From positions 1 through 61,686 of the forward strand of contig SUUI01000010.1 in NCBI GenBank assembly GCA_015062605.1: a DNA stretch of 61,686 nt. Direction: 5' to 3'. The notes beneath the pieces are model-generated. The model was not told where the DNA came from. It saw only the letters and a list, made by a program, of their open reading frames with translations, and made no database searches. Source of the stretch: Eggerthellaceae bacterium (GTDB lineage Bacteria > Actinomycetota > Coriobacteriia > Coriobacteriales > Eggerthellaceae). A program made the translations under genes and the position numbers. Shown here piece after piece: positions 1 to 61,686 of the stretch (positions are counted from its first letter, which is position 1; every line of letters starts with the position of its first letter).

Positions 1-586
1 CGATCATGACCGCACAGGTCTCGGGAAGGTCACATGCCGCTTCAAGAGCGACAACATCATTTGCGGGAATGTGCATGAAGCCGGGCGTCAGGGGCTTGAA
101 TAGCCCATGGAAATGATCCTGCCCCGTCGCCGCAAGCGTCGTGAGCGTACGCCCATGGAAGCTGTTTTCCAACGTGATGATGGTTGAAGGAGGCTGACCG
201 CCTTCCGGATGTGCCGCATTCCATTTATCAGACGCGTATTTACGCGCCACTTTTATGGCGCATTCATTCGCTTCAGCACCTGAATTGCCGAAGAAGACCT
301 TTCCCGCACCCGTACGGTCGCATAAGGCCTTCGCGAGCTTCGCGCACGGCTCCGTGAAATAGAGATTGCTCGTATGCTGTACCATACCAAGCTGGTCTGA
401 AACCGCCTGGCACCATACGGGATCCGCATAACCGAAAGCATTCACGCCGATGCCTGCGCCCATATCGATATAGGTGCGTCCATCGGCACTAAGCGCGAGG
501 GCTCCTTTGCCGCTTACTATTTCCACAGGGAAGCGCGCATAGGCATGCGCGACATACGCCTCATCTGTTTGTGCTATCTCTGACAT
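1..586 (-). CDS. argD: Acetylornithine aminotransferase, N-terminal part (cut by window start)
   Basis: This PLP-dependent class III aminotransferase converts N-acetylglutamate 5-semialdehyde to N-acetylornithine in the cytoplasmic arginine pathway. About 195 N-terminal residues are visible. They include the glycine-rich NAFGYADP region, the cofactor-phosphate stretch GNSGAEANECA and the family motif SFHGRT. The PLP-binding lysine lies beyond the window edge. The ATG at 584-586 is preceded by an AAAGGA ribosome site. It is the last visible gene of argC-argJ-argB-argD, about 30 bases downstream of argB, so co-transcription is likely. ArgD often also serves as succinyldiaminopimelate aminotransferase, but nothing here settles that. 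Confidence 0.93.
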   Translation of the reverse strand, partial: MSEIAQTDEAYVAHAYARFPVEIVSGKGALALSADGRTYIDMGAGIGVNAFGYADPVWCQAVSDQLGMVQHTSNLYFTEPCAKLAKALCDRTGAGKVFFGNSGAEANECAIKVARKYASDKWNAAHPEGGQPPSTIITLENSFHGRTLTTLAATGQDHFHGLFKPLTPGFMHIPANDVVALEAACDLPETCAVMI

Positions 587-616
587 GGGGGCTATCCTTT
601 CATGTAGTCGATTCGC

Positions 617-1510
617 CTATGAGCCCCGCACCATGGTGCCGGCGCCCTCATCGGTGAACAGCTCCATGAGCAGCGCATGGGGAACGCGCCCATCGATGAT
701 GGTGACGCTTTTGACCCCTTGCGTGATGGCGCTGATGCAGCACTCCAGCTTCGGGACCATGCCTCCACTCACGATATCGCTTTGCACGAGCTTGCGTGCC
801 TCATCGAGAGAGATCTCGGGGATGAGCGTATCGGGATCGTTCTTATCGAGCAGAACGCCATCGATGTCGGTCATCATAATCAGACGCTCGGCACCAAGCG
901 CACCCGCGATCGCTGCAGCGGCGGTATCGCCGTTGATGTTGAGCGTGTTGCCATTCGCATCGCCGGCAACCGTGCTGATCACGGGAATATAGCCGGTATC
1001 GAGCAAATCGAGCACTGGTTGGATGTTCACACCGACGATGTCACCGACAAGCCCAAGGCGCTCATCATGCACCTCTGCAAGGATCATCCTGCCATCGAGG
1101 CCGCTGATGCCCATCGCTTGGCCACCGTGTGTTTGAAGCAGGCTCACGAGCGTTTTGTTGATCTTTCCCGCAAGGACCATCTGGGCGATCTCGACGGTCT
1201 CTTGATCGGTCACGCGCAGACCGTCGACGAACAGCGTCTCCTTGCCCAGCCGCTTCATCATGTAGCTGATCTCAGGACCTCCGCCATGAACAAGCACGAC
1301 GCGCACGCCGACAAGCGACATCAACACGATATCGCTCATGACCTGTTGCTTGACCTCATCATCGACCATGGCATTACCACCATATTTGATGACAACGACT
1401 TTGCCGTCGTATTGCTGCATAAGCGGAAGGGCTTGCGTGAGCACCTCAGCGCGTTGCGCGTTCGTGAACCGTGCCGCTTCTCTTGCATTATCCGCTATGT
1501 TCTCTTTCAT
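617..1510 (-). CDS. argB: Acetylglutamate kinase
   Basis: This amino acid kinase phosphorylates N-acetylglutamate, the second step of arginine synthesis and often the arginine-feedback step. The 297-residue protein shows the nucleotide-binding KYGGNAM near the N-terminus, the substrate loop VLVHGGGPEI and a late NINGDTAAAAIAGAL segment, all typical of ArgB. The reading frame is open further upstream. I chose the ATG at 1508-1510 (MKENIAD) because AAAGGA lies just before it and family similarity begins shortly after. It sits about 70 bases downstream of argJ. The N-terminal helix before the KYGGNAM motif is typical of arginine-sensitive hexameric enzymes, so feedback control is plausible but not shown. 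Confidence 0.95.
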   Translation of the reverse strand: MKENIADNAREAARFTNAQRAEVLTQALPLMQQYDGKVVVIKYGGNAMVDDEVKQQVMSDIVLMSLVGVRVVLVHGGGPEISYMMKRLGKETLFVDGLRVTDQETVEIAQMVLAGKINKTLVSLLQTHGGQAMGISGLDGRMILAEVHDERLGLVGDIVGVNIQPVLDLLDTGYIPVISTVAGDANGNTLNINGDTAAAAIAGALGAERLIMMTDIDGVLLDKNDPDTLIPEISLDEARKLVQSDIVSGGMVPKLECCISAITQGVKSVTIIDGRVPHALLMELFTDEGAGTMVRGS

Positions 1511-1581
1511 GATGATCCTTTGCTTTGGAACGTGGGCCTCTTCTATCCGGGGAAAGCACCGCTTTCCCGCTATCTTACAAA

Positions 1582-2826
<1,245 letters not shown>

Positions 2827-2836
2827 CTGCACTCCT

Positions 2837-3772
2837 CTACCGTAATTCAAGCCCGGTCGCCTCCGGCAAGCCGAGCACTATGTTCATGTTCTGGATAGCT
2901 GCGCCCGATGCGCCCTTTCCCAGATTATCGAAACGCGAGACGAGCAGGATGCGCTCGTCATTGCCTTCGACCGTAACCTGCATCGTATCGCAATCCGCCC
3001 AAGCGTTCGCCGCTAAGAAGCCTTCTTCGTCCGCCTTCTCCACGAAAGAAACAACGCCGCCAGCTGACTGAGCATAGGCATCCTGATAGGCTTCGCGAAT
3101 CGCCTTGATTCCTCCATCGACCTGGTCGGCGAACAACGGAACAACGACCTCCATGCCAACCAGATAGTCCGAAACGATCGGGCAGAATACCGGGTCGGCC
3201 AAAAGCCCGCTGATCTTCGCCATCTCGGGAAGGTGCTTGTGATTCTGCGTAAGCCCGTACATGCGCGGGGCATCGAGCAGGGCCTCACGACCATCGGCTT
3301 CATACTGCGCGATCATCTTCTTGCCCCCTCCGGAATAACCGGTGAGCGAGAAGCACGACAGATGCGCATCAGCGGAAAGCACGCCGCTCGCAACTAGAGG
3401 TTGAACGAGCGCGATGAATCCGCTTGCATGGCAACCGGGGTTGGCGATGCGCTTCGACGTTGCGATGCGCTCACGATATCCCTTCAGTTCGGGAAATCCA
3501 TACGCCCATCCTTCTTTCGTGCGATGAGCGGTAGAGGTATCGATGATAACCGTATCGGGATTGGAAACCAGGCTCACCGCTTCAATTGCTGCTTGATCCG
3601 GCAAGCAGAGAAACGCAACGTCGGCGGCGTTCAGGTACTCCGCACGTACAGAAGCATCCTTACGTGCTTCATCCGGAATATGCAGCAACTCGATGTCCTG
3701 CCTGCCGCTTAATCTCTCATGAATCCGCAATCCTGTAGTACCAGCAGCTCCATCGATAAATACTTTTGCCAT
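2837..3772 (-). CDS. argC: N-acetyl-gamma-glutamyl-phosphate reductase, short (type 2) form
   Basis: ArgC reduces N-acetylglutamyl phosphate to the semialdehyde with NADPH. The Rossmann start VFIDGAAGTTGLRIHERL and the catalytic cysteine motif ANPGCHASG are clear. At 311 residues it matches the short class of ArgC (TIGR01851 type) rather than the form of roughly 340-350 residues found in most Actinobacteria. The ATG is preceded by AGGAAAG. It is the first gene of the arginine cluster, directly behind an unusually AT-rich control region. The products of argC, argJ, argB and argD together cover the path from glutamate to ornithine. Confidence 0.93.
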   Translation of the reverse strand: MAKVFIDGAAGTTGLRIHERLSGRQDIELLHIPDEARKDASVRAEYLNAADVAFLCLPDQAAIEAVSLVSNPDTVIIDTSTAHRTKEGWAYGFPELKGYRERIATSKRIANPGCHASGFIALVQPLVASGVLSADAHLSCFSLTGYSGGGKKMIAQYEADGREALLDAPRMYGLTQNHKHLPEMAKISGLLADPVFCPIVSDYLVGMEVVVPLFADQVDGGIKAIREAYQDAYAQSAGGVVSFVEKADEEGFLAANAWADCDTMQVTVEGNDERILLVSRFDNLGKGASGAAIQNMNIVLGLPEATGLELR

Positions 3773-3860
3773 TTAACTTTCCTTTTTTTGCATATTATAT
3801 ATAATAATTATCATTATTTTGTATATTTTATAAATTATGATTCATTATAATACGAAACCG
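3773..3860 (-). promoter_or_regulatory. AT-rich promoter/operator region upstream of argC
   Basis: The stretch from about 3788 to 3856 is almost pure A/T, unlike everything around it. Read on the minus strand it holds several TATAAT-like hexamers. It also holds TGAATCATAATTTA (3831-3844), close to the ARG-box palindrome consensus of ArgR/AhrC (TGAAT, four bases, ATTCA). A 19-base stretch at 3800-3818 agrees with the Fur-box consensus at 15 of 19 positions, but in such AT-rich DNA that may be chance. Promoter function for the arginine cluster is inferred from position; the exact -10 and -35 cannot be fixed. Confidence 0.5.
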
Positions 3861-3920
3861 GACTCCTTGGAAGCGTCCGTCCGTGAGCGGCACGTGGCGT
3901 ACCGCATCCGCACATCACCC

Positions 3921-5996
3921 TCAACCGACAAATATGAGCCCTAGATGATAGATCACGAAGCACACCACGTATGCCAGCACTAATTGCATGACCACGATGC
4001 CGATTGCCTGGATGGTCGAATCGAGCTCCTTGCGCGTTGCCGCAAACGTCGCTAAGCAGGGAACGTATAGAAGGATGAACACAAGGAACACGAATGCTGT
4101 CAGCGGAGTGAATATGGTCGACAGAGCAGCCGCGATGGTCAAGCCTGACCCGATTAGGGGACCCATCAAGACCGTCAGCGTCGAAACGATCGCCTCTTTG
4201 GCAGCCAAGCCAGCCAACAGAGCCGTCGTCGCCTCCCACGAATCCAATCCGATTGGTTGGAAGATGAACGAGATCTGCGTGCCAATGGCAGCCAAGATGC
4301 TTTGCGAGCTATCGGAAACGGGATTGAAGGTCATATCGATGTTCTGCAAAACCCAGATGACGACGGTACCCAAGAAGATGATGGTAAACGCCTTCTTGAC
4401 GAACTCCTTCGCGTTATCCCACATATGGCGCACCACATCACTCAAAGCCGGCCATCGATATGCTGGAAGCTCCATCACATACATCATCGCATCGCCCTTA
4501 AAAAGCGTGCGGCTCAAAACGAATCCAAGAAGAATCGCCACCACGATGCCGAGCACGTACAAAGAGATCATCACAAGCGTCGCTTTCGTCCCGAAGAACG
4601 CCGCTGTGATCATGCCGTATACGGGAAGCTTAGCGCTGCACGACATGAAGGGAGTTAGAAGAATCGTGAGCTTGCGGTCGCGTTCACTTGGCAGCGTACG
4701 CGTCGCCATGATGGCGGGAACGTTGCATCCGAAACCCACGATGAGCGGAGCGAAGCTTCGACCGGATAAGCCTATTTTGCGCAAGAGCTTGTCCATGACA
4801 AAAGCAACACGCGTCATATACCCGCTGTCTTCCAAAAAGGACAAGAAGAAGAACAGGACCATAATGATCGGCAAAAACGACAGCACGCTGCACACACCTG
4901 CCCAAATGCCGTTGATGACCAGGTCATATACCCAGTGGTTCACACCAACGCCGAGCAAGAATTCTCCGAAAGCACCTCCCGACCAGTCGAAAAGGCCCTC
5001 GAGCGCCTCCTGAAGCGGGCCGCCTATTACGCTGAATGTCAACCAGAATACCAAGGCCATGATGCACAGATAGATAGGAATGCCCCATACCCGATGCGTG
5101 AGCACTCTGTCGATCTTTTGCGAACGCTGCTGTTCGCGGCTCGTCTCCACACGGCTAGCGCAACGGGCGCACAGATCGTCGACGAACGCATAGCGTTCCT
5201 TCGCCATCACAGTCTCGCTCGCCAAGCCGCTGTCCTTCTCCAAATGGTCGATGATATGGGCTATGACATGGAGATCCTCTTGTTCAACGTCGAGTTGCGT
5301 CAGTATCGCCTCGTCATGCTCGATGACCTTCTCGGCCGCATAGCGCACGGGCATGCCGACCTGCGCAGCAGGAACCTCAAGAATATGGCACACCGAATGG
5401 ATTGCCTTATGGAGATCACCCGAGCAGAAGTCGATGCGGCGTTCTAAAAGAGGGTGGTCCATTAGCGCGGCGACCTGCTCGAGCAGCGCCGTGATGCCTT
5501 GCTGCTTCGTTGCCGATATCGGAACGACGGGCACGCCGAGTTCTCGTTCCAGCTCGACCGTATCGATCGTCACGCCATTGCTGGTCGCCTCATCGATCAT
5601 GTTGAGCGCGATGATGGTAGGCATGTTGAGTTCGAGAAGCTGCAGAGCCAGATAAAGACCCATTTCGATGTTGCCCGCATCAATGACATCGATAAGGAAA
5701 TTTGGAGTATCTTGAGAACCGCGACGAAGCGTCAAGCTTGCCAAAGCATCCTTTTCCTCGGTGCTATATGCGTTTAGAGAACTCAGACCCGGCATGTCGA
5801 TGATGCGCACTGAGGTCTTTTCGAACAGATGCACATAGCTACCCTTAAGGGCGCCCCATTGCAGATGCGTTGTCACACCAGGGTAATTCCCAACGTGAAC
5901 CTTTTGGCCAGTCAGCGCATTGAAAAGCGCTGATTTGCCACTGTTCTTGTTGCCGACGAGGGCTATGCGCAATTCGTGGTCTTGCATTGGCTTCAT
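3921..5996 (-). CDS. feoB: Ferrous iron transport protein B
   Basis: FeoB is the inner-membrane Fe(II) permease with a cytosolic GTPase domain. In the 691-residue protein the G motifs are GNKNSGKS (15-22), DMPG (67-70), NMID (132-135) and SATKQQG (from 161). A helical spacer follows, then a membrane domain with the gate motif GFGCNVPAIMATRTL and many hydrophobic helices to the C-terminus. The start MKPM has a weak ribosome site, and an internal ATG three codons later (5985-5987) is an alternative. It lies 63 bases after feoA in one operon, with the Cys-rich partner gene upstream. A system of this kind is expected in an anaerobe, where iron is ferrous. Confidence 0.97.
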   Translation of the reverse strand: MKPMQDHELRIALVGNKNSGKSALFNALTGQKVHVGNYPGVTTHLQWGALKGSYVHLFEKTSVRIIDMPGLSSLNAYSTEEKDALASLTLRRGSQDTPNFLIDVIDAGNIEMGLYLALQLLELNMPTIIALNMIDEATSNGVTIDTVELERELGVPVVPISATKQQGITALLEQVAALMDHPLLERRIDFCSGDLHKAIHSVCHILEVPAAQVGMPVRYAAEKVIEHDEAILTQLDVEQEDLHVIAHIIDHLEKDSGLASETVMAKERYAFVDDLCARCASRVETSREQQRSQKIDRVLTHRVWGIPIYLCIMALVFWLTFSVIGGPLQEALEGLFDWSGGAFGEFLLGVGVNHWVYDLVINGIWAGVCSVLSFLPIIMVLFFFLSFLEDSGYMTRVAFVMDKLLRKIGLSGRSFAPLIVGFGCNVPAIMATRTLPSERDRKLTILLTPFMSCSAKLPVYGMITAAFFGTKATLVMISLYVLGIVVAILLGFVLSRTLFKGDAMMYVMELPAYRWPALSDVVRHMWDNAKEFVKKAFTIIFLGTVVIWVLQNIDMTFNPVSDSSQSILAAIGTQISFIFQPIGLDSWEATTALLAGLAAKEAIVSTLTVLMGPLIGSGLTIAAALSTIFTPLTAFVFLVFILLYVPCLATFAATRKELDSTIQAIGIVVMQLVLAYVVCFVIYHLGLIFVG

Positions 5997-6059
5997 CTTC
6001 TCTTACGTGCCCTCATCATGCAAGGTTGCAGCAATCTCGTGTTTTTGCGTATACGCCCA

Positions 6060-6293
6060 TCATGCGTCTTCCTCCTGCTTCACCACGATAAGCGCTGCTT
6101 CCGCCTTGCGCAGCGTGAGCACGTAGCTGCGCACGCCTACTTCGATCGGGTCCCCCATCGGGGCGATCTTACGAACTGTCACTTTGGTTTGGGGAACCAA
6201 GCCGACATCCAAAAGCTTCATACGTTGGATGCGCTCCCCTACGATATCCTCGATTACGGCGGTTTGGCCGACTGCTAAATCAGTCAAGGTCAT
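6060..6293 (-). CDS. feoA: Ferrous iron transport protein A
   Basis: FeoA is a small cytosolic SH3-fold protein that partners FeoB. The 77 residues have the usual order: LTDLAVGQTAVI, then ERIQRMKLLDVGLVPQTKVTV, then a final beta strand. Its start has an AAGGA site nine bases upstream. The first 14 bases overlap the end of the Cys-rich gene, so translation of the two is probably coupled. The name rests on sequence and on the adjacent feoB. Confidence 0.94.
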   Translation of the reverse strand: MTLTDLAVGQTAVIEDIVGERIQRMKLLDVGLVPQTKVTVRKIAPMGDPIEVGVRSYVLTLRKAEAALIVVKQEEDA

Positions 6294-6489
6294 AGGATGC
6301 TTCCTTTACATCGCACGAAGCGCACAGATACTTCGCGTCTCTAGAACTCGGAGATGTGCATGCATGGGAACACGAGCATGCGCATGCGCCCACGCCTTCA
6401 CCCGAACGCGTAGCTCGTCCAAGCCAAAGGGAACGCACTGCGAAAAACACGCAAAGGGCGACTATGAGAATGACGATGATGCTCGGCAT
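6280..6489 (-). CDS. FeoB-associated Cys-rich membrane protein
   Basis: This 69-residue protein has one N-terminal membrane helix (MPSIIVILIVALCVFFAV), a short basic stretch, then a cysteine-rich tail (GACACSCSHAC, later LCASC). That layout matches the small FeoB-associated Cys-rich proteins (Pfam PF12669 type) proposed to help ferrous iron transport, perhaps by binding metal or assembling the pore. The start has a GGGGAGG sequence about 11 bases upstream. It overlaps feoA by 14 bases. Its place as the first gene, ahead of feoA, is less common than a place downstream of feoB. Confidence 0.75.
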   Translation of the reverse strand: MPSIIVILIVALCVFFAVRSLWLGRATRSGEGVGACACSCSHACTSPSSRDAKYLCASCDVKEASYDLD

Positions 6490-6528
6490 CCGAATTGAAG
6501 CCTCCCCTCTTCGTTCGAATGCTCAGGA

Positions 6529-6547
6529 GCTGCCGGATTGCGGCAGC
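6529..6547 (-). terminator. Hairpin between secDF and the feo operon
   Basis: GCTGCCG and CGGCAGC form a seven-base-pair stem with a five-base loop, just after the secDF stop codon. There is no clear U-tract on either side, so it may be a weak terminator, a transcript end stabiliser or part of the feo leader. Confidence 0.35.
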
Positions 6548-6567
6548 CCCTCTATCATGCATGGTTC

Positions 6568-9429
6568 TTATTTAGGTTTTACGGGACGCTTGACCTTCTT
6601 CTGGCCATGCGTACTCTTGTTCTTCGTTTTACGCGGTTGGTTCGCAGTTGCACCACGTGGTGCATCCGGTTGCTCGCTTACGACGGCGACGGTTGCGCTT
6701 AGCGCATCGTCGACACTGGATGAAGCGTCCACACCAGCCGCCGATGAGGCAGCGGGCAGCGCCTGCTGAGCCTTAAGCTCCATAGCGCCGCACAGCGGAC
6801 GATCATACTGGAAGATGGTGATATCGTCGCCATACTTGCGACGGAGTCTCTTGAACTTCTGCTCACGTTCCTTCCACCACGAGAACAGAGGCGTCGCGAT
6901 AGCGATTGAGGAGTAGGAACCGCAGATTAAGCCGATGGCCATGGCGAACGCGAAGTCCTTCAAAGTCTCCCCGCCGAAAATCAACATGAACACAACCGGG
7001 ATAAGCGAGGTCAAAGTCGTGTTGATGGTGCGCAGGAACACCTGGTTGATGGAATGGTTCGCCATCGAGATGAACGTGACCTTCGGCGAATCGCCCTGCA
7101 TATTGTCGTTGATTCGATGGAACACGACCACGGTGTCATAGAGCGAGTAGCCCAAGATGGTCAGAAGAGCAGCGATGGTGTTCGGGTTGACCTCGCGCCC
7201 GACAAGCGCGTAAATGCCCAACACGATGATCAAGTCGTGCAGCAGTGCGACGATCGCCATCACGCCCATCTTGAATTCGAAGCGGATGCCGATGTAGATG
7301 ATGATGAGCACAAGGCTGACCAAGAACGCAATCAGCGAGCTTCTCACAACGCTCGAACCCCAGTCGGGACCGATGGTGGTCACCTCGAAGCTATCGGTTG
7401 ACCAGCCGAATGTCGAAGCAACCTTGTTCGCAGTCGCCGCAGCATCCTCAGCGCTCGTCGTAGTCGTACGGACCAGGAAGCCCTCTTCGCCGCTCGTCTG
7501 CGTCGTCTGAATGACGGCATTGTCTTCGCCTGCCTCTGCGAACGCATCACGCAGCTGCTCGGTGGTCACATCGCCCGTGTCGAAGAACGTGATCGACGTA
7601 CCGCCAACGAACTCGATGCCGAGATTCAAACCGCGGATAGCAAAAACCGCGAAGGAGAGCACGACGCACACAGCAGCGATGATGAGAAGAATCTTGCGAT
7701 AACCCATGAAATTGATATCACGCTTGATGAAGCGGCCCTTGATCTTGCCGGCGGCAAGCGTCGCTGCATCATAGAGAGTGCTCGTACGTGGCGCTTCTGT
7801 GGCATCGGAATCGATTTCGGGATAATCATCGAGCGTGCCATCTTCGAGTGCTGCGGTATACGAACCGTTGTAGATCTCAACGGCATCCTGGCAATCCTTG
7901 ATATCCCAGAATCCCGGGTTCTTCTCGATTGCACGCGGAGCGAGCAAACGGATGATAGGCGCCTTGAACAGAAGCATCATCGCGATATCGCAGAAGATGC
8001 CGAGCGCAAGCGTCAAACCGAAGCCCTTGACCGAGGCACTTGCCAAGAAGAAGAGGCACAATGCCGAGACCAGCGTGACCAAGTCCGCATCGATCGAGGT
8101 CATGATGGCGTGACGCACACCGGAAATGGATGCAGCACGCACGGTACGACCCATGCGGATCTCCTCACGGAAACGCTCGAGCGTCAGAATCGATGAGTCA
8201 GCAGCCATACCGATGGTCAATACGATACCCGCAATGCCTGCAAGTGACAGGCTGAACAATCCGAATCGGCTCAGCAGTGCAAGGATGCCGAGGTACAGAA
8301 CCGCGAACACAACCATGGCTGCCGCAGTGATGATACCCAAGCCCTTGTAGAAGAAGAGCAGATACAGCATAACGACGATGAGTCCGATAATCGCGACGAG
8401 CAAGCCCGCACGCAAGGCATCCTGCCCGAGCGTCGGACCTACGACCTGGCTTTGCGCATATTCGAAGCTCACGGGCAGCGAACCGCTTTCCAGAACCGTC
8501 TGAAGGCTCTTCGCCTCTTCAAGCGTGTAATTGCCCGTAATCGACACGTCTCCGCTCGGAATCTCGCCCTGCACGGCAGGAGCAGATTGGACGATGCCGT
8601 CTAGGATGATGACGATCAGACCATGCGTTGGAGCAAGATCAGCGGTCGCCTCCGCGAAAGCCGCAGTACCTGCGGAATCAAGTTTGAGGTTTACAGAGTA
8701 GTCAGTACCCGTCTCGGAAGCCTTGCCCACGTTGACGGTATTGATGTTCTCGCCCGTGATGAGAGGTTCGTACGTGCCTGGCATTACTTCTAGTTTGACG
8801 GTCTGCTCTGTTGGGAACTGATTGCCGAATTCATCAGTGATCACGATATTCGAACCGTATTGGCCGGATTGGATCTTGCTTACCACATCCGGGTCGGTGA
8901 ACGAATCCAGGCGGGCGAACTCGAGCTTGCCCGTCTTGCCGATCGTTGCGAGTGCCTCTTGCGTGTCGCTCATGCCAGGGATCTGCACGAGGATTTGATT
9001 CTCGCCCTGCAACTGCACGGTTGCCTCGCTCGCACCGAGAAGGTTAACGCGCGTCTCGATGATAGCGCGAGATTTCTCCATCTCCTCGCTGGAGATATCG
9101 GATCCGTCGGAATTCTTCGCCTCGAGCACGACCGAGAGTCCACCTTGGATGTCAAGACCTTGGTTAATGGTCTTCGCAGGCGGCATGAATAAAATGACGG
9201 AGATGATGACCAGCACCGTGGTTGCAATGAGCAGCCACATGTTGCGTCGATCAGCATTCATCGGCTTTTTCTTCTCGTTGCGCTTCTTCTGACGCTGCTT
9301 TGCGAACGATGGTTTGGAGCTCTTGGTTTCTACGCGAAGGCCGGAAGCGCCCAATCCACCGATGTCGTCGGTCGGCGCGCTCGAATTGCCTTTTCGTTGC
9401 CATACTTCTTGGTTGGGCGTCTCTGCCAT
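6568..9429 (-). CDS. secDF: Protein translocase subunit SecDF (fused)
   Basis: SecD and SecF form the proton-driven accessory part of the Sec translocon, pulling exported proteins through the inner membrane. The 953-residue protein fuses both. The SecD half starts with a basic N-terminus, one membrane helix (about 65-83), the D-G-L-D-I-Q-G-G-L region and a large outer domain, then a helix bundle. After a hydrophilic linker the SecF half carries GLNLGIEFVGGTS and its own helix bundle. The C-terminus is a Lys-rich tail. The ATG follows AAAGGAGTG. No yajC is seen next to it. It follows queA-queH in the same direction after about 200 bases and probably has its own promoter. Confidence 0.96.
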   Translation of the reverse strand: MAETPNQEVWQRKGNSSAPTDDIGGLGASGLRVETKSSKPSFAKQRQKKRNEKKKPMNADRRNMWLLIATTVLVIISVILFMPPAKTINQGLDIQGGLSVVLEAKNSDGSDISSEEMEKSRAIIETRVNLLGASEATVQLQGENQILVQIPGMSDTQEALATIGKTGKLEFARLDSFTDPDVVSKIQSGQYGSNIVITDEFGNQFPTEQTVKLEVMPGTYEPLITGENINTVNVGKASETGTDYSVNLKLDSAGTAAFAEATADLAPTHGLIVIILDGIVQSAPAVQGEIPSGDVSITGNYTLEEAKSLQTVLESGSLPVSFEYAQSQVVGPTLGQDALRAGLLVAIIGLIVVMLYLLFFYKGLGIITAAAMVVFAVLYLGILALLSRFGLFSLSLAGIAGIVLTIGMAADSSILTLERFREEIRMGRTVRAASISGVRHAIMTSIDADLVTLVSALCLFFLASASVKGFGLTLALGIFCDIAMMLLFKAPIIRLLAPRAIEKNPGFWDIKDCQDAVEIYNGSYTAALEDGTLDDYPEIDSDATEAPRTSTLYDAATLAAGKIKGRFIKRDINFMGYRKILLIIAAVCVVLSFAVFAIRGLNLGIEFVGGTSITFFDTGDVTTEQLRDAFAEAGEDNAVIQTTQTSGEEGFLVRTTTTSAEDAAATANKVASTFGWSTDSFEVTTIGPDWGSSVVRSSLIAFLVSLVLIIIYIGIRFEFKMGVMAIVALLHDLIIVLGIYALVGREVNPNTIAALLTILGYSLYDTVVVFHRINDNMQGDSPKVTFISMANHSINQVFLRTINTTLTSLIPVVFMLIFGGETLKDFAFAMAIGLICGSYSSIAIATPLFSWWKEREQKFKRLRRKYGDDITIFQYDRPLCGAMELKAQQALPAASSAAGVDASSSVDDALSATVAVVSEQPDAPRGATANQPRKTKNKSTHGQKKVKRPVKPK

Positions 9430-9635
9430 GGACGCACTCCTTTATTTCTTGCATTGGTACACAGGTTCACGCTTATTTACGCCCTGTGCGCTTCAAGGGT
9501 TTTCCCTCGAAAGTGCGCATATGACGTGCGTTTTTCCAAACGTTTATTGTGCCACATTTTTCAGATAAAGAGAGCGCGAACGGTCGAATGTGCCGATTTA
9601 TCCTCGTTAAAGACTGATTAGTTATCACCTATGGC

Positions 9636-10436
9636 TTAGGATGCGCCCAGAGTATCCGACAAGGAAGCATCGTCAACGTTGCGCAAGGAGCGTAAGACCT
9701 TACGTTTGCGCGCCTGTTTCTCCGCATAAGCCTGCTTGTCCATTTTGCGCTGCTTGACCTGCGCGAGCTCGTCTGCGTGCGCAATCTCCCATGCTTTTTT
9801 TTCTTGCGCTCGACGCGCTTTCTCCTCTTGGCGCTTCCGTTTGCGCTCCTCGCGCTCTTCCTTCGCCTCGCCGTCTGAGAAACGGCAGCCGCAGTAATTC
9901 TGGCGATACATCCCAAGCTCGCGGCTCCGCCTCGTCGCCTCCGCGTAATTCGGACGGAAATCCCTGAACTCGGCTTCAAGTCCCCACATCTTCGCCGCTC
10001 GCTCAAGCTCTTGCGCGATGATGTCGGTATATTGATAGGGGCTGACACTCAATGTCGTCGACAGGCAATCGTAACCATGTGCATGCGCGAATGCAGCTGA
10101 CTGCTCGAAACGCAGGCGATAGCACGCGCGGCATCTCGCCTCATGCGGATTGTCTTCTGCGCAGTCGTGCGAGCGCAACGCGGAGGCGATGGTTCTCTCC
10201 CAATTCGATGGGTCGTAATCGCCTTCGGAGACAGGCAGGTCCTGCGTTACCGCCCACGTCTTCAGCGTATCAAGGCGCTTGGCGTATTCGCCATCCGGAT
10301 GGATGTTCGAATTGGCGTAATACACTGTAAGCGTATGCCCATCCGCTGCAAGCAGCCGCGATGGCTCGAGCGTGCACGGTCCGCAACATGCATGAAGCAA
10401 GGTCAGCGGTCCTGTATGCGGCTGGATGAGCGTCAT
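9636..10436 (-). CDS. queH: Epoxyqueuosine reductase QueH
   Basis: QueH (formerly DUF208) reduces epoxyqueuosine to queuosine in tRNA and stands in for the cobalamin enzyme QueG. The 266-residue protein has the expected cysteines: HACCGPC (C17, C18, C21), RCRACYR (C102, C105) and YCGC (C182, C184), which bind a 4Fe-4S cluster and a second metal in known members. I chose the ATG at 10434-10436, 19 bases after the queA stop and preceded by a GGGCAGG sequence, rather than the longer open frame. Residues about 190-250 form a strongly charged Arg/Lys/Glu coiled coil beyond the usual family core, perhaps for RNA binding. It is paired with queA. Confidence 0.93.
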   Translation of the reverse strand: MTLIQPHTGPLTLLHACCGPCTLEPSRLLAADGHTLTVYYANSNIHPDGEYAKRLDTLKTWAVTQDLPVSEGDYDPSNWERTIASALRSHDCAEDNPHEARCRACYRLRFEQSAAFAHAHGYDCLSTTLSVSPYQYTDIIAQELERAAKMWGLEAEFRDFRPNYAEATRRSRELGMYRQNYCGCRFSDGEAKEEREERKRKRQEEKARRAQEKKAWEIAHADELAQVKQRKMDKQAYAEKQARKRKVLRSLRNVDDASLSDTLGAS

Positions 10437-10455
10437 GAAACCTGCCCTTACCCCA

Positions 10456-11604
10456 TCATCGGATGAACATCGCATCGCCGAACGAGAGCATGCGATAGCG
10501 AGACTGAATGGCATGCCTGTATGCAGCCATGATGTTTTCGCGTGTGGAGAATGCGCTTACGAGCATCATGAGCGTGGAACGCGGAACATGGAAATTCGTG
10601 ATCAGCGCATCCACGACCTTAAATGAATAGCCGGGAAGAATATAAAGGCTAGTCGCCTCGCTGTTGCGCGCACGCACGCAGCCGAGCTCTTCATCCCATG
10701 CGCTCTCGAGGCTTCTCACACTCGTGGTTCCCACCGCGATGACACGGCCTCCGCGCTCCTTGCACGCTTGGATGGCATCGATCGTCGCCTGCGGAACCGT
10801 ATAGTATTCGGTATGGATGATGTGGGACAAAGGATCGTCCTCATCGACGATGCGGAACGTATCGAGACCGACTTCAAGCTCCACCGTGCTCCACGCAACC
10901 CCCATATCCATGATTTTCCCGATGAGCTCAGGCGTAAAATGCAACCCCGCCGTCGGGGCAGCAGCCGAGGCCTCGCGCTGCGAGTACACCGTTTGGTAAA
11001 GCTCTTCGTCTCCCGCATAATCCTTGATATACGGGGGAAGCGGTGTATGGCCTACCGCATGCAGCGCCGCATCCATACTCGGAAGCGGCGTGAACAAGCG
11101 GGCAAGCCGCTCCCCCTTCTGCCCAGAACGCGACCAATCCGCGATCTGCGCCGAAAGCACGACTTTCCCCTCTCCATCGGTGAAATCGATTCGGGGAGCG
11201 CATGCGGGATCGCTTGCAGGCTTAAGCCTCTTACCTGGACGAACAAGCACTTCCCAATAGCTGATTTGATTAATGGAGTCAGCCTTATCCGTACCTTGCT
11301 CGATACCGGGATAATCAGCATCTCTTGCCGCGAACGATTGACGGAGCAAGAACACTTCCGCGGATCCGCCCGTGCCATGCTTTTGCCCGAGCAATCGCGC
11401 TGGCATGACGCGCGTCTCGTTCGCAACAAGCAGATCTCCCGGACACAGCTCGTCGATAATCTGGTTGAAGATGCGGTCTGAAACTGCTCCGGTATTCCTA
11501 TCCATCACGAGCAGACGGCACGCATCGCGTGGCACCATAGGCTCTTGGGCGATAAGCTCATTGGGAAGTTCGTAATCGAAATCACTCGTTTTCATGTGGC
11601 ACAT
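10456..11604 (-). CDS. queA: tRNA preQ1 ribosyltransferase-isomerase
   Basis: QueA moves the ribosyl group of S-adenosylmethionine to preQ1 in tRNA, giving epoxyqueuosine, the substrate of the downstream queH. The 382-residue protein starts with DFDYELPNELIAQEP, has a NETRVMPARLLG stretch and a central GLHFTPEL segment, and ends with the FHVPRSTLMMLVSAF motif, all QueA hallmarks. A GAGGTG site four bases before the first ATG supports the start MCHMKTSDF; the later ATG is too far from it. The pair covers the last two steps of queuosine formation. The earlier genes (queC, D, E, F, tgt) are not in this window. Confidence 0.95.
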   Translation of the reverse strand: MCHMKTSDFDYELPNELIAQEPMVPRDACRLLVMDRNTGAVSDRIFNQIIDELCPGDLLVANETRVMPARLLGQKHGTGGSAEVFLLRQSFAARDADYPGIEQGTDKADSINQISYWEVLVRPGKRLKPASDPACAPRIDFTDGEGKVVLSAQIADWSRSGQKGERLARLFTPLPSMDAALHAVGHTPLPPYIKDYAGDEELYQTVYSQREASAAAPTAGLHFTPELIGKIMDMGVAWSTVELEVGLDTFRIVDEDDPLSHIIHTEYYTVPQATIDAIQACKERGGRVIAVGTTSVRSLESAWDEELGCVRARNSEATSLYILPGYSFKVVDALITNFHVPRSTLMMLVSAFSTRENIMAAYRHAIQSRYRMLSFGDAMFIR

Positions 11605-11670
11605 GATACACCTCTTTTGACAACGCGCACGATGCCGTATGCGAAGCGGCGGACAATCCCTATGTATTGA

Positions 11671-11700
11671 ATAAAAAAGAATCCGCCATAACGGCGGATC
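11671..11700 (-). terminator. Rho-independent terminator of the cold-shock gene
   Basis: On the minus strand ATCCGCC pairs with GGCGGAT around a five-base loop, followed by a run rich in T (TTCTTTTTTATT). It lies 27 bases after the stop codon of the cold-shock gene. Confidence 0.85.
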
Positions 11701-11726
11701 CGGGTAACGCTTTTATGTGGTTCTAA

Positions 11727-11930
11727 CTACAGCTTCACAACATTGCTTGCCTGAAGCTTGCCGTTCTGACCCGTGGTAACTTCAAACGAGACCGCCTGAC
11801 CCTCATCGAGTGTCTTGAAGCCCTCCATTTGAATCTCTGAGAAATGTACGAACAGATCATCGCCGTCTGGGCGAGAGATGAATCCGTAACCCTTCTCAGG
11901 GTTAAACCATTTAACGGTGCCTTCCGCCAT
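11727..11930 (-). CDS. Cold-shock domain protein (CspA family)
   Basis: This 67-residue single OB-fold protein binds single-stranded RNA and DNA and acts as an RNA chaperone. Both nucleic-acid motifs are present: RNP1 as KGYGFI (about 14-19) and RNP2 as DLFVHF. The ATG is preceded by two overlapping GGAAAG/GAGGAAAG sequences. The gene stands alone, with its own terminator and a long AT-rich leader upstream, as in csp genes regulated at the RNA level. Which csp paralogue this is cannot be told from one copy. Confidence 0.95.
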
Positions 11931-12348
11931 TCTTTCCTCTTTCCTCCCCTATACAGGGTAAAACAACACCAAACCCCAATTCATGCCTTTTGCAAAAAGG
12001 CACTCGTAGACTATACGCTAACATGTATTCATTTTTAATGTAAATTGCCAAATTTTTTTATTCGTAACATGAATAATCCCAGATGAATACCCACTTTCGT
12101 ACATATTGGGGTGTATCATCGCCGCAGCGCTCGTATTCCTGTCAGATACTCATCGCTCACCTGGATGCCGCACGCATCTCTCAAAGGCGCGCTCATGAGC
12201 ACGCGGAGGCATCGCGCGTGGACATCGTCGCTTCGTTTCGTGTAAAATGACCGCTGCCAACGCGCGAGCGCGCGAAGGACGGGTGTGCGCAAAAAACGAT
12301 ATATCGCGGCACCGACGAAGCGACATCAGAAAGAGGCGAACCTCGAAC
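11931..12348. promoter_or_regulatory. Divergent control region between csp and argG
   Basis: This 418-base gap holds no gene. The csp side (11931 to about 12110) is AT-rich and contains a perfect stem (TGCCTTTT 11984-11991 with AAAAGGCA 11995-12002) in what is probably the csp 5' leader, a setting typical of temperature-responsive leaders. On the plus strand a good promoter for argG is present: TGGACA (12219-12224), an 18-base spacer, then TAAAAT (12243-12248). This gives an argG leader of roughly 90 bases. The exact csp promoter could not be fixed. Confidence 0.6.
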
Positions 12349-13566
12349 ATGGGCAAGGACATCAAGAAAATCGTATTGGCATATTCCGGTGGCTTGGATA
12401 CCTCCATCATCATCCCTTGGTTGAAAGAGAACTATAACGATCCTGAGATCATCGCGGTATCGGGCAACGTCGGTCAAGCCGACGAGCTCGAAGGCCTTGA
12501 AGAAAAGGCGCTTGCCACAGGTGCGAGCAAGCTCATCGTGGCTGACCTGGTCGACGAGATGGTCGACGAGATCATCATCCCGTCCCTCAAGATGGGTGCG
12601 AAATATGAGAAGTACCTCCTTGGTACGGCGTTCGCACGTCCCGTCATCGGCAAGAAACTCGCAGAGATCGCACTTGCTGAAGGTGCCGATGCAGTATGCC
12701 ATGGCGCAACCGGCAAGGGCAACGACCAAGTACGTTTCGAGCTCGCCATCAAACGCTTTGCGCCAGGCATGAAAATCATCGCCCCATGGCGCGAGTGGGA
12801 CATCAAATCCCGCGATGAGGAGATCGATTACGCGGAAGCGCATAATGTGCCTCTGAAGATCTCCCGTGAAACCAATTATTCCAAGGATAAGAACCTGTGG
12901 CATTTAAGCCATGAGGGCCTCGATCTGGAAGATCCCGCGAACGAGCCGAATTACGAGAAGCCGGGCTTCTTGGAAATGGGCGTGAGCCCCTTAGATGCCC
13001 CTGATGAGCCCACCTACATCACGCTTGATTTCGAGCAGGGTGCACCCGTTGCATTCAACGGAGAGCGCATGAAGGCAAGCGAAATCATCCTGCGCCTCAA
13101 TAAGGTCGGCGGTGCAAACGGAATCGGCATCATCGACATCGTTGAGAACCGCCTCATCGGCATGAAGGATCGCGGCGTGTACGAGACCCCTGGCGGAACG
13201 ATCCTGTACTTCGCACATGAGCAGCTCGAGATGCTCACCGTGGACAAAGAGACCTTGCATGTCAAGCAGAAGCTCGCCGTTGATTACGCTGATCTGATTT
13301 ACAACGGCAAGTGGTATAGCCCGCTTCAGGAAGCGCTCACCGCATTCGCGAACAAGAGCAACGAGTACGTTACCGGCACGGTGCGCCTGAAGCTGTACAA
13401 GGGCAACATCATCCCCGCTGGCACGACGAGCCCCTATTCGCTGTATTCCGAAGACCTGGTCACATTCGGTGAGAGCGACTACGACCAGAACCAGGCGGAG
13501 GGGTTCATCAACCTTTGGGGTTTGCCGACCATGGTGCAAGCGCTACGTGAGCAAGGAAAGCTGTAG
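12349..13566 (+). CDS. argG: Argininosuccinate synthase
   Basis: ArgG joins citrulline and aspartate using ATP to form argininosuccinate. The 405-residue protein starts with the PP-loop AYSGGLDTS (11-19), followed by [31 protein letters not shown] and the aspartate/citrulline-binding region further on, matching the family along its whole length. The chosen ATG (12349) precedes MGKDIKK; the open frame extends upstream without family similarity. It is away from the argC-J-B-D cluster, on the other strand, with its own promoter and terminator. argF and argH are not in the window. Confidence 0.96.
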
Positions 13567-13595
13567 GCGATTCTGCTTCATACATCGATTGGATG

Positions 13596-13625
13596 GATGC
13601 GACCGGATACGGCCGCATCTTTTTT
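13596..13625 (+). terminator. Terminator of argG
   Basis: GATGCGACCG pairs with CGGCCGCATC around GATA with one mismatch, followed by six T residues. It sits about 30 bases after the argG stop and touches the stop codon of the convergent metallophosphatase gene. Confidence 0.88.
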
Positions 13626-14601
13626 AACGAGCCATCTTATGCTTGACGTTAGTCCATTCATGCTCGAGGAAATCGCGCCCGCGGAAATCGACGCGTTTCT
13701 CATACACGTTGACCTGTATCCCGAAGGCGCCACTGTACCCGCCCCCGTAAACGCTTGCCGGCGCCCAAACCTGACCAGTTGCCACAGCCCCGTCGTTCAC
13801 GTACAGCGCCCCTTCGGGATTCGGGCGCTTGATGTCGGGATACGCATGTGAATGCCCGCTGAAATAGGTGGCATGGGGATACCGCTCCAATATCGATGCG
13901 AGCTCATCGTTGTCATACAGGGAATTGCGCCAGCCCCAGCTTCCCTCCATGGAACCATGTATCGTGTTCTGCAGCGGCTCATGGCAAAAGACGAATGAGA
14001 GCTGACCTACTTCTTCATCGGCAGCGAGCAGGTCGTCAAGCCATGCCATCTGCTTCGGCGTGAAATTGAAGGCAACGCAACGGTCTGACCACGCATCGGG
14101 ACCGAGCATTATAAAATGCAGGTCGTCGACGTATCGGTCGTAATAGACCTCGGATAGGCCGGCTTCCTTCAAGAAAAGGAGAAGCTGGTCGCTTCGGTAT
14201 TCCTCATCGATGGGACCAGTATCGTCACCGTATGAGTACATCTGCTCATGATTGCCCATGACCTTGATGAAATCTCTATCGAAATCGTAACCCTTCTCCT
14301 CGCACAGGCTCCGTATTAGATCGTACTCCTCCTGTATCCCGGAATTCACGATATCACCTACAATCACGATGGTGCTCGGCTGGGTTTCGAGCGAGGAGAT
14401 GTCGGAAAGCATGGTGCGGAAATGGTTGCAATTGCGCTCGGAATCTGCGGTGATGTGCGTATCGCTCACGACAAAGAACGAACTTACGAGTGCTCCCGAA
14501 TCAGATTCGAAAAGGGAGCATGAAGAGAGGAAAGAGAGCGCAGCACCGCCAGCCGCTAACGCGGACAGCCTCAGAAACGCGCGGCGAGACATCATGTTCA
14601 T
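13624..14601 (-). CDS. Tat-exported lipoprotein metallophosphatase
   Basis: This is a calcineurin-like phosphoesterase of 325 residues; the substrate is unknown. The N-terminus has a twin-arginine motif (SRRAFLRL, 5-12), a hydrophobic stretch and a lipobox ending LSSC (Cys28), so the enzyme is probably exported folded and lipid-anchored outside the membrane. Metal-binding motifs appear in order: VVSDTHIT, VGDIVNSG, GNHEQ, FCHEPL and FSGHSHAY, the full set for a two-metal site. The start MNMM follows AAAGGGG at good spacing and removes an unneeded 11-residue extension. It converges on argG. Nothing nearby indicates its substrate. Confidence 0.85.
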   Translation of the reverse strand: MNMMSRRAFLRLSALAAGGAALSFLSSCSLFESDSGALVSSFFVVSDTHITADSERNCNHFRTMLSDISSLETQPSTIVIVGDIVNSGIQEEYDLIRSLCEEKGYDFDRDFIKVMGNHEQMYSYGDDTGPIDEEYRSDQLLLFLKEAGLSEVYYDRYVDDLHFIMLGPDAWSDRCVAFNFTPKQMAWLDDLLAADEEVGQLSFVFCHEPLQNTIHGSMEGSWGWRNSLYDNDELASILERYPHATYFSGHSHAYPDIKRPNPEGALYVNDGAVATGQVWAPASVYGGGYSGAFGIQVNVYEKRVDFRGRDFLEHEWTNVKHKMAR

Positions 14602-14809
14602 GAGGTCCCCTTTCATGCTGACGCACAAAACCAAGCGCTTGAAGGATGCGGGAAAGCATGCAACCCGAAACGATGCAAGAGCGAATTGACGGCGGAAAGC
14701 TCAATCGCTTCCTGCGCAGTTGAAGCAATTCAAGTATAAAACGCCAATTGCGATTCGGCAAACACCTTGAAGGGAGCGCGGGTTCAAAGACAGAGGGAAA
14801 GCACGCTAT

Positions 14810-15238
14810 TTACGAGTTTGCGAGCTGGGAGATCTCTTCTTCCTGAGAATCCAAGAATGCCTCCATGTCTGCTTCGGAATAGACCTCTGGAAGCGTGATT
14901 CCATATGCAAAGGCAACGGCGCGTGCTTGCTTTTCGCGAAGCTGCGCCAAAGCAGGCTCGTTCGCTTTCCTCAAATACAACGATGACATGAGCAAGCTGT
15001 GCGCGATGTATCCGGTTAAATGCGGATCGGTGCCTGAGACCTGCATGATGCCCACCATGGATTCCGGTGCCAAACCTAAAAGGATGCCCCCATCGATATC
15101 AGTGGCCTCACCGATGGCGGCCTCGAGCATCTCCGCAGCAGCGCGAGGATCATGCTGGCCGTTCGACTTCTGCAGGCTCAATCGAATCGCCTCGGCGAAT
15201 TGCAAGATCATACGCATGAGATAGTCTTGTTGAAGCAT
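14810..15238 (-). CDS. DUF6483 family protein
   Basis: This 142-residue soluble, mostly helical protein starts MLQQDYLMRMILQFAEAI, the typical opening of the small DUF6483 family seen in Firmicutes and Coriobacteria. The middle segment (NGQHDPRAAAEMLEAAIGEATDIDGGILLGL) suggests a helical repeat fold. No catalytic motif, signal peptide or membrane segment is visible. It follows ruvB by 39 bases in the same direction and may be transcribed with ruvCAB. Function unknown. Confidence 0.7.
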   Translation of the reverse strand: MLQQDYLMRMILQFAEAIRLSLQKSNGQHDPRAAAEMLEAAIGEATDIDGGILLGLAPESMVGIMQVSGTDPHLTGYIAHSLLMSSLYLRKANEPALAQLREKQARAVAFAYGITLPEVYSEADMEAFLDSQEEEISQLANS

Positions 15239-15277
15239 GTGTTTATGCCACTTTCCCTATGAAAGACGCTGCGGTCT

Positions 15278-16384
15278 TTACGACGGCATCGGTATCCCCA
15301 GGTGCTCAAACGCGCGCTCAGTTGCCTGACGACCCTTAGGCGTGCGCATGATGAGGCCTTGCTGCAGCAGATACGGCTCGTAGACGTCCTCGAGCGTACC
15401 TGCATCTTCCGAAAGCGCGCTCGCCAATGTCGAAAGGCCGACCGGCTTGCCCCCGAAACGCACCGCAAGGAATTCGAGGATGCGATTATCGGTCGCATCG
15501 AGACCGAGCGAATCGACTTCGAAGAACTCGAGCGCCTCTTTTGCGACCTTTTTGGTGATCTCCCCATCCCCACGAACCTGTGCCCAATCGCGTACGCGCT
15601 TGAGCAAGCGATTCGCCAAACGGGGCGTGCCGCGTCCACGCTTGGCGATCTCTAGAGCGCCTTCCTTATCGATGGAGACACCGAGAATCGACGCGGAACG
15701 CGTGATGATGGCCGCCAGCTCTTCCGCTGAATAATACTGCAGGCGGAATGCGATGCCGAAGCGGTCGCGCAACGGACCAGTCAGAAGACCCGTACGCGTC
15801 GTTGCGCCGATAAGCGTGAAATGCGGTAGATCGAGCCTGATCGAGCGGGCGGCGGGTCCTTTGCCGACGACGATGTCAAGCACGAAATCCTCGAGTGCTG
15901 GATACAGCACTTCCTCAACCATGCGGTTGAGGCGATGGATTTCGTCGATGAAGAGCACGTCTCCCTCCTCAAGGTTCGTCAGAATCGCGGCGAGATCGCC
16001 CGTGCGCTCAATCGCGGGACCGGAGGTGGTGCGGATGTTCGAGCCCAGCTCGTTAGCGACTACGGAAGCCAACGTGGTCTTCCCTAGGCCCGGAGGCCCC
16101 GAGAAGAGGATATGGTCGAGCGTGTCATTACGTTGTTGGGCGGCCTGGATGAGAATCGTCAGCGAATCCTTCACTTTGGTCTGGCCCAGATAGTCATCCA
16201 GATAGCGTGGACGCAGGCTGTGCTCGAGCGCGAGATCGTCTTCAGTAAGCTGAGGCGTTAGAGGATGAGCATGCGTACTGTTTCCATTATCGAGCGACCC
16301 GCGCTTAGCACCCGCCGAAGCGCTTGCCCAATCACTCGCCTGAAACATCATGCCCTCTATGTTCACATCGGTTCCCATACTCAT
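15278..16384 (-). CDS. ruvB: Holliday junction helicase subunit RuvB
   Basis: RuvB is the hexameric AAA+ motor that, with RuvA, drives branch migration of Holliday junctions. The 368-residue protein has Walker A (GPPGLGKT), Walker B (FIDEIHRL), sensor region GATTRTGLL and a C-terminal winged helix ([13 protein letters not shown]). An N-terminal extension of about 45 low-complexity residues precedes the [11 protein letters not shown] core. The first ATG (16384) is only six bases after ruvA; a second ATG two codons later (16376-16378) has a better spaced AGGA, so the start is uncertain by two codons. It is part of ruvC-ruvA-ruvB. Confidence 0.96.
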
Positions 16385-16390
16385 CCTATT

Positions 16391-17005
16391 CTATACCTGC
16401 GAACCCAATCGCTTGAGCGCGTATTGCAATATGGTGCTCTCTGAAGCGCCCTCGGGTGCGCCAGAAAGCGCGAGCTCTGCTTCCGCTGATGTGAATCCCA
16501 TGCTGAGCAGCGCATCGGTGATGCCTTTGAGCGCACTGCTTTGGGAAGACGTACCTGTATCCGATGCGCCCGAAGATGCATCACCCAAAAGGCCATCCAT
16601 GCCCCCATCGATCACGCCCTTGAGCTCGAGGATAATGCGTTGAGCCATCTTCTTTCCAACGCCGGGTATCTTGGAAATACGCGTGACATCCTGTGCGGCA
16701 ATAGCGGCCACGAGCTCGGACGGACTATAGAACGATAACGCTGCAAGCGCAAGTTTCGGGCCGATGCCTGACACACCGATCAGCTCTTCGAACAGAGCCT
16801 TCTCTTCTAAGGAGAGGAATCCGAAGAGGCTCATTCCGTCTTCACGAACCTGAAGATACGTCATGACCTGGACTTGTGAGCCGATTTCCGGGAGCGCGGC
16901 GATACTCGTCTGGGGCATCAACACCTCGAATCCCACGCCGTTCACGTCCAGATAGATGGACGAGGGTCTCCGAGCAGCCAAAACGCCGTTCAAGAATGCT
17001 ATCAC
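16391..17005 (-). CDS. ruvA: Holliday junction DNA helicase subunit RuvA
   Basis: RuvA binds the four-way junction as a tetramer and loads RuvB. The 204-residue protein has the N-terminal OB domain (MIAFLNGVL through YLQVREDGMSLFGF). Two helix-hairpin-helix motifs follow (ELIGVSGIGPKLALAAL and ISKIPGVGKKMAQRIILELK). A flexible linker leads to the C-terminal RuvB-binding domain (ALLSMGFTSAEAELAL). It lies 18 bases after ruvC and six before ruvB. Confidence 0.96.
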   Translation of the reverse strand: MIAFLNGVLAARRPSSIYLDVNGVGFEVLMPQTSIAALPEIGSQVQVMTYLQVREDGMSLFGFLSLEEKALFEELIGVSGIGPKLALAALSFYSPSELVAAIAAQDVTRISKIPGVGKKMAQRIILELKGVIDGGMDGLLGDASSGASDTGTSSQSSALKGITDALLSMGFTSAEAELALSGAPEGASESTILQYALKRLGSQV

Positions 17006-17023
17006 TTCGGTTTCCTTTCTGCG

Positions 17024-17569
17024 CTATCGGGCGCCCATCGCACGCGAGACCGCTTGCTCGTAACGCTGCTGAACATGGACTTGCCCATCATGCGTGATAA
17101 AACAGATGGCAGCCGCCAAAGCATCGGCAGCGTGATCGGGTTTGGGAGGTTCGGGCAGAGAGAGGAGATGCTTGACCATGTACTGGACCTGATCCTTAGT
17201 AGCATGACCCTGCCCCACCACGGATGCCTTGATTTGATTCGGTGTGAACTCGCCGACTTGCAAGCCCGCGGCAGCACACGGCACCAATGCCGCGCCACGA
17301 GCCTGCCCTGTTGCAAACGCAGCAGTGATGTTTTCACCGAACCACACCGTTTCGATACCGAGACATGTCGGGTTGAACCGTTCGATGACGGCGCTGATCT
17401 GCTGCGAGATCTTCAGGAGCCTCTGCTCGAGCGGGACATCGGTTTGCGTCGTGACGCATCCGTATGCAACGCACGACATGCGGGGACCGTCTTGATAGAC
17501 GACTCCCCAACCCGTGTGCGCAAGACCAGGGTCGATGCCCAAAATGGTGCGGCACACTCGCTCGCCCAC
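17024..17569 (-). CDS. ruvC: Holliday junction resolvase RuvC
   Basis: RuvC is the dimeric endonuclease that cuts Holliday junctions. The 181-residue protein opens GERVCRTILGIDPGLAHTGWG, carrying the first catalytic Asp. It has the IETVWFGENITAA segment with the second acidic residue and the DHAADALAAAICF segment with the last. I chose a GTG start (17567-17569) because GGGAG lies six bases upstream and the product has normal RuvC length; the longer open frame upstream encodes an implausible Cys-rich extension. It is first of ruvC-ruvA-ruvB. Confidence 0.93.
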   Translation of the reverse strand: MGERVCRTILGIDPGLAHTGWGVVYQDGPRMSCVAYGCVTTQTDVPLEQRLLKISQQISAVIERFNPTCLGIETVWFGENITAAFATGQARGAALVPCAAAGLQVGEFTPNQIKASVVGQGHATKDQVQYMVKHLLSLPEPPKPDHAADALAAAICFITHDGQVHVQQRYEQAVSRAMGAR

Positions 17570-17675
17570 GCAGCGCTCCCTTCCATTCGAACTATTACAA
17601 ACATTTGTTCGCTGATATAGTATCACACCCGAACATCCTGTGCGACACTTTTTAGCCCGACCATCACTTTTTATA

Positions 17676-17710
17676 CAAAAAGGCGCGCCGACCAAACATC
17701 GGCGCGCCTT
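17676..17710 (-). terminator. Strong terminator after yebC
   Basis: On the minus strand a perfect 12-base-pair stem (AAGGCGCGCCGA with TCGGCGCGCCTT, seven-base loop) runs into TTTTTG. It separates yebC from ruvC, so ruvCAB should have its own promoter. Confidence 0.9.
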
Positions 17711-17733
17711 CCTCTCAGTATTATCGAATCGCT

Positions 17734-18531
17734 TTAATCCTCTTCAAGTGCTGCAGCGATCTCGTCCGTCATGTCCATGGTGTGATAGACGTTCTGCAAA
17801 TCCTCGAGCGCCTCGAGGTTATCGATGAGGCGCATGACCTTCTTGGCATCGGAGACCTCAACGGCAGTGGGCGTCGTAGGAATCATCGTCATCTCGGCAC
17901 CCTTGACCTCGATACCCTGCTCCTCAAGGCCCTTTTTGACCGCCATCAGCTCGGTTGCCGCGGTATACACGATCCACTCCTCATCGGCGTCCTCGTAATC
18001 GTCTCCGCCAGCCTCTGCGACGGCTAACATGAACTCGTCCTCATCAGAAGCGTTATCGCGGTCGGCAACCTTCTTGCCATCGCCTTTGATGACTTTCTCG
18101 ACGATGATCTCTCCCTTGCGCTCGAACTGGAATGCAACGCTGCCGCTAGTACCCAGGTTGCCACCCGCATGGCTGAATGCGCTGCGCACATCGGCTGCGG
18201 TGCGATTGCGATTGTCGGTCAGAGCCTCGCAATAGACCGCAACGCCGGCGGGACCATAGCCCTCGTATACGACTTCCTCATAATTAGCGCTGTCTTTGCT
18301 TGCGCCCGAGCCCTTGTCGATTGCAGCCTTGATCTTGTCCTTCGGCATGGATTGGGCCTTAGCGCGCTCGACAGCTGCAGCCAATTGCGCGTTGTTATCG
18401 GGATTGGGATCGCCACCGACCTTCGCCGCTACCGTAATCTGACGTGCAAGCTTGGAAAACAGCGTTGAACGCTTCGCATCGATGGCTGCCTTCTTGTGCT
18501 TTGTGGTTGCCCACTTTGAATGTCCTGACAT
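17734..18531 (-). CDS. yebC: YebC/PmpR family protein
   Basis: This is the widespread TACO1/YebC family. Members were first described as transcription regulators near ruvC; later work on YebC and TACO1 supports a role in translation of proline-rich stretches. The 265-residue protein starts with MSGHSKWATTKHKKAAIDAKR, the family signature, followed by the three-domain acidic body with NRNRTAADVRSAFSHAGGNLG and a very acidic C-terminus. It lies upstream of ruvCAB, the usual neighbourhood, but a strong terminator separates them. Confidence 0.94.
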   Translation of the reverse strand: MSGHSKWATTKHKKAAIDAKRSTLFSKLARQITVAAKVGGDPNPDNNAQLAAAVERAKAQSMPKDKIKAAIDKGSGASKDSANYEEVVYEGYGPAGVAVYCEALTDNRNRTAADVRSAFSHAGGNLGTSGSVAFQFERKGEIIVEKVIKGDGKKVADRDNASDEDEFMLAVAEAGGDDYEDADEEWIVYTAATELMAVKKGLEEQGIEVKGAEMTMIPTTPTAVEVSDAKKVMRLIDNLEALEDLQNVYHTMDMTDEIAAALEED

Positions 18532-18621
18532 GAGCTATTCCTCCCGATTATCCTGAGTGTTTGTTGCACTTCGAATGTTTCTTTGCCAACCAGATATGAT
18601 ACCACAGGAACCTATATCCGT

Positions 18622-19557
18622 TCAACAGAGCTCCCAGAACGCTACCGCGCTCGCAGCGGCCACGTTAAGCGAATCAACCTCATTCGCCATGGGAATGATG
18701 GCGGCGTAGTCGCATGCGGCAATCGTATGCTCGTCCAGCCCCTCCCCTTCGGTGCCTAAAACGAATGCGAGTTTTTCGCATGCCTTAAAGCGCGCATCGT
18801 CGAGCGGAAGCGCATCATCTTCCAATGCGAGCGCCACGATTGTATAGCCTGCTTCATGCAAAAGAGGGATTCCGAGTGAAGACCAGTGCCCACCTCCCTC
18901 TCGTGCATCGATATACGCCCACGGAACCTCGAATACGGCGCCTTGGGATACACGCACGCATCGACGATACCATGGATCATGGCAAGAAGGTGTAATGAGC
19001 ACCCCATCGACACCGAATGCGATAGCGGATTTGAAGATAGCCGCCATATTGGCGTAATTGGTCACATCCTCGATGATGCACACGCGTTCTTTAATCGCGT
19101 CCTTCTCTTCAAGCAACTTAAGAAGCTCATCAGCTTTTCGAAGCTTTGGGCGGGCGAACACCGCCATGACACCTCGGCTGACGGGATATTCGGTTATCCG
19201 GCAGAAGTCCTTTGTTCCAACGAGGAACAAGGGTGCTTGCGGACATGCTTCAATGAGATGGTATACCGCTTGCAAGATGTCCGGTTCCGCCGATAAAGCG
19301 ACGTTCTCGTCCAAAAGCACCGCAAATGCCGAAGCCCCTGCACGCAGCGCACACTCGATAGCTCGGGGGGACTCCGCAACGAACAATCCATACGGTGCTA
19401 TTTCACGTACGCCACAAGCGCCCGCGCCTTTGAAATTGCATGCGCGGAGCTCGGCATCGTGCAGCTTGCCGAAAACAACCAAGCGCGCGTCATCGCGGCT
19501 GTATGCCGCATGCGCGCGCAGGCTTTCTATGATGCTTGCGATGTCGGACTGCGTCAT
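18622..19557 (-). CDS. SpoU/TrmH-type RNA 2'-O-methyltransferase
   Basis: This SPOUT-class enzyme probably methylates a ribose in tRNA or rRNA with S-adenosylmethionine. The 311-residue protein has an N-terminal substrate domain. It then shows the three knot motifs: EDVTNYANMAAIFKSA (motif 1), LGTEGEGL (motif 2) and IPMANEVDSLNVAAASAVAFWE (motif 3), the last ending the protein. Which RNA it modifies is not clear. Its ATG overlaps the stop of the acetyltransferase gene as ATGA, so translation is coupled. The pairing with NAT looks structural rather than functional. Confidence 0.88.
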   Translation of the reverse strand: MTQSDIASIIESLRAHAAYSRDDARLVVFGKLHDAELRACNFKGAGACGVREIAPYGLFVAESPRAIECALRAGASAFAVLLDENVALSAEPDILQAVYHLIEACPQAPLFLVGTKDFCRITEYPVSRGVMAVFARPKLRKADELLKLLEEKDAIKERVCIIEDVTNYANMAAIFKSAIAFGVDGVLITPSCHDPWYRRCVRVSQGAVFEVPWAYIDAREGGGHWSSLGIPLLHEAGYTIVALALEDDALPLDDARFKACEKLAFVLGTEGEGLDEHTIAACDYAAIIPMANEVDSLNVAAASAVAFWELC

Positions 19558-20399
19558 TTCCCGAGGAAATGCTCGGTCAGCTCAGGCGTACCGATGTTGA
19601 AGTACTTATCGAGCACCCTGACGATCTCATCGTTGCTCGAGATCAAGCGTCTCTCCTTGACGCGGCCCGAGCTGATGGTGAGCTCATTGTCGGTCAACGC
19701 GTAATAGCCATCGGATTTACGCAGATTGCACAAGCGCTTGAAGGTGAAGGGGCTTGACGGAGCGGTGCAGCAATGCCTCGCCAGCGCAATCATGTCGGCG
19801 AATTCAACCGGTGCATTGAGGAATTCCACCGTACGCTCGATTGGGCCGGAGCCATCGTGATGGAAGTTGATACGCCACCAACCGCCCTGTAAAGGCTGCA
19901 TGCTATACACCTGACCACGCGAATGCACAATCGCGCCATCGCGCAAGGGAATCGAGCAGCATGCCATGGGGCTTCCGCATCCCACATCGCAATACACAAG
20001 CTCATCGCCCAAATCGACAACGGTTCCGCGATGCAGGATGGGCCATGGGTCCTCATGTTGATAAATGGTGCGTGCGAACACGGGGTACATCTTATAGCCT
20101 ATGTCACGGAGAAACAGACTGAATAGTCCGTTGAGCTCGAAGCAGAAACCTCCTCGACGGCTCATCACGATCTTATTGAACAGGTCGTCCACTTTCAAAG
20201 ACACTTCCCGGCGCAAATCGAATGAATCCAGATCGTCAAAGGGGATGTGCGTCTGGTGCGCATCGACGAGAGCGTCAAGCAGTTCCTTGTTCGGTTCACC
20301 CATAGGGTATTTAGCCGTCGCATCGTAGCGGTCTTCCATACCGAGACGCTTGGCATACGCTCCGATATCGGGAATAGGCGTCGTGTATTCTTCGTACAT
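19554..20399 (-). CDS. nat: Arylamine N-acetyltransferase
   Basis: NAT enzymes transfer acetyl from acetyl-CoA to arylamines and hydrazines, including drugs such as 5-aminosalicylate. In 281 residues the triad is complete: Cys86 in RRGGFCFELNGL, His123 in PILHRGTVVDLG and Asp138 in YCDVGCG. Length and domain order fit the family. A GGAGG site precedes the ATG. Some bacterial members make amides in natural-product assembly, but no such cluster is nearby, so a detoxifying or xenobiotic role is more likely. The stop overlaps the following methyltransferase start. Confidence 0.9.
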   Translation of the reverse strand: MYEEYTTPIPDIGAYAKRLGMEDRYDATAKYPMGEPNKELLDALVDAHQTHIPFDDLDSFDLRREVSLKVDDLFNKIVMSRRGGFCFELNGLFSLFLRDIGYKMYPVFARTIYQHEDPWPILHRGTVVDLGDELVYCDVGCGSPMACCSIPLRDGAIVHSRGQVYSMQPLQGGWWRINFHHDGSGPIERTVEFLNAPVEFADMIALARHCCTAPSSPFTFKRLCNLRKSDGYYALTDNELTISSGRVKERRLISSNDEIVRVLDKYFNIGTPELTEHFLGK

Positions 20400-20543
20400 T
20401 GAATCCTCCGTCTGGTTCGGGAAATGGATAACGCATAGAGCTCTTGGCTTGCTTTGTGCAAGCGCACGCTCGCAAGCTTATCGCAAGATGCGTCCTGAAC
20501 CCTACATAAGTCGCATAGCGGTATAAGATTTACCTGTTCCTGC

Positions 20544-20580
20544 ATAAAAAAATCCCTGCCGTACAAGCGGCAGGGATTCA
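20544..20580 (-). terminator. Terminator of rplJ-rplL
   Basis: On the minus strand AATCCCTGCCG pairs with CGGCAGGGATT around a six-base loop, followed by a run of seven T residues. It closes the ribosomal stalk operon 25 bases after the rplL stop. Confidence 0.92.
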
Positions 20581-20604
20581 GTAAAACCAAGATAAGGCTT
20601 AAAA

Positions 20605-20973
20605 CTACTTGATGGTGACAGCAGCGCCAGCAGCCTCGAGCTTCTCCTTGAGTTCGGCAGCCTTGTCCTTGTTGACACCCTCGGCGATGGCGTTCGGGGC
20701 AGCCTCGACAGCAGCCTTGGCTTCCTTCAGGCCCAGACCGGTGATCTCGCGGACAACCTTGATGACGGCGATCTTGTTGTCGCCGAAGCCCTCGAGCACG
20801 ACGTCGAACTCGGTCTTCTCTTCGGCCTCAGCAGCCTCAGCAGGAGCAGCAGCAACGACAGCAGCCGGAGCAGCAGCGGAAACACCAAAGGTCTCCTCGA
20901 TCATCTTCACAAGCTCGGAAGCCTGGAGCAGGGTCATTTCCTTTAAAGCCTCAATGATTTCTTCGTTAGTCAT
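20605..20973 (-). CDS. rplL: 50S ribosomal protein L7/L12
   Basis: L7/L12 forms the flexible ribosomal stalk that recruits elongation factors. The 122-residue protein has the N-terminal dimerisation helix ([20 protein letters not shown]), an Ala/Glu hinge and the C-terminal factor-binding domain with [20 protein letters not shown]. It follows rplJ by about 110 bases, which include a stem-forming repeat (CGCGAC...GCGATATCGCAGC around 21036-21080), as usual for intergenic control in this operon. Confidence 0.97.
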
Positions 20974-21086
20974 TTCTCAATCCTTTCGTCTGCCATTTTC
21001 CTTAAATGGCGTATGTTTTCTCGTTTCACGTTCATGCCGCGACCTCGCGGCAAACTTTCATGCTGCGATATCGCAGCGAGTTGCCC

Positions 21087-21608
21087 TTAGGCAGCCGACT
21101 TTTGCTCGGCGACAGCCTGAGTGGCCACGGCAAGACCGCGCGAAACACCGCCGATGGAGACGGCGAGACCACGAGCCATGCCAGAGATAAGACCGGCGAT
21201 TTGACCGAGGAGTTGCTCCTTCGAAGGCAGCGAAGCGATGGCTTCGACCTGCGCAGCGTTGACGAACTCACCGTCCATCATGCCGCCCTTGATCTGCATG
21301 ATCTTGCTGCTCTTGGCAAAATCCTTCAGGACCTTGGCAGAAGCGACAGGATCGGCACCTGCGAATATGAATGCAGACGGACCTTCCAAGATCTCGTCAA
21401 GATTCGCGAGGTTCAGGTCGGCAAGTGCGCGACGAACCAGCGTGTTCTTGTAGACCTTCATGGAAGAACCCGATGCGCGAACCTCGCGGCGAAGAGCTTG
21501 GATCTGCTTCACGGTAAGACCGCGATAATCCACAACCCACATCGCGCTAACGTCCTGCAAGTCCTCCTTGATCTGCTCAAGAGTTGCAACATTCTGTGCG
21601 TTTGGCAT
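21087..21608 (-). CDS. rplJ: 50S ribosomal protein L10
   Basis: L10 anchors the L7/L12 stalk on 23S rRNA and represses its own operon by binding the leader RNA. The 173-residue protein has the expected core: MWVVDYRGLTVKQIQALRREVR, KVYKNTLVRRAL, GPSAFIFAG and a C-terminal helix for L12 binding. The ATG has an AGGAGG-type site (cacctcct on the plus strand). rplK and rplA are not upstream, so this transcript contains only rplJ-rplL and starts from its own promoter with an L10 leader. Confidence 0.97.
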   Translation of the reverse strand: MPNAQNVATLEQIKEDLQDVSAMWVVDYRGLTVKQIQALRREVRASGSSMKVYKNTLVRRALADLNLANLDEILEGPSAFIFAGADPVASAKVLKDFAKSSKIMQIKGGMMDGEFVNAAQVEAIASLPSKEQLLGQIAGLISGMARGLAVSIGGVSRGLAVATQAVAEQKSAA

Positions 21609-21639
21609 GTATACACCTCCTTTTGCGCTACTCGTTCGT

Positions 21640-21838
21640 TCCGCGCAAGAGGGATCAAAAAAACGACCCCCGCTGATGACAGCAGGGGCCGATTAAGCGC
21701 ATGCACACTTCACGACCACCTCGGCGGGCTGGGATATACCCAATTAAACCTTGCGGTGCCAGCTGTCTTAGGCAGCGGAACTATCCGTTTGTTGCCGCGC
21801 GAACCTTAGCAGTTCACGCATGACTGCAAAACTGCAGC
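21640..21838 (-). ncRNA. L10 leader with transcription attenuator
   Basis: The roughly 230-base leader before rplJ carries features of the ribosomal L10 leader. On the minus strand these are the conserved-looking CCCGCCGAGGT (plus 21717-21727) near a small GGGTATATCCC hairpin, as in the L10-binding kink-turn region. A classical terminator follows (CCCCTGCTG, TCAT, CAGCGGGG; plus 21664-21690) ending in seven T. This layout suits autogenous control: L10 binding favours termination before rplJ. The family assignment is by eye; a covariance search for the L10 leader would settle it. Confidence 0.8.
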
Positions 21839-21844
21839 CAATCC

Positions 21845-21872
21845 ATTATAGCGGTGCGTTCTCGCACGTCAA
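21845..21872 (-). promoter_or_regulatory. rplJ promoter
   Basis: Read on the minus strand: TTGACG, 16-base spacer, TATAAT. It places the transcript start near 21838, upstream of the L10 leader. Confidence 0.72.
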
Positions 21873-21947
21873 GTGGTTATCGAGCTGAAAAAACGATACA
21901 ATGGCGCAATTGCAAGGCAAGACTCCCGTCCATAAAAAGCAGGAACC

Positions 21948-23474
21948 ATGGATCAAGAGCAAGAATCAACTATCGCCCTGCCCTCTGAGGAAACAATCGA
22001 AAGGGCAATTTCAGAAGCCGTTTCCAACGAAACTCCGAACGAAAGCGTAGAAGGGCAGGTGCCCGTTACGTTCATGGATGAGCATCATTTCGAGAACCTC
22101 AAAGAGTTCGTCGGCGACAGGGCTGCCGACGGAAAACTCACGCATGAGGAGATCGATGAGATCATCACGGAAATCAAGGGGTCGCAGCAATCCCATGGCT
22201 GGCTTACGAAGCAGCAAACTGCAGAACTCAAGGCATTCGCCCGCGTACGCACAGCTGAGGGGCTCGTTGCCACGGGAAAGAAGCTTCCCTGGGGCCTGAG
22301 GATCTTCGCCGGGCTGGTTGCCGCGAACTCGATTCTCTCCATCCTGTCTATCATCGGAGCCGCACTATTGCTGTTCCTCGGCCTTCAAAATGGAACAGTG
22401 GACGGTTCTGAACTCAAAGAAGGCCTGGAGGCTACCGCGAAGCACATCGGTGCCCTCACCATGACCGAGGTCGTCATGCTGATAGTGGATGTGGTTCTGC
22501 ATGCCGTTAACGCGATCATCAGCATCGTCTTGGCAGTCCGCCTCGCTCTCAACAAGCGTGCAGGCGCATCGCAGACAGCTCACGTCGTCATCGCGCTCAC
22601 CATTATCGCCATGATCGTCCAATCGATGACGACGGGCATCTCGGAAGCTCTTATCGCGCCCGCAGTCTCGCTCGTCATCCTCATCGCCTTAGACAGCTAC
22701 CTTAATCCGAATTTGTCTGCCGAGCGTAAACTTGACCGTAAGCTCCGAGAGCTCGATACGGAAAACCGTGCGGAAACGGGAACACTCGGGCTCGATCTCG
22801 AGGGAAAAGGCTACATCCGCCTCGACTTCTTCAACCTTTTCTGGCTCTTCGTCGTCGGATGCTTCTTAGGGCTCATCGTCGAGATCATCTGGCATATGGT
22901 TGTCGTCGATCCCGGCGTCTACCAGGATCGCGCCGGCCTGCTTTACGGCCCGTTCTCGCCCATTTACGGGTGCGGCGCGCTGCTCATGACCCTTGCGCTC
23001 AATCGCCATCGCAGCGCCAATATCATTCTCATATTCGTCGCATGCACCATCATCGGCGGCGCATTCGAATGGTTCGTGAGCTACTGGATGGAAACCGCAT
23101 TCGGCATCATCGCATGGGATTACCACGGATACTTCCTCGGAGATCTGCTCGGTGGTCGCACGTGCCTCATGTTCTCATCGATGTTCGGCTTACTCGGTGT
23201 GCTGTGGATCAAGCTCATCCTGCCAATGTTGCTGAAGCTCATCAACAAGATTCCCTGGAAGGCGCGTTACGTCGTCACCTCGATTTGCGCAGTGCTGATG
23301 CTCGTCGATTGCGTCATGACCATCCAGGCAATCGATTGCTGGTACGAGCGAGCCGCAGGTAAGGAAGTCACGACCCCCGTCCAGCAGTTCTATGACGAAA
23401 ATTACGATGACGAATGGATGCAGAACCGCTTCCAAACCATGGATCTTGACCCGTCACGCTCGGCGCACAGCTAA
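21948..23474 (+). CDS. Membrane protein, putative type IV ABC-transporter permease family
   Basis: The 508-residue protein has an acidic soluble N-terminus (about 1-110). Four or so hydrophobic helices follow (about 120-270), then a charged linker. The C-terminal membrane domain carries GLLYGPFSPIYGCGALL, the signature of the PF06541 (CmpB-like) family. Only about the last 200 residues match that family; the N-terminal part is unfamiliar. No ATPase gene is adjacent, so the transporter label should be held loosely. A TACAAT (21897-21902) may be the -10. The gene stands alone, divergent from rplJ. Confidence 0.7.
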   Translation: MDQEQESTIALPSEETIERAISEAVSNETPNESVEGQVPVTFMDEHHFENLKEFVGDRAADGKLTHEEIDEIITEIKGSQQSHGWLTKQQTAELKAFARVRTAEGLVATGKKLPWGLRIFAGLVAANSILSILSIIGAALLLFLGLQNGTVDGSELKEGLEATAKHIGALTMTEVVMLIVDVVLHAVNAIISIVLAVRLALNKRAGASQTAHVVIALTIIAMIVQSMTTGISEALIAPAVSLVILIALDSYLNPNLSAERKLDRKLRELDTENRAETGTLGLDLEGKGYIRLDFFNLFWLFVVGCFLGLIVEIIWHMVVVDPGVYQDRAGLLYGPFSPIYGCGALLMTLALNRHRSANIILIFVACTIIGGAFEWFVSYWMETAFGIIAWDYHGYFLGDLLGGRTCLMFSSMFGLLGVLWIKLILPMLLKLINKIPWKARYVVTSICAVLMLVDCVMTIQAIDCWYERAAGKEVTTPVQQFYDENYDDEWMQNRFQTMDLDPSRSAHS

Positions 23475-23598
23475 ACGCGCAAACTGCTCGATAGCCACTG
23501 GTGCAGTAAAGACCAAAGCAGAAAAACCAGCGTAGCAGCGTTTACCGCTCACGCCGTAAGACCAATTGCGAGATTGTCAGCAGCTTCGCGCATTCGCG

Positions 23599-24672
23599 CT
23601 ACACGTTGAATTTGAAATGCATGATGTCGCCATCGGCAACGACATAGTCCTTGCCCTCTTGGCGGAGCTTGCCGGCAGCGCGGCAACCCGCTTCCCCGCC
23701 AAGCGCGACGTAATCCTCATAGGACGCGGTCTCAGCTTTGATGAAACCGCGCTCGAAATCCGTGTGGATCACTCCCGCCGCCTGCGGCGCCTTCGCGCCG
23801 ATCGGGATCGTCCATGCACGCGTCTCATCTGAACCCGACGTGAAGAAGCTCTGCAAGCCGAGCAGGTGATATGCCTCGTGGATCAGGCGTGCCAAACCGC
23901 TCTCGGTAAGCCCCATCGCCTCCAAGAACTCCGCAGCTTCCTCAGGATCCATCTCGGCGAGCTCCGCAAGGTCCGCTTCAACCTGCGCGCAAATCGGCAC
24001 GGGTGTACAGCCATCGATGTCTTCGAGCTCTGCCGATACCTGGCTCTCATCGACGTTCGCGATATACAGCATCGGCTTCATCGTGAGCAGATGCAACTCG
24101 TAGAGCGCATCGATCTCCTCAGATGAAAGATCGAGCGTGCGTGCGCGGTGCCCTTCATTCAAGCCTGCCTGAACCTTTTTGGCGGTATCGAGTTTTAGCT
24201 GACCCTTCTTATCGCGCTTCGCTTCCTTCTCGAGACGGGGAATCGCCTTCTCGACTGTAGCGAGGTCGGCTAAGATGAGCTCGGTTTTGATGGTATCGAC
24301 ATCGCTAAGAGGGTCCACTTTACCATTGACATGCACGACATTGGGATCGCTGAAATACCGGACGACCTCGGCAATGGCGTTGCAATCGCGGATGTTCGCA
24401 AGAAACTGGTTGCCCAACCCCTCGCCTTTGCTTGCCCCCGCAACCAAGCCGGCAATATCGACGAACTCGACTGTCGCGGGGATGATGCGTGCAGGATGAT
24501 CGATGGCGGCAAGCTTGTCGAGACGCTCATCGGGTACGGGAACGATGCCCACATTGGGCTCGATGGTTGCGAAAGGATAGTTCGCTGCCAAGCCTCCCTT
24601 GTTGGTCATAGCCGTGAACAAAGTCGATTTCCCGACATTCGGAAGACCGACGATACCGATGGATAGGGACAT
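23599..24672 (-). CDS. ychF: Ribosome-binding ATPase YchF
   Basis: YchF (Obg-related, OLA1) is a translation-associated P-loop NTPase that prefers ATP to GTP. The 357-residue protein has G1 [11 protein letters not shown]3 DIAGL, and NVDES in place of NKxD at G4, which explains the ATP preference. A coiled coil and a C-terminal TGS domain ([20 protein letters not shown]) follow, ending in the usual [10 protein letters not shown]. It is a single gene between the symporter and the divergent PF06541 gene. Confidence 0.97.
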
Positions 24673-24752
24673 TGGGCACCTCGCAATAAAACCTTGCTGA
24701 ATCGTTGACGTGATTCTAGCAGAAAGAACGCATCGGCGATTGGCGCGAACAA

Positions 24753-24778
24753 GAAGGGCGCCTTGAAAGGCGCCCTTC
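24753..24778 (-). terminator. Terminator of the NSS symporter gene
   Basis: GAAGGGCGCC pairs with GGCGCCCTTC across a six-base loop, with TTCTTGTT following on the minus strand. It lies between the symporter stop and the ychF start. Confidence 0.75.
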
Positions 24779-24806
24779 GATGATTCGGAATGCTTTTCCT
24801 TGCCAG

Positions 24807-26234
24807 CTACAGGCTTACAATGCCGATCGTGTTGAGCACGTAGAACACGAGAATCAGGACGACGAACACGGGGGCGACGTACTTGATCATTACGTTGAAG
24901 AGCTTCTCGCCCTTGAAGGCAGAGGATTTCTTCACTTCGTCTGCGATCTCCTTAGGCTTGATGATCCAGCCGATGAAGATGCAGGTGAGCAATGCGACGA
25001 CGGGCATCAGGATCGTATTGGATATGAAGTCCATGAAATCGAGGATCTGGTTATCTTGGTACTCGCCGATTCCGAAGATGGAATACATCGGGTCGATGCC
25101 GATCCAGGAGTTATAGCCGAGGTTGCAGATGATTCCCACGACGATCATGAAAACCGAGCACACGATGATCGAACGCGTACGACTCCATTTCGCACCATCC
25201 TGGATGATGGAAGTGCAGGTCTCGAACAAGGAGATGGCGCTGGTTAAGGCCGCGAAGAACACGAGCGCGAAGAAGATGAATCCCAAAACACTCGCGATGG
25301 AACCCGTTCCTGCGAATACCTCAGGCAAGGTGCCGAACATGAGCTTCGGACCCGCCTTGGCGGCGACCGCGTCAGCACTTCCAAGGATGGCGACGGAAGC
25401 CGGAATGATCATGAGGCCTGCAAGCAGGGCAATGCCGGTGTCGAAGATCTCGATACGGCGAACGGACTTCTCCAGGTCCTCTTCCTCCTTGAAGTAGGAG
25501 CCATAGGTAATCATGATGCCCATAGCCAAAGACAAGCTGAAGAACATCTGGCCCATCGCAGCGACGACCATGTCGATGGAGATCTTGGAGACGTCGGGAA
25601 TCAAATAGTACTTCAAGCCATCGATGGCACCGGGAAGCGTCAGCGAGTAGACGCTGATACCGATCGCCATGACGATGAGAAGCGGCATGAGGATCTTGTT
25701 CGCACGTTCGATGCCGTTCTTGACGCCGAGAGCGGTAACCACGATGACCACGGCGATGAAGACGATCATCCACAAGAAGGTCTCAGGACCCGTTCCCGTG
25801 ATGAATCCTGCGAAGGTTGCCCATGCATCCGTGCCGAGCTCTGAAGCTCCGACGGTGACGTAACTGACCATGTACTTGGTGACCCAACCACCGATAACGC
25901 AGTAGTACGGCGTGATGATGAACGGAACCGCAGACGCCAGGATGCCGATGAAGATGTACTTCTTGCCGAAATGGCTGAATGCGCCGATAGCGCTTTGCTT
26001 GGTCTTGCGACCTAATGCCGTCTCAGCGGTCATCAGTGCGAAACCGAACGTGCACACCAAGATGATGTACGTAATCAGGAAAACGCCGCCACCGTATTTC
26101 GCAGCAAGATACGGGAAACGCCACAGGTTTCCCAATCCGATGGCGGATGCCGCAGCCGCCAAAACGAAACCCATCTTGCCCGACCATACTGCACGAGCCG
26201 GTTTCTTCTCTGCCAGGTTTTGACCAGAAGCCAT
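24807..26234 (-). CDS. Neurotransmitter:sodium symporter (NSS/SNF) family transporter
   Basis: This Na+-coupled amino acid transporter of the LeuT fold has 475 residues and about eleven membrane helices. The helix-1 signature AIGLGNLWRFPYLAAKYGGG is intact. The unwound Gly-rich sodium and substrate site is there, and FSLSLAMGIMITYGSY fits helix 6. Bacterial members move tryptophan, tyrosine, methionine, alanine or branched amino acids; the substrate cannot be read from sequence. It is a single-gene unit with its own terminator. Confidence 0.92.
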   Translation of the reverse strand: MASGQNLAEKKPARAVWSGKMGFVLAAAASAIGLGNLWRFPYLAAKYGGGVFLITYIILVCTFGFALMTAETALGRKTKQSAIGAFSHFGKKYIFIGILASAVPFIITPYYCVIGGWVTKYMVSYVTVGASELGTDAWATFAGFITGTGPETFLWMIVFIAVVIVVTALGVKNGIERANKILMPLLIVMAIGISVYSLTLPGAIDGLKYYLIPDVSKISIDMVVAAMGQMFFSLSLAMGIMITYGSYFKEEEDLEKSVRRIEIFDTGIALLAGLMIIPASVAILGSADAVAAKAGPKLMFGTLPEVFAGTGSIASVLGFIFFALVFFAALTSAISLFETCTSIIQDGAKWSRTRSIIVCSVFMIVVGIICNLGYNSWIGIDPMYSIFGIGEYQDNQILDFMDFISNTILMPVVALLTCIFIGWIIKPKEIADEVKKSSAFKGEKLFNVMIKYVAPVFVVLILVFYVLNTIGIVSL

Positions 26235-26472
26235 GATCTTTACCCTCCCGCTGATAAGTTCAATTTAGGATAACTACAAGGCGAAATTATAGAAATGCAA
26301 AGACGAGCTTGCAACTACAATAAGATAACGAAACGATTATTCGCCAAGCGGCAATTTTTATGCAAAACATGTTCGCGAAATCGCTGGCACAGTCCCCCAA
26401 CTCGCCCGAATCGGCGCATTGGCATATAGCCGTTCTGATATACTTAAAAGTTGCGATATCGCATCGTTTTGA

Positions 26473-28668
<2,196 letters not shown>

Positions 28669-28677
28669 GGAGCATTC

Positions 28678-29256
28678 GTGAAGCAAAGCACCACCGAGCA
28701 GACTACCGATTCTTCCCCCGTGCAACTTGATGGGCAGGTAGGCCTAGGCATCGATCTCGTGCAGATCGATCGCATGGAAAGGATCATGGAGCGCTCACCC
28801 AGCTTCGCAGAAAAGGTGTTCAGCGAATCCGAGCGCGCCTACTGCGATGCAACCGCATCGCCTGCCACCCATTACGCAACGCGATTTGCCGCGAAGGAGG
28901 CGGTGCTGAAAGCGCTCGGCACGGGCTTCGCGTACGGCATCCATCCCCGCGATATCGAAGTCGTAAGGCATCCGGGCGGGCGTCCCACAGCGAAGCTTTC
29001 AGGCCGCGCGAAAGAAATCGCCGAAATGCTCAACGTGGTCGAATTGCCCATCTCCCTTTCGTATACGCATACCGACGCCGTCGCATGTGCGATGGCGATC
29101 ACGGAAGATTCCGTCCGCGCGCGACTTGAGCGCATAGACCCGATGGAAGAGCTTTCCAAGCAGTTCAAAGAACTGCGCGGCATGCTCGATTCCATCGATG
29201 CGGACAAGCAGAATGCACCCGAAACCTCTTCGGGAGAAGCCGTTTTGAAAGCATAA
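28678..29256 (+). CDS. acpS: Holo-[acyl-carrier-protein] synthase
   Basis: AcpS transfers 4'-phosphopantetheine from CoA to apo-ACP. The frame starts at GTG (28678) behind AAGGAG. The core GLGIDLVQIDRMERIM contains the first metal-binding Asp, and FAAKEAVLKALGTGF carries the second acidic site. At 192 residues it is longer than the usual 120-130: there is an N-terminal extension of about 22 residues and a C-terminal tail of about 45 with a predicted helix (MEELSKQFKELRGMLDSI). The tail's role is unknown. The pairing with nnrD is common in Actinobacteria. Confidence 0.93.
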   Translation: MKQSTTEQTTDSSPVQLDGQVGLGIDLVQIDRMERIMERSPSFAEKVFSESERAYCDATASPATHYATRFAAKEAVLKALGTGFAYGIHPRDIEVVRHPGGRPTAKLSGRAKEIAEMLNVVELPISLSYTHTDAVACAMAITEDSVRARLERIDPMEELSKQFKELRGMLDSIDADKQNAPETSSGEAVLKA

Positions 29257-29266
29257 GGAGAACACC

Positions 29267-30178
29267 TTGGATTCAAACACGACACGCACCATCCCCCCGA
29301 CTGATGCATTCAGAGACGAATGGCTCGCTTTGCAGCTTCCCTACCCCGCGCCTGATGCCAACAAGTACTCACGCGGCAAGCTGTTCGCCTTTGCGGGAAG
29401 CGAAGCATACCCTGGTGCCGCCTTGCTCGCAGCGGATGCAGCATTGATTTCCGGCGCGGGATATGTCCAAGTTGTAACCGAAAAAAACGTCGTCCCGCTC
29501 GTCATCGCCCATCGTCCGTCGCTTGTAGCGACAGACTCTTCCGATTGGACAGCGGAAAGATTCCAGGAATCTCGTAAAGGGAAACCATGCGCTTATCTCG
29601 TCGGCTCAGGCTTTGATCCGAATGACCCTGCTGCAAGACGACAGGTATTCGATGTCCTGGCATACGCGAAAGCCCCCGTTCTCATCGATGGCGGCGGCCT
29701 TGCCTTCCTCACTTCCCTCGATGGGAAATCCCTCCTCGAATCACGCGGCAGGCAGGGTTATCCCACTGTGCTCACGCCCCATACCGGCGAGGCAGCACGG
29801 CTCAGCGCATTTTTTGCGGGAGACGATGAAGCACTTGCGCAAAAGCTCGTGAACGAGTTTCGCGCGACCATCGTTTTAAAGGGCCCTGTCACCTACGTAT
29901 GCGATGGCGAGAACGCCTATCGTATGGATAAGGGGACATCAGCCCTCGCGAAAGCAGGTACGGGAGATGTGCTCGCAGGGATGATCGGCGCATTCCTCGC
30001 GCAGGGGATAGAGCCGTTCACGGCTTGCGCGCTCGGATGCCGCATCCATGCGCAAGCAGGACGCGAAGCAGCAGCCAAAAGGACTGCTATCTGCGTGACC
30101 GCGGAAGATGTCATCGAAGCGATTCCCGAGGCCATACGAGTAGTGCGCTCGTTCGCCGAGCGCACCATTTCGTGTTAG
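29267..30178 (+). CDS. nnrD: ADP-dependent NAD(P)H-hydrate dehydratase
   Basis: This enzyme repairs hydrated NAD(P)H using ADP. The 303-residue ribokinase-like protein has GSEAYPGAALLAADAALISGAG, VLTPHTGEAARL and the nucleotide-binding KAGTGDVLAGMIGAFLAQG. It starts at TTG (29267) with AAGGAG upstream; no better ATG lies near. It contains only the dehydratase domain (YjeF C-terminal type). The epimerase half, often fused, is absent and must be elsewhere if present. Confidence 0.92.
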   Translation: MDSNTTRTIPPTDAFRDEWLALQLPYPAPDANKYSRGKLFAFAGSEAYPGAALLAADAALISGAGYVQVVTEKNVVPLVIAHRPSLVATDSSDWTAERFQESRKGKPCAYLVGSGFDPNDPAARRQVFDVLAYAKAPVLIDGGGLAFLTSLDGKSLLESRGRQGYPTVLTPHTGEAARLSAFFAGDDEALAQKLVNEFRATIVLKGPVTYVCDGENAYRMDKGTSALAKAGTGDVLAGMIGAFLAQGIEPFTACALGCRIHAQAGREAAAKRTAICVTAEDVIEAIPEAIRVVRSFAERTISC

Positions 30179-30187
30179 AGCTATTTC

Positions 30188-30213
30188 AGTTTCCCCGAGC
30201 AACCAGGGGAAAC
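30188..30213. terminator. Possible bidirectional terminator after nnrD
   Basis: GTTTCCCC and GGGGAAAC form an eight-base-pair stem between two convergent genes. T-runs are weak on both sides, so efficiency is uncertain. Confidence 0.5.
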
Positions 30214-30230
30214 GGGCTTTACAAACCGAA

Positions 30231-30893
30231 TCAGCGTTTGGTGACGATCTTGTCGGGGTCCTTGAAGATGCTGTTCGCCGGTACGAAGCCACGGACGCGT
30301 GAAAGCGGATACACCATCGAATTGCTCCCAACCACCGAACCCGGACACAATACGCTGTTGCATCCGACCTCGACATGATCACCGAGCATGGCACCGAATT
30401 TCTTGATGCCCGTCTCTATCTGCTCATCGGCGCTTTTGACCACGACGAGTGATTTGTCGCTTTTCAGATTCGATGTAATGGAACCGGCACCCATATGCGA
30501 ATAGTGTCCGAGGATGCTGTCGCCAACATAGTTGTAATGCGGAACCTGCACATTGTCGAACAGGATGACGTTCTTCAATTCGACCGAATTGCCGACCACC
30601 GCGTTCTTGCCCACGATGGCACTCGAACGGATGAACGCGCAATGGCGTACCTGTGCGCCATGGTCGATGATCAACGGCCCGCCCAGATACGCCGATGGGA
30701 ACACATCGGCATCCTTCGCGATCCATACGTCATCGGCAGGATGATCGAATTCATCCTCAGGAAGCGTGGGACCTAGCTGCAGGATGAATTCCTTGATACC
30801 CGCAAGGGCCTCCCACGGGTATTCGAAACGCTCGAGCAAGGGCGCTGCGATCGTGTAGGACAAGTCGTAAAGGTCGGTTATCTTCGCATCCAT
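30231..30893 (-). CDS. Left-handed beta-helix (hexapeptide) protein, GlmU C-terminal-like
   Basis: The 220-residue protein has hexapeptide-repeat character from about residue 55 on (SSAIVGKNAVVGNSVELKNV, then DSILGHYSHMGAG and NSVLCPGSVVGSNSMVYP), like the acetyltransferase half of GlmU. No nucleotidyltransferase domain is present. It follows glmM by 61 bases in the same direction, which suggests UDP-GlcNAc precursor synthesis: an acetyltransferase acting on GlcN-1-P, the GlmM product, is possible. It could also be an acyltransferase of another kind. The substrate is inferred from context only. Confidence 0.65.
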   Translation of the reverse strand: MDAKITDLYDLSYTIAAPLLERFEYPWEALAGIKEFILQLGPTLPEDEFDHPADDVWIAKDADVFPSAYLGGPLIIDHGAQVRHCAFIRSSAIVGKNAVVGNSVELKNVILFDNVQVPHYNYVGDSILGHYSHMGAGSITSNLKSDKSLVVVKSADEQIETGIKKFGAMLGDHVEVGCNSVLCPGSVVGSNSMVYPLSRVRGFVPANSIFKDPDKIVTKR

Positions 30894-30954
30894 AGTGTGT
30901 CTCCCACAGGTTTTCTTCTCTGTTCTCTATCCCGATTGAAACGCTCTTATGATT

Positions 30955-32310
30955 CTATCCGATGACATGGCCTTGAGCGCGCATGATTGCGATGATGGCA
31001 TCGACTTTCTCTTCGCACAGTTCGAGCGTGGGGGCCTCGGCCATCACACGGATTACCGGCTCGGTACCGCTTTGGCGCACGAGAATGCGCCCATCATCGC
31101 CAAGCTCATCGTCTGCCGTCGCGATGGCCGCTTGCACGGCCTTATCGGCAAGCGATGCCGCCTTGTCCGCAACGCGAACGTTCTTGAGAACCTGTGGCAG
31201 GATGGTGAGCGGCTCTGCGAGCTCTGCAATCGTCTTACCCGCCGCAATGAGCGCCTCCATGACCATGAGGCTCGTCAAGACGCCATCACCCGTGGTTGCG
31301 AATTCGCGGAAGATGATATGACCGGACTGCTCGCCGCCGAGAAGATGATCATAGGTCGCCATGTTCTCATAAACGTACTTATCACCGACGGCCGTCTTCT
31401 CGTAGGCGATGCCGGCTTCGTCAAACGCCTTATACAGCCCGAAGTTACTCATGATGGTGGTTACGACGGTATTGCTCGTCAAGCGGCCCGCCTGCTTCAT
31501 GTGGACGCCGCAGACGTACATGATCTGGTCGCCATCGATGACGTTGCCATCCCCATCGACCGCAAGGCAGCGATCCGCATCGCCATCATATGCGAATCCC
31601 ACATCGAGGCCCGCATCTTTCACGAATGCGCATAAGCCCTCGATGTGCGTAGAGCCGCATGCTACGTTGATGTTGCGCCCATCGGGAGTATTGTTGATGA
31701 CCTTCACATCGGCGCCAAGTGCAGCGAAGACGTGCGGAGCCACGGCCGAGGCACTGCCATTCGCGCAATCCAAACCGATACGATACCCCGCAAGGGAAGC
31801 CGGTGCTTTGGAGATGAGGAACTCAGCATATCGATCGACGGCAGCCGAATGATCGATGACGCGACCGATCGCATCGCCCTGAGCATACGCAAGTTCGCCG
31901 ATTTCGCCATCGATATACGCCTCGATACCCTCGATAGTCTCCTCGTCGAGCTTCTCGCCTGCACTGTTAAGCACCTTGATGCCGTTATCTTGGAATGGGT
32001 TATGACTCGCCGACACCATCACACCGAATGCGAAGTCGCCTGTGCGCGTCAAATATGCGACGCCAGGCGTGGTGACCACATCGAGCAGATACGCATCCCC
32101 ACCCGAAGCCACGATGCCTGCCGCCAGCGCATGCTCGAACATATCGCCCGACTGGCGCGTGTCCTTGCCGATTACGATCTGCGCACGATTCCCATTTGCG
32201 GCCTTTGCAGCTTGGGCACCCAGATAGCGTCCGATCTGATATGCATGCCAACTCGTCAGATCGACATTAGCCTCACCGCGAAAACCATCTGTCCCGAAGT
32301 ATTTTCCCAT
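30955..32310 (-). CDS. glmM: Phosphoglucosamine mutase
   Basis: GlmM converts glucosamine-6-phosphate to glucosamine-1-phosphate for peptidoglycan. The 451-residue protein starts MGKYFGTDGFRGEAN. It carries the phosphoserine loop MVSASHNPF (Ser102), the metal loop DGDADRC and the C-terminal phosphate-binding RQSGTEPVIRVM, the complete set for this alpha-D-phosphohexomutase subfamily. A GGGGAG site precedes the chosen ATG (32308-32310). With the downstream hexapeptide protein and nagB some 4.5 kb upstream, it marks an amino-sugar neighbourhood. Confidence 0.95.
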   Translation of the reverse strand: MGKYFGTDGFRGEANVDLTSWHAYQIGRYLGAQAAKAANGNRAQIVIGKDTRQSGDMFEHALAAGIVASGGDAYLLDVVTTPGVAYLTRTGDFAFGVMVSASHNPFQDNGIKVLNSAGEKLDEETIEGIEAYIDGEIGELAYAQGDAIGRVIDHSAAVDRYAEFLISKAPASLAGYRIGLDCANGSASAVAPHVFAALGADVKVINNTPDGRNINVACGSTHIEGLCAFVKDAGLDVGFAYDGDADRCLAVDGDGNVIDGDQIMYVCGVHMKQAGRLTSNTVVTTIMSNFGLYKAFDEAGIAYEKTAVGDKYVYENMATYDHLLGGEQSGHIIFREFATTGDGVLTSLMVMEALIAAGKTIAELAEPLTILPQVLKNVRVADKAASLADKAVQAAIATADDELGDDGRILVRQSGTEPVIRVMAEAPTLELCEEKVDAIIAIMRAQGHVIG

Positions 32311-32375
32311 GATGACTCCCCTATCAAAAATGAAGCAGCCTGTGCTGCCTTGAACAACCATCGTTGCTTGAAGGG

Positions 32376-32414
32376 ATTATATACCGTGTACATGTCATAC
32401 AGGTTACATGAACA
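32376..32414 (-). promoter_or_regulatory. glmM promoter with inverted repeat
   Basis: A perfect TATAAT on the minus strand (plus 32376-32381) lies about 65 bases before the glmM start. Just upstream is an imperfect inverted repeat, TGTACATG (32387-32394) and CATGAACA (32407-32414), spaced 12 bases, lying over the expected -35. It looks like a binding site for a dimeric regulator. The regulator is unknown. Confidence 0.45.
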
Positions 32415-32464
32415 AACATGCAGGCGGCACATGGACAGAAAAAACATGCGAATAACTACTGTAT

Positions 32465-35400
32465 CTAGTCGATGGATTTCAGGCTCTCCACCATATCTAT
32501 GCCTGCGAGTTTATGACGCATCGCGAACATCACGATAGCGGAGAATACGATGGTGATCGCATAGCCCAACAGATAGCTCACCAGATGGATTTCGCGACCG
32601 AACATGACATAATCGACTTCCGCCGTCGTGACGACGAAGCCTTCGAGGAAGTATCCGAGCACCAAGCCGAACGCGGCTCCTATGAGCGTGAGAAGCACGA
32701 TTTCTCGGAAGATGTAGGCATTCACCTCGCGACGCGTGAAGCCAAGCACCTTCAGGCTCGCAATCTCGCGGCGACGTTCGGTGATATTGATGTTCGTCAA
32801 GTTATACAACACGATGAACGCCAAGCCTGCAGCCGCGACGACTAGAACAACGACGATCATATTCACGCTCGTCAACATCTTGCGATAGCTGTCGATAGTC
32901 TCGTCGTTGTAGGCAACCGTTTCAACCTCGTCACGTGCATGCAGCCCCTCGGTTACCGCCGCACGTTTGGAAGCATCCTCGGTGCACGTGCCGTAAATCG
33001 CGCTGTAGTCAAGTGCGGTTCCGACATTTTGGCTCCATGCGTCCGCACCCACGATCAACTCATGGCCAACGTAGTATTCCATAACATCGGTGATTGTCAG
33101 CGTATGGCCATCACCTACTGCATTGCCTATCTCGTCTTGCTCGTAGACGGTCACGCAGTCGCCCGGACGAACATTGAGCGTCTTGGCCATCTTCTCGGTC
33201 ATGATCACGCTCTGCTCGTTAAGCTCGATAGGCACCTGCCCGACCCGTTCCTTCGTGATGATAAGCTCGTTCATCTGCTTCGCGTCTTCGGGAATAACGA
33301 TGATGAGCCCCGTCGGATTGTGGTCGGCAGACGAGACCTTCATGTTCGCACGCTCTGCGCGTGCAAGGTTGCTCACGCCACCCGTGTCCTCCATATACGA
33401 CAACGTACGCGAGATCTCGTCCTCTGTCGCATCATCGGCCATCTGAACCACCACGTTGTAATTCACGATAGGACCGAATTGCTTGTCGATGATGTCCCAG
33501 ATCGCATCATGGAGACCTAAGCCTGTCAGCAGAAGAGCCGTGCATCCTGCTATGCCTACGATGGTCATCCACAAGCGCTTCTTATAGCGGAACAGGTTGC
33601 GGCACGTGACCTTCCAAGAGAACGATAGGCGCTGCCAAATAGGCGTGACCCTTTGCAGCAGGATCTTCTTGCCTGCAGACGGAGCACGCGGAAGCATAAG
33701 GGAGGCTGGTTGCTCGCGCAACGTGGCAGCCACCGCCGCCCATGTGGAGACGAGCGTTATGCCGACACCGAGTCCAGCAGACAGGAGAGCAAGCGGCATG
33801 TCCACGGGAAGCGGCAACGAAAGCGGCGGTACGTTGTAAATGATCGCATATGCTTTGGAGATGACATACGGCAGCACTTGCGAGAGGATTCCGATGCCTA
33901 TGACGGCGCCTATAATGCTCGCAGATGCAGCGTATGCCAGGTATTTGCCAGTAATGCGCGCACGACTGTAACCAAGGGCTTTGTACGTGCCGATGATGAC
34001 GCGCTCCTCTTCCACCATACGCGTCATCGTAGTCAAAGCGACAAGCGCGGCCACGAGGAAGAAGATGAACGGGAACACGCGCGCAATGTTATCCACGCGT
34101 TCCGCATCGGTATTGTAGCTGACAACCCCGTAGTTCGATGTGCGGTCGAGCACGTAGATTTTAGGCTCTTCGAGATCGTCTATCTGTTTTTGAGCATCAT
34201 CAAGCTCCCCTTGGGCATTCCCAAGCTGTGCATACGCCTCGGCGCGCCCGGATTCGAACTCGGCCAAACCCCGATTGTATTCAGATTGTCCTGCCGCCAA
34301 TTCGGATCTAGCGCGTGCAAGCTCATCTGCAGCCGCATCAAGCTGTTTCTGGGCTTGGTCAAGCTGGGAGGCAGCATATGCCTCCTTCTCACGGTACTGA
34401 GCCCATCCGTCTGCGATTTGCGCCTTCGCATCTTCGAGCTCTTTAGCACGGGCGCTGATCGTCTCTTGTGCAGCATCGAGTTCAGAGCGCATGTCGCGCA
34501 AAACGGCTTCGCCAGCATCGAGCTTTTCCTTCGCGGCATCGAGCGCCGCTTTGGCGGCTTCGAATTCTTTCTGCAATTGCTGGAGATATGATATTTGCGC
34601 ATTGAGGGCAGAAAGCTGGTTTTGCATCTCGATCATCGCCGGATCATCATCAGGCATGCCAGCGGCCCTCGCCTGCTCTATCCGCGCCTCGAGAGTGCTT
34701 TTAGAGGTTAGGGCTTGATTGAGCGCTGATGCAACCTGTTGCCGTTCGGGAGCACTCGCCTCGTACTGAGCGAGCGCCTCGTCATATTGCGCCTTGCTGG
34801 CGTTCCATTGGGCAAGGCCATCGGCATACTCCGCCTCGTGTTCGGCAAGTTCTTCGCGTGCAACCTCAAGCTGCTCTTCACCGTATTCCACCTCGGCCTG
34901 AGCATCTTCGAGCTCTTTAAGCGCGGTAGCCAGCTGCTCCTCGGCTTGCGCCCGCTGGTCCGCGAGCTCGCTCACGCCTGTATCGTATTGTTCTTGCCCC
35001 GAGGCGATTTGGCGAGCCGCATCGGCAAGCTTTGCAGCCGCTTGGACAAGCTCGTTTTGGCCTTCGGCTATGCGCTTATCGGCAAGGGCCTTCTGCTCGT
35101 TGTATTCGGCTTTAGCATCATCAAGCTTGGATTGTGCGTCCCCTCGTATATCGTCATAGCGGACTTTTGCAATGGCGCCCGAATTCTCCTCGAAGCGTGC
35201 AACCACCTCGTCTATGGCATGCTGGTATTCATCGCTTCCTGCAAATAATTCATCGGCGCCCTTCACCTTCACGAATATCTGCGAGCACGGGAAGTCTTCC
35301 TCGAATGTTTTCTCAGGAACATACACGATCTGCTGGATGCCTCCCGACCCTAGAGAGGTCGAACCTATCGAAATCGCCGAAACGTATGAGGATGTATGGA

Positions 35401-35974
35401 CGAGACCTGTAACTTTGAATGCGCGAACCGTAAGCACACCATCGAGATCTTGCGAGCCGTAGAGAACCTCGACCGTATCTCCGATTTCGATGGGTGTGCT
35501 CATCACGCGGTCGGCGGATAGCACGCACTCGTCCGCTTCTGTCGGCCAAGAACCCCTCTCAAGGATGAGACGGTTCAGATACGAGCTGTCCTCGCTTAGC
35601 ACATGCACCCCATCATCAGTTGATGATGCCGCTGCGGCGTCCACATCGAAAGAGATAACGCGCATGGCGTATTGCTCGCCATCGAGCAGGGCCATGATAT
35701 CGGTCGACTTAGCGGCGCACGCCGCCTCGACGCCTTCGGTCGCACGGGCAGTTTCTAGCTGTGAATCCGAAAAACCCAGAGAGGAAACGAGCAGGATGTC
35801 GTAGAGCTCGGTGCCATCATAGAACTCATCTCCCGAGATATGCATATCGGGAGCGGTCATTCGCAATCCAGCATAGAAGCCGCATCCGAGCGCAACGATG
35901 CCCGCGATGGCCAGGTACCTGCCCAACGAGGATGAGATCGAACGCACTATGTCACGGTTGAATACGCTTTTCAT
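32465..35974 (-). CDS. FtsX-family ABC permease with long extracellular coiled coil
   Basis: The 1169-residue permease has an N-terminal helix (about 20-40) and a MacB-like outer domain (about 45-270). Residues about 275-602 form one very long Ala/Glu/Gln-rich coiled coil, followed by an FtsX block of helices (about 625-760). A second permease unit begins ...RNLFRYKKRLWMTIVGIAG and ends with the last FtsX block, with the usual REIASLKVLGFTRREV. It should work with the adjacent ATPase (36 bases upstream) as a mechanotransmission-type exporter rather than an importer. The coiled coil probably reaches into the cell wall, where FtsX relatives activate hydrolases. The cargo is unknown. Confidence 0.88.
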   Translation of the reverse strand: MKSVFNRDIVRSISSSLGRYLAIAGIVALGCGFYAGLRMTAPDMHISGDEFYDGTELYDILLVSSLGFSDSQLETARATEGVEAACAAKSTDIMALLDGEQYAMRVISFDVDAAAASSTDDGVHVLSEDSSYLNRLILERGSWPTEADECVLSADRVMSTPIEIGDTVEVLYGSQDLDGVLTVRAFKVTGLVHTSSYVSAISIGSTSLGSGGIQQIVYVPEKTFEEDFPCSQIFVKVKGADELFAGSDEYQHAIDEVVARFEENSGAIAKVRYDDIRGDAQSKLDDAKAEYNEQKALADKRIAEGQNELVQAAAKLADAARQIASGQEQYDTGVSELADQRAQAEEQLATALKELEDAQAEVEYGEEQLEVAREELAEHEAEYADGLAQWNASKAQYDEALAQYEASAPERQQVASALNQALTSKSTLEARIEQARAAGMPDDDPAMIEMQNQLSALNAQISYLQQLQKEFEAAKAALDAAKEKLDAGEAVLRDMRSELDAAQETISARAKELEDAKAQIADGWAQYREKEAYAASQLDQAQKQLDAAADELARARSELAAGQSEYNRGLAEFESGRAEAYAQLGNAQGELDDAQKQIDDLEEPKIYVLDRTSNYGVVSYNTDAERVDNIARVFPFIFFLVAALVALTTMTRMVEEERVIIGTYKALGYSRARITGKYLAYAASASIIGAVIGIGILSQVLPYVISKAYAIIYNVPPLSLPLPVDMPLALLSAGLGVGITLVSTWAAVAATLREQPASLMLPRAPSAGKKILLQRVTPIWQRLSFSWKVTCRNLFRYKKRLWMTIVGIAGCTALLLTGLGLHDAIWDIIDKQFGPIVNYNVVVQMADDATEDEISRTLSYMEDTGGVSNLARAERANMKVSSADHNPTGLIIVIPEDAKQMNELIITKERVGQVPIELNEQSVIMTEKMAKTLNVRPGDCVTVYEQDEIGNAVGDGHTLTITDVMEYYVGHELIVGADAWSQNVGTALDYSAIYGTCTEDASKRAAVTEGLHARDEVETVAYNDETIDSYRKMLTSVNMIVVVLVVAAAGLAFIVLYNLTNINITERRREIASLKVLGFTRREVNAYIFREIVLLTLIGAAFGLVLGYFLEGFVVTTAEVDYVMFGREIHLVSYLLGYAITIVFSAIVMFAMRHKLAGIDMVESLKSID

Positions 35975-36010
35975 GCAGAAAATCCCACTGGTTGCCTATT
36001 CGCGAATCTC

Positions 36011-36712
36011 CTACCACTCGATGGTTTCCGCATCGGCAGGGTTTTGGTTGATTGCAACGTCAATAGCGCGCCCTTCGCGAATCTTGATCACGCGATCGGC
36101 GATGGCGCAGAACGCTTGGTTGTGCGTGATGAGCACGACCGTATGCCCTGTTTGCCGGCATGTGTTCTGCAATAGCTTCAAAATTGCCTTGCCTGTCTGA
36201 TAATCGAGCGCGCCTGTCGGCTCGTCGCATAATAGGAGCTTGGGGTTCTTGGCTAAGGCGCGCGCAATGGCAACGCGCTGTTGCTCACCGCCAGATAGTT
36301 GGCTTGGGAAGTTGTCCATGCGGGACTCGAGGCCGACCTGCGCTAAGACCTCCGTCGCATCGAGGGGGTCATCGCAAATCTGGCTTGCCAACTCGACGTT
36401 CTCATGGGCGGTAAGGTTCTGCACGAGGTTGTAGAACTGAAACACGAAGCCGATATCATGACGGCGATAGTTGGTCAGCTGCTTCTCATCGAATGCAGCG
36501 ACATCGACGCCATCGACGAACACGTTGCCGCTTGTTGCGACATCGATGCCACCGAGTATGTTGAGCACGGTTGTCTTTCCCGCGCCGGATGGGCCAACGA
36601 TCACCACGAACTCGCCCTGCTCGATGGAGAAATCCATGCCATCGACAGCAGCGACCTGGACTTCGCCCATCTGGTAGACCTTCCGCACGTTGCGAAACTC
36701 CACGAATGCCAC
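36011..36712 (-). CDS. ABC transporter ATP-binding protein (LolD/MacB type)
   Basis: The 233-residue ATPase has Walker A GPSGAGKT, the Q-loop, the signature LSGGEQQR, Walker [13 protein letters not shown] and the H-loop LITHNQ. The spacing and the GALDYQTG stretch are typical of the LolD/MacB/FtsE group that pairs with FtsX-like permeases. It begins the two-gene operon with the coiled-coil permease, so the two form one transporter at the cytoplasmic membrane. Confidence 0.94.
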
Positions 36713-36787
36713 GTTAAACCACCTTATCGCTCAGTTAAACAACCTTGAAATAACACGTAGACGTTATACCACGTTGCACAGAGCAAG

Positions 36788-36815
36788 AAAACCGCCGAAG
36801 GACTTCGGCGGTTCC
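36788..36815 (-). terminator. Terminator of nagB
   Basis: On the minus strand AACCGCCGAAG pairs with CTTCGGCGGTT with almost no loop, followed by TTCTTG. It lies between the nagB stop and the ABC ATPase start. Confidence 0.8.
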
Positions 36816-36865
36816 AGATCTAAAAGGTTCCAACGCCGCGCACACGCGGCGCGTCATCTGGGTTT

Positions 36866-37585
36866 TTACAGCTTGCTTGCCGCTGCCTCGTCTAAGAAGA
36901 CGACTGCGTCGGGATGCAGCTGCAGCACGCTTGCAGGACATGCCGAACTGACCGGCCCCTTGATGGTTTGATACACAGCCTCTGCCTTGCTCTCGCCGAG
37001 TGCGATCAGGAGCAGCTTACGGGCGTTCATGACGGTCTTGATGCCCATGGTGGCCGCATGCGTCGGGACGTCATCGAGGGAATCGAAGAAGCGGGCGTTC
37101 ACCTCTCGGGTGTTTTGCGTGAGCTCGACGACATGCGTCAAAGACTCGAGCGGCGTGCCCGGCTCATTGAAGCCGATATGCCCGTTGCAGCCAATGCCCA
37201 GAAGCTGCATGTCGATTCCGCCAGCTTCGGCGATTGCCTCGTCGTACGCAGCGAGCGTGGCGGCATCAGTGTCGATGCCAGACGGGATATGCACGCGTGC
37301 AGGATCGAGATCGATATGGGTGAACAGATTGGTATCCATGAAGTAGCGATAAGACTGATCATGCGTCGGCTCAAGACCCACGTATTCGTCCAGATTGAAG
37401 GTCGTCACATCCTTAAACGAGATCTCGCCTGCCTCATAAAGCTTGATGAGCTGAGCGTATAAATCGAGCGGGGTCGAACCTGTTGCGAATCCCAGCACTG
37501 CATTGGGCTTGTCCTTCAGAATCTCTTGGTAAATCGCAGCAGCCTGCTTCGCGATTCCCTCCGGAGTATCAACGATTACCTTCAT
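36866..37585 (-). CDS. nagB: Glucosamine-6-phosphate deaminase
   Basis: NagB converts glucosamine-6-phosphate to fructose-6-phosphate and ammonia. The 239-residue protein has GFATGSTPLDLYAQLIKL (phosphate loop), NLDEYVG with the catalytic Asp region and LLGIGCNGHIGFNEPG carrying the ring-opening His. I chose the ATG at 37583-37585 (AAGGATGG upstream), which gives normal length; the open frame continues upstream without similarity. nagA is not next to it. The upstream neighbour, a CYTH protein, may be co-transcribed. Confidence 0.95.
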   Translation of the reverse strand: MKVIVDTPEGIAKQAAAIYQEILKDKPNAVLGFATGSTPLDLYAQLIKLYEAGEISFKDVTTFNLDEYVGLEPTHDQSYRYFMDTNLFTHIDLDPARVHIPSGIDTDAATLAAYDEAIAEAGGIDMQLLGIGCNGHIGFNEPGTPLESLTHVVELTQNTREVNARFFDSLDDVPTHAATMGIKTVMNARKLLLIALGESKAEAVYQTIKGPVSSACPASVLQLHPDAVVFLDEAAASKL

Positions 37586-37751
37586 GTTTAAACCATCCTT
37601 TGCATCATTGTCCGACAATGCAATCATGCTGAAAACGCCTGCACGATCGTCTGTTTTCCCTAACTTGTTTATTGTAGTTTTTGCTGTTCGTGCATCTAAA
37701 GCGCAGCGGATTTTTCCACGCACTTATCAAAAAACACCGAAATGAGCCCAT

Positions 37752-38294
37752 TTAATCGGTGCTTTCCGCAAAACAACGAAGAACAAGCGATGGATCGTCT
37801 GCTTGCGCCATGGCAACATTGCGGAAGCGCATATCCTCACTCACATCGAGAAGCGCCCACGAAGGCATCGGATAGCTTTCGGCCTCATCTATGCTCGCAA
37901 ATTCCATCTCGGCCATCGCAAGACCCGCATAATCGGCTTCGAACACATCGATCTCGAATATGCGAGCAGTATCGGATGCTTTCGCATCCACGTCCGATTC
38001 GGGCACGATATAGCGAACCTTGGCGATCGTTCTCCCCTCGGTTTTCGCGCGCAACTCGAGATAGGATTCCCTCGAAAGCGCAAACTCGCGCTCCTCGCGC
38101 ACAAGCGGACTATCCGCATCCTTCGATTTGCCCTTGATGGTCATGACGAACCAAGCATCATCTATCGCGCGCAGACGCACTTGCGGCGAGAACGAAAGAT
38201 ATGACTGCACGATATGGTGACGCTCGGCCGCATCGAGCGAAAACGGAAGCTTGTCTATATCGATGAGCCATTTGCGCTCGATTTCAAATGCCAT
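37752..38294 (-). CDS. CYTH domain protein (inorganic triphosphatase-like)
   Basis: The 180-residue protein opens with FEIERKWL, the ExExK signature of the CYTH tunnel fold. It follows with alternating charged strands (VRLRAIDD, FVMTIKGK, EEREFAL, FEIDVFE) that line the tunnel and bind triphosphate and metal. Bacterial members are mostly inorganic triphosphatases; adenylate cyclase activity is a rarer alternative. The ATG at 38292-38294 follows AAAGGAG. It lies 166 bases upstream of nagB in the same direction. Confidence 0.87.
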   Translation of the reverse strand: MAFEIERKWLIDIDKLPFSLDAAERHHIVQSYLSFSPQVRLRAIDDAWFVMTIKGKSKDADSPLVREEREFALSRESYLELRAKTEGRTIAKVRYIVPESDVDAKASDTARIFEIDVFEADYAGLAMAEMEFASIDEAESYPMPSWALLDVSEDMRFRNVAMAQADDPSLVLRCFAESTD

Positions 38295-38478
38295 GCTTTC
38301 TCCTTTGCGAATCGGTACAGACAATGATGCCACACCACAACATATTATTCACGCCATTTTTGCCGCGCACATCGCCTCTGCCTTGCTCCTGACCTGTCTT
38401 GCGCATCGAGCTGCGGTATACTTGATTGAGTACGAAACGCACGTGCAACGAACAGACCAAAACGAAAGAAGCACGCTT

Positions 38479-38910
38479 ATGTGGAGCTCATGCCATCCCA
38501 AATCTGATCAAGACTTGAAGGAATGCGCCGAGTTGGGTAAATCGCTCAATCGCCTTTCCCAGCCCACCATCTTATGCATCCTCGCCCAATCCGAAGAGCC
38601 GCTTCACGGGTATATCATCGTCCAGAAGGCAGCCGAATCCCCCATGTTCGGTGGCAAGAAGCCCGATGCTACGGGCATCTACCGCGCACTTAAGCGCATG
38701 GAGGAGCTCGAATTGGTCGAGAGCCAGTGGGATACCCCCGCTGAAGGTTCTGCGAAGCGCCTGTTCACGCTCACCGACAAGGGCCGTCGTTGCCTGCGCC
38801 GCTGGATCGATGCGCTGGCTTGCTACGAGCTCACGCTCGAGCAACTGCGCGCTGATGCGGCAGCTGCCCTCGGCATCGAATTGCCCGACACACCGTATTG
38901 CACCCACTAA
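38479..38910 (+). CDS. PadR-family transcriptional regulator
   Basis: The 143-residue protein has a PadR winged helix: LSQPTILCILAQSEEPLHGYIIVQKA, then GGKKPDATGIYRALKRMEELELVESQWD with the wing and recognition helix. A short C-terminal helix for dimerisation follows. The ATG at 38479 is chosen because similarity begins soon after; its ribosome site (AAAGAAG) is weak. It precedes a small thioredoxin-fold gene by 27 bases and may regulate it or the divergent CYTH gene. The ligand is unknown. Confidence 0.8.
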   Translation: MWSSCHPKSDQDLKECAELGKSLNRLSQPTILCILAQSEEPLHGYIIVQKAAESPMFGGKKPDATGIYRALKRMEELELVESQWDTPAEGSAKRLFTLTDKGRRCLRRWIDALACYELTLEQLRADAAAALGIELPDTPYCTH

Positions 38911-38937
38911 GCCCGTATAGACTTAAAGGAGAGAGTT

Positions 38938-39177
38938 ATGCCTGCGCCGATTCTGTATTACTGGGGACCTTGCACCGTGTGCGCAACGACCGTGAAATTC
39001 GCAGAGGAAAACGGCATCGAGCTCGACAAACGCGATGTGGAACAGGTTCCTCCCTACGAGGAGCTTCTGGCTTTAGGTGGCGACGCGAACAAGATCCCGT
39101 ATCTGTATGACGACGAAAAGCTGCTCCAGGGCAATGCCGCCATCATCGAGCATTTGACGGCGAAATTCCTATCGTAG
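38938..39177 (+). CDS. Small glutaredoxin-like protein
   Basis: This 79-residue thioredoxin-fold protein has an active-site-like CxxC in YYWGPCTVCATTV (residues about 11-14), a cis-Pro region NKIPYLY and a final helix. It resembles glutaredoxin and NrdH in size but has an unusual GPCTVC site. The ATG follows AAAGGAG. It ends nine bases inside the 3' end of the convergent GNAT gene. Possible partners are the nearby redox enzymes; this is inference. Confidence 0.78.
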   Translation: MPAPILYYWGPCTVCATTVKFAEENGIELDKRDVEQVPPYEELLALGGDANKIPYLYDDEKLLQGNAAIIEHLTAKFLS

Positions 39178-39603
39178 ATATTCCATCGGTTGCGGCGTGC
39201 ATTCCTCGCGCATCTCGCAACCATCGCAGTCACCCGCGATTTCAGGAGCAATGAGCTCCCAATCGATGTCCTTGTATCCGAGCGCCCGATAAAACGGGAT
39301 GCTGACACCGCGTGACACCAATCGGACGCTTCCGAAGCGCTCATGCACATCATCCATCATCATGCGTCCGATCCCAAAGCCGCGCCATGGCTTATAGAGC
39401 ACGATGGGGTTCACGTACGCTTGGTTAGTCTTGGGATCGACCCATACCCTCACAAAGCCGATGGGTACATCGTCTTCATTCACCGCAACTGTCACACCCT
39501 CGGTCGAGGGGATGGCATCCATGCCCTCCCATGCGGCGTAGGCATTCACGTAATCCATATCCGCATCGCGAGCATCTCGAAGCGCTATGTTCATCTGGGT
39601 CAT
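39169..39603 (-). CDS. GNAT family N-acetyltransferase
   Basis: The 144-residue protein has the acetyl-CoA loop VLYKPWRGFGIGRMMMDDVHERF and the GVSIPFYRALGYKD end typical of GNAT. The C-terminus has a small Cys cluster (GDCDGCEMREEC) that may bind metal. The start ATG (39601-39603) follows GAGGAG; a longer TTG-initiated form is less likely. It lies 27 bases after the flavoprotein gene and may be the last gene of the redox operon. The substrate is unknown. Confidence 0.82.
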   Translation of the reverse strand: MTQMNIALRDARDADMDYVNAYAAWEGMDAIPSTEGVTVAVNEDDVPIGFVRVWVDPKTNQAYVNPIVLYKPWRGFGIGRMMMDDVHERFGSVRLVSRGVSIPFYRALGYKDIDWELIAPEIAGDCDGCEMREECTPQPMEYLR

Positions 39604-39630
39604 CGACGATCTCCTCAAAACGCGCTTGCA

Positions 39631-40170
39631 CTAGGATAGGCTCGCGCCGAACGCGCGCGCCTCATCTAGCCCGGGCTTACCGATTATGGCGCCCTTTTCG
39701 TACACGCCGTTTTGCATGATGATCTTCACGATTTCGGCGTGACAGTAATTCATGACAATCTCGAAGCTTCTAATCAAGCCGTCCGCCGTCGAAGGATCCT
39801 TGTCTTCGAACGCCAAGAGCAAGGCGACCTTGTTGAAATTAATCGGCTTACCGCCGATTGCGCAGAACTGCCGATCCATGAAGGCCTTTATCTGAGCTGG
39901 ATACGTGTAGAAGTACATGGGGAAAGCGTACACGGTAAGCTCCGCCCAACATAAATCGTCATAGAAGTCCTGCATATCATCTTTCTGAATGCATTCCCCA
40001 TCATGCGTTACGCAGTATTCACAAGCCTTGCAACCTGCGATTTTCGCGCGGCCTGCATCGATGCGACGCACCTCATTACCTGCCGATAGGGCACCTTCGA
40101 TGAAGGCATCGGCGAAGATGTCGGAATTACCGCCTTTGCGCGGGCTTCCCGTCACTACGAGGATATTCAT
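39631..40170 (-). CDS. Iron-sulfur flavoprotein / NADPH-dependent FMN reductase family
   Basis: The 179-residue flavodoxin-fold protein starts MNILVVTGSPRKGGNSDIFADAF, the FMN phosphate loop. It carries GCKACEYCVTHDGEC, a compact Cys cluster that binds a 4Fe-4S centre in the Isf family of anaerobes. It probably moves electrons between ferredoxin and an acceptor. It follows the radical SAM gene by 20 bases and could supply the electrons that enzyme needs. The start has GGGAGAAG upstream. Confidence 0.88.
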   Translation of the reverse strand: MNILVVTGSPRKGGNSDIFADAFIEGALSAGNEVRRIDAGRAKIAGCKACEYCVTHDGECIQKDDMQDFYDDLCWAELTVYAFPMYFYTYPAQIKAFMDRQFCAIGGKPINFNKVALLLAFEDKDPSTADGLIRSFEIVMNYCHAEIVKIIMQNGVYEKGAIIGKPGLDEARAFGASLS

Positions 40171-40190
40171 GATCTTCTCCCCTCTCGCGC

Positions 40191-41507
40191 CTAGTCTTGG
40201 CGCAGCTCCTCCTTGCACCACGGAGCGTAAACGCGCCTTCCCGATGCATCGGTCAAATGATACGAGCAGAATGGAATGGCACGACCGTCGGGAACGGTCA
40301 CCATCATGGAGCACTCGCGAAGGCGCTGCACGTCCATGGTGTATGCATCCATGTAGTCCATGATGACGATGGAAAGCCCCGTATTCACTGGAACGCCCTT
40401 TTTGACGAGGATGTCATAGAACACCGAGCCTTGCGGGCTGTCGGGATCATAGGCTTCGCAGTATTCCTCGTAAGTCAGTCGTCGCGTCGCTGGGAAGAAA
40501 CCGCTTTCGTGTGTCGCTTCGGAGCTTTTCACCATGAAGACGCCCGTGTCGCACAAAGGATTCGAACAGCCAAGCGGCCAGATATCCTTCGGTTCGATAA
40601 GGCCTTTGGACTGCTCGGAAAGCTTGAAGATGACATCGCCTGCGGTCATCATGTTCTTGCATTCGGTATCGAAGCGCCCCGAAGAGAACGCTGGCTGAAG
40701 CGCAAGACCCGCAACCACATCTGAATTCTCAAGGCAATAGAACAGCATGTCGCCGAGCTGGTCATCGTTTACGCCATCGAGAATGGTCATGCATAAGACA
40801 ACCTGCACGCCCGCCTCACGGCAACGATCTATAACCGCAAGCTTCGCCTTTAAGATGTCATGCCCGCATGTTGCCTCATATACATCGCCCGTAAGTCCAT
40901 CGAACGACAGGAACAAACCGGTAACTCCCGCGCTTTTGAGCTGTTCGAGATAGCCATCGCGAGCAGCGATGACCAGTCCGTTCGTATTGAGCTCGATACC
41001 CCAGAAACCCTTCTCGCGGCCCATGCGAATGATCTCGGGAAGGTCTTTGCGACATGTGGGCTCGCCACCCGTCAACTGCACTGCGCCATCGGTTCCCACC
41101 GCTTTCGCGATGACATCGTACATGTCGCTGATCTCCTGAAGCGTCGGATCATGCTCCTCGTCATCGGCACTCATGAAGCACACGGGGCAATGCAGATTGC
41201 ACTGCCAGGTCACCTCGATCTCGAGCAGCGTGCCACGGCGCTCGTGACGAGCGCAGGTGCCGCACCCGAAGGGACATGGTTTGGTCATTGGGATGGTGTT
41301 GTGCGGCGCGGTCTTAGGCATCGCACGGCTGGTCAGCCATTTGAAGTGCTCGACATCGGGCCATATGCGTGTGCGGTAAGTTCCGTGCTCGGGGCACGTG
41401 CGCTCCATCCAAACCTCGCCGCCCTCGTCAGCGAAAACCTCCGCTTTGAGCGAGCGCAGGCATTCAGGGCAGAGTGCTATCGTCGAATACAGGTGCTCTT
41501 GGGCCAT
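40191..41507 (-). CDS. Radical SAM enzyme, Tes/MJ0619-like family
   Basis: The 438-residue protein has an N-terminal zinc-ribbon-like part (C13, C16 in LCPECLRS; C38 in TCPEHG) and a second cysteine group CPFGCGTC (78-85). The radical SAM core follows as CNLHCPVC (C103, C107, C110), with a late C-terminal stretch GRAIPFCSYH. This full pattern is that of the MJ0619/Tes family. Known members methylate the pterin of methanopterin (MJ0619) or couple lipid tails to make membrane-spanning tetraether lipids (Tes). Members in this bacterial class have no assigned role that I know of. It lies 24 bases after the DUF2064 gene. Confidence 0.85.
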   Translation of the reverse strand: MAQEHLYSTIALCPECLRSLKAEVFADEGGEVWMERTCPEHGTYRTRIWPDVEHFKWLTSRAMPKTAPHNTIPMTKPCPFGCGTCARHERRGTLLEIEVTWQCNLHCPVCFMSADDEEHDPTLQEISDMYDVIAKAVGTDGAVQLTGGEPTCRKDLPEIIRMGREKGFWGIELNTNGLVIAARDGYLEQLKSAGVTGLFLSFDGLTGDVYEATCGHDILKAKLAVIDRCREAGVQVVLCMTILDGVNDDQLGDMLFYCLENSDVVAGLALQPAFSSGRFDTECKNMMTAGDVIFKLSEQSKGLIEPKDIWPLGCSNPLCDTGVFMVKSSEATHESGFFPATRRLTYEEYCEAYDPDSPQGSVFYDILVKKGVPVNTGLSIVIMDYMDAYTMDVQRLRECSMMVTVPDGRAIPFCSYHLTDASGRRVYAPWCKEELRQD

Positions 41508-41530
41508 GGATCTTATCCCCTTTGCGCTAT

Positions 41531-42538
41531 CTACTCGCCGTCCTCGGAGGCGATGAATTTGCTGCGTTCGTACGCATTCGTCTTGGCCGTTTGCTCACGG
41601 ATGGCGGTCATGCCCTTCGCGATAGCCTGCAGCTCCTCGATAGATGGTTCCTCAACATCGCTTGACGCACCGCCTTCGCCATCGAGATAGTCACGTGGAT
41701 CGTGGTTCTCGTTCGGAGGCGTGGATATCGTAATGCCCATGAAGTCGACCCAATCGAGGGTACGACGTGGCACATACAGATCCTGGAACTTCGCCGCCTG
41801 CTCGATCATCTTCATGCAGCTGATTGCATGTGCGAGGTCGGTGGCCTCATCGACGTCAGCGACCGGATCGAAGAACGCTGTGGGAATACCGGCTTCCTTG
41901 AGCTTCTCCAGATAGCCATCGAGGGCTGGACGCCCATCCATGTTGTAGTAGATGCCCGTATGGTTCATATTCGGCGTATTCACGCTATAGCCCACAAGCG
42001 ATGTACCGCACTCTTGGCACGGTGCCACAACGAAACCGGGTTTTCCGATGTTTTGGAAGTACTCGAGCCATTTGAAGCCATCGATCAGATGCTGCTTGGG
42101 CATGGTGGGAACATCGCCGCCGATGCTCACGATATTCTCATAACCCAGCTCGAAAAGCTGCCGGAAGGCATCGTTGAAATGCTCGTCGAAGGTGTGCCCC
42201 TCGTCGCACAGGTAATGGATCTCCATGGGCCAGGGACCAATGGAATCGAAGATCTCCTTCACCAAGGTCACGCTTTCGGCGGGCGTTGTTGACACGAAGA
42301 AGTCGTACGTGATCTTGTCAGCTGTTGGGTCAGCAGCAACCAATGCATCGTTTTCACGCTGCAATGTGATGCACGCGTGCATCGCGCATTCGCATACGTC
42401 GAAGAAACACCGTTTGTAGAACTCTGCCGCCTGCTTCGGGGTGAGGAAGCCACCATACTCGAGCGTCATGCGCGTCTTCACCAGTCCCACCAGAGGAGGT
42501 TTGCTGAAAATCAGCAGTGCGGCTTTTTTCTCGGCCAT
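41531..42538 (-). CDS. DUF2064 (TIGR04282-type) nucleotidyl/glycosyltransferase-like protein
   Basis: The 335-residue protein starts AALLIFSKPPLVGLVKTRM, the GT-A nucleotide-binding start of DUF2064. It has SIGGDVPTMPKQHLIDGF in place of the usual GSD.P motif and LVGYSVNTPN further on. A tail of about 70 acidic residues is extra. The TIGR04282 family is named after its repeated association with radical SAM enzymes. No membrane segment is seen. It sits between the molybdenum enzyme and the radical SAM gene, with 19- and 23-base gaps, so the four are almost certainly one transcript. The sugar or nucleotide used is unknown. Confidence 0.82.
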   Translation of the reverse strand: MAEKKAALLIFSKPPLVGLVKTRMTLEYGGFLTPKQAAEFYKRCFFDVCECAMHACITLQRENDALVAADPTADKITYDFFVSTTPAESVTLVKEIFDSIGPWPMEIHYLCDEGHTFDEHFNDAFRQLFELGYENIVSIGGDVPTMPKQHLIDGFKWLEYFQNIGKPGFVVAPCQECGTSLVGYSVNTPNMNHTGIYYNMDGRPALDGYLEKLKEAGIPTAFFDPVADVDEATDLAHAISCMKMIEQAAKFQDLYVPRRTLDWVDFMGITISTPPNENHDPRDYLDGEGGASSDVEEPSIEELQAIAKGMTAIREQTAKTNAYERSKFIASEDGE

Positions 42539-42557
42539 ACTATCTTTTCATCCTTTC

Positions 42558-44846
42558 CTATTCGTTGTCGCGTGAAAAGCTCAGCGGCTCTTTCGCTGGG
42601 AAGACCACGCAATCGATAGCGTTATACCACCAGGTGCCGATCATATCCTCCCCCGTCTCGACCGAGCACGAGGTGAGGCAATTAATGTTCGACTCCCACA
42701 TTCCCCCGAAACCAGGAGCGCCTGGCGTCCATTCAGGATGCCACCAGCCGTAATCCGCATTGACGAGCGCATCACGCATCTTGGCAACCTTGAGCACGAA
42801 ATTCGCTTGGCCCTTGTCGGTAGCGAGCGTGACGATGCTCCCTGGCTCGATGCCAAGGTATTTCGCAGTGGCCTCGCTCACTTCGGCAACCGGATACGGG
42901 CTCGTCTTCCTGAAAGCAGGGTTGTTAAAGTACATCGATGCATTATACGGCTGTTTACGGGAACCCGTGATCAACGGCAGATGAACGCCAAGAGCCCGCG
43001 TTTGCTCAGAACAAAGCGTGATCGGAGGTTGCGGCATGGGCAGGCGCTGTCCACCAAGATGCGTCAGCGCTTCGCTTGCAAGCTCGATCTTACCCGTCTT
43101 CGTCGCAAAGCCCACAGGGTTTCCATCGGGGCCGGGTTTGAGGTATTTGAATGGGTCGGGCGGTTGGAAATAGATACCCGTCTCACAATATGATTCCCAG
43201 CTCATTCCCGCTGGCTCAAGCGTTGAGGCGATGGCGTCCTTGAACGTTTCGTCGGGCCATGCATCCGCCTGCCCCAAGCGCAAGCCGAGCTCGCGGAACA
43301 CATCGTAATCGCAACGTCGCTCGTAGTAGGGTTCCACAGCCGCGGGCCCACCATAAACGATATTGGCAACACCGCCATGCTGTTGGAATGTCGGACGTTC
43401 TATGGCACCTGCGGCAGGAAGCACGTAATCGGCCATCGACGCTGTCGGAGTCATCCAGTACTCGAGCACGATGATCAACTCGAGCTTCTGGAACGCCTCG
43501 AACACGCGATGCGTATCCGCGTAGGTCAGCAAGGGATTCGTCGCTTCCACGATAAGCGCGGTTACCGGATACGGTTCGCCCGTTTCGATGGCATGGAGCA
43601 CCAAGTCAGGATGCGCGCTCGTCAGATACCGTGCAGGCAGGGGTTTTCCATGCTGCATGGTGAGCGAATTGATGTATTCAAAGCCCTCGTAGCACTGAAG
43701 CGGCGTATATGGCGTATTAAGGCAGGCAGCACGCTGCTCCGCAGAGAGGGCAGCGGTCATTTCCAGATCGTACTCCGTCGTGAAATCGCTTGATTCCGTC
43801 ATAAGACAGGCACCGGGTTTGTCGATGTTCCCAGTGATGGCGCGCAAGCAGCAGATGGCGCGGTGCGTCGGAGCAACGTTGCGGCCAACCTGATCGATGC
43901 CTCGGCCGCTCACCAAGGCGCCGGCACGCGCATTTCCCCACAGGCGCGCGACGCGGACGACATCCTCTGCATTCAGCCCGCATGCTTGCGCGACAAGCTC
44001 GGGCGAGAATGCCTGAACATGCTCGGACAGCTCCTCGAACCCGTGGCACCAATCCTTGACGAACGCTGCATCGAAGAGTCCCTCGTTGATGATGACGTTG
44101 AGCATGCCGAGCGCTAAGATGCAATCGGTTCCAGGACGAACAGGAAGCCACACATCCGCGATGCCTGCAAGCTGCGTATACCGCGGATCGATGGCGATGA
44201 TGGGTGTGCTGCCATCGCGCATGCTGCGTAAGGCTTGCCACCATGCCGAGTTATCGGACTGCGCCGGATTCGTGCCCCAGATGACAAGGCAGTCCGTCAG
44301 TCCCGGAATCACATCGGCCTCGATCGTCCAACCGAAGGTGATGACATCCATCCAAATGCGCGGGTTCCAGCAAATCTGGCCGATGCCCATATTGTTAGGC
44401 GAACCGAAAAGGTTCAAGAAGCGATGCAAGGGCCAAAACGAGGTGTGCGGCCCGCCTATCATCGAGCAGAGGGTTTGCGCGCCGTATCGCTCGCGCAGCC
44501 CAGAAAGCTTGTTGGCGATGTCATCGAGCGCCTCGTCCCAGCTGATGCGCTCCCATTCGTTCGCACCACGCTCGCCTACGCGGCGAAGCGGATAGTTGAT
44601 GCGGTCGGGATGATCGAGCACATCGAGGTTCATGCGCCAGCGGCGGCAACCTGCAAGCACCTTGGGATCATACGGATACCGCGTCGGATCAGGCTTAAGA
44701 TCGATGACCCGACCATCGCGCACCGTAGCCGAGAAACCACACAGATAGCCGCAGAAGAAGCAGTTCGTGCGCTCGATATGATCGCCGCCGTCGCATGCGC
44801 ATGGAGCATCCGCGGCCATCATGTTCTCTGTCAACGCGTCAGGCAT
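42558..44846 (-). CDS. Molybdopterin oxidoreductase, catalytic subunit (family uncertain)
   Basis: The 762-residue bis-pterin enzyme has an N-terminal 4Fe-4S site (C29, C32, C36, C67 in CFFCGYLC...LAGC). GQICWNPR follows, whose Cys159 is a likely molybdenum or tungsten ligand, then the usual blocks WGTNPAQSDN and TGNIDKPGA and a C-terminal beta-barrel domain with TGSRKQPYNASMYF. There is no Tat signal, so it is cytoplasmic. The ATG overlaps the stop of the CCG-domain gene as TAATG. The substrate is unknown. Without a membrane anchor gene in the operon, the CCG protein is the probable electron partner. Confidence 0.86.
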   Translation of the reverse strand: MPDALTENMMAADAPCACDGGDHIERTNCFFCGYLCGFSATVRDGRVIDLKPDPTRYPYDPKVLAGCRRWRMNLDVLDHPDRINYPLRRVGERGANEWERISWDEALDDIANKLSGLRERYGAQTLCSMIGGPHTSFWPLHRFLNLFGSPNNMGIGQICWNPRIWMDVITFGWTIEADVIPGLTDCLVIWGTNPAQSDNSAWWQALRSMRDGSTPIIAIDPRYTQLAGIADVWLPVRPGTDCILALGMLNVIINEGLFDAAFVKDWCHGFEELSEHVQAFSPELVAQACGLNAEDVVRVARLWGNARAGALVSGRGIDQVGRNVAPTHRAICCLRAITGNIDKPGACLMTESSDFTTEYDLEMTAALSAEQRAACLNTPYTPLQCYEGFEYINSLTMQHGKPLPARYLTSAHPDLVLHAIETGEPYPVTALIVEATNPLLTYADTHRVFEAFQKLELIIVLEYWMTPTASMADYVLPAAGAIERPTFQQHGGVANIVYGGPAAVEPYYERRCDYDVFRELGLRLGQADAWPDETFKDAIASTLEPAGMSWESYCETGIYFQPPDPFKYLKPGPDGNPVGFATKTGKIELASEALTHLGGQRLPMPQPPITLCSEQTRALGVHLPLITGSRKQPYNASMYFNNPAFRKTSPYPVAEVSEATAKYLGIEPGSIVTLATDKGQANFVLKVAKMRDALVNADYGWWHPEWTPGAPGFGGMWESNINCLTSCSVETGEDMIGTWWYNAIDCVVFPAKEPLSFSRDNE

Positions 44847-45808
44847 TAAGCCTTCTCCAATCCTATGAACGTACGATGACTCGGCTGCAGCTCATCCACG
44901 CCGAGCGACTCATCGAAGAGAAAACGGAGTTTCATCCAAGCATCGGCGGCATACCAATCGATGCGATAGTTGTATAAAAGCTCCAAATAATGGAACACCG
45001 GAACCCTGCGCTGTGCCATGGACAATTGGAACGCACAGCTCACACAGGCCGTCATGATGCCCGTCGCCTTTGCGGCAATCGCCTCTTCGCCATGACGCTG
45101 CGCTTGCTTGTCAGCAGCCTCATAGTTTCCCGTTGCGCGCACAAGCGATCCACAGCAGAATGAGGTTGTGCGGTTGTGCTCGCATTCGTTATATGCCTCA
45201 TCGGCGAGCAGGGCGCGCACGCCTGATGCGAACTCGCCCGTCTTCCGATCGGGACATGAATCGTGGATGCAGAACATCGGGCGCATCTCGGAAAGTCCAG
45301 GCTCGAAGTAATCCTTGCCTGCGTCGACGACAGTGGAAAGCAACGTAAGCGCGCCATCCGAATCGATGCGATAGCCCAAATCGGCAAGCACGGTCGGCAA
45401 GGGAATGATCGCTATATCGGCTGTGGAGGCATCACGTGCAACCGCATCGCGTAAAGCCTTCACGCAATTCGGGCAGGCCGTCACGATCTTTTTCACGCCA
45501 AGCAAGGAGAGCCGCTCGCACAGCTGCTTTTCGTAGTTTGCGCGTATCTCGGCACCATTGGACTCGTATCTTAGGATCTTCCCGCAGCACAAAAGCGAGA
45601 TGCCCTCCACAATCCCGGCATCCGTAAGCGTTGCGTACACCGCATCGACAAGAGGCATACCGTAGTTTATAAACGAGCATCCGGGAAAGAAAAGGGTCTC
45701 GCATGGTTGCGGCATGCCGTCGGCCTCGACCATCAAGGTCTGCAAGCCCGGATATTCGCACTGAATCGTCGAACCCGTAAGCGCATCGGAGAATGAATAG
45801 GTGCTCAT
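44846..45808 (-). CDS. CCG-domain (HdrB-like) iron-sulfur protein
   Basis: The 320-residue protein has two CCG motifs. The first is C44, CCG at 74-76 and CPNC (112-115). The second is CCG at 218-220 and CVSC (255-258), with Cys180/185 ahead. In HdrB, two such domains bind non-cubane 4Fe-4S clusters that reduce disulfides or pass electrons; GlpC, LutA and SdhE relatives also carry them. It is the first gene of the redox operon, with GGAGG before the ATG. Because the start of the molybdenum enzyme overlaps its stop, the two proteins probably act together. Confidence 0.87.
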   Translation of the reverse strand: MSTYSFSDALTGSTIQCEYPGLQTLMVEADGMPQPCETLFFPGCSFINYGMPLVDAVYATLTDAGIVEGISLLCCGKILRYESNGAEIRANYEKQLCERLSLLGVKKIVTACPNCVKALRDAVARDASTADIAIIPLPTVLADLGYRIDSDGALTLLSTVVDAGKDYFEPGLSEMRPMFCIHDSCPDRKTGEFASGVRALLADEAYNECEHNRTTSFCCGSLVRATGNYEAADKQAQRHGEEAIAAKATGIMTACVSCAFQLSMAQRRVPVFHYLELLYNYRIDWYAADAWMKLRFLFDESLGVDELQPSHRTFIGLEKA

Positions 45809-45943
45809 GATGGCCTCCTCGCTTGCACGTCTTGGCAATTACCCTCTTGTTCACATACGAGGTTATTCTACCCCGCTTTCGGCGGACAGGCATGTGAAAG
45901 GTGCAAGTATTAGACAACCGACACCATATAAGGCAGAGGCTCA

Positions 45944-45974
45944 CAAAAAAGGGAGGCCAGTTTCCCGACCTCCC
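45944..45974 (-). terminator. Terminator of the NrfD operon
   Basis: On the minus strand GGGAGG and CCTCCC pair, with further bulged pairing inside, followed by TTTTTTG. It ends the three-gene oxidoreductase operon just before the separate CCG-led operon, showing that the two are distinct transcription units. Confidence 0.82.
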
Positions 45975-46009
45975 ATAATGTGGCATATGCCTTGGACGTT
46001 GCGAGTTGA

Positions 46010-46984
46010 TTAGAACTCGTTCTTGCCATACTCCCAACGGGTCATGAATGCCTCGTCGCCCTTCGGAAGCTTGTTGTAATAATGCTCTTCGCCTGGAATC
46101 GCACGACGATCGTCGGAGTATACGAACAGGAAGCGAAGCAGCAAACCAGAAAGAAGGACGATCCACGGAGCGATGAACGTCGCGGCAACAGTACCAGCAC
46201 CCACGATGTACATGATGAGCGGAAGCACCAAACCGCAACCAACCATGAGACCCCAGAAGATCGGAGCTGTCTTGCCCTTGACCCAACGGTCGGCGACCTT
46301 CTTGGCGGTCACGTTGCCTGCGCCAACCAGCGAGAGGACGTACAGCAACAGGATGATGATCTCGGCGATGACCAAGATGATATCGATCATGTGCAGCACT
46401 TCGCTGATGTAGGTGGCAACGACAAGGTTGTTAACCGTGCTCTCGGCAGGCCACCAACCGATGGACAGCGTGACTGCTGCGCATGCGGTGGAGAGTGCCG
46501 AGACCGTGAACAGCACCGGCAGAGCCGGGGTTGCCCAGAATGCATGGGACTTCAAGGTGGAGAACATCAAGCCAGTGTAGAGCATGATGCCCAGACCCGA
46601 AACGCCGGCAAGGATCAGATTGAAGGGACGGAAGAATGCCATGAACTCAGCAAAGCCTCCCAACGGCAGATAAGAAAGGAACCAGAAGAAGCCGAAGATC
46701 AGGCATACCGACAGAAGTCTGGCGCCCCAGCAGATAATCGATGTCGACTTGATGAAGCAACGATAGAAAACGCCTGGCTGACCAAGCTCGAAGACGAGCA
46801 GGAAGCAGCCGAAGCCAAGACACAACAGGCCGATGAATCCAGGCCATGCGAACACCCAACCGACTTCCTGATAGCTAGGAAGCACATTGAAGGAGAAGAT
46901 CATGGCGAGGAAGTAAATGCCACCGCCGAGGCCACCCAAGAACAGGTAGCTCGCAATGGGCCATTCCCAATAATGATGACGCAT
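46010..46984 (-). CDS. NrfD/PsrC-family membrane anchor subunit
   Basis: The 324-residue integral membrane protein has about eight helices and opens with HHYWEWPIASYLFLGGLGGGIYF, the NrfD-family start. It binds menaquinone or menaquinol in known complexes and hands electrons to or from the ferredoxin subunit. The ATG overlaps the stop of the ferredoxin gene (TAATG). It belongs to the complex with the upstream catalytic and four-cluster subunits. Confidence 0.9.
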   Translation of the reverse strand: MRHHYWEWPIASYLFLGGLGGGIYFLAMIFSFNVLPSYQEVGWVFAWPGFIGLLCLGFGCFLLVFELGQPGVFYRCFIKSTSIICWGARLLSVCLIFGFFWFLSYLPLGGFAEFMAFFRPFNLILAGVSGLGIMLYTGLMFSTLKSHAFWATPALPVLFTVSALSTACAAVTLSIGWWPAESTVNNLVVATYISEVLHMIDIILVIAEIIILLLYVLSLVGAGNVTAKKVADRWVKGKTAPIFWGLMVGCGLVLPLIMYIVGAGTVAATFIAPWIVLLSGLLLRFLFVYSDDRRAIPGEEHYYNKLPKGDEAFMTRWEYGKNEF

Positions 46985-47562
46985 TATCTCCTACCTCCTA
47001 AATCAGGGATGTAATAGATTTGCGGACCAGTGCCCAAATCTTCCATCAACCTTACAGTTTCAACGGAGCCGATAAGCTTCGAAACCTCGGAATTCGGATC
47101 ATCCAAATCGCCGAAGATACGAGCCTTCTGATGGCAGGTCTGCACGCAATACGGCACAGCCTCGGGATCCATCTTGCGGCGCTCACGGCAGAACGTGCAC
47201 TTGCGAACGAAGCGGTGCAGGCGAGGCTCGACCTTGGACTGGTCGCGCATGCCGTAGGGGCAGGCGTTGACGCACACCTTGCATGCCATGCACTTGGTGT
47301 AGTCAATCCATACGGTGCCGTCCTCGTCCTGCTGGCTCGCGCCAGTCGGGCAAGCCGGCACGCATGCAGGCTTCTCGCAATGCATGCACAAAGTCGGCAG
47401 CCAGTTGCGATGAACATTCGGCCACGTTCCCTGAACACCATCGCTCACAACCGGGTTGTAAACGATATCCATCGGGAGCTTGTTCCACGTACGGCAAGCA
47501 ACCGTGCAGGAATGGCAGCCGATGCAGCGACGCTGGTCGATAACCATAACGTAACGTGTCAT
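46984..47562 (-). CDS. Four-cluster ferredoxin subunit (DmsB/NrfC-like)
   Basis: The 192-residue protein carries sixteen cluster cysteines in the DmsB order: C13/C16/C19/C23 (CIGCHSCTVAC), C59/C62/C67/C71 (CMHCEKPACVPAC), C91/C94/C97/C101 (CMACKVCVNAC) and C122/C125/C139/C143 (CTFC...YCVQTC). It should relay electrons between the NrfD anchor and the molybdenum subunit. No signal peptide is present, matching a cytoplasmic position. It starts 14 bases after the catalytic gene. Confidence 0.94.
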   Translation of the reverse strand: MTRYVMVIDQRRCIGCHSCTVACRTWNKLPMDIVYNPVVSDGVQGTWPNVHRNWLPTLCMHCEKPACVPACPTGASQQDEDGTVWIDYTKCMACKVCVNACPYGMRDQSKVEPRLHRFVRKCTFCRERRKMDPEAVPYCVQTCHQKARIFGDLDDPNSEVSKLIGSVETVRLMEDLGTGPQIYYIPDLGGRR

Positions 47563-47576
47563 ATCAATCAGCCTCC

Positions 47577-50477
47577 TTACACAATCTCTTGACGCGTGTT
47601 CATGTCGTAGCGCTTGCCGGTTTGCATGTCGACTAACGTGTTGTCGGTCGGATCATAGGCATAGCCCGAGTAAGCATCATAGTAGACACCGGCATTGACG
47701 TCGATTACCCAACCGGAGTTCGGATCATAGACGAGGTCCGTGCCAGGCAAGAAGCCTGCACCCCTCTCCATATCCCACTCGACCAGACCAGGCAGCTCAT
47801 ATGGAGCAGGCTGTCCCGGGAAGCACTGGACGTTGCCGAAATAGACGATCTCCTGACGATTCATGTCGTAGATCTTGCCCGTTGCATCATCAACGAGGCA
47901 CTGGGAATCGGCATCGTAGCGCCATCCGGTATAAGCATCGTAGTACGACTTGTTGCGCGGATTGACCAACCAGCCAGAAGCGTCATAGCGGAAGAACGTG
48001 CCCTTCTGATACAGCTGGTTGTCTTGCCAGCACCAGTCATAGCCCTCGGGAACCTCGAAGTCGGGTTGCGGAACCTCGAACGGAATCGGCTCACGCGCAA
48101 GCGGTTGATCGCTCGGCATGACGGTGACGCCAGGAACGCTGGAGGAACCAGGAATGGACCACTGGCTATCCTTCTTCGTGAACTCCTTATCGAGCTCGCC
48201 GCACTTGTACACCTTGCACATCAGACCACGGTTGGCCCAAGAGCCGCCCATCGGGTCGCAGTGCTCATCGTCGACGGAGGTCAGCGTGTTGACGTTGGAC
48301 TCGAGGCAACCGAACGGGTTGTCGAGATCCGCGGAGCCATCGCGCTCGGGGAACCACCAGCCACGCGGGCAGAAGACCACGCGAGGATCGACGGAAGGCT
48401 GCACTTCGGCGCGCATCTTGATGCGGCCGCGCCTCGTCTCGATCCAGCACCAATCGCCCTGCTTGATGCCGAGCTTCTCGGCAAGCTCGGGGTTGATGTC
48501 GAAATACGGATCGGGATACAGGTAACGCGTATACGGCATGTTGAAGTGCTCGGAATGATGGAACGGCATGAAGCCGCCGCCCGTGGTGAGCACGATCGGA
48601 TACTCTTCCGCGATCTCGGGAGTATCGATCTCGTTCTCGATGCAGCCGATGTAGGTCGGCATGCCAGGATAACCGAGTTGACGCAGAATCGTGGAGTTGA
48701 GCTCCACCTTGCCGGACGGCGTCCAGAAGCCGCCATTGGAGATGAACTTGCTCTGATGCAGCGGCGGATAGTACTGACGAACCTGAGAGACGAACTCATC
48801 CCAGCTGTTGACCGGAAGGCCAAGAGGCTTGATGATCTCAAAGTTAGCCTCTTCCTCGGTCTCCCACGGCCACAGCGCCGGATCCTGGCCGCATGCCAAG
48901 CCGAGCTTGCGCCAGAACACCATGTCGGTGTGGCGGTCGTACTTGGGTTGAATGGCACGGCTGCCGCCCATGAGGGAGTCGGTTGCGCCATAGTGGGTGA
49001 CGATGATCGGACGCTCGAGCGCACCAGCTGCCGGGAAGATGTAGTCGGCGAACAACGCGGTCGGAGTCATCCAGTACTCGACGACGACGAGGAACTCGAC
49101 CTTCTTTAGGGCCTCGAGGGTCATCTTGGCATCGCCATAGGAGTTGATCGGATTGGTCGCATTGACGATCAGGCCGCGAACCTGATACGGATCGCCGGTG
49201 ATGATCGCCTTGAAAACGCTCGGGCCATGTGCCTCGCAGAACCACTCGACAGGCAGGGTCTTGCCCCACTTGCGGCGAGCGTTGTCGCTGATGAGCTGAT
49301 AGCCGGGCCACGACGTGAGTTTGAACTTGTTGGAGCCGATCTGCTTTGCCTTCTGCTCCTCGGGCAGCCACTCGTTGGCTTCCATCTCCTCGTCGGTGAG
49401 GAAGTTGATAGCCGGTCCGGGGATGCCATCGGCACCGGGAACGTCCAGGTTGCCGGTGACGGCGCGCAGAAGCGCGATGGCATGGCTGCCGGTCGTGGAA
49501 GCACGACCGATCTGATCCCACGTGCAACCCCACTGGATGCAACCGGGAGTATTGGTGGCATACATGCGGGCCGCGGTGCGGATTTGATCGGCGGAAAGCC
49601 ACGTGATCTTAGATGCCCATGCAGGAGAGTACTGCTTGATATGGGCCTTGAGATCGGCGAAGCCGTCGCACCAGGTGTTGACGAACTCCTTGTTGTAGAG
49701 ACGCTCGCGAATGATGACGTTGAGCATTGCCAGCGCCAGCGCAGCGTCGGTGCCGGGACGAAGCGGCAGCCACAGATCGGCCTTCGCAGCGGTCTCGGAA
49801 TAACGCGGGTCGACATAGATGATCTTCATGCCGCCCATTTGCAGGTCGGTGTAACCATGCATGCCGGGAAGCGTGGAAGCGCCCGGGTTCATGCCCCACA
49901 AGATGAGGCAACGCGCGGTGCCCAAGTCGGTTTCGAACGGAGACCAACCGCACACGCAGGTTTCGGCCATGAACGTCGGAATCCAGCACAGCAGTGCATT
50001 ATGGAAACCATTCGGCGTGCCGAAGATGTTCAGGAAGCGACGACGCGCCCAGTCATCGGTACGGGTCGTGCCACCCGCGGAAGCAATCGCCTCAGCGCCG
50101 CTTTCCGCCTTGATTTGGTTCAGACGCTCGGCAACTTCCTTGATAGCCTGATCGTAATCGATCTGCTCCCATTTGCCTTCGCCCTTTTCCCCGACGCGCT
50201 TCAACGCATGGTTGATACGGCCGGGATGGTTGACATGCAAAAGCGCGCTGGTACCACGGCAGCACAGGCCGCCCTGGTTGGTGTAATTCGGGTCGCCCTC
50301 GATCTTGATTACGTCACCATCTTTGACGTAAGCAAGGACGCCGCAGTTCGCATGGCAGAAGTAGCACAGCGACTTCACCATCGTTACACCGGGAGCATGA
50401 ATGTCAACCTCTGTGTCCATACTGGGTTTTTCAAAAAGATCTTGAAAGAAACCCTTATGGCCTTCAGCCTCGGTCAT
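47577..50477 (-). CDS. Molybdopterin oxidoreductase catalytic subunit with C-terminal aromatic repeats
   Basis: The 966-residue protein has a 4Fe-4S site (C38, C41, C45, C72 in CYFCHANC...GLCC). A probable metal ligand Cys164 lies in NALLCWIP, followed by the usual WGMNPGAS, VTGNLDVPGA and EYWMTPTALFADYIFPAAGALERP blocks and a C-terminal barrel domain to about residue 790. The last part (about 823-966) holds two tandem repeats rich in Tyr, Asp and Gly that are not part of the enzyme family. No Tat signal is visible. It forms a DmsABC-like complex with the next two genes, facing the cytoplasm. Substrate unknown; reductases of sulfoxides, N-oxides and aromatic compounds share this plan. Confidence 0.9.
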   Translation of the reverse strand: MTEAEGHKGFFQDLFEKPSMDTEVDIHAPGVTMVKSLCYFCHANCGVLAYVKDGDVIKIEGDPNYTNQGGLCCRGTSALLHVNHPGRINHALKRVGEKGEGKWEQIDYDQAIKEVAERLNQIKAESGAEAIASAGGTTRTDDWARRRFLNIFGTPNGFHNALLCWIPTFMAETCVCGWSPFETDLGTARCLILWGMNPGASTLPGMHGYTDLQMGGMKIIYVDPRYSETAAKADLWLPLRPGTDAALALAMLNVIIRERLYNKEFVNTWCDGFADLKAHIKQYSPAWASKITWLSADQIRTAARMYATNTPGCIQWGCTWDQIGRASTTGSHAIALLRAVTGNLDVPGADGIPGPAINFLTDEEMEANEWLPEEQKAKQIGSNKFKLTSWPGYQLISDNARRKWGKTLPVEWFCEAHGPSVFKAIITGDPYQVRGLIVNATNPINSYGDAKMTLEALKKVEFLVVVEYWMTPTALFADYIFPAAGALERPIIVTHYGATDSLMGGSRAIQPKYDRHTDMVFWRKLGLACGQDPALWPWETEEEANFEIIKPLGLPVNSWDEFVSQVRQYYPPLHQSKFISNGGFWTPSGKVELNSTILRQLGYPGMPTYIGCIENEIDTPEIAEEYPIVLTTGGGFMPFHHSEHFNMPYTRYLYPDPYFDINPELAEKLGIKQGDWCWIETRRGRIKMRAEVQPSVDPRVVFCPRGWWFPERDGSADLDNPFGCLESNVNTLTSVDDEHCDPMGGSWANRGLMCKVYKCGELDKEFTKKDSQWSIPGSSSVPGVTVMPSDQPLAREPIPFEVPQPDFEVPEGYDWCWQDNQLYQKGTFFRYDASGWLVNPRNKSYYDAYTGWRYDADSQCLVDDATGKIYDMNRQEIVYFGNVQCFPGQPAPYELPGLVEWDMERGAGFLPGTDLVYDPNSGWVIDVNAGVYYDAYSGYAYDPTDNTLVDMQTGKRYDMNTRQEIV
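47580..48011 (-). repeat. Two tandem OCRE-like aromatic repeats at the end of the oxidoreductase
   Basis: Residues about 823-881 and 909-966 align with each other. Both have G-T near the start, YD then GW, YYDAY(T/S)G followed by an aromatic pair with YD, LVD, TGK, YDMN and finally RQEIV. A 27-residue linker separates them. The pattern of octamers built on YD and G with aromatics resembles the OCRE domain of eukaryotic RNA-binding proteins. The likeness is by eye, so shared ancestry is not claimed. Confidence 0.75.
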
Positions 50478-50587
50478 CTACCTTCCCCCTTTTCTTTTCA
50501 TCGTTCTCACGATTTTCTTACTCGCACTGCCATGGTGCCCAGATTGTCCATCGTACCCGCAGAAAGACATATCCGCGCACCACGGCA

Positions 50588-50628
50588 GTGCACACGCCTG
50601 CCAGCGTGCACTCTTAGTTGGCATTATA
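50588..50628 (-). promoter_or_regulatory. Promoter and palindrome upstream of the oxidoreductase operon
   Basis: A perfect TATAAT lies on the minus strand at plus 50623-50628; no good -35 is seen, which suggests an activator. Just downstream, near the expected transcript start, GTGCAC (50588-50593) and GTGCAC (50606-50611) form an inverted repeat with a 12-base gap, partly extended by neighbouring pairs. It could be an operator or a leader hairpin. Confidence 0.45.
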
Positions 50629-50769
50629 GCCAGTAGATGCATTCGGAAACAGCCTTAAAAAATATGCGGTAACACAGTTCGCCGAACGGAAACTAATGTA
50701 AAAGACGTATGACCGAGCTCAAAGACCATTTGTCCACGGAGGTGTCGGAAAGGCTCCTTGGGCCATAGA

Positions 50770-51561
50770 TTAAATCTGGAAGCTCATTCCGTCGCGTGCC
50801 TGCTCGACTCGGCCCCCGTACTGCTCGAGATATGCATCAAGCTCGACGGTGGTGATGGGCTCATCGTAATGAAGCGCAAGATGCGTCAGATAGATCTTCT
50901 TCGCATCGAGGGCAAGCCCCTCTTCGATGGTCTCCTGGATGCTGTGATGTGCATCGGGACGCCAGCAGCGCTTCCAAAACGTCGCATCCATCGCAAGGAT
51001 GTCGCAACCCTGTATGCGCTCCTTCGTCTCCTCAGGCAAAAGCCCCGTATCGGACGCATAGAACATGCGCGTCGTGTCGGTCTCTATCAGGTATCCGAAC
51101 GATCCGGGAGAATGGCGCACAGGCAGAGCCGTGTACCGAACGCCATCGAAGGAAACCGTGTCATACTCCTCGATCGCGTGAGCATCGAGGCAGTACATCA
51201 TATATTCGAACTCCTGTGCAAGCTGTTGAAGGGTTATCGCACTTGCATAGGTCGGAAGCTTGCATTTGGTACGCAGCTGCACCATGTACTCAAGCTCCAA
51301 AAGCCCCCCGACGTGATCGGAATGGCAATGCGTGTACAAAAGCTGGTCGAAGCTTTTGATGCCCTCGCGATTCAGCTGATGGCGGATATCGGGCGGCGTA
51401 TCGATGAGCAGGGTCTTCTCGCCGCGGATCATCACACCGCAATCGCCACGGGCAACACTGGGGTTTCGGCGTGCTTCCTCACATGCGACGCAATCGCAGA
51501 AAAATGCTGGGATGCCGCATCCCGATCCTGTCCCCATGAATGTGAACGTATGCTGCGACAT
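50770..51561 (-). CDS. MBL-fold metal hydrolase, PhnP-like
   Basis: The 263-residue protein starts TFTFMGTGSGCGIPAFFC and has the metal motif THCHSDH, then an aspartate site YASDTG and a late His in THLALHYDEP. The N-terminal CDCVAC resembles the structural zinc site of PhnP (cyclic phosphodiesterase). A role as phosphodiesterase is probable, but the substrate is unknown. No phosphonate genes are nearby. It follows the NlpC/P60 gene by 39 bases. Confidence 0.84.
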   Translation of the reverse strand: MSQHTFTFMGTGSGCGIPAFFCDCVACEEARRNPSVARGDCGVMIRGEKTLLIDTPPDIRHQLNREGIKSFDQLLYTHCHSDHVGGLLELEYMVQLRTKCKLPTYASAITLQQLAQEFEYMMYCLDAHAIEEYDTVSFDGVRYTALPVRHSPGSFGYLIETDTTRMFYASDTGLLPEETKERIQGCDILAMDATFWKRCWRPDAHHSIQETIEEGLALDAKKIYLTHLALHYDEPITTVELDAYLEQYGGRVEQARDGMSFQI

Positions 51562-51600
51562 GGCGCGCGCTCTCCTCTCCTGCGATTGGAAACGAATCGA

Positions 51601-52644
51601 TCAGCACCAACGATGGAAGGTCATTCCACTCTGAACGGGACCGATGATGACGTTATCAGCTGATGACGTGCAGTGGATGATCTGCCCACCGCCGATGTAG
51701 ATGCCGCAATGCACGGTATTGACCGCGACATCGCCCGGTTGCGGGTCATGCACTTCGGGCCATGTGAGGAAGGTATAGGTAGTACCGAGACGCGAATAAC
51801 GACCCGACAGGCAATAGCTCACGAATCCCGAACAATCGAACTCGCCAGGTGCGCATGAACCCCATACATAGCTTGCTTCACCAAGATAGCTGTAAGCCCT
51901 ATCCAATACCTCGCTCGCCCAAGCGGCATCGTAATACGGGTCGGTGTAATCCCCATCCTGTCCGCCGCCGCTCTCCTCGAATGCGGCGGCATCCCGCGCC
52001 TCGGCTGCAGCTCGCTCGGCCTCGACCATGCTCGCGACCTCGTCGCTTAAGCTCTGGTACAGATCCTGCATGGACGCGTAGACCAGTTCTGCTTCCTTCT
52101 GGACGATGCGCGCCTGCTCCGCAGCCTCAGCGGCAGCGCGCTCCTGCTCTGCCAACTCTGCTTTCTGCGCCTCGAGTTGTGCTTTTAGGGTCTTCGCTTC
52201 CTCGACCATGTTCGCATCCTTCTGATTCATCTGGTCGAGCAGACTGAGCTTATTAGCGAACTCCATGAACGACGACGAGCCGAGCACTACATCGATGATG
52301 CCTATCTGATCAGATCGGTACATGCTGCGCGCCCGAGCGGAGAGCTTGCCTTGCACGATGGCGATGCGCGATGTCGCCTCATCGATTTGGCCCTGGAGCT
52401 CGGCGATGCGATCTTGGGCCTTTTGAAGTTCCTCGAGTGCCAAGAAATATGCATTCGAAGCCTCATCGAGCTGCACTTCCATCGCGCATAGGTCAGCATA
52501 CGCGCTATCGGCTTGAGCCTGAAGCTCGGAGATGGTCGGTTCGGCATAAGCGGCGCACGGAATAAGCGCGCACGCAAGCAAGAAAGCGACTGCGACACGG
52601 CAGCATGTGTGTTTGGAAAAGATATGAGAAGTACGTTCGCGCAT
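51601..52644 (-). CDS. Secreted NlpC/P60 peptidoglycan hydrolase with coiled coil
   Basis: The 347-residue protein has a signal peptide (about 1-32, VAVAFLLACALIPCAAYA). A PcsB/CwlO-like coiled coil follows (about 38-215), then a linker and a C-terminal NlpC/P60 domain. The Cys is in GEFDCSGFVSYCL and the His in NTVHCGIYIGGGQIIHC. Enzymes of this layout cut D-iGlu-meso-DAP peptides and are switched on through their coiled coil by FtsEX-type complexes. The coiled-coil FtsX transporter of this window (32465-36712) is a possible partner, though unlinked. Confidence 0.9.
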   Translation of the reverse strand: MRERTSHIFSKHTCCRVAVAFLLACALIPCAAYAEPTISELQAQADSAYADLCAMEVQLDEASNAYFLALEELQKAQDRIAELQGQIDEATSRIAIVQGKLSARARSMYRSDQIGIIDVVLGSSSFMEFANKLSLLDQMNQKDANMVEEAKTLKAQLEAQKAELAEQERAAAEAAEQARIVQKEAELVYASMQDLYQSLSDEVASMVEAERAAAEARDAAAFEESGGGQDGDYTDPYYDAAWASEVLDRAYSYLGEASYVWGSCAPGEFDCSGFVSYCLSGRYSRLGTTYTFLTWPEVHDPQPGDVAVNTVHCGIYIGGGQIIHCTSSADNVIIGPVQSGMTFHRWC

Positions 52645-52789
52645 GCGCGAATCCTCCTTTATCGAAGCATTTCGTGCGATCGGAGTTCGTGTCCGCTTCG
52701 TAAGGCAATCTTACCATGCCATTCGAACCCCAAAAGCAAACCACACAGAATCAATGGACGAGCTTATCCCCGTCATCGATGCATGCACG

Positions 52790-52816
52790 AAGAAAAGCGG
52801 GCCCCGAAGGGCCCGC
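52790..52816 (-). terminator. Terminator of the EF-G-like gene
   Basis: GCGGGCCC and GGGCCCGC pair around a UUCG tetraloop on the minus strand, followed by TTTTCTTC. It lies 31 bases after the stop codon. Confidence 0.9.
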
Positions 52817-52846
52817 ACATACTCGCATGATCTATCGATGTGCTCG

Positions 52847-54904
52847 TTAGTTGTTCTTGGAAGCCTGATACTCCTCAACAAGCTTCTTCTTCACGTCGCC
52901 CGGAGTCTCCTCGTAACCCTCAACCTCGATGGTATAGGAACCGTTGCCGCGCGTGATGGAGCGAAGATCCTTGGTGTAGCTGAGCATCTCAGCATACGGG
53001 ACGCGCACCTTGATGATCGTCTCGCCCGAATTGTTGGAATCGGTGCCGACGATGCGGCCACGGCGCGTGGAGATGTCGCTCATGACAGCGCCAGCATATT
53101 CCTCGGTGACCGTGATGTCGGCATTCGCCATTGGCTCCAAAAGAATCGGATCGGCCTTCTCGCAGCACGCACGGAAGCCGATGCGCGCAGCGGTCTTGAA
53201 CGCCATATCGCTCGAGTCGACGGAGTGGTAGCTGCCGTCATATACGGCGCACTTGATGTCAACCATCGGATAACCGGCGAGATAGCCTTCCTGCATGGCA
53301 TCCTGGACGCCCTTGTCGACAGCGGGGATGTAGTTACGCGGAATGCGGCCACCGACGACCTCGTCAACGAACTCATAGCCCTTGCCGGGGTTCGGCTCAA
53401 GACGCAGCCAGCAATCGCCGTACTGACCGGAGCCGCCCGTTTGCTTCTTATGCTTGCCCTGTGCAGAAGCAGTCTTGCGGATGGTCTCGCGATACGGGAC
53501 GCGAACCTTCAGAAGCTTCATCTCAACGCCAGCCTGCTCCTTGCAGCGGGACACGATGACCTCGACCTGCGTGTCGCCCATAGCTGTGAGCACGGCCTGA
53601 TGGGTTTCCTCGTTGCGCTTCAGGCGCAGCGTGGGATCGTTTTCCGCCTGGCGAGCAAGGAAGGTGCCAACCTTGTCCTCGTCGGCCTTGTTGACTGCCT
53701 CGTAGGCAACCGGATAGAGCGGCTCGGGCAGCTTCGCGGGCTCAACCGCGATCTCGCCCGTCTGGGAAAGCGTATCGCCCGTACGGGTATCGGAAAGCTT
53801 CGGCACGATGATGATGTCGCCAGCCTTCGCGGTCTTCACATCGGTGTTCTCCTTGCCCATCATGACATAGAGATGGCCGAGGCGCTCCTTCTTGCGGGAG
53901 CGGGAGTTCTGAAGCTCCATGCCCGGCTCGAGCGTGCCGGCAAGCACCTTGAGGAAGCTCAAGCGACCAACGAAGGGGTCGGACACGGTCTTGAACACGA
54001 ACGCTGCAGGACGCTTGGACTCGTCGACGCGGATAGTCTCGCCGTTGGCCAGCTCGAAACGGCCATGAGCAGTCGGAGACGGGAAATACGTGACGATATC
54101 GTCCATGAGGCACATGATGCCCTGCTTGATGACGGTGGAACCAACGAACACGGGGATGAAGATCTCTTGCGTGATGGCTTGCTCGAGCAGGCTCTCGATC
54201 TCCTCCTGGGCCAGCTCTTCGCCTTCCAGGAACTTCATCATGAGTTCTTCGTCAGCTTCGACGACAAGGTCGCATAGCTTCTCGCGGGCTGCTTCGGCTG
54301 CATCTGCATACTCAGCCGGGATGTCCTCGACGACTTCCTTGTCATCGACGATGTAGCGGGCCTTCATGCGGATGATGTCGATAACGCCCTTGAAGTCGCC
54401 TGCTTCGCCCATGGGGATGTTAACGGCGCCAAGGCGGTTGCCGAAACGCGCATGCAGAGCTGCCATGGCGGCATTGAAATTCGCATGCTCGCGGTCGATG
54501 TGATTGATGAATACCGCGCGGGAAAGGCGCATGTTCTCGGCTTCGCGCCACAGTCTGGTGGTCATGACCTGGGGGCCGGCGACGGCATCGACCACGAACA
54601 GCGCCATCTCGGCTGCCTGCATGGTAAGGATGGCCTCGCCGATGAAGTCGGGATGCCCGGATGTGTCGAGGACGTTGATCTTGAATCCCTTGTGCTCGAC
54701 GGGAGCGACGGATGTGGTAATCGTGAACCTGCGCTTGATCTCCTCTGGATCGTAATCCAGATAGGATTTACCGTCATGGGTTGTACCCATGCGTTGCGTA
54801 CGACCCGAGCAATAAAGCATCGCTTCGGCAAGCGACGTCTTTCCCGAGCCGTCCTGACCTACAAGCACGACATTGCGGACCTGTTCTGTAGCGGGAGCTG
54901 CCAT
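52847..54904 (-). CDS. EF-G-like translation GTPase (paralogue)
   Basis: The 685-residue protein has the five-domain EF-G plan. P-loop GQDGSGKTS replaces the usual AHIDAGKTT, G3 is DTSGHPDF and G4 is NHID instead of NKxD. A GQYGDCWLRLEP-type domain IV and a C-terminal domain V follow. These changes are typical of the second EF-G-like group in Actinobacteria rather than canonical FusA or TetM. Its role (translocation, ribosome recycling or rescue) is not known. The ATG start at 54902-54904 is preferred; an in-frame GTG lies three codons upstream. A hairpin with U-run lies just before the ribosome site. Confidence 0.88.
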   Translation of the reverse strand: MAAPATEQVRNVVLVGQDGSGKTSLAEAMLYCSGRTQRMGTTHDGKSYLDYDPEEIKRRFTITTSVAPVEHKGFKINVLDTSGHPDFIGEAILTMQAAEMALFVVDAVAGPQVMTTRLWREAENMRLSRAVFINHIDREHANFNAAMAALHARFGNRLGAVNIPMGEAGDFKGVIDIIRMKARYIVDDKEVVEDIPAEYADAAEAAREKLCDLVVEADEELMMKFLEGEELAQEEIESLLEQAITQEIFIPVFVGSTVIKQGIMCLMDDIVTYFPSPTAHGRFELANGETIRVDESKRPAAFVFKTVSDPFVGRLSFLKVLAGTLEPGMELQNSRSRKKERLGHLYVMMGKENTDVKTAKAGDIIIVPKLSDTRTGDTLSQTGEIAVEPAKLPEPLYPVAYEAVNKADEDKVGTFLARQAENDPTLRLKRNEETHQAVLTAMGDTQVEVIVSRCKEQAGVEMKLLKVRVPYRETIRKTASAQGKHKKQTGGSGQYGDCWLRLEPNPGKGYEFVDEVVGGRIPRNYIPAVDKGVQDAMQEGYLAGYPMVDIKCAVYDGSYHSVDSSDMAFKTAARIGFRACCEKADPILLEPMANADITVTEEYAGAVMSDISTRRGRIVGTDSNNSGETIIKVRVPYAEMLSYTKDLRSITRGNGSYTIEVEGYEETPGDVKKKLVEEYQASKNN

Positions 54905-55211
54905 AGTGACCACCAACCTTCCTTGACCAAAAAGCGCACCGTCACATCATCTGTGCGCTTAAAGTATCGATTTGACGCGGATAGAGCGTGCCGTGGAAAA
55001 ACACGTGCTTGTCTAGTGTAACGCAAAAGCCGTGGAAAATGCCGAAAAAGGCTCGTTATTCTTCGCGTTTGCCCACGATGCCGTCCACGTTTCACCGTTT
55101 CCTTCCCAGTGGTTCACGGCAAACGATTGTGTGGTATCATGGCGCGTTGAAACAAGAGGGGCGGATTTGTCCGCCCCGCAAGATTCACAATGAGAAAAGA
55201 AAGAGGAGATC
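54905..55211. promoter_or_regulatory. Divergent control region: EF-G-like gene and mrp
   Basis: No gene lies in these 307 bases. On the minus strand AAGCGCAC and GTGCGCTT (plus 54932-54939 and 54953-54960) form a stem followed by TTTTTGG. This is a terminator-like element in the EF-G-like leader, only about 25 bases before the start codon. On the plus strand an extended -10 promoter for mrp is present: TTCACG (55113-55118), 16 bases, TGGTATCAT with TATCAT at 55135-55140. The mrp leader contains a perfect eight-base-pair stem, GGGGCGGA/TCCGCCCC (55158-55177), without a U-run. Confidence 0.6.
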
Positions 55212-56048
55212 ATGACAGAAGAATGCACGCACGAGTGCTCAAGCTGCAGCGTCGGCGATTGCGCCGATCGCGCAACCGGCCCCGTCACGCTCGAGCCGAA
55301 TAAGCGCTCGAATATCAAACATGTCATCGCCGTCGTTTCCGGCAAGGGCGGCGTCGGCAAATCGCTGGTCACCAGCCTGCTTGCAACCACCATGCAGAAA
55401 AAGGGCTATAAGGTCGGTATCCTCGATGCCGATGTCACAGGTCCTTCCATCCCCAAGACGCTTGGCATCGGAGGCCATGTCACGGCGGACGAAGATGGCA
55501 TCAACCCCTCCGAGGATAAAAACGGCATCAAGGTCATCTCCGTCAACTTCCTGCTCCCCTCCGAGGATACGCCGGTTGCATGGCGCGGTCCTGTCGTCAG
55601 CGGCATCATTACCCAATTCTGGAACGAAGTGAACTGGGGCGACATCGATATCATGTTCGTCGATATGCCTCCGGGAACATCCGATGTGTTCTTGACCATC
55701 TTCCATCAGCTGCCCGTTGATGGCATCGTCACGGTTTCGGCTCCGCAAGAGCTCGTCTCCATGATCGTCGGAAAGGCCGTCAATCTGGCGCATGATATGG
55801 ACACCCCCGTCATCGGTTTGGTCGAGAACATGGCGTACTTCGTATGCGACGAATGCGGCAAGAAGCATTTCGTGTACGGCGAGCCCCAGGGTGCGGCCGT
55901 AGCGGAGAAGTACGGCATCCCCGCCATCGCAACGCTGCCAATCGACCCTGACTTCGCCAAGCTGTGCGATGAGGGAAGGATCTCCGAATACGACGTTGAT
56001 GCGGACCTCGATCCGATCATCGAGCAGATCAAAGCAACGTTCGAGTAG
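55212..56048 (+). CDS. Mrp/NBP35-type iron-sulfur cluster carrier ATPase
   Basis: The 278-residue deviant P-loop ATPase has SGKGGVGKS (Walker A), the DADVTGPSIP stretch, VDMPPGTSD, and a CDECGKKH CxxC near residue 215 that bridges a 4Fe-4S cluster between two subunits in the family. The N-terminus has an extra Cys group (C5, C9, C12, C17), like NBP35 and some archaeal carriers. It delivers clusters to apo-proteins, and several cluster enzymes lie within the window. RBS GAGGAG precedes the ATG. Confidence 0.92.
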   Translation: MTEECTHECSSCSVGDCADRATGPVTLEPNKRSNIKHVIAVVSGKGGVGKSLVTSLLATTMQKKGYKVGILDADVTGPSIPKTLGIGGHVTADEDGINPSEDKNGIKVISVNFLLPSEDTPVAWRGPVVSGIITQFWNEVNWGDIDIMFVDMPPGTSDVFLTIFHQLPVDGIVTVSAPQELVSMIVGKAVNLAHDMDTPVIGLVENMAYFVCDECGKKHFVYGEPQGAAVAEKYGIPAIATLPIDPDFAKLCDEGRISEYDVDADLDPIIEQIKATFE

Positions 56049-56089
56049 AACGAGACCGCCTAACAGGCTTTCGCCACATCTCTTGCATC

Positions 56090-56128
56090 AAAAAGGAGCC
56101 CCGCCTCACGATGAGGCGGGGCTCCTTG
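56090..56128. terminator. Bidirectional terminator between mrp and the next gene
   Basis: A 15-base-pair stem (AGGAGCCCCGCCTCA with its complement, loop CGA) is flanked by T-rich sequence on the minus side (TTTTTGATG) and TTGTCTT on the plus side. It serves the two convergent genes. Confidence 0.88.
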
Positions 56129-56156
56129 TCTTACGCGATGTGCAGGTTGCCCTCCG

Positions 56157-56438
56157 TTACATGACCAACTTGGTGACCTCGATGTCCTCTTCAAGGTCTA
56201 CGATCGTCTTCTCGCCAACGATCTTGAGTGCCAAGATCTCCTCGAGCATCTCATCAGAATCGTTGAACTGCTTGTTGAAGAACGGAGACTTAGCATCAAG
56301 ATAGGAAAGATGGGCCGTGCTCGTCTTGCCGAGGCTCAGGCGCTCGTAATAGAACTCCTTGCCTTCGACGTTGAACACGATCTCCCAACCGTTCTTGATG
56401 TGATTCTTGAATTCGTCGTATGTGCAGATACCCTTCAT
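56157..56438 (-). CDS. Small conserved-looking hypothetical protein
   Basis: This 93-residue soluble protein (MKGICTYDEFKNHIKNGWEI) has mixed charged and aromatic residues and an acidic C-terminus. I do not recognise the family. The ATG at 56436-56438 follows GAGGAG with good spacing; a second ATG two codons upstream lies too close to that site. No membrane segment, metal motif or signal peptide is seen. It has a terminator downstream and is probably transcribed alone. Confidence 0.7.
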   Translation of the reverse strand: MKGICTYDEFKNHIKNGWEIVFNVEGKEFYYERLSLGKTSTAHLSYLDAKSPFFNKQFNDSDEMLEEILALKIVGEKTIVDLEEDIEVTKLVM

Positions 56439-56537
56439 AGCCATCTCCTCGCTTTTCGATTGTGTCAGGCGTCGCGCCGTTTTCATTTCGGACGTATCGT
56501 ACCGCATCGGTGGGTAGAACGCGAACCCCCTTTTCGA

Positions 56538-56568
56538 CAAAAAGCAGGCTCGGCGAACGCCGAGCCTG
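56538..56568 (-). terminator. Terminator after the 161-residue protein gene
   Basis: CAGGCTCGGCG and CGCCGAGCCTG pair with a tight loop, and the minus strand continues with CTTTTTG. Confidence 0.85.
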
Positions 56569-56605
56569 AAATGCGAAACAAGATGCAAAAGATGCGCTTT
56601 GCGGC

Positions 56606-57091
56606 TTACTTGCCGAACAATCCACCTGCGAGGTTGGCGATTCCGAGGATGTCACCGATGCCGATGCCGTCGCTTAAGTCGACCTTGGCGCCAGCCTTAC
56701 CGCTCGAGAAGGCAACGCCCGCCAGATTGCCGAGGATGTCCATCATATCGATGCCCGAATTCTGGGCAGCGGCAGCCTGCTGCTGCTGCGCAGCCTGACC
56801 AAAACCGAAGAGGCTTCCCAGAACGTTCTCTGCCATCGAATGCGCGCTACCGCCACTCTTAGCAAGCTGCGATTGGGACCTCTCCTGGACCAAGCCGTAA
56901 TCGACGGTCTTACCCTTGGCAAGGCCGCCGAGCATGGAGATGACCTCAGCCACCTGGGACTGCTCGACCCAGTCCTGTCCAGTGACCTTCTTGACCGATG
57001 AATACGGATGCTCCACGATCGTCTGCGCGGATTGCGGATTCTGCAGAATGCTGCCGATAAGTTGTTGCACGATTTGCTCAGTTGTTGCCAT
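56606..57091 (-). CDS. Hypothetical protein with Gly/Ala/Gln-rich C-terminal half
   Basis: The 161-residue protein has an N-terminal helical domain (EQIVQQLIGSILQNPQSAQTIV, then a Lys/Val-rich stretch) and a low-complexity part with QAAQQQQAAAAQ. It ends in glycine-rich amphipathic segments (LGNLAGVAFSSG, GDILGIANLAGGLFGK). No signal peptide or true membrane helix is seen. I do not recognise it. The domain order hints at a self-assembling or scaffold-like protein, but this is a guess. Confidence 0.7.
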   Translation of the reverse strand: MATTEQIVQQLIGSILQNPQSAQTIVEHPYSSVKKVTGQDWVEQSQVAEVISMLGGLAKGKTVDYGLVQERSQSQLAKSGGSAHSMAENVLGSLFGFGQAAQQQQAAAAQNSGIDMMDILGNLAGVAFSSGKAGAKVDLSDGIGIGDILGIANLAGGLFGK

Positions 57092-57269
57092 GATTCCCCC
57101 TTAAGAAGACAAGGACCTAATGAACCGATTATAACAGCCTGATTTGGCATTTCATACATAATCGCAAGCCATTTTTCTTAAGGTTTTTTAAGCAATCGAC
57201 ACAATCCTTCAAGGTTATTTTCAGGAAACTGCAAGACAATGGATGCTTAAGATCGGGAAAGGAGCATCA

Positions 57270-58508
57270 ATGAAAGCAATACAAGCGAAGAAATGGTTCG
57301 CGTTCTTCGTCGCTATAAGCGCCCTCGCGTGCCTTGCAGTCCTCTTCGGCTGCTCGCAGCAAACAAGCAGCAAGGCCAAGCATCTGAGTGCCGATGACAT
57401 CAAGGCAACACAAACTTACGATAGCTCCTCTGATGGCGAACACGCCATCACCGCAGATGGCGAGAAGGCATCGTACGAGAGCATCGCCATCACGAAAACC
57501 GGCAGCTCGTCTGGCGACGAAGCGGATTTCTATGGCGAGAATGCCGCGATCTTCGCAACGAATGGGGCAACGCTTGACTTGAAGAACATCCTCGTGAATT
57601 CCGATGGCACGCACGCCAACGCTGTTTTCACATATGGAAAAGGCACCACGGTAAACATATCCGATTCGGTTATCGAGACCGTAGGCAATTGCTCGGGCGG
57701 CCTTATGACGACAGGCGGCGGAGTGACGAATGCCACAAACCTCACGATCCACACCACGGGCAACTCCTCGGCTGCCATCCGTTCTGACCGCGGAGGCGGG
57801 ACGATGACGGTTGACGGCGGAAGCTATACGACAGAGGGCAAAGGCTCCCCCGTCGTTTATTCGACTGCCGATATCACCGTGAGCAACGCCGATATGACGT
57901 CAACCGCAAGCCAGGGCGTCGTCATCGAAGGCAAGAATTCCGTCACGCTAAACAACGTTGCGCTGACCGCAAGCAACACGCAGAAGAACAGCAACAAATC
58001 CGAATGGTATCAGGCAATCATGATCTACCAATCCATGAGCGGGGATGCAAAAGAGGGCACCTCGGCCTTTGCCATGAACGGCGGCACTTTAACGAATAAA
58101 AACGGCGATGTCTTCTTCGTGAACAACACCTCCACGACAATCGACCTTAATGGAGCAACCATCAAAAACGAGGACGCTAATGGCGTGTTTTTGCGCGCAG
58201 CTGCCGCCGGTTGGGGCAAGAGCGGCAAGAACGGCGGACGCGTGACCATGACAGCCACCGACCAGACTATCGATGGCAACATGCTAGTCGATGACATCTC
58301 CTCACTCGATCTGACCCTTGCCGGCAAAAGCACATTCAACGGAGCCATCAATCCCGATGGCGCATCGGGCGCAGTCTCTGTGAAGATCGCCTCTGGCGCC
58401 ACGTGGAAGCTTTCTTCCGATAGCTATGTTGATTCCCTTGAAAACGCCGGGAAGATCGACTTGAACGGACATGCGCTCTATGTGAACGGTGTCGCCTATA
58501 GCGGCTAG
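57270..58508 (+). CDS. Lipoprotein with predicted right-handed beta helix
   Basis: The 412-residue protein has a signal peptide with lipobox LFGC (Cys28), so it should be anchored to the outer face of the membrane. The rest is a run of Thr/Asn/Gly-rich strands (TLDLKNILVNSDG, TTVNISDSVIETVG, NLTIHTTGNSS, ADITVSNADMTS and others), the pattern of a right-handed parallel beta helix as in pectate lyases and adhesin-like proteins. No catalytic site is apparent. The ATG follows AAAGGAG; an in-frame ATG lies 27 bases upstream. It stands alone with a terminator. Binding or adhesion is possible. Confidence 0.82.
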   Translation: MKAIQAKKWFAFFVAISALACLAVLFGCSQQTSSKAKHLSADDIKATQTYDSSSDGEHAITADGEKASYESIAITKTGSSSGDEADFYGENAAIFATNGATLDLKNILVNSDGTHANAVFTYGKGTTVNISDSVIETVGNCSGGLMTTGGGVTNATNLTIHTTGNSSAAIRSDRGGGTMTVDGGSYTTEGKGSPVVYSTADITVSNADMTSTASQGVVIEGKNSVTLNNVALTASNTQKNSNKSEWYQAIMIYQSMSGDAKEGTSAFAMNGGTLTNKNGDVFFVNNTSTTIDLNGATIKNEDANGVFLRAAAAGWGKSGKNGGRVTMTATDQTIDGNMLVDDISSLDLTLAGKSTFNGAINPDGASGAVSVKIASGATWKLSSDSYVDSLENAGKIDLNGHALYVNGVAYSG

Positions 58509-58536
58509 GCGCAAGCGAAACCCCTTGCGCTTTTTG
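58508..58536 (+). terminator. Terminator of the beta-helix lipoprotein gene
   Basis: GCGCAA and TTGCGC pair around a nine-base segment and run into TTTTTG just after the stop codon. Confidence 0.75.
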
Positions 58537-58540
58537 CCAC

Positions 58541-58579
58541 GTGCGCCCTCTCCTTTCCGCCTTTGCTGAGAGGGCGCAC
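58541..58579 (-). terminator. Hairpin after the LysR gene
   Basis: GTGCGCCCTCTC and GAGAGGGCGCAC form a perfect 12-base-pair stem around 15 bases. On the minus strand it lies after the LysR stop; the U-run is poor, so it may only stabilise the end of the transcript. Confidence 0.55.
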
Positions 58580-58608
58580 GCCATTTTGTAAGCGATTCCA
58601 GATGGATG

Positions 58609-59532
58609 CTACTGTTCGGGAACCCCTTCGAAAAGGGGTACGAGCAGCTCCTCGGCCTCATTTGCCGGTGTGGGCATAATCAGATACGACTCGATGTCGG
58701 CCTCCCCTTCCACGAAGGGCACGAACGCACGGGAAAGCCTCGAGGTGAGCCTCGTCTGATCGGTCATGCATTCAAGCAATAGGTAGATCTCATCGACGAT
58801 ATCCGCGAACAGGTAATCGGAATACACGTTCGTCTGATACTCGAACGTCTTCATCTCGAATCCATGCTCGTGGCACATATCGGCCCATGCTTTGCGCAAA
58901 GGATCATACGATGTGCTTGGTAACATGACAGGATACCGTTTGATATCCTCGACGTGCAACGAGCCTTTCCGCACCAACGGATTGGAGCTGTTGCACCAAA
59001 CGATAACGGGCTCTGTCGCCAGATGCTTGATAAGATAGCCCTCCTCGCGATACTTCCTAATCGTTTCCTCGATAGGACCGTATTCGTACACGACCGCAAG
59101 GTTGATCGTCCGCTTTGCAAGCATCTCGTTAAGATTCGAACGCCCAAGCCGTGTGAAGTGGATGCTCAGCAGCGCATGCTCGTTTCGAAGCTTATCCGCG
59201 ATCTGATACATGCGTGCACTCGCTTGATCGCTCCGAAGTGGCGGTTCCTGGAACACGAGTTCCTTGATGCCCTCCCTATTGATTTGACGGCACTGCTCCA
59301 CAAGCGCGTCATAAGAACCGAGGATCTGACTGATGCCGCCGAGAAAATAGCGGCCTGCAGGTGTCAACTTGGTCTGCCGTCCCCTTGAAACAAGAGGAAA
59401 CCCAAGTTCCTCCTCCATTTGCTGGATATGGCGGGTTAGCGAAGGTTGGGAGATATGCAGCTCCTTCGCTGTTTTCGAGATGTTCATGGAATGCGAGAAC
59501 TGACGAAGCTCCTCGAGGTATTCGATGTACAT
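58609..59532 (-). CDS. LysR-family transcriptional regulator
   Basis: The 307-residue protein has the N-terminal winged helix (MNISKTAKELHISQPSLTRHIQQMEEELGFPLVSRG) and the C-terminal effector-binding domain. The ATG at 59530-59532 follows GAGGTG at good spacing, better than the GTG three codons upstream. It is divergent from the last molybdopterin oxidoreductase gene, the classic layout for a LysR that activates its neighbour in response to the substrate. In Eggerthellaceae many catechol-metabolising enzymes sit next to such regulators. The ligand is unknown. Confidence 0.9.
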   Translation of the reverse strand: MYIEYLEELRQFSHSMNISKTAKELHISQPSLTRHIQQMEEELGFPLVSRGRQTKLTPAGRYFLGGISQILGSYDALVEQCRQINREGIKELVFQEPPLRSDQASARMYQIADKLRNEHALLSIHFTRLGRSNLNEMLAKRTINLAVVYEYGPIEETIRKYREEGYLIKHLATEPVIVWCNSSNPLVRKGSLHVEDIKRYPVMLPSTSYDPLRKAWADMCHEHGFEMKTFEYQTNVYSDYLFADIVDEIYLLLECMTDQTRLTSRLSRAFVPFVEGEADIESYLIMPTPANEAEELLVPLFEGVPEQ

Positions 59533-59783
59533 GATCGCCACCTCATTCTGTAATTCTCTTCTCTAATCGGAATATAGCAAATCTGCATAGGTGGTATCAA
59601 GATATCGAATACAGCGGAGAGAACATTCGTTTACAAGGAAAGACGCATTACTCCTTACAATGAAATCAACTGGGCAGAGGCTTCTCGCGTACGCCTGGAT
59701 ACATGTTTGCTCCACGCATTACGCGAAGCTTGCGCCCCAACCCATCAAAAAAACGATGGAAGAGAAAAGGGAAAGGAGAAGGC
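59533..59783. promoter_or_regulatory. Divergent LysR / oxidoreductase control region
   Basis: This 251-base region separates the LysR gene from the oxidoreductase. It is AT-richer than its surroundings. AAGGA (59635-59639) and TCCTT (59652-59656) form an inverted repeat spaced 12 bases, close to LysR T-N11-A-type dyads, and TTACAAT follows (59655-59661) as a possible -10. A strong AAAGGAGAA ribosome site lies before the ATG at 59784. No ORF is convincing. Confidence 0.45.
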
Positions 59784-61686
59784 ATGGTTGACTATCAAGC
59801 ATTTCTTGACAGCATCAACAAAGAGGCGTATCACGCCGGAGAGTTAACGTGGGAGGAGGACGGGTACACGTGCACCCGTACGTACCATTACTCTCCACCA
59901 GGCTGTCATAGCTCCTGCGGTGTCATCTATTACGTCAAGGACAACCAGGTCTGCAAGATCGAAGGTGACCCGTTGGATCCCTGCACGAACGGCAAACTGT
60001 GCATGCGCTGCCTCGAGAACGACGAGTGCTTCAACCATCCCGATCGCGTGAAGTATCCCATGCGCCGCGTTGGCGAGCGCGGCGAGAACAAGTGGGAGCG
60101 CATCACATGGGATGAGGCTTTCGATGAGATCGAGGCCCATGTCCGCGAGGTATGGGAGAAATGGGGCGGCCCATCCATCCTGCATACCCACGGCACTGGC
60201 CGTAACATCAACTGGCAGACGCCGTACTTCGCACACTCCGCCTTAAAGACCCCGAACGACAATCATATCGGCTTCACCGGCTTCGCGTGCTATCTGCCGC
60301 GTACCTGCGGCGCTACCGCCCCGATGGGCGACTTCCCCATCGCCGATGCATCCGAAGGCCATGAGCTTCGGTATGCCGATCCATCGTTCGTGAACCCCGC
60401 GCTCATCGTCGTATGGGGTAACGAGCCCTTGGCATCCAACGCTGACGGTTACATCGGTCACTGGCTGGCCGTCTGCGTCCAGAACGGTTCCAAGATCATC
60501 TCCATCGATCCCCGCCTGACCTGGTGGGGCGTACGTGCCGAGTACTTCCTGCAGATCCGCCCTGGCACCGATCCGGCGCTCGCGATGGCATGGTTGAACG
60601 TCATCATCAACGAAGACCTCTACGATCATGAATTCGTCGAGCTATGGTGCGCGTATTTCGATGAGCTCGCAGAATCCGTCGCCGACAAGACGCCTGCTTG
60701 GGCTTCTGAGATCACCGGCATCCCCGAAGAGGACATCATCGGTTCCGCCCGCCTGTTCGCCGCATCAAAGCCGGCCACGCTGCAGTGGGGCCTCGCATTC
60801 GACCAGCAGATGGCTGCCATGGCCCTGAACCTGGCTGCTGTCGATTTGATGGCCATCACCGGCAACGTCGACGTTCCCGGCGGCTGGCTGCTCGTCCACA
60901 ACGCGTTCGAATGCAATGGCGGTTATGCATCCGGCGACGAGAACGTCCCGCCCGAATGGATGGCGCAGAAGGCAACCAACAACTACGTACTCAAGACCGA
61001 GGGCATCGACTTCGTCGCCTGCGCAAGCGCTGATGCGCTCCTGTACTGTATTGAGGTTGAAGATCCCTATCCGATCAAGATGTGGTGGATCGAGTCCTCC
61101 AACGAGATCGCCTGTGCCGCCATGGATGCCCCGCGCCTGTATGAGGCGCTCAAGAAGATCCCGTTCGTCGTGAACGCCGACCCGTTCATCACGCCGACCT
61201 CCGTCGCCTTCGCCGACATCCTGCTTCCCGTTGCCATGAGCTGCGAGCGCGACTCCGCACGTACGTGGTGGACGCCGCTTCGTACCATGACGAAGGTCAC
61301 GAGCTACTATGAGGCCAAGACCGACGAGGAGATCACCTTCGAGCTCGGCAAGAGATTGGCGCCTGAGAATTATCCATGGGATACCGTAGAGGACTTCATC
61401 AACTGGTTCATGACCCCGGCTGATTACGCCGGTGGTTGGGGTGTGGAGTCGAGCGCCAACGAGGCACGCGGCTTCCATCAAGATTTCCATTACACGCATC
61501 ATGACATCGAGCGCCATGTCGGTCACCTGGGCGGCACGGGCTATATGTACGATGAGTTCTGCCACACCTATCGCAAGTTCGAGAAGGGCATGCTCCGTCC
61601 CGACGGCCAGCCCGGCTTCGCGACTCCGTCCGGCCGCATCGAGCTCGCGTCCCGCGTCTATGAGGTTTGGGGCATGCGTGCTACGC
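59784..61686 (+). CDS. Molybdopterin oxidoreductase, catechol-dehydroxylase-like (cut by window end)
   Basis: The first 634 residues are visible; the C-terminal part is missing. It opens without a Tat signal. The Cys set is unusual: C30, C41 and C45 (PGCHSSCG) and C73, so the first residue of the usual C-x2-C-x3-C is displaced. The blocks RTYHYSPPGC, GKLCMRCL, VVWGNEPLASNADG, IRPGTDPALAMAWLNVIINE and TGNVDVPGGW follow. The pattern resembles Eggerthellaceae enzymes grouped with catechol dehydroxylases and pyrogallol hydroxytransferase. The LysR neighbour fits inducible use of an aromatic or other organic acceptor. The substrate cannot be named. Confidence 0.85.
   Translation, partial: MVDYQAFLDSINKEAYHAGELTWEEDGYTCTRTYHYSPPGCHSSCGVIYYVKDNQVCKIEGDPLDPCTNGKLCMRCLENDECFNHPDRVKYPMRRVGERGENKWERITWDEAFDEIEAHVREVWEKWGGPSILHTHGTGRNINWQTPYFAHSALKTPNDNHIGFTGFACYLPRTCGATAPMGDFPIADASEGHELRYADPSFVNPALIVVWGNEPLASNADGYIGHWLAVCVQNGSKIISIDPRLTWWGVRAEYFLQIRPGTDPALAMAWLNVIINEDLYDHEFVELWCAYFDELAESVADKTPAWASEITGIPEEDIIGSARLFAASKPATLQWGLAFDQQMAAMALNLAAVDLMAITGNVDVPGGWLLVHNAFECNGGYASGDENVPPEWMAQKATNNYVLKTEGIDFVACASADALLYCIEVEDPYPIKMWWIESSNEIACAAMDAPRLYEALKKIPFVVNADPFITPTSVAFADILLPVAMSCERDSARTWWTPLRTMTKVTSYYEAKTDEEITFELGKRLAPENYPWDTVEDFINWFMTPADYAGGWGVESSANEARGFHQDFHYTHHDIERHVGHLGGTGYMYDEFCHTYRKFEKGMLRPDGQPGFATPSGRIELASRVYEVWGMRAT

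Follow-up and report, generated by a model that had tools for sequence, protein, structure and literature searches.

A set of about ten genes around a Tes-like radical SAM enzyme and two acetylene-hydratase-like Mo/W enzymes looks like an undescribed pathway of anaerobic bacteria

What might a bacterium make or use with a CCG protein, a molybdenum enzyme, a DUF2064 protein and a Tes-like radical SAM enzyme encoded side by side? The window analyzed here, 61,686 nucleotides of contig SUUI01000010.1 (assembly GCA_015062605.1) of an Eggerthellaceae bacterium, contains such a cluster. Judged from sequence, it is part of a set of about ten genes that looks like an undescribed pathway making and using some small molecule, and that occurs both in anaerobic gut bacteria and in members of several phyla from soil and sediment. 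The set joins a radical enzyme of the carbon-coupling type to Mo/W-type enzymes and a few enzymes of the cofactor-building type.

An earlier note on this DNA had described a tightly spaced operon on the minus strand. Window and domain searches confirmed a six-gene operon at 39169-45808, all six open reading frames carrying the stated domains. The CCG and Mo genes overlap by 1 bp, and the remaining intergenic gaps are 19, 23, 20, and 27 bp. The features of this region are:

44846..45808, minus strand: HdrB-like CCG protein (PF02754, E 1.6e-12; two complete CCG motifs)
42558..44846, minus strand: acetylene-hydratase-like Mo/W bis-MGD protein, Mo (2e7z, E 6.9e-96)
41531..42538, minus strand: DUF2064 protein with a CofC/FbiD-like nucleotidyltransferase fold (PF09837, 39 bits)
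40191..41507, minus strand: radical SAM enzyme, third clade of the Tes/TrsS superfamily (scores, AF2 model, tree)
39631..40170, minus strand: Isf-like FMN_red flavoprotein (PF03358)
39169..39603, minus strand: GNAT protein with a Cys tail (PF00583)
45944..45974, minus strand: intrinsic terminator in the NrfD-CCG interval (from the sequence)
38494..38910, plus strand: convergent PadR regulator (PF03551), retained beside the cluster in many Eggerthellaceae

The convergent gene downstream, a glutaredoxin-like one, terminates at 39177. The terminator upstream, GGGAGGTCGGGAAACTGGCCTCCC-TTTTTT, lies where the earlier note had placed it as the boundary of the operon. However, strong terminators at the NrfD-CCG position are rare, occurring in few of the related loci compared, and we rejected this element as a conserved edge. 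By gene order, four further genes on the other side of it belong to the conserved set:

46010..46984, minus strand: NrfD-like membrane subunit of MoA2 (TIGR03148, 65 bits; syntenic)
46984..47562, minus strand: ferredoxin-type Fe-S subunit of MoA2 (NCBIfam ArrB/NrfC/DsrO-like; syntenic)
47577..50477, minus strand: MoA2, catalytic bis-MGD Mo/W subunit similar to acetylene hydratase, carrying OCRE-like repeats at its C-terminus (2e7z, E 7.2e-112; Pfam; syntenic)
50770..51561, minus strand: PhnP-like phosphodiesterase of 263 aa with a metallo-beta-lactamase fold (3g1p, E 5.8e-29)

The conserved set of the Coriobacteriia, including the Eggerthellaceae, thus comprises the PhnP-like phosphodiesterase, MoA2 with its Fe-S and NrfD subunits, the HdrB-like CCG protein, Mo, DUF2064, the Tes-like radical SAM enzyme, a ferredoxin-DUF169 protein, and the Cys-tailed GNAT. 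Gene order is conserved over the Coriobacteriia. The same genes occur as one block or two in Bacillota, Desulfuromonadia, Myxococcota, and Acidobacteriota, and as a fragment in Chloroflexota. Conservation of gene order had been set as a test beforehand; the order is kept far beyond the source strain, and its recurrence across phyla indicates that the arrangement is more than chance. The proposal of an undescribed conserved operon therefore stood, while its five-gene composition did not: it missed MoA2-FeS-NrfD and the PhnP-like gene, and it included the flavoprotein, which was absent from the other clusters read and shared only with the congener G091.

Among 138 genomes of the family Eggerthellaceae, co-occurrence of the radical SAM, Mo, and DUF2064 genes was almost perfect, although these counts are not independent since the genomes of one family are related. 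Mo was present in 61 of the 64 radical SAM carriers and DUF2064 in 63; no genome carried Mo only, and four carried DUF2064 only. The Mo gene adjoins the radical SAM gene or sits one gene off in nearly all intact loci. Outside the Coriobacteriia, a DUF2064 homologue was found in 10 of 11 carrier genomes and DUF169 in all 11. Where these two lie away from the radical SAM gene, they mostly adjoin each other together with GNAT, PhnP-like, and CCG genes. In Bacillota this biosynthetic-type block is separate from the radical SAM/Mo block, so the two might be merely loosely linked. Among the papers searched, none joins DUF2064 with radical SAM, and none joins DUF169 with radical SAM and molybdopterin.

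The radical SAM protein had been called Tes-like, and it does share the fold of the tetraether lipid synthase. Its AF2 model (pLDDT 91) superimposed on Tes (7tom), an enzyme with two hydrophobic lipid pockets, over 411 of 438 residues (VIA Z 45.7, rmsd 2.3 A). The four metal sites of Tes are retained. The ligands of the rubredoxin, N-auxiliary, and RS clusters of Tes are kept together with the labile Met (PMC9433317), and C13 C16 C38 H41, C78 C82 C85 H88, C103 C107 C110, and M383 are invariant across 62 sequences. Membership in Tes itself did not hold: the protein scored 306 bits against Tes (NF045702; curated cut-off 450), Tyr459 of Tes is replaced by Val403, and the clade is a separate one. 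The chain is about 60 residues shorter than Tes, chiefly in the C-terminal part. The score against TrsS (NF045646) was 358 bits, below the curated cut-off of 490. Five relatives, taken from other phyla or from a paralogous locus, also stayed below it (378-398 bits). In the tree the protein falls in its own clade (100/99) apart from the TrsS clade (100/100), and it coexists with a true TrsS in six genomes. Score, tree, and coexistence thus reject TrsS membership. The tree, which had been proposed as a check, came out in favor of the earlier note, as the gene order had: it placed the protein in no family with a known unrelated reaction, but in a third clade, next to those of Tes and TrsS.

DUF2064 had been proposed to transfer a nucleotide or a sugar, and a fold of this kind is supported. 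Its AF2 model (pLDDT 91) gave VIA Z scores of 24.9 to 3cgx, 18-20 to CofC/FbiD, and below 15 to others, so that among characterized proteins the modeled fold is nearest the CofC/FbiD guanylyltransferases. The KPxxGxxKTR and Asp motifs are kept. Sugar transfer could be an alternative to nucleotide transfer. An arsenosugar pathway was rejected: the score against the arsenosugar glycosyltransferase model TIGR04282 was 54 bits (85 bits for the homologue in locus L145; cut-off 134), and the window's cluster showed no gene of the ArsM or ArsS type.

The predicted pairing of a molybdenum enzyme with a CCG partner was found, and the CCG protein carries two complete motifs, CX29CCX36CXXC and CX32CCX35CXXC. 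For both Mo and MoA2 the closest solved relative is acetylene hydratase. Its metal ligand Cys141 is kept as C159 in Mo and as the Cys of LLCWIP in MoA2. The catalytic Asp13, beside the FeS ligand, is Gly in Mo and His in MoA2. In Mo, this Gly, C159, and the GIGxxCW motif are invariant across 29 sequences.

The flavoprotein carries a compact CX2CX2CX6C, CKACEYCVTHDGEC, which fits the Isf motif CX2CX2CX4-7C. It had no homologue in the other loci compared, apart from one at 97% in G091. It is a genus-specific substitute in the place held by ferredoxin-DUF169 in relatives; the latter gene sits elsewhere in the source genome. The GNAT tail CxxCx5CxP is invariant in an alignment of 17, and in relatives GNAT is fused to CCG or to a PhnP-like domain. 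The PhnP-like protein, whose closest solved structure is PhnP, scored 126 bits against TIGR03307, below the PhnP cut-off of 272. Its homologues share the same neighborhood in Coriobacteriia, Bacillota, Desulfuromonadia, and Myxococcota. Both the GNAT and PhnP-like folds are broad.

We tentatively favor, at somewhat less than an even chance, an anaerobic pathway, complete in itself, for making a single dedicated small molecule, either a cofactor or a metabolite with redox activity; the two acetylene-hydratase-like enzymes would use or transform this compound. This reading draws on the make-up and conservation of the set, its folds, its retained ligands and motifs, and co-occurrence: the conserved gene order, the joint occurrence of radical SAM, Mo, and DUF2064, the GNAT fusions, the CofC/FbiD-like fold, the radical SAM ligands, and the parallel with the TrsS system described below. 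DUF2064 would join a nucleotide to a phospho-acceptor in the manner of CofC/FbiD. The radical SAM enzyme would abstract hydrogen from a saturated carbon and couple it via the C-terminal [4Fe-4S] cluster, forming a C-C or C-S bond. GNAT would acylate, and the PhnP-like enzyme would cleave a phosphodiester. Ferredoxin-DUF169 and the CCG protein may serve as low-potential electron carriers or act on a thiol or disulfide. The soluble Mo enzyme would act on the product by hydration, by dehydroxylation, or in a redox step; MoA2-FeS-NrfD may couple the chemistry to the quinone pool. Rather unlikely, in our estimate, is the bolder version in which the product is a new nucleotide-activated, radical-coupled redox cofactor that anaerobes in several phyla, gut Coriobacteriia among them, make and use, the Mo/W enzymes being redox partners dedicated to it. 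Such a compound would be likened to F420, PQQ, and mycofactocin, each with its own pathway.

It is unlikely, in turn, that the cluster serves cofactor maturation, with the radical SAM, DUF2064, PhnP-like, and GNAT proteins altering the molybdopterin of both enzymes, or inserting or tuning the metal, to give a variant Mo/W cofactor. Molybdopterin genes recurring nearby suit such maturation equally well. In several non-Coriobacterial lineages (loci L136/L152, L143, L147/L206, L203, L208, and L210), moeA, moaA, moaC, mog, or mobB lies beside the blocks, adjoining the DUF2064 block itself in L206, L203, and L210. FmdE is encoded in L145, as is a MoeA-like protein. Two further points count for maturation: CofC belongs to the same fold class as MobA, and PhnP cleaves cyclic phosphates, one of which is contained in the Moco precursor cPMP. 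However, Moco genes often adjoin molybdoenzymes for reasons of supply, and none were seen beside the window's cluster. Moreover, in both Mo proteins the guanosine/pterin contact motifs DPR and RPGTD line up with acetylene hydratase, an enzyme whose cofactor is ordinary bis-MGD.

A catabolic or respiratory module, with an environmental compound as the substrate for hydration or dehydroxylation by the acetylene-hydratase-like enzymes, MoA2-FeS-NrfD as a quinone-linked reductase, and the rest providing activation steps, we regard as improbable. MoA2-FeS-NrfD does have the layout of catalytic, 4Fe-4S, and membrane-anchor subunits, the family Eggerthellaceae has many paralogous Mo enzymes, and acetylene hydratase is the closest characterized relative of the catechol dehydroxylases of Eggerthella and Gordonibacter (PMC7028382). 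However, patchy substrate modules usually vary in gene content, whereas here radical SAM, CofC-like, and PhnP-like proteins that such a module does not obviously need travel together across phyla, and the loci read showed no transporter shared between phyla. A lipid product, one of those put forward in the earlier note, is very improbable in the form of hydrocarbon tails joined as by Tes with a head group built or trimmed by the other genes, the positive evidence being confined to the Tes fold with its ligands, against the separate clade, the replaced Tyr459, the shorter C-terminal part, and the lack of any recognized lipid-synthesis gene in the loci read.

A dedicated small molecule remains our preferred reading. 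The reactions of bacterial Tes homologues are an acknowledged open question (PMC9433317). Here, one clade of these homologues has a fixed partner set across phyla, which suggests nucleotidylated, phosphodiester, or acylated compounds as candidate classes of substrate, and the question is testable in culturable gut genera (Adlercreutzia, Gordonibacter). The two Mo/W enzymes and the DUF2064, DUF169, Cys-tailed GNAT, and PhnP-like families would be tied to one process.

Among known systems, Tes (GDGT-MAS; MJ0619, 7TOL/7TOM) shares fold, metal-site ligands, and labile Met with the radical SAM protein, which differs in the features given above and in its Mo/W company. Acetylene hydratase (2E7Z), considered together with the catechol dehydroxylases, shares the metal-ligand Cys with both Mo proteins, which differ in having Gly or His at its Asp13 and in their constant company of radical SAM and DUF2064. 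CofC/FbiD of F420 synthesis resembles DUF2064 in fold at 17-18% identity; DUF2064 has an extra C-terminal part, and no other F420 genes were recognized in the cluster. The CCG protein resembles HdrB and DsrK-type proteins in its two complete motifs, but is accompanied by Mo enzymes and not by HdrA/HdrC. The TrsS system, reportedly described by Haft and Tolstoy in 2025, is said to unite NF045646, genes of the DVU_1551-1556 type, and a molybdopterin aldehyde oxidoreductase. It parallels the present cluster slot by slot: a Tes-like radical SAM enzyme, a nucleotidyltransferase, a phosphatase, an acyl-activating or -transfer enzyme, a CCG protein, and a molybdoenzyme in one neighborhood. DVU_1551-1556-type partners surround TrsS in L198 and were not identified in the window's cluster. 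Beyond the separate, coexisting radical SAM clade, the cluster has an acetylene-hydratase-like enzyme of the DMSOR family where the TrsS system has one of the XDH family, and DUF2064, DUF169, PhnP-like, and GNAT proteins in place of the DVU_155x genes.

All six open reading frames of the cluster were found on the minus strand of the window (start codons set mechanically), and a PhnP-like gene and a second catalytic subunit, MoA2, lie nearby:

44846-45808, minus strand, CCG-domain protein with two full motifs, like HdrB (CCG)
42558-44846, minus strand, molybdopterin oxidoreductase, acetylene hydratase (AH)-like (Mo)
41531-42538, minus strand, DUF2064 protein
40191-41507, minus strand, radical SAM protein with HMPTM-type zinc ribbon (rSAM)
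39631-40170, minus strand, flavoprotein with FMN reductase domain
39169-39603, minus strand, GNAT-domain protein
47577-50477, AH-like Mo/W catalytic subunit (MoA2)
50770-51561, PhnP-like gene

The intergenic gaps among the six frames are 19, 23, 20 and 27 bp, plus one 1-bp overlap. These coordinates and gaps bear out the tight minus-strand spacing described by the earlier note (gaps of at most about 27 bases, a one-base overlap), and the terminator it claimed was confirmed in the sequence.

By sequence search, fragments counted, close relatives of rSAM were found in 64 of 138 Eggerthellaceae genomes, at ~65–81% identity in most and 48–50% in four. Of the 138 genomes, 61 carried Mo and 67 DUF2064; as the genomes are related, the counts are non-independent. 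None of the 138 had Mo without rSAM, and in the four with DUF2064 but no rSAM the matches were no better than those to a second DUF2064 paralogue. Fifty-one of the 64 rSAM carriers also encode this paralogue (kin genomes, again a non-independent count); at G000:C6:2804-3658 (locus L213) it adjoins an MFS-transporter-like gene. In most of 40 family neighbourhoods read, the order was MoA2-FeS-NrfD-CCG-Mo-DUF2064-rSAM-(~1 kb)-GNAT, often accompanied by a convergent PadR gene. A paralogous Coriobacterial locus (L059, L060, L150) encodes CCG, an rSAM 40% identical, and an AH-like Mo enzyme (39%); the rSAM gene is followed there by one for a 472-aa protein resembling by eye a B12-binding radical SAM enzyme.

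In most loci the ~1-kb interval encodes a ferredoxin-DUF169 protein. In the window and its congener G091 an Isf-like flavoprotein replaces it, and no flavoprotein homologue was found in the other cluster loci compared. A ferredoxin-DUF169 protein, 78% identical, is kept elsewhere in the window's genome (1.7-Mb assembly, completeness 98%). On both counts the flavoprotein, previously counted as a cluster member, is either a local stand-in or no more than an adjacent gene. The retained gene (L181:13391-14362) lies away from the cluster, beside adenylation-domain-like and cyclase-like genes (named by eye).

A contig scan with the rSAM alignment yielded at least 457 relatives, and neighbourhoods were drawn from the best 80. 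Among these, the same cluster genes occur in other Coriobacteriia, and rSAM adjoins Mo in Peptococcaceae, Selenomonadales, Gracilibacteraceae, Desulfuromonadaceae, Geobacter, a myxococcal and an acidobacterial MAG and a short Dehalococcoidia contig. Bacillota and Desulfuromonadaceae show the order MoA2-FeS-NrfD-rSAM-Mo and a second block of DUF2064, DUF169, CCG, GNAT and PhnP-like genes, not each in every genome; both blocks share one contig in four genomes read. Many loci come from MAG contigs, some incomplete. GNAT is fused in a single frame to the PhnP-like domain in one lineage and to CCG in two others (few assemblies each). Gene order is conserved beyond this strain within Eggerthellaceae, and in other phyla the same genes recur, partly as two blocks. 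In several lineages moeA, moaA, moaC, mog or mobB adjoins one of the blocks, and at locus L145 FmdE and a MoeA-like protein are encoded nearby; cofactor supply for the Mo enzymes and a modified cofactor are both compatible with these neighbours.

The best curated models for rSAM were TrsS (NF045646; 358 bits, cut-off 490) and Tes (NF045702; 306 bits, cut-off 450), and relatives from other phyla likewise fell below both cut-offs. True TrsS (610–649 bits) is encoded elsewhere in the genomes of 6 of 11 non-Coriobacterial rSAM carriers. In a midpoint-rooted tree of 51 rows, cluster rSAM proteins formed one clade and TrsS another, with Tes, a single partly joined sequence of weak placement, apart. 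The tree groups with Tes a third Tes-like paralogue (L201) from acidobacterial genome G787. The rSAM model (pLDDT 91) aligned to Tes structure 7TOM with Z 45.7 (2.3 Å, 411 residues). Across 62 rSAM sequences the labile Met is invariant, as are the ligands of the rubredoxin, N-auxiliary and RS sites. Hence the earlier description as Tes-like stands for fold and metal ligands, whereas score and separate clade speak against Tes membership. Tyr459 of Tes is Val403 in rSAM; C319, C399 and C414, all invariant, are putative C-cluster ligands, as a guess.

For Mo and MoA2 the nearest solved relative is AH (E 6.9e-96 and 7.2e-112, respectively). Both retain its metal-ligand Cys. At the position of its catalytic Asp13, Mo has a Gly that does not vary among 29 sequences, and MoA2 has a His. 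Because neither has an RR motif within its first 40 residues, both are probably cytoplasmic. The MoA2 C-terminus bears a pair of aromatic, OCRE-like repeats (PF17780, E 2.7e-10), here in a bacterial molybdoenzyme; OCRE is a domain of eukaryotic splicing proteins. Gut catechol dehydroxylases, too, have AH as their nearest characterised relative (PMC7028382).

The DUF2064 model (pLDDT 91) was nearest to 3cgx, followed by CofC/FbiD guanylyltransferases (Z 18–20), compared to Z <15 for other nucleotidyltransferases and ~13 for glycosyltransferases. The fold favours nucleotidyl transfer as the predicted activity, short of proof. The GNAT tail carries an invariant CxxCx5CxP motif.

Radical C–H chemistry, nucleotidyl transfer, phosphodiester cleavage and acyl transfer would here be combined with CCG and ferredoxin electron transfer and AH-like catalysis, and with these proposed functions the set resembles a small biosynthetic pathway that brings along redox enzymes of its own. 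As judged from NCBIfam models and the loci read, TrsS neighbourhood L198 has the same kinds of slots, but the protein families filling them are mostly different. This comparison suggests that molybdoenzyme-linked pathways acquired Tes-like radical SAM enzymes on more than one occasion.
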